A DNA stretch of 15,129 nt from Lachnospiraceae bacterium (lineage in GTDB: Bacteria > Bacillota > Clostridia > Lachnospirales > Lachnospiraceae): positions 1 through 15,129 of the forward strand of contig JAGDAL010000300.1 in the NCBI GenBank assembly GCA_017959525.1. The letters are read 5' to 3'. Numbering within the stretch: the first letter of the stretch is position 1; every line of letters begins with the position of its first letter. Position numbers and translations under genes: made by a program. Positions 1 through 15,129 of this stretch are shown here, piece by piece. The notes under the pieces are model-generated. The model saw nothing but the letters and a program-made list of their open reading frames with translations. It made no database searches and was not told where the DNA came from.

Positions 1-1288
1 TCTTGATGAACCAGGACTCACGTGCATAGTAAATGAGCGGCGTGTCGCATCTCCAGCAGAAGGGATAATCATGCTCGAACTTCGGAGCATCAAATAACAA
101 TCCACGGGACTCTAGCTCTTTTAATACTTCCGGATCGGCACTTACAGCACCGCGCTCCATCTCAGCCTTGGTAGGCTTTGCACGCATGCCGGCAAACGGA
201 GTGACATCTAACATCTCACCCTTCTCATTCACCATCTGTACGAATGGCAAGTCATACTTACGTCCAACCTGCGCATCGTCTTCACCGAATGCAGGAGCGA
301 TATGTACGATACCGGTACCGTCGGTCATGGTAACGTAGGAATCGCATACTACATAGAAGCCCTGCTTGTGCTGCTTGTCAGCACTATCCTTGGCGCACTG
401 ATACAATGGCTCATATGCCTTGTGCTCTAAGTCAGTACCCTTGTAGGTCTCTAATACTTCGTATGCCTTCTGGCCTTCCTCAGCAAGCTTGCCAAGAATG
501 GTATCCAAAAGTGCTTCTGCCATGTAATAGGTATAGCCGTCTGCAGCCTTCACCTTCACGTAGGTCTCATCCGGATTCACGCAGAGAGCCACGTTACTTG
601 GAAGAGTCCAAGGGGTTGTGGTCCATGCAAGGAAGTAAGCATCTTCATCTGCAACCTTAAAACGAACAACTGCAGAACGCTCCTTCACAGTCTTGTAACC
701 CTGCGCAACTTCCTGAGAAGAAAGCGGGGTTCCGCAACGCGGGCAGTAAGGAACAATCTTAAAGCCCTTGTACAAAAGCTTCTTGTTCCAGATTTCCTTC
801 AAAGCCCAGAACTCGGACTCGATGAAGTTATCATCATAGGTAACGTATGGGTCATCCATATCAGCCCAGAATCCTACGGTTCCGGAGAAATCTTCCCACA
901 TACCCTTATACTTCCAAACGGATTCCTTACACTTATCGATGAAAGGCTCCATTCCGTATTCTTCAATCTGCTCCTTACCATTGAGGCCAAGCAGCTTCTC
1001 TACCTCTAACTCTACCGGAAGGCCATGGGTATCCCAGCCTGCCTTACGGGGTACATACTTGCCCTTCATAGGCTGGTAACGAGGAATCATATCCTTGATG
1101 ACACGGGTCAATACGTGACCGATGTGTGGCTTACCGTTAGCGGTTGGCGGTCCGTCATAGAAGGTATAGGTCTCGCCCTCTTTGCGGCTGTCCATGGACT
1201 TCTTGAAAATGTCGTTGTCTTTCCAGAACTTCTCAACCTCTTTCTCACGGTCAACGAAGTTCAGATCCGGATTTACTTTCTGGTACAT
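1..1288 (-). CDS. ileS: Isoleucyl-tRNA synthetase, N-terminal part (runs off the window)
   Basis: Charges tRNA-Ile with isoleucine in the cytoplasm. The visible 429 residues begin MYQKVNPDLNF at an ATG preceded by a GGGAAAGGAAG ribosome binding site. The class I signature HIGH lies at about residues 55-58 within PPTANGKPHIGH. It is followed by the start of the CP1 editing domain, seen as LAWTTTPWTLPSN and GTGIVHIAPAFGEDD. A paired-Cys segment (CPRCGTPLSSQE) is also present. The KMSKS loop and anticodon-binding domain lie beyond base 1, since the family is about 900-1050 residues long. The frame is open to the window edge. Control is by the T-box leader immediately upstream. Identification is very secure. 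Confidence 0.98.
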   Translation of the reverse strand, partial: MYQKVNPDLNFVDREKEVEKFWKDNDIFKKSMDSRKEGETYTFYDGPPTANGKPHIGHVLTRVIKDMIPRYQPMKGKYVPRKAGWDTHGLPVELEVEKLLGLNGKEQIEEYGMEPFIDKCKESVWKYKGMWEDFSGTVGFWADMDDPYVTYDDNFIESEFWALKEIWNKKLLYKGFKIVPYCPRCGTPLSSQEVAQGYKTVKERSAVVRFKVADEDAYFLAWTTTPWTLPSNVALCVNPDETYVKVKAADGYTYYMAEALLDTILGKLAEEGQKAYEVLETYKGTDLEHKAYEPLYQCAKDSADKQHKQGFYVVCDSYVTMTDGTGIVHIAPAFGEDDAQVGRKYDLPFVQMVNEKGEMLDVTPFAGMRAKPTKAEMERGAVSADPEVLKELESRGLLFDAPKFEHDYPFCWRCDTPLIYYARESWFIK

Positions 1289-1308
1289 CTTTTCTTCCTT
1301 TCCCTTAT

Positions 1309-1350
1309 AAAAAAATAAAGAGCCCTTCATCCGCATAGGACGAGGGCTCT
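1309..1350 (-). terminator. Intrinsic terminator of the ileS T-box leader
   Basis: Read on the minus strand, AGAGCCCT pairs with AGGGCTCT (1319-1326 with 1343-1350). A small internal loop and GTCC/GGAT extend the stem. A run of T residues follows toward 1309. The 5' arm shares its CTCGTCC segment with the antiterminator, so the two structures are mutually exclusive, as expected for T-box transcription attenuation. Confidence 0.93.
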
Positions 1351-1590
1351 CTCGCTTATAAACCACCTAATACGCTGTACTTAAGGGAACATCCCTTGCA
1401 TACATGGTTCTCGTAACGGGAGAACATCCGACTCACCTACTAAGGATTCCCTGTTCAGCTCGCAGCCTGCTTACGCCAAGAAGTGATTTTCCAAAGAGGA
1501 CTACTGGTATCGGCTCACACCAAACCCGACTCGCTGTACGTTCATCACGTCTTCGTACTCTCTTCTTATAGCTTTTCTCAATATTATTAA
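1309..1590 (-). promoter_or_regulatory. T-box riboswitch leader of ileS
   Basis: On the minus strand the leader starts near 1590 and reaches the ileS start region. The base of Stem I is AAGAAG (1562-1567) pairing with CTTCTT (1478-1483). Next to the 3' side lies an ATC triplet (1485-1487), the expected isoleucine specifier codon. A distal motif, GGTGTGAGCCGATACC, lies higher in Stem I. Two smaller hairpins follow: GTTCTC/GAGAAC and AAGGGA/TCCCTT. The antiterminator is TAGG and GCGAG pairing with CTCGT and CCTA, enclosing a bulge that starts TGGT. TGGT is complementary to the ACCA end of uncharged tRNA-Ile. Uncharged tRNA would stabilise the antiterminator over the terminator at 1319-1350. The bulge departs from the usual TGGNACC (see findings). 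The open frame at 1433-1642 falls inside this leader and is not a gene. Confidence 0.93.
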
Positions 1591-1597
1591 CGCTTAA

Positions 1598-1626
1598 ATT
1601 ATAGCTAGGGGACGAAGGCATGTCAA
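1598..1626 (-). promoter_or_regulatory. Sigma-A promoter of ileS
   Basis: A -35 box TTGACA (1621-1626, minus strand) and a -10 box TATAAT (1598-1603) are separated by exactly 17 bases. Both boxes match consensus perfectly. The predicted transcription start is near 1590, giving a leader of about 300 nt, which fits the T-box. Confidence 0.93.
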
Positions 1627-1750
1627 GGGTTTGCCCTTGCATCTTCCGGGGGATTTTGTAAAAGAATGGTCACTTCTTTTTTGGTGTATTTTCCACCCCA
1701 ATCGTAGTAAAATAGTACTATACACATAGGCACTGGGGGGTGCTTTTTAC
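1627..1750. other. Divergent intergenic region upstream of the cyclase gene
   Basis: This is the remaining gap between the ileS promoter and the cyclase gene. It holds a 7-bp inverted repeat (AAAAGAA at 1660-1666, TTCTTTT at 1674-1680). It also holds a 10-bp palindrome ATAGTACTAT (1712-1721) that contains a -10-like TACTAT; a second -10-like element, TAAAAT, lies at 1708-1713. I could not find a convincing -35 at normal spacing for either, so the promoter of the plus-strand gene is unassigned and may need an activator. Confidence 0.35.
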
Positions 1751-1758
1751 GGGGGAGG
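1751..1758 (+). promoter_or_regulatory. Ribosome binding site fixing the cyclase start
   Basis: GGGGGAGG ends 8 bases before the ATG at 1767. It excludes the longer in-frame reading from GTG at 1740, which would place this site inside the coding region. Starting at 1767 also puts the signal peptide (MNRKRQMGLLTAVF...) directly at the N terminus. Confidence 0.85.
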
Positions 1759-1766
1759 TTTTTACC

Positions 1767-3407
1767 ATGAATCGGAAAAGACAGATGGGATTATTGACAG
1801 CAGTATTCATGCTCTTTGTCGTTCTTTTTCCAAGCAGGGTTTCTGCAGCTTCTTCCTGGGGTACACCCTACCGCATTCTTGTGATTTGTTCTTATAATTA
1901 TTCTTTCCAGACGGTTCCCGAACATATCAATGGCTTAGTGAAGGGCTTAGGCGATCTTAATTACGAAATCAATTATGAGACCATGGACGCCAAAACCTAT
2001 TATCATACGTCGGATATTGCGCAGTTCTACAATTATCTCTCTTACAAGTTGCATCAGGTAGCCCCGTACGATTTGGTGGTCCTAATGGATGATACGGCTC
2101 TTCGATTCGGCATCAACTACCGTCAGCAGCTCTTTGACAATACCCCCATGGTATTCCTTGGCATCAACTCCATCTCCGATGCCACCACCGCATCTGCCTT
2201 AAATGATGTTACCGGTATTGCGGAGGTTTTGGATTACGAGAGTAATTATGAGCTTACGCAAAAAATGTTCCCGAAGCGAAATCACTTCGTGGTGCTCTGT
2301 GACTCTTCCAACACCAGCGCCGGCGAATACATTGAATTTTTAAAATTCACGGAGAATCATCCGGATTTGAACTATACCGTCATCAACGCTTCCTACTATT
2401 CCCGGGATGGCTTTGCCAGAGCGTTGCAGGAGGTTCCGACCAATGAGAGCGTCATGTTCTGCCTGGATTTTTCCACCGATGGGGAGGGCAATGTCTACAC
2501 CCCACTGGCGGGAGCAAAATTCATCACTGCCAATATGCCAAACGTTCCGGTCATTCGTCCTTCGGCGGCCATTAATTACGATGGTTTCCTGGGCGGTTAT
2601 TCCTACTCCTATGTAGACGCAGGCAAGCGGGCCGGCACCATGGCCAGAGCCATTCTGCAGGGTAGCGACCCGGATGATTTGATTTTTGTTACCACACCGC
2701 TTACCAAGCTGACCTTAGAACAAAGCGTGTTGGATACCTTTGGTATTAACTATACCCTGATTCCGGAGGGTGCTACGGTACTGAACGAGCGCACCACCTT
2801 GCGCACCATTTACCGGGATTACACGGTCATTACCAACCTGTTAATCCTGATTTTCCTCTTGCTGGCGGCCATTATCCTGCTGTTGGTATTCGCCAACGTA
2901 CGCCGTAACCAGCTCATCAATCAGGATTTCTTAACCAAGATGCCAAACCGTACCTACTTGAATCGCAAGATTCGTACGGCAAAAGAGAACCACGCCACCT
3001 ACGGCATTATTATGGTGGATTTGGACAATTTTAAAACCATCAACGATACCTTCGGCCATACTGCCGGAGATGAACTGCTGTTGGCATTTGCTACCCGTCT
3101 GAAATCCTTAAGCAATCGGGATGTGACCTTCGGCCGTATCGGTGGAGATGAGTTCATGGGCTTTATGCCGGCTCCAACCCACGAAAAAGCTGACACCATC
3201 TGCAGAGATATCGTGCAAACAATGTCAGCTCCATTTTCTTTATCCACCGGTGAAATTCAAATCACCGCCAGCATCGGATGCGCCATGTATCCACAGGACA
3301 CCGATGATGTGATGTTGGTCAGCCGCTTAGCCGACCAGGCCCTCTATGCCGTCAAGGAAAGCGGTAAGAACGACTACCGTTTATTCCGTGACACGTTGAA
3401 AGCCTAA
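1767..3407 (+). CDS. Membrane-anchored diguanylate cyclase with ABC substrate-binding-like sensor domain
   Basis: Predicted to make cyclic di-GMP from two GTP in response to an extracytoplasmic ligand. The 546-residue protein begins with a signal sequence or anchor (MNRKRQ, then a hydrophobic run, ending near VSA at about residues 25-27). An extracytoplasmic domain of about 320 residues resembles the ABC_sub_bind type of periplasmic-binding fold (RILVICSYNYSF near its start). One transmembrane helix lies at about 355-377 (NLLILIFLLLAAIILLLVF). A complete GGDEF domain follows, with DFLTKMPNR, DLDNFKTINDTFGH and an intact GGDEF active site at 459-463. I do not see the RxxD product-inhibition site at its usual place five residues before GGDEF. 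No EAL or HD-GYP domain is present. The 3' end overlaps the convergent sugar-binding gene by 27 bp. The ligand is unknown; the domain assignment is strong. Confidence 0.9.
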   Translation: MNRKRQMGLLTAVFMLFVVLFPSRVSAASSWGTPYRILVICSYNYSFQTVPEHINGLVKGLGDLNYEINYETMDAKTYYHTSDIAQFYNYLSYKLHQVAPYDLVVLMDDTALRFGINYRQQLFDNTPMVFLGINSISDATTASALNDVTGIAEVLDYESNYELTQKMFPKRNHFVVLCDSSNTSAGEYIEFLKFTENHPDLNYTVINASYYSRDGFARALQEVPTNESVMFCLDFSTDGEGNVYTPLAGAKFITANMPNVPVIRPSAAINYDGFLGGYSYSYVDAGKRAGTMARAILQGSDPDDLIFVTTPLTKLTLEQSVLDTFGINYTLIPEGATVLNERTTLRTIYRDYTVITNLLILIFLLLAAIILLLVFANVRRNQLINQDFLTKMPNRTYLNRKIRTAKENHATYGIIMVDLDNFKTINDTFGHTAGDELLLAFATRLKSLSNRDVTFGRIGGDEFMGFMPAPTHEKADTICRDIVQTMSAPFSLSTGEIQITASIGCAMYPQDTDDVMLVSRLADQALYAVKESGKNDYRLFRDTLKA

Positions 3408-4550
3408 ATCTCCATAGGTATAACTACCATATCGATCCACCAGAGTTTCTACGGCATTGTCTGCCGTTACCGTCTCCGGCTCCAACAGGAAGGAGGGTAC
3501 GCAGATGATGCCGTTGTCATATTCCGCCTCGTCATAGCGACAAGGGAACTCCATCCGTTTGGCTAAGGATGCATCCACACCCTCGCCGTTTAGAATGGCC
3601 TTGGTCAACTCTACCGCCATCAAAGCTTCCTGATTCAAATCCTTATAGACGGACATGGACTGCTTGCCTTCCATCATGGCATCCAGGTTCTTAATGTCAC
3701 AATCCTGACCGGTAATCACTACCGGTTCCTCTCTTTGATACTCCGCATCCAATGCCTGAATCACACCAAGGGCCGTAGAATCGTTGGCGCACAACACGCC
3801 GTGCAGCGTAATGGAGGATCCGTAATAGGCTCCTAGCAGAATCTCCATACGACTTCTGGCATTCTCTCCGGACCACTGGTCCGTCGACGTGGTAAAAAAG
3901 TCCTGCTGTCCCGAGAGAATCTGTACCTCACCGGAATCAATGTAAGGCTTTAACACATCATAGGCACCGCGGTAAAAATAATTCGCATTGTTATCTGCGG
4001 AATCACCGGAAACAAATTCAATGTGAAAGGTCTGATTGTACGGATGATCCAGATTCAGGGCATCCCGCATGTATTCGCCCTGCAGCTGTCCTACCCGGTA
4101 ATTGTCATAGGAAACATATGCCGCTACATATGGTGTATCCCGAATCAAACGATCGTAGGAAATCACCGGAATATTATTCTCTGCCGCCGTCCGCATCACA
4201 TGGGACAGTGCTTTGCCGTCCACGGCTGCAACACTCAATACATCCGCCTGATTCTCTATCATCCGATTGATGTTATCAATCTGCGTATCAATCAAATTGT
4301 CGGAGAAGTTCAGCTCCACTTCGTAGCCTTCGCTCTCCAAATGTTTCTTCAAAAATTCCCCATCGTGGTTCCATCGCTCCAGGGAACTGGACGGCATGCT
4401 AATACCGACCCGCAGTACCCCATCATCGGAATGATGGTCCTCCACCGTGATTGCCTGATTCTCTTCCAAATCCGCCGTCGGCGTATCCCCACTTGCACAT
4501 CCTACCAACAGGACGGCAGACATCAGGCACCACATCCATCTCTTTTTCAA
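3381..4550 (-). CDS. ChvE/XylF-like sugar-binding lipoprotein (orphan substrate-binding protein)
   Basis: A 389-residue extracytoplasmic binding protein of the type I periplasmic-binding fold, D-xylose/multiple-sugar branch. The start is TTG at 4550 with a GGTGAG site just upstream; this start keeps the KKR n-region of the signal peptide, which internal ATG codons would lose. A lipobox LVGC gives a lipid-modified Cys18. Family hallmarks are GISMPSSSLERW (about 49-60), DGKALSHVM, SYDRLIRDTPY, and GQDCDIKNLDAMMEGKQSM near the C-terminal third. These line up with XylF and ChvE ligand-site segments as I remember them. No ABC permease or ATPase gene is adjacent, so it may share a transporter encoded elsewhere or act as a sensor like ChvE. 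It is the last gene of the five-gene minus unit and overlaps the cyclase gene tail to tail. Specific sugar unknown. Confidence 0.9.
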   Translation of the reverse strand: MKKRWMWCLMSAVLLVGCASGDTPTADLEENQAITVEDHHSDDGVLRVGISMPSSSLERWNHDGEFLKKHLESEGYEVELNFSDNLIDTQIDNINRMIENQADVLSVAAVDGKALSHVMRTAAENNIPVISYDRLIRDTPYVAAYVSYDNYRVGQLQGEYMRDALNLDHPYNQTFHIEFVSGDSADNNANYFYRGAYDVLKPYIDSGEVQILSGQQDFFTTSTDQWSGENARSRMEILLGAYYGSSITLHGVLCANDSTALGVIQALDAEYQREEPVVITGQDCDIKNLDAMMEGKQSMSVYKDLNQEALMAVELTKAILNGEGVDASLAKRMEFPCRYDEAEYDNGIICVPSFLLEPETVTADNAVETLVDRYGSYTYGDLGFQRVTE

Positions 4551-4572
4551 AAAATCTCACCCACATCCATGA

Positions 4573-4836
4573 CTATATTCTTACATGGAGCATATGAAAG
4601 TAGCCCCATATAAACAGTCCGATTAAAATCAAAATGCCGATATATGCTAATCCCAGCCACATACCGACCATCACCACACGGCTGGTTCCATACAGCCGGT
4701 CGTGATAAAAAGCCAAGCACACTGCAGCGATTGCCAGTACCAGTCCGATATACCAGAATACCACCAAAAGAAAGCATAGTACTCCACAGGTCAGGCATAG
4801 AAATCGAAGCAGTGTCTCCTTCTGTTGTTCGTCCAT
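4573..4836 (-). CDS. Small multi-pass membrane protein
   Basis: An 87-residue, very hydrophobic protein of unknown function. After a short polar N terminus (MDEQQKETLLRF) there is a hydrophobic stretch at about 10-43, long enough for two helices. A short charged loop (HDRLYG) and another hydrophobic stretch at about 52-80 follow. The Gly/Leu/Ile-rich pattern recalls DUF4190-type proteins, but I cannot confirm this. Its ATG overlaps the stop of the upstream hydrolase as TAATG, implying translational coupling. It lies 22 bases upstream of the sugar-binding lipoprotein. The reading frame is supported by this coupling; a longer overlapping frame (4547-4858) gives an implausible protein. Possible roles, by inference only, are membrane partner of the hydrolase or of the lipoprotein. 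Confidence 0.72.
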   Translation of the reverse strand: MDEQQKETLLRFLCLTCGVLCFLLVVFWYIGLVLAIAAVCLAFYHDRLYGTSRVVMVGMWLGLAYIGILILIGLFIWGYFHMLHVRI

Positions 4837-5816
4837 TATTCTTCTTCCATAAACGCAAATATCATCTTATAATATGCCACACGATCCATCGTGTTTGCAT
4901 TAAAAATTTCGTGTCGGGATAACGGGAACTCCTCCAATCGAATGCGATCGTTGCGCTCCACAAAACGATGTTGTCCCTTGGCACTCACCAGCGCATCTTC
5001 TCCGGCGCTAAGCAACAGCACAGAGGTCTGAATCTTATCCGCATGCTTGATGGCCTGCTTCATAGCCCGGGACGCCGCACGTCCCCAACTGTAATCCCCA
5101 CCGGTGGTGCGATACTCTAAGTGTGCCATCCGAAGATGGAACTGGTAGTCATATCTGGCCTTGGAGATAGCCGAGCAGTTCGGATAGGGACTCTCTGGCA
5201 CAAAATCATGCTGTCCCGGTAGATACCGATTGGTCCAACCGCAAATCTTGGACCAGAACAAAAGCAAGGATACCAGGATCGGATTCGTATCGTTCCAACG
5301 CATCATCAGCATGGGAGAACTCAAAATCGCCCTGGAAAAATAAGTCGGGTACTGTTCCAAAAACAGTGCGCCCACACAGCCACCCATGGAATGACTAAAG
5401 AGAATCAGTCGTTCATGGTTCGCCTTCGTAAGCACGACGCGGTCCACAAAATCCCGGAAATCTTCCACATACTCCGAGAAATCATTGATATGCACCATAT
5501 CCCGATTCTCTACCTCTCTGGTGGAATATCCGTGTCCACGCATCTCCGGCAGGAACACGCTATATCCCGCCTGGTAGAAATAATACATCACTTCATGATA
5601 CTTAAAGAATCCTTCACAGAACCCGTGACTGATTACAACAGTCCCCTTTGGATTCGGATGAATCAGATAGTGATAATGAATCTTCCCGCGGTTCTCCAAG
5701 CGCAGATATCCTTCCATGCAGAATCTGCTTAAAAGCGGCGCAACCTTCGCCGTCATGCATTCTTTGAAATTCTCTTCGCCAAAGTAAAAGCTCTCACTTT
5801 CCCACTGTTTGCTCAA
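4836..5816 (-). CDS. Alpha/beta hydrolase, lysophospholipase/monoacylglycerol lipase type
   Basis: A 326-residue serine hydrolase, probably cytoplasmic since no signal peptide is visible. The oxyanion region is SHGFCEGFFKYHE (about 63-75) and PEMRGHGYS follows at 90-98. The nucleophile elbow is FSHSMGG with Ser143, so Ser replaces the usual first Gly of GxSxG. The likely acid is Asp274 (SAGEDALVS) and the likely catalytic His is His302 (LSRHEIFN), so the triad is complete. The region at 172-250, inserted between core strands, would form the lid. This pattern fits the Hydrolase_4/PldB-like family acting on acylglycerols or other esters; the substrate cannot be read from sequence. Start is TTG at 5816 behind a GAGGGAGA site. 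It sits 15 bases after the MFS gene and its stop overlaps the next start (TAATG). Confidence 0.9.
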   Translation of the reverse strand: MSKQWESESFYFGEENFKECMTAKVAPLLSRFCMEGYLRLENRGKIHYHYLIHPNPKGTVVISHGFCEGFFKYHEVMYYFYQAGYSVFLPEMRGHGYSTREVENRDMVHINDFSEYVEDFRDFVDRVVLTKANHERLILFSHSMGGCVGALFLEQYPTYFSRAILSSPMLMMRWNDTNPILVSLLLFWSKICGWTNRYLPGQHDFVPESPYPNCSAISKARYDYQFHLRMAHLEYRTTGGDYSWGRAASRAMKQAIKHADKIQTSVLLLSAGEDALVSAKGQHRFVERNDRIRLEEFPLSRHEIFNANTMDRVAYYKMIFAFMEEE

Positions 5817-5831
5817 AGTATCTCCCTCTTT

Positions 5832-7163
5832 TTAATCGTCAAAATCGAATGCTTCCAATCCCTTCTTGGTAATCAGTTTGCTGTCGCCATGCTTCACCTG
5901 AATCATGGTGATAAATGCGGCTGCCATGAAAATTGCTGCATATGGAAAAAGTGTTGTATATCCAACACGATTCATTAACGTTCCGGCCAAAATCGGTGTC
6001 ACAATCTGTGCTGCCATACTGAAGGTGTAGTAGTATCCGGTGAAACGACCGATGTCGCTACCCTTACACATCTCTACCACCATCGGAAGACTGTTGACGT
6101 TAATAGCCGCCCAGCCCATACCAACGAAGGCAAAAATCACATACAATAGCGGACTAAACTGATCCGCAACCAAAGTATAAATAAAGCAAATCACAAAGCA
6201 GGCAGTCATTAATACGACACCGCTTAGGATGGTCTTTTTCCGTCCGATATTGCTGGCAATGGCACCAACCGGAATATAGGAAAGGATTGCTCCTAAGGTT
6301 GCAATGGTTAAACATAAGCTGGCGCTTCCCAAGCTCATGTTCCACATGCGATTGGCATAGGTGGTAAACCAGGTTTCCATGGCATTATAAGAAATGAACC
6401 ACAAAGCAATAGATGCCAACAAAAGCCCCAGGCTTCGCTTTACTTCCGGTGGAAGCTTCTCTTCTCCGGATGCATCCACCACGGTCTCCTGCTCTTCCGG
6501 ATGCTCGGCCTCATAGGCTGCCATCTCTTTGTTTAGCTTCACTTCGTCTACCGTGATAAGGACAATCAGCATGCCGGCAATCATAATACCAGCTACGATC
6601 ATAAACAACGGCATGTAATTTACATGATCAAGTCCTGCGGTCCGCTTCTCGGAATAGAGCACGGATGCAATGGCAAGGTAGAGAATACCACCGATGGCAC
6701 CCATCAAATTGATAATGGCATTGGCCTTGCTTCGCAGTGGCTTTGGAGTCACGTCCGGCATCAAAGCAACGGATGGGCTTCGATAGGTTCCCATGGATAC
6801 TAAGATACAGCCCAATACCACGATGAACAGAATCTGCTTACTAAGGGCCGGTGCTGCAGCATAGGCATTATCCAATACCGGTAAGAACAACATCAGCACA
6901 ACGGATACCAAGGTTCCATACAGAAGGAACGGCTTGCGGCGTCCCATCTTGCTCTTGCAGCGGTCGGAAATTCCGCCAAACAAAGGCAACAAAAAAATGG
7001 CAAGGACATTGTCCGCTGCCATAATTGCTCCGGATATCGTCTCATTCATTGCGAAGGTATTAGTCAAGATTAATGGAATTATGCTGTTATACATCTGCCA
7101 AAAGGCGCAGATGGATAAGAACGCAAATCCCACGCGAATGGTCTGTCCGGTCTTCAGTTTCAT
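5832..7163 (-). CDS. MFS/GPH-type transporter, 12 membrane helices
   Basis: A 443-residue inner-membrane carrier. The signature after helix 2 is GGISDRCKSKMGRRKP (about 63-78). This is the motif-A form shared with the SLC45/SUT sucrose and GPH sugar-cation symporters (SDR...GRRKP). The hydrophobicity pattern gives two six-helix halves, split by a charged cytoplasmic loop at about 205-242 rich in Glu. A second-half copy of the loop motif is IGRKK. ATG at 7163 has an AAGGGGGA site 9 bases upstream. It sits between two alpha/beta hydrolase genes, which suggests import of a compound that the hydrolases cleave, or export of a product. A glycoside or acylated sugar is a reasonable guess given the family and the sugar-binding lipoprotein at the end of the unit, but substrate and direction are not shown by the sequence. 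Confidence 0.88.
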   Translation of the reverse strand: MKLKTGQTIRVGFAFLSICAFWQMYNSIIPLILTNTFAMNETISGAIMAADNVLAIFLLPLFGGISDRCKSKMGRRKPFLLYGTLVSVVLMLFLPVLDNAYAAAPALSKQILFIVVLGCILVSMGTYRSPSVALMPDVTPKPLRSKANAIINLMGAIGGILYLAIASVLYSEKRTAGLDHVNYMPLFMIVAGIMIAGMLIVLITVDEVKLNKEMAAYEAEHPEEQETVVDASGEEKLPPEVKRSLGLLLASIALWFISYNAMETWFTTYANRMWNMSLGSASLCLTIATLGAILSYIPVGAIASNIGRKKTILSGVVLMTACFVICFIYTLVADQFSPLLYVIFAFVGMGWAAINVNSLPMVVEMCKGSDIGRFTGYYYTFSMAAQIVTPILAGTLMNRVGYTTLFPYAAIFMAAAFITMIQVKHGDSKLITKKGLEAFDFDD

Positions 7164-7205
7164 GTTAAAAATCCCCCTTGTGTCCCCATACTTTTGCTTC
7201 CCGTC

Positions 7206-7862
7206 TTAGCGGGTAAATGCTAGAATTCTATCTTTCAGTTTATCAGAATTCATCAAATAACTAAAGTGATTTTCCCCCGGTAAAATCTCCATGGAGGCCT
7301 GCGGAATCTCAGACGCAATGTACTTGGTCTCTTTGCGACGAATCATATCGTCTTCTCCGGCTAATACCAAGGTCTTCACCCCAATGCTACGTAACTGCTC
7401 CTTGGTAATGTTCGGCTCTTCGATCATGAGACGATCCAGTGGATTGCCCATCTTCTTGAAGCGCTTCTTAATCTCACGATAAGCATATCCTTCCATACCC
7501 TTCGGTGTGGTATTACCACCACATAAGATGAGAGATCCTGCGGTATTCGGATGATGGATTTCCAACAACATGGCAAGAATTGCTCCGTCACTGAATCCCA
7601 ACACTACCGGATGATCCAACTCCAAGAACCGAATCAACTGATACACATCCTCTGCCATCTGCTCGTAGTGATACTCGCTGGGTGTCGCGGATGCGCCATG
7701 GCCTCTGGTGTCCATGGCATACATGGTAAACTCCTGCTCCAAAGACTCCATTAATTCTTTGAAGATTTCATGGTCTTCTCCGTTGCCGTGCAACAGCACC
7801 ATGGGACGTCCTTCTCCTACTTTATCGTAATAGATAATCTGACTTTCTAACTGTACGTACAT
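7206..7862 (-). CDS. Short alpha/beta hydrolase
   Basis: A 218-residue cytoplasmic hydrolase, compact and without an evident lid insertion. HGNGEDHEIF (about 25-34) forms the oxyanion loop and AMDTRGHGAS follows at 49-58. The nucleophile elbow is GFSDG with Ser91. The acid is Asp171 or Asp172 in LAGEDDMIR. The His is His199 in GENHFSYL. The Ser-Asp-Gly elbow is typical of small esterase or carboxyl-ester-hydrolase relatives of this fold rather than the lysophospholipase group downstream. ATG at 7862 has AAGGAG seven bases upstream, close to ideal. It is the first gene of the five-gene unit, 42 bases before the MFS gene. Substrate unknown. It is clearly not a duplicate of the second hydrolase, as motifs and length differ. 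Confidence 0.9.
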   Translation of the reverse strand: MYVQLESQIIYYDKVGEGRPMVLLHGNGEDHEIFKELMESLEQEFTMYAMDTRGHGASATPSEYHYEQMAEDVYQLIRFLELDHPVVLGFSDGAILAMLLEIHHPNTAGSLILCGGNTTPKGMEGYAYREIKKRFKKMGNPLDRLMIEEPNITKEQLRSIGVKTLVLAGEDDMIRRKETKYIASEIPQASMEILPGENHFSYLMNSDKLKDRILAFTR

Positions 7863-7883
7863 AAGCTATCTCCTTATACCTTC

Positions 7884-7913
7884 AGTATAAATGTATCCCC
7901 CAAAGAAAAACAA
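7884..7913 (-). promoter_or_regulatory. Probable promoter of the hydrolase-MFS unit
   Basis: On the minus strand, TTGTTT (7908-7913) and TATACT (7884-7889) are 18 bases apart, placing the start just upstream of the AAGGAG site of the 7862 gene. The -35 box lies in the T-run of the serS terminator, so the two signals share bases. The -35 match is only moderate. Confidence 0.5.
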
Positions 7914-7932
7914 GCCTAGCTTTCGCTAGGCT
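7901..7932 (-). terminator. Intrinsic terminator after serS
   Basis: A perfect 8-bp stem AGCCTAGC/GCTAGGCT (7913-7920 with 7925-7932) has a GAAA tetraloop in the minus-strand transcript and a TTGTTTTTC tail. It closes the scfA-to-serS operon. The plus-strand reading also ends in a T-rich tail, but no plus-strand gene precedes it. Confidence 0.93.
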
Positions 7933-7940
7933 CGTTATTT

Positions 7941-7988
7941 TTAGTCATGCTTCGGAATCAACTTCTCAGTTCCACCCATGTAAGGCTG
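7941..7988 (-). other. Intact C-terminal tail codons of serS beyond an in-frame stop
   Basis: Directly after the serS TAA (7989-7991) the same frame stays open for 15 codons, reading QPYMGGTEKLIPKHD, and ends at TAA (7941-7943). Seryl-tRNA synthetases normally end in a segment of the form IP(E/K)xLxPYMGG, so these codons are the expected tail of the upstream gene. The second stop lies 8 bases before the terminator hairpin, the normal place for the gene end. One base change in a leucine TTA codon would produce the first stop. Confidence 0.85.
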
Positions 7989-9233
7989 TTATGCCTTCGG
8001 GATATTAACAGAGCCGTCTGCGTTCAAGCTGTTCTCCAAGAATGCGATGAGCATACGAGGAGGAGCAACTACGGTGTTGTTCAAGGTGTGAGCAAAATAC
8101 TTGTTGCCGTCTGCACCCTTCACACGAATCTTCAGACGTCTTGCCTGTGCATCTCCTAAGTTAGAGCAGCTTCCTACTTCGAAGTACTTCTGCTGTCTTG
8201 GGGACCATGCCTCAACGTCACAGGACTTCACCTTCAGATCTGCCAAGTCACCGGAGCAGCACTCTAAGGTACGTACTGGGATATCCAAGGAGCGGAACAA
8301 ATCTACGGTGTTCTGCCACAACTTGTCATACCAAACCTTAGACTCTTCCGGCTTACATACAACGATCATCTCCTGCTTCTCGAACTGATGGATACGATAT
8401 ACACCACGCTCTTCGATACCGTGTGCACCCTTCTCCTTACGGAAGCATGGAGAGTAGCTGGTTAAGGTATAAGGTAACTTCTCTTCGTCATTTACGGTAT
8501 CAATGAACTTACCAATCATGGAATGCTCGGAAGTACCGATGAGGTAGAGGTCCTCGCCCTCAATCTTGTACATCATGGCATCCATCTCATCGAAACTCAT
8601 AACGCCGGTTACGACATTGGAACGAATCATGAATGGTGGTACGCAATAGGTAAAACCACGATTGATCATGAAGTCTCTCGCATAAGAGATGACTGCGGAA
8701 TGAAGTCTTGCAATATCTCCCATTAAATAGTAGAAGCCGTTACCTGCAACCTTGCCGGCAGCATCCAAATCGATACCATCGAAACGATCCATAATATCGG
8801 TATGATACGGTACTTCAAAATCAGGAGTCAGCGGCTCGCCGAACTTCTCAATCTCTACGTTACAGGAATCATCCTTACCAATCGGAACACTTGGATCGAT
8901 GATGTTTGGAATGGTCATCATATCCTTGGTGATCTTCTCCTGCAATTCCTTCTCCTGCACTTCGAGCTCTGCAAGACGGTCTGCATTCTTGGTAACCTGA
9001 GCCTTTACAGCTTCGGCTTCCTCTCTCTTACCTTCCTTCATAAGTGCTCCGATTTCCTTGGATAACTTATTACGGGAAGCACGAAGATCGTCTGCCTCCT
9101 GCTGTGCTGCTCTGGCAGCCTTGTCTAACTCAATTACTTCGTCGACCAACGGAAGCTTGTGATCCTGGAACTTCTTCTTGATGTTCTCTTTTACTTCTTC
9201 CGGATGCTCTCTTAAGAACTTAATATCAATCAT
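7989..9233 (-). CDS. serS: Seryl-tRNA synthetase, with premature stop before the C-terminal tail
   Basis: Charges tRNA-Ser, and tRNA-Sec where present, with serine. The N-terminal tRNA-binding arm is visible as MIDIKFLREHPEEVKENIKKK followed by a long charged coiled coil (about 28-105). The class II catalytic core follows, with motif 2 as FRKEKGAHGIEERG...RIHQFEKQE (about 262-286) and motif 3 as HTLNNTVVAPPRMLIAFLEN (about 381-400). The motif 3 form differs from the common bacterial NGSGLAVGR version. ATG at 9233 has AAGGAG seven bases upstream. The frame stops after IPKA, giving 414 residues, whereas suppressing that stop would give 430, the usual family length. The gene follows glyA by 23 bases in the same operon and precedes the operon terminator. 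Confidence 0.96.
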   Translation of the reverse strand: MIDIKFLREHPEEVKENIKKKFQDHKLPLVDEVIELDKAARAAQQEADDLRASRNKLSKEIGALMKEGKREEAEAVKAQVTKNADRLAELEVQEKELQEKITKDMMTIPNIIDPSVPIGKDDSCNVEIEKFGEPLTPDFEVPYHTDIMDRFDGIDLDAAGKVAGNGFYYLMGDIARLHSAVISYARDFMINRGFTYCVPPFMIRSNVVTGVMSFDEMDAMMYKIEGEDLYLIGTSEHSMIGKFIDTVNDEEKLPYTLTSYSPCFRKEKGAHGIEERGVYRIHQFEKQEMIVVCKPEESKVWYDKLWQNTVDLFRSLDIPVRTLECCSGDLADLKVKSCDVEAWSPRQQKYFEVGSCSNLGDAQARRLKIRVKGADGNKYFAHTLNNTVVAPPRMLIAFLENSLNADGSVNIPKA

Positions 9234-9256
9234 GATTCTATCTCCTTAAGTCTATC

Positions 9257-10504
9257 TTAGAACTGACCCTGCAATGGATATTTGTCGGTCAGTGTCTTAA
9301 CGATTGCCTGTGCCTTTGCAACACCGGCTTCGCCTTCTTTGATTACCGTAGCAATTGCTTCGGCAACCTGATCGAAGTCTGCGGCATTCAATCCGCGGCT
9401 GGTTGCTGCCGGTGTACCCAAGCGGATACCACTGGTAACAAACGGACTCTTCGGATCGTTCGGTACGGTATTCTTGTTGGCAGTGATGTTGGCACTATCC
9501 AACAGCTTCTCCACTTCCTTACCGGTCTTCTCATAAGATACAAGATTGACCAGCATCAAGTGGTTATCGGTTCCGCCGGAAACAATATCGATATCTCTGC
9601 TCATTAAGCCTTTGCACAGTGCCTGTGCATTATCGATGATGTTCTTAGCGTAAGTTTTGAACTCCGGCTTCAATGCTTCTTCGAAGCAGATGGCCTTCGC
9701 TGCAATCACGTGCATCAGTGGACCACCCTGGGTTCCAGGGAAGATTGCCTTGTTGAAGTTGTACTTCTCATTGGCTTCGGCAGTTGCCATAATCATTCCG
9801 CCACGCGGTCCGCGTAATGTCTTGTGTGTCGTTGTAGTTACGATATCGGCATATGGCACCGGAGACATATGGTAGCCGGTAGCAACCAAGCCTGCGATAT
9901 GTGCCATATCCACCATGAGAACAGCACCAACCGCATCGGCAATCTCTCTAAACTTCTTGAAGTCGATTGCTCTTGCATATGCACTGGCTCCGGCGATAAT
10001 CAACTTCGGCTTGCACTCCTTGGCAAGGCGAAGCACCTCATCGTAATCAATATATCCGTCATCATTCACACCATACGGCACAATATTGAAATACTTACCG
10101 GAAAAGTTCACCGGGCTTCCGTGTGTCAGATGTCCGCCGTGATCTAAGCTCATACCCATAATGGTATCTCCCGGCTCGCAAACTGCGAACTGCACGGCCA
10201 TGTTAGCCTGTGCTCCGGAATGTGGCTGTACGTTCACGTACTCTGCACCGAATAACTTCTTGGCACGCTCGATTGCTAAGTTCTCCGCAATATCAACAAT
10301 CTCACAGCCGCCATAGTAACGCTTACCCGGGTAACCTTCTGCGTACTTATTGGTAAGTACGCTTCCCATAGCAGACATCACAGCCGGGCTCACCCAGTTC
10401 TCGGATGCGATGAGCTCGATATGCTGTGACTGTCTGGCAAATTCCTTTTCAATGACCTCTGCAATGGCAGGGTCCACCGCCTTGATGTCGTCAAGTGTGT
10501 ACAT
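9257..10504 (-). CDS. glyA: Serine hydroxymethyltransferase
   Basis: A pyridoxal-phosphate enzyme interconverting serine plus tetrahydrofolate with glycine plus 5,10-methylene-tetrahydrofolate; it supplies glycine and one-carbon units. The 415-residue length is typical. Visible landmarks are [12 protein letters not shown] (31-42), [15 protein letters not shown] (52-66), the [11 protein letters not shown] segment (91-101), the cofactor Asp and His in VDMAHIAGL (198-206), and the Schiff-base Lys228 in [17 protein letters not shown] at 10504 has a GAAAGGAA site just upstream. It lies 46 bases after secDF and directly before serS. Placing a serine-metabolism gene beside seryl-tRNA synthetase is sensible. 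I see no independent promoter or glycine riboswitch in front of it. Confidence 0.98.
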
Positions 10505-10550
10505 GATCTTTTTCCTTTCTTTTCCTTACAATATTACAATATGAAAAAAC

Positions 10551-12905
10551 TTATACCAGGATACCCTGATTCTCGCGGGTCGCCTTCTCGTGAACCTTCT
10601 TCGCCTTCTTCGGCTTGGAAGAATAATCCTCATCCTTGTGACGGTTCTTGATGTAAAGCTTCATTAAGAACCACAACTCGGTAGCCAAGCAAACAGAAGA
10701 GTAAGTACCTACAATCACACCTGCCAACAGAGGAAGTGCGAACTCACGAATAGAGGATACACCCAGGATTAGCAGCATCAAAACAGTGATTGCTGTAGTG
10801 AAGGATGTACTCAAGCTTCGGGTCAAGGTATCAGTCAAGCTGGTGTTACACAGTGTTTCCAACTCCTCACGACGGAACTCACTTCTGCCGTTCATACGCT
10901 CACGGATACGGTCAAAGATAACGATGGTATCGTTGATGGAGTATCCGATAACAGTCAACATACAAGCGATGAAGGCGCTACCTACGGTAATACGAGCCAA
11001 TGCATAAAGAGCAAGTACAACCAATACGTCGTGGAACAATGCGATAACCGCACTGCTTGCAAAACGCAGATCCTTGAATCGAATCCAGATGTAAATCAGC
11101 ATCAAAAGTACTGCAACAAGTACAGCGATAATAGACTGTCTACGCATCTCTCCGCTGACGGTAGAGCTGATATTCTCGCTGGAAATGCTATCCTCGGTTA
11201 CACCGAAGTTCTCTTCCATTGCTGCGTTGAATTTCTCACGCTCAGGAAGCTGTAAGGTCTTGGTCTTGAAGATTACTGTGTTACCACCGTCTACCTTCTG
11301 AACCTGAATATCGTTATCACCGGTAATGGTAGAAACAACCGGAACGATGGTGCTGTCAATTTCTTCCAAAGAGTATTCCTTGTCGAAGGTTACGGTTGTG
11401 GAAGTACCGCCTAAGAACTCCAAGCTGTAGTTCAAAGACTTATCGCCCATTGCAGTATGTGCAACCATGGAAATCACACCTGCACCGATCACTACAATAG
11501 ATAATGCAAAGAAGATTGCCTTCTTGCCAATGAAGTTGATGGTCTTGAATCCCTTCGCCTTACCATATACCTTGGTGTTGGTTACGCCGATTGCAATGAA
11601 GGCCTGAACCAACAAACGGGTAATCAGCAATGCGGTAAACATGGAAAGAATAACACCGAGCGCTAAGGTGATTGCAAATCCCTTAACGGTACCGGATCCA
11701 AGTACACCAAGTACTGCTGCGGCAATCAAGGTTGTGATGTTACCATCGATGATGGCGCTCATTGCCTTGTGGAATCCGCCTTCTACGGCAGCCTTCACGT
11801 TCTTGCCTGCTGCAACTTCCTCACGAATACGTGTGAAGATAATAACGTTCGCATCTACTGCCATACCGATGGAGAGGATAATACCTGCAATACCAGGTAA
11901 GGTCAGTGTCACGTCGAATAAGTACAAAATAGAAATGGTTAATACGGTATATAAAGCCAATGCCAAGGAAGCAACAAATCCCGGGAACAAATAAACGGCT
12001 ATCAAGAATACCATAACCAATGCCAAACCAATGGCTGCAGCCTTAAAACTGGTAGATAATGCATCACTACCAAGCTGAGCACCTACAACCTCAGACTGAA
12101 TCTCCTGAAGCTTGATATCCAATCCACCGATACGAATGTAAGAAGCTAACTTCTCAGCTACTTCAAAGCTCTCAATATGCTCGATAACTGCCTCACCGCC
12201 GTTGATTGCTTCGTTAACACGAGGTACACTGACAAAATGTCCGTCGTAGTAAATACCAATGGTCTCACCTGCTGCCGCAGCCTTAGCGGTTGCATCTGCA
12301 AATGCTTTCGCACCCTTAGAGGTAAAGCTCAATGCTACTACCGGCTCGGAAGCGTTGGTGGTCTGGTTGGTACGATACTTTGCATCGGAACTAGCCACAT
12401 CAGAACCGGTCAATACAACAGATCCGTTGTCGATCAAATCCTCGATTTCATAGTTCAATACGTACTCACCGGTAGCCTGGTTGTAAGAATAGTTCTGGTT
12501 ACCATCGCTATCGGTCTGTGTAATGAAGTACAAGGTTCCCGGTGTTCCCAATGCTTCCAACAATGCGTTGGCATCGCTGACACCCGGAATCTCAACGGTG
12601 ATTCGACGATCACCCACCTGGTATACGCTTGCTTCTGTGGTAGAAGCTTCGTTACCCAAGTCGTTCTCAATACGCTGCTGTAATTTCAGAATGGTATCTG
12701 CCATCTGTTCGGAAGTCGGTGTCTTACCTTCTGCTTCGTAGGTAATGCTGACACCACCGGCCAAATCCAATCCAAGCTTCAAGCTATCATCTGCCCCTTT
12801 GCCGGTTGCGGATATAATCGTTGCTGCATAGTATCCCAATAATCCGAGGATTAAGAAGAATACGACAAGAACACATATACCCTGTCCTTTTTTCATTCCC
12901 TTCAT
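10551..12905 (-). CDS. secDF: Fused SecD-SecF protein export subunit
   Basis: An accessory subunit of the Sec translocon that uses the proton gradient to drive late steps of export. The 784-residue chain joins SecD and SecF. SecD begins with helix 1 (about 8-32) and LGLDLAGGVSITYE (44-57), followed by the external P1 domain. Its membrane part contains SIGMAVDANVIIFTRIREE around 340-360. SecF starts near residue 460, with SLEFLGGTSTTVTF as its external entry segment and GYSINDTIVIFDRIRERM around 653-670. Twelve membrane helices are expected. The Lys-rich C terminus is cytoplasmic. ATG at 12905 has AGGAG eight bases upstream. It sits 37 bases after scfB. A role in exporting the SCIFF product is an inference from position, since SecDF serves general secretion. 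Confidence 0.97.
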   Translation of the reverse strand: MKGMKKGQGICVLVVFFLILGLLGYYAATIISATGKGADDSLKLGLDLAGGVSITYEAEGKTPTSEQMADTILKLQQRIENDLGNEASTTEASVYQVGDRRITVEIPGVSDANALLEALGTPGTLYFITQTDSDGNQNYSYNQATGEYVLNYEIEDLIDNGSVVLTGSDVASSDAKYRTNQTTNASEPVVALSFTSKGAKAFADATAKAAAAGETIGIYYDGHFVSVPRVNEAINGGEAVIEHIESFEVAEKLASYIRIGGLDIKLQEIQSEVVGAQLGSDALSTSFKAAAIGLALVMVFLIAVYLFPGFVASLALALYTVLTISILYLFDVTLTLPGIAGIILSIGMAVDANVIIFTRIREEVAAGKNVKAAVEGGFHKAMSAIIDGNITTLIAAAVLGVLGSGTVKGFAITLALGVILSMFTALLITRLLVQAFIAIGVTNTKVYGKAKGFKTINFIGKKAIFFALSIVVIGAGVISMVAHTAMGDKSLNYSLEFLGGTSTTVTFDKEYSLEEIDSTIVPVVSTITGDNDIQVQKVDGGNTVIFKTKTLQLPEREKFNAAMEENFGVTEDSISSENISSTVSGEMRRQSIIAVLVAVLLMLIYIWIRFKDLRFASSAVIALFHDVLVVLALYALARITVGSAFIACMLTVIGYSINDTIVIFDRIRERMNGRSEFRREELETLCNTSLTDTLTRSLSTSFTTAITVLMLLILGVSSIREFALPLLAGVIVGTYSSVCLATELWFLMKLYIKNRHKDEDYSSKPKKAKKVHEKATRENQGILV

Positions 12906-12942
12906 CTCTTGTTCTCCTGTTCTTTACAATGTATGCACTCCG

Positions 12943-14307
12943 CTATTCTGCGGTAGCCGCCTGAATCATAATTGCGCATTCAATACGCTTCTTCTGTAGT
13001 TCACACCCCAACGCATAGTTGCCGCGAATATCGCCGGTGAAGTTGTACGCATTGGCTGCGCATCCACCGCTGCAATAGAACTTCGCGAAACAGTCCTTAC
13101 ATGCCGGACGGGAGTAAACGTTGCACCCCTTAAACTGGGTCTGCATCTCGGTATTGGTAATACCGGTCCACACATCACCCATCTTGAATCCTTCGGTTCC
13201 AACGAACTGGTGGCAAGGATATAACTCACCGCTCGGTGTTACTGCCATGTACTCGGTTCCTGAACCGCAACCGCTTAAGCGCTTGTAAACACATGGTCCG
13301 CCTTCCAAATCAATCATGAAGTGGAAGAAAGTGAAATCCTTGTCGGTGCCGTGACGCTTCACCATCTCGGCAGCCAGCTTGTCGTACTCTTCGAAGAGCT
13401 TCGGCAGATCCTCTTCCTGTAATGCATAGTCATCGGTGGACTGTGCAACTACCGGCTCAACGGAAATCTGCTTGAATCCCAAGTCTGCCAAGTGAAGGAC
13501 ATCCTCGGAGAAGTCTAAGTTGTTGTGTGTAAAAGTACCTCTTGCATAGTACTTCTGCTGTCCACGACTCTCAGCGAACTTCTGGAATTTCGGAAGAACG
13601 ATGTCGTAGCTTCCGTCTCCACGCTGGAACGGACGCATCATATCGTGGATCTCCTTGCGGCCGTCAATACTTAAGACCACATTGTCCATCTCGCGGTTCG
13701 CGAACTCCATGATCTCGTCATTGAGTAACACGCCGTTGGTGGTTAAGGTAAAGCGGAAATGCTTGTCGTGGTTCTTCTCCAACTCACGACCGTAAGCAAC
13801 CAACTGCTTCACCACATCAAAATTCAGTAACGGTTCGCCGCCGAAGAAGTCGACTTCTAAGTTCCGGCGGTTACCGGAATTGGCAACCAAAAAGTCCAGC
13901 GCCTGCTTACCAACTTCGAAAGGCATCAGCTCTGCCTTCTTGCCGTGGTAGAGTCCCTCTTCCGCAAAGCAATACTTGCAGGAAAGGTTACATGCATGTG
14001 CGATGTGAAGACACAGAGCCTTCACTACCGTCGGGCGCTTGGTATAATCGATGACACGGTTCTCGTATTCATCCTTGGTGAAAAGGGAGCCCTCTTCCTT
14101 GAGCGATGTAATCTCATCATAGGCTTCCTCTAACTCCTCGCGGGAGATATTCGGATAGGTCTTCGCAACCTCTGCGATGACGCTCTCCTTATCATGATCC
14201 TCATAAAGAGCAATCATGTCATAACTTACTTCATCAACGACATGAATAGCTCCACTGTTGATATCCATGACGATGTTGTATCCATTGTTTTTGTACTGGT
14301 GAATCAA
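12943..14307 (-). CDS. scfB: Radical SAM/SPASM maturase of the SCIFF peptide
   Basis: Predicted to install thioether links from Cys sulfur to side-chain carbons in the SCIFF precursor, the ranthipeptide class of RiPP. Of the 454 residues, about 1-85 resemble the PqqD-like leader-recognition region. The radical SAM cluster motif is CNLSCKYC (Cys106, Cys110, Cys113). GGEPLLNF and a core barrel follow. The C-terminal SPASM region has GGPCVYKRLSGCGSG near 335-350 and CNVYSRPACKDC...CSGGC near 394-420, which would bind auxiliary iron-sulfur clusters. The start is TTG at 14307, with GAGAGG nine bases upstream and the next in-frame ATG well inside. It lies 97 bases after scfA, a gap holding a perfect hairpin. 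This family (TIGR03974) matches closely. Confidence 0.96.
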   Translation of the reverse strand: MIHQYKNNGYNIVMDINSGAIHVVDEVSYDMIALYEDHDKESVIAEVAKTYPNISREELEEAYDEITSLKEEGSLFTKDEYENRVIDYTKRPTVVKALCLHIAHACNLSCKYCFAEEGLYHGKKAELMPFEVGKQALDFLVANSGNRRNLEVDFFGGEPLLNFDVVKQLVAYGRELEKNHDKHFRFTLTTNGVLLNDEIMEFANREMDNVVLSIDGRKEIHDMMRPFQRGDGSYDIVLPKFQKFAESRGQQKYYARGTFTHNNLDFSEDVLHLADLGFKQISVEPVVAQSTDDYALQEEDLPKLFEEYDKLAAEMVKRHGTDKDFTFFHFMIDLEGGPCVYKRLSGCGSGTEYMAVTPSGELYPCHQFVGTEGFKMGDVWTGITNTEMQTQFKGCNVYSRPACKDCFAKFYCSGGCAANAYNFTGDIRGNYALGCELQKKRIECAIMIQAATAE

Positions 14308-14348
14308 AGTACAAAACCTCTCTTTCTACTGCCTAATAACGTGGAAAT

Positions 14349-14372
14349 GACCGAAGGCAAAAGCCTTCGGTC
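14349..14372 (-). terminator. Hairpin between scfA and scfB, probable attenuator or stability element
   Basis: A perfect 10-bp stem GACCGAAGGC/GCCTTCGGTC (14349-14358 with 14363-14372) closes a 4-base loop. On the minus strand the following bases are ATTTCC, so the U-tract is weak and termination would be partial. It could also protect the 3' end of a processed scfA transcript. Either way, scfA mRNA would exceed scfB mRNA, which suits a peptide substrate and its catalyst. Confidence 0.75.
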
Positions 14373-14404
14373 TTAGTCTTTCCTAAAATGAAATCATCAG
14401 AAGC

Positions 14405-14548
14405 TTATTTGTTGTTCTCACAGCTCTGGTTACCAACAGTACAAGAAGTCTTGCATGCAGACTGGCAAGAAGTCTGGCACTCACCGCAGCCACCCTTCTT
14501 AACAGTGTTCTGAAGTCTCTTTGTGTTTAAAGTCTTAACGTGCTTCAT
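14405..14548 (-). CDS. scfA: SCIFF six-cysteine ranthipeptide precursor
   Basis: A 47-residue peptide, too short for many gene callers. It starts MKHVKTLNTKRL and has the leader ending KKGG. The Cys-rich core is CGECQTSCQSACKTSC, then TVGNQSCENNK. The six Cys are at 21, 24, 28, 32, 36 and 43, each set near Thr, Ser or Ala residues available for cross-linking. This matches the SCIFF family (TIGR03973, six cysteines in forty-five residues) almost residue for residue. ATG at 14548 has AAGGAG (14557-14562) eight bases upstream. The adjacent scfB encodes its modifying enzyme. It is the first gene of the operon, behind an extended -10 promoter. Related ranthipeptides have been linked to population-density signalling in clostridia; whether that applies here cannot be told from the sequence. 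Confidence 0.97.
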   Translation of the reverse strand: MKHVKTLNTKRLQNTVKKGGCGECQTSCQSACKTSCTVGNQSCENNK

Positions 14549-14614
14549 ATGTGCATCTCCTTTTCTGATTTACTTTTCATATACACTCTTACAATCAGTA
14601 TAGATTGCCTTGGT

Positions 14615-14644
14615 ATTATATCATGAATGGGCATTTCAAGTAAA
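14615..14644 (-). promoter_or_regulatory. Promoter of the scfA operon
   Basis: On the minus strand a perfect TATAAT (14615-14620) is preceded by TGA, giving an extended -10 element (TGnTATAAT). A weaker -35, TTTACT (14639-14644), lies 18 bases upstream. The expected start near 14608 gives a leader of about 60 bases to the scfA ATG. Confidence 0.82.
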
Positions 14645-14660
14645 CATCTATGTTCACCTG
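14637..14660. repeat. 24-bp dyad overlapping the scfA -35 box, candidate operator
   Basis: CAAGTAAACAT (14637-14647) and ATGTTCACCTG (14650-14660) are inverted copies matching at 9 of 11 positions around a 2-base centre. The left arm contains the -35 box. As RNA from the upstream gene all 11 positions could pair (two as G-U), but no U-tract follows on the minus strand, so an operator is the better reading. Confidence 0.5.
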
Positions 14661-14665
14661 TTTCC

Positions 14666-15129
14666 CTATTCTTCCGCCGGTTTTTCCTCGGTAATTTTCG
14701 CGGTATCCACGCATGCTTTCACGCCCAGATTTGCCAATGCCAACTTATGGATGTAAAGGCTTCCCACCTCAGCAGTAGAACCGTAGTTCAATGCCAAAGT
14801 CTCCTCGGACGCACCATCCGCACTTATGTAGTCCTTAATGTACTCCTGATATGCTTCGTCGCTTAACTCAATACCTTCAGTCTCAGCGATTGCCAAGAAT
14901 ACCATCTCCGTATTTAAGTTGGTTTTTACACGCTCTTCCACATAACTGCGATACTCCTCAACGGTTGCACCGCTCATGGAAGCATCTGCTGCCCATGCTG
15001 CGTTCAACTCAGCGGTTGTACTCACGCCAAACTGCTTCATCAACAGGCGGATGTAATCATCAGTTCTTGCAGCAACTACATTCTCCGGATAGGAATTGAC
15101 AGTTGCATTATCAATGACCTGATTAATCA
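14666..15129 (-). CDS. Trigger-factor-like chaperone/peptidyl-prolyl isomerase, C-terminal part (runs off the window)
   Basis: The C-terminal 153 residues of a larger protein, open at the window edge. The segment is helix-rich and acidic: SYPENVVAARTDDYIRLLM, then a linker with SMSGATVEEYRSYVEERVK, then LNTEMVFLAIAETEGIELSD, and a final helix leading to VDTAKITEEKPAEE. The order and spacing match the C-terminal substrate-binding domain of trigger factor (the EMVFLAIAETEGIELSD stretch is the clearest). The PPIase and ribosome-binding domains would lie upstream, so I cannot tell cytoplasmic Tig from an exported FKBP-type relative. It ends 118 bases before the scfA ATG with no clear terminator between, so some read-through into the scfA operon is possible. 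Confidence 0.72.
   Translation of the reverse strand, partial: INQVIDNATVNSYPENVVAARTDDYIRLLMKQFGVSTTAELNAAWAADASMSGATVEEYRSYVEERVKTNLNTEMVFLAIAETEGIELSDEAYQEYIKDYISADGASEETLALNYGSTAEVGSLYIHKLALANLGVKACVDTAKITEEKPAEE

Follow-up and report, generated by a model that had tools for sequence, protein, structure and literature searches.

An early stop codon ahead of the conserved C-terminal tail of serS in a Lachnospiraceae draft genome, a probable sequence artefact

The serS locus

The window, by which is meant the whole stretch of 15,129 nucleotides analysed here, carries a SerRS gene, serS, on its minus strand, with glyA upstream and an alpha/beta hydrolase gene downstream. As assembled, the gene and its 3' end comprise the following features.

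9233-7989, minus strand: serS as assembled, 414 amino acids, closing with NIPKA-TAA (open reading frame and TIGR00414 match)
7991-7989, minus strand: early TAA at codon 415, a leucine codon in the compared relatives
7988-7944, minus strand: 15 in-frame codons past the early stop, QPYMGGTEKLIPKHD, matching the conserved SerRS C-terminal tail at the ends of relatives
7943-7941, minus strand: second TAA in the same frame, coinciding with the end of serS in G002, the nearest relative
7936-7909, minus strand: terminator-like stem-loop (12 pairs, including 6 G-C) with a run of T after it

The encoded protein is a clear bacterial SerRS, scoring 407.1 bits on the TIGR00414 profile against a cut-off of 301.65, with residues 1-414 lying on profile positions 1-413 of 418. 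The LxPYMGG-type C-terminal segment, a feature of the compared relatives rather than a formal criterion of TIGR00414, is encoded as well, but behind the early TAA and so outside the reading frame. An earlier note on this DNA had described exactly this arrangement, IPKA, TAA, the tail codons and then a second TAA, and both stops are confirmed at their positions, as is the C that directly follows the first of them. The same note placed the second TAA before a terminator, which is correct, and gave the distance as eight bases, which is slightly off: the terminator-like stem begins 4 bases past that TAA and its GAGCC part 7 bases past. Two such sites, one per strand, occur in a 201-base region for which 0.1 would be expected.

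The window corresponds to contig C286 of a draft genome (G000) that totals 1.74 Mb over 370 contigs, with a completeness of 70.84% and a contamination of 3.14%, and is inferred to be a metagenome bin. Across its whole length it is collinear with contig C10 of G002 (15,127 bases, 87% nucleotide identity), and this full-length collinearity rules out the window as a stray pseudogene or foreign piece. A search of the 71%-complete draft for serS returned a single match; the second copy that the earlier note had raised was not found there.

Other genes of the window include one for a SCIFF peptide maturase (12943-14307, minus strand; TIGR03974, 788.6 bits) with a 47-codon Cys-rich open reading frame upstream of it (14405-14548, minus strand), which resembles the usual SCIFF precursor peptide and would form, with the maturase gene, an ordinary pair. 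A GGDEF diguanylate cyclase gene (1740-3407, plus strand) converges on a ChvE-like sugar-binding protein gene (3381-4550, minus strand; below the family cut-off), the two overlapping at their ends.

The C-terminus of SerRS in relatives

The comparison drew on 109 relative serS loci, made up of the best 80 of 586 confirmed contig stretches and those 29 of 36 non-self genome match rows that were given a locus. All except L025, which ends at residue 221, contain the C-terminus, and at least three pairs with identical ends (L004/L037, L005/L040 and L013/L071) look like one genome represented twice, so that the 108 informative loci stand for somewhat fewer independent genomes. At the position of the early stop, every one of the 108 has a leucine codon and runs on for 10-22 residues to a stop of its own; none stops at the codon used in the window. 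That the stop replaces a leucine codon, as the earlier note supposed, is thus borne out across the loci. The alignment with close relatives that the note proposed gives the same answer within the genus, in other species rather than in the same one: G002 and G003, whose serS genes are 98% and 97% identical in amino acids over 414 residues, are both uninterrupted and show a sense codon, while the genome search of G001, also of this genus, returned no serS match. G003 additionally carries a second serS on contig C102, 81% identical, possibly contamination of G003.

Protein sequences lead to the same picture. In a database clustered at 90%, the best 120 of 7991 scored proteins comprise 118 with leucine at the stop position, one with valine and one with tryptophan. 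The argument built on the tail would fall, by the note's own reckoning, if relatives all ended at IPKA; none does, either in the 108 loci or among these best 120 proteins. L415, P417, Y418, M419, G420 and G421 each reach a conservation of 90% or more across an alignment of 22 proteins, a set in which the window's own sequence is included as a gap. Because the codons behind the early TAA match the C-terminus of relatives and leucine stands in the stop's place in 108 of 108 loci, the tail, judged by alignment, is the normal SerRS C-terminus, a resemblance beyond chance; the identification of the lost segment in the earlier note was correct. Two proteins of the search, P0059 and P0060, end right after ALQP or ALQPS and have no YMGG tail, and these may be contig ends or true early stops; P0059 represents 7 contigs, the longest of 2425 bases.

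Constraint on the gene and its tail

Codon differences in the body of serS are mostly silent, 62 synonymous and 8 nonsynonymous against G002 and 110 and 12 against G003, and Ser402 is the sole body residue to depart from a position otherwise invariant among seven comparison sequences. By these counts the body is under normal constraint and the gene is not decaying. Within the 15 tail codons there are 3 synonymous differences and 1 nonsynonymous one (Asp/Glu) against G002, and 7 synonymous and 3 nonsynonymous ones against G003, the latter figure counting G003's own stop, which lies one codon earlier. The tail is therefore undecayed, and the stop is either very recent or not real, in keeping with the note's contention that an intact tail argues against long-standing loss.

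A very recent stop could be a genuine nonsense mutation. SerRS would then end at residue 414, and the enzyme lacking its last 16 residues would either function well enough or function poorly in a failing strain. The undecayed tail fits such an event, as does the small extent of the loss, just 16 of 430 residues, the remainder matching TIGR00414 at 407 bits. Real serS mutations can also be selected: a 2026 paper reports them in evolved E. coli persisters (PMC12758526). Against a nonsense mutation stand the lack of any stop at this codon in the 108 relative loci and the strong conservation of six of the residues that would be lost, and structural comparison weighs on the same side. Truncation at 414 removes the last 16 of the nearest relative's 430 residues, whereas in 29 of 29 distinct sequences of solved SerRS matched by the close relative P0001 the alignment reaches query residue 420 or beyond. 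An AlphaFold model of P0001, weak overall (mean pLDDT 66.5, pTM 0.51), is in the confident range over its last 29 residues (block means 86-90), and in this confident region a helix of residues 413-419 spans the point at which the window's protein would be cut. Since the tail is conserved, is reached by the alignments of solved SerRS and has a predicted helix across the cut, its loss should come at a cost to a single-copy essential enzyme; on the model, a true loss would probably cost SerRS stability. Taken with the stops in other genes described below, these observations make a real nonsense mutation unlikely, if still the next most likely account after sequence error.

A real stop might alternatively be leaky, with UAA followed by C sometimes read through to give both a short and a full-length SerRS. 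The intact frame and tail and the C after the stop fit such a signal. However, its absence from all 108 relative loci leaves no conserved programmed signal, and a newly arisen one would be indistinguishable by sequence from a plain nonsense change. UAA is recognised by both release factors, which also counts against leakiness, and neither the 13 tRNA matches of the draft nor the 30 typed tRNAs of G002 include a suppressor-like one. A leaky stop is accordingly very improbable. Its more elaborate form, in which a genuine stop has become fixed in the species and leaky UAA-C would give a short major and a full-length minor SerRS, coupling activity to termination efficiency, is exceedingly so.

Isolated stops elsewhere in the draft genome

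The frequency of comparable stops was estimated by a two-way comparison of open reading frames between the draft, sampled as 60 contigs besides the window (320 kb in all), and 1.51 Mb of G002. At 75% identity or above, 127 G002 frames were matched in the draft, and 118 of these show at third positions the pattern typical of real genes and are termed sense-looking. Before filtering, 11 rows had an in-frame stop in the draft; three (L147_240, L258_308 and L261_6669) are not in the sense-looking set, leaving 8 of 118. Four of the eight (L111_11321, L147_10043, L148_10678 and L258_12047) were set aside as start-site differences, their stops lying within the first 21 codons. The other four are isolated and internal.

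serS (window): TAA, codon 415 of 430
Type IIA topoisomerase subunit A gene (L190, draft contig C118, near 4599): TAG, codon 152 of 746
GlgD-like gene (L210, draft contig C250, near 4218): TAA, codon 213 of 372
galM-like gene (L157, draft contig C30, near 5024): TAG, codon 200 of 335

The stops in the GlgD-like and galM-like genes lie 113 and 245 bases, respectively, from the ends of their own contigs. Type IIA topoisomerase subunit A is normally essential. No stop interrupts its gene in G001, G002 or G003, and the draft also has, elsewhere, an uninterrupted paralogue of 40% identity. That other conserved genes of the draft carry the same kind of stop, and that the one in the topoisomerase would hardly be tolerable, is a further point against a nonsense mutation in serS.

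The opposite comparison gave 100 sense-looking rows, 7 of which have a stop in G002, none of them a clear isolated case; three of ten rows before filtering (L164, L166_2853 and L188) had been left out or are not sense-looking. Three of the seven lie opposite longer frames (L167, L195 and L206_176) and two at starts (L189 and L206_3993); in L207 the stop lies 3 codons short of the end, and L166_1463 has a doubtful TGA at codon 31 of 347. The difference between 4 of 118 in the draft and 0 of 100 in G002 is not significant (one-sided Fisher p = 0.08, or 0.24 counting the doubtful stop at codon 31). With the window left out, the 116 matched frames, sense-looking or not, amount to 38,474 aligned codons and contain 3 stops. 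From this a gene as long as serS has a predicted probability of 3.3% of carrying a stop (0.7-9.3%), and about 38 such stops are predicted across the draft (8-112) if 85% of it is coding. At that predicted rate, one stop in an essential gene is unremarkable.

Scans of the draft for three domain families found no stop among the matches listed (26 of 52 for PF00005, 9 of 9 for PF00009 and 7 of 7 for PF00133), although at some 6,300 codons they are underpowered, with about half an event expected. A frameshift-prone assembly was rejected as a cause: no clear frameshift appeared, the two rows in each direction touching only the first 17-30 residues of a frame or its last 14, and any error process would therefore be substitutional. 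Outside the draft, L049 (CASUON010000142.1), from another uncultured Lachnospiraceae draft, has a TAG at codon 301 of serS with the frame intact behind it. It is the one locus with an internal stop among the 107 relative serS loci of full length. Isolated stops, as read from these assemblies, do occur in public drafts.

The four stops of the draft could share a biological cause if a suppressor tRNA lets the lineage translate UAA and UAG as sense codons. They are two TAA and two TAG, with no TGA, and a single ochre suppressor could read that pair; a set of four stops without TGA is, however, expected by chance with probability 0.41. No tRNA with a UAA- or UAG-reading anticodon was seen among the 13 matches of the draft, an incomplete set compared with 47 in G002, or among the 30 of those 47 that were typed, in 1.51 Mb of G002. 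Suppression of all four stops by such a tRNA is extremely doubtful.

Origin and significance of the early stop

Of the three options that the earlier note left open, a recent nonsense change, an error and a leaky stop yielding two forms of the enzyme, sequence error is favoured because other conserved genes of the draft contain a further three isolated stops; for the two-form enzyme no positive evidence emerged. The early TAA is most likely a single-base error in the consensus of a fragmentary draft genome, or a base of a minority strain adopted there, with SerRS full-length in life. A wrong or minority-strain base entering the consensus would create the TAA at the leucine codon, and the living population would make an ordinary SerRS of about 429-430 residues. 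We infer that the other isolated stops in the draft are likewise errors and not real mutations. Several points count against the error reading: the contrast with G002 is weak, the three domain-family scans of the draft, though underpowered, showed no stop in the matches listed, no clear frameshift appeared, and a stop this near the end of a gene lies where a real mutation is best tolerated. Among the literature matches listed for SerRS truncation, premature stops in SerRS and readthrough, nothing on this case was noticed, and draft-genome errors gave no match. A reading of the stop as new biology lacks support, and it should for now be regarded as a probable sequence artefact.

Should the stop be an error, the lesson is one of caution: before any biological meaning is given to a lone stop in an essential gene of a draft, the base rate of such stops should be checked by comparison with a sister genome. 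If it is real, the highly conserved C-terminal tail of SerRS would be dispensable, or made conditionally.

Comparison with known systems

The early stop in serS resembles the isolated false stops of draft genomes in consisting of one stop codon with an intact frame behind it and relatives that are unaffected. The likeness extends to the company it keeps, since unrelated conserved genes of the same draft have similar stops, as does serS of L049. As a protein, the product of the window is like bacterial SerRS of family TIGR00414 in matching over the whole frame, in its 98% amino acid identity to G002 over 414 residues and in the adjoining glyA. It differs from them in one respect, which is that its frame closes before the last 16 residues of its nearest relative.
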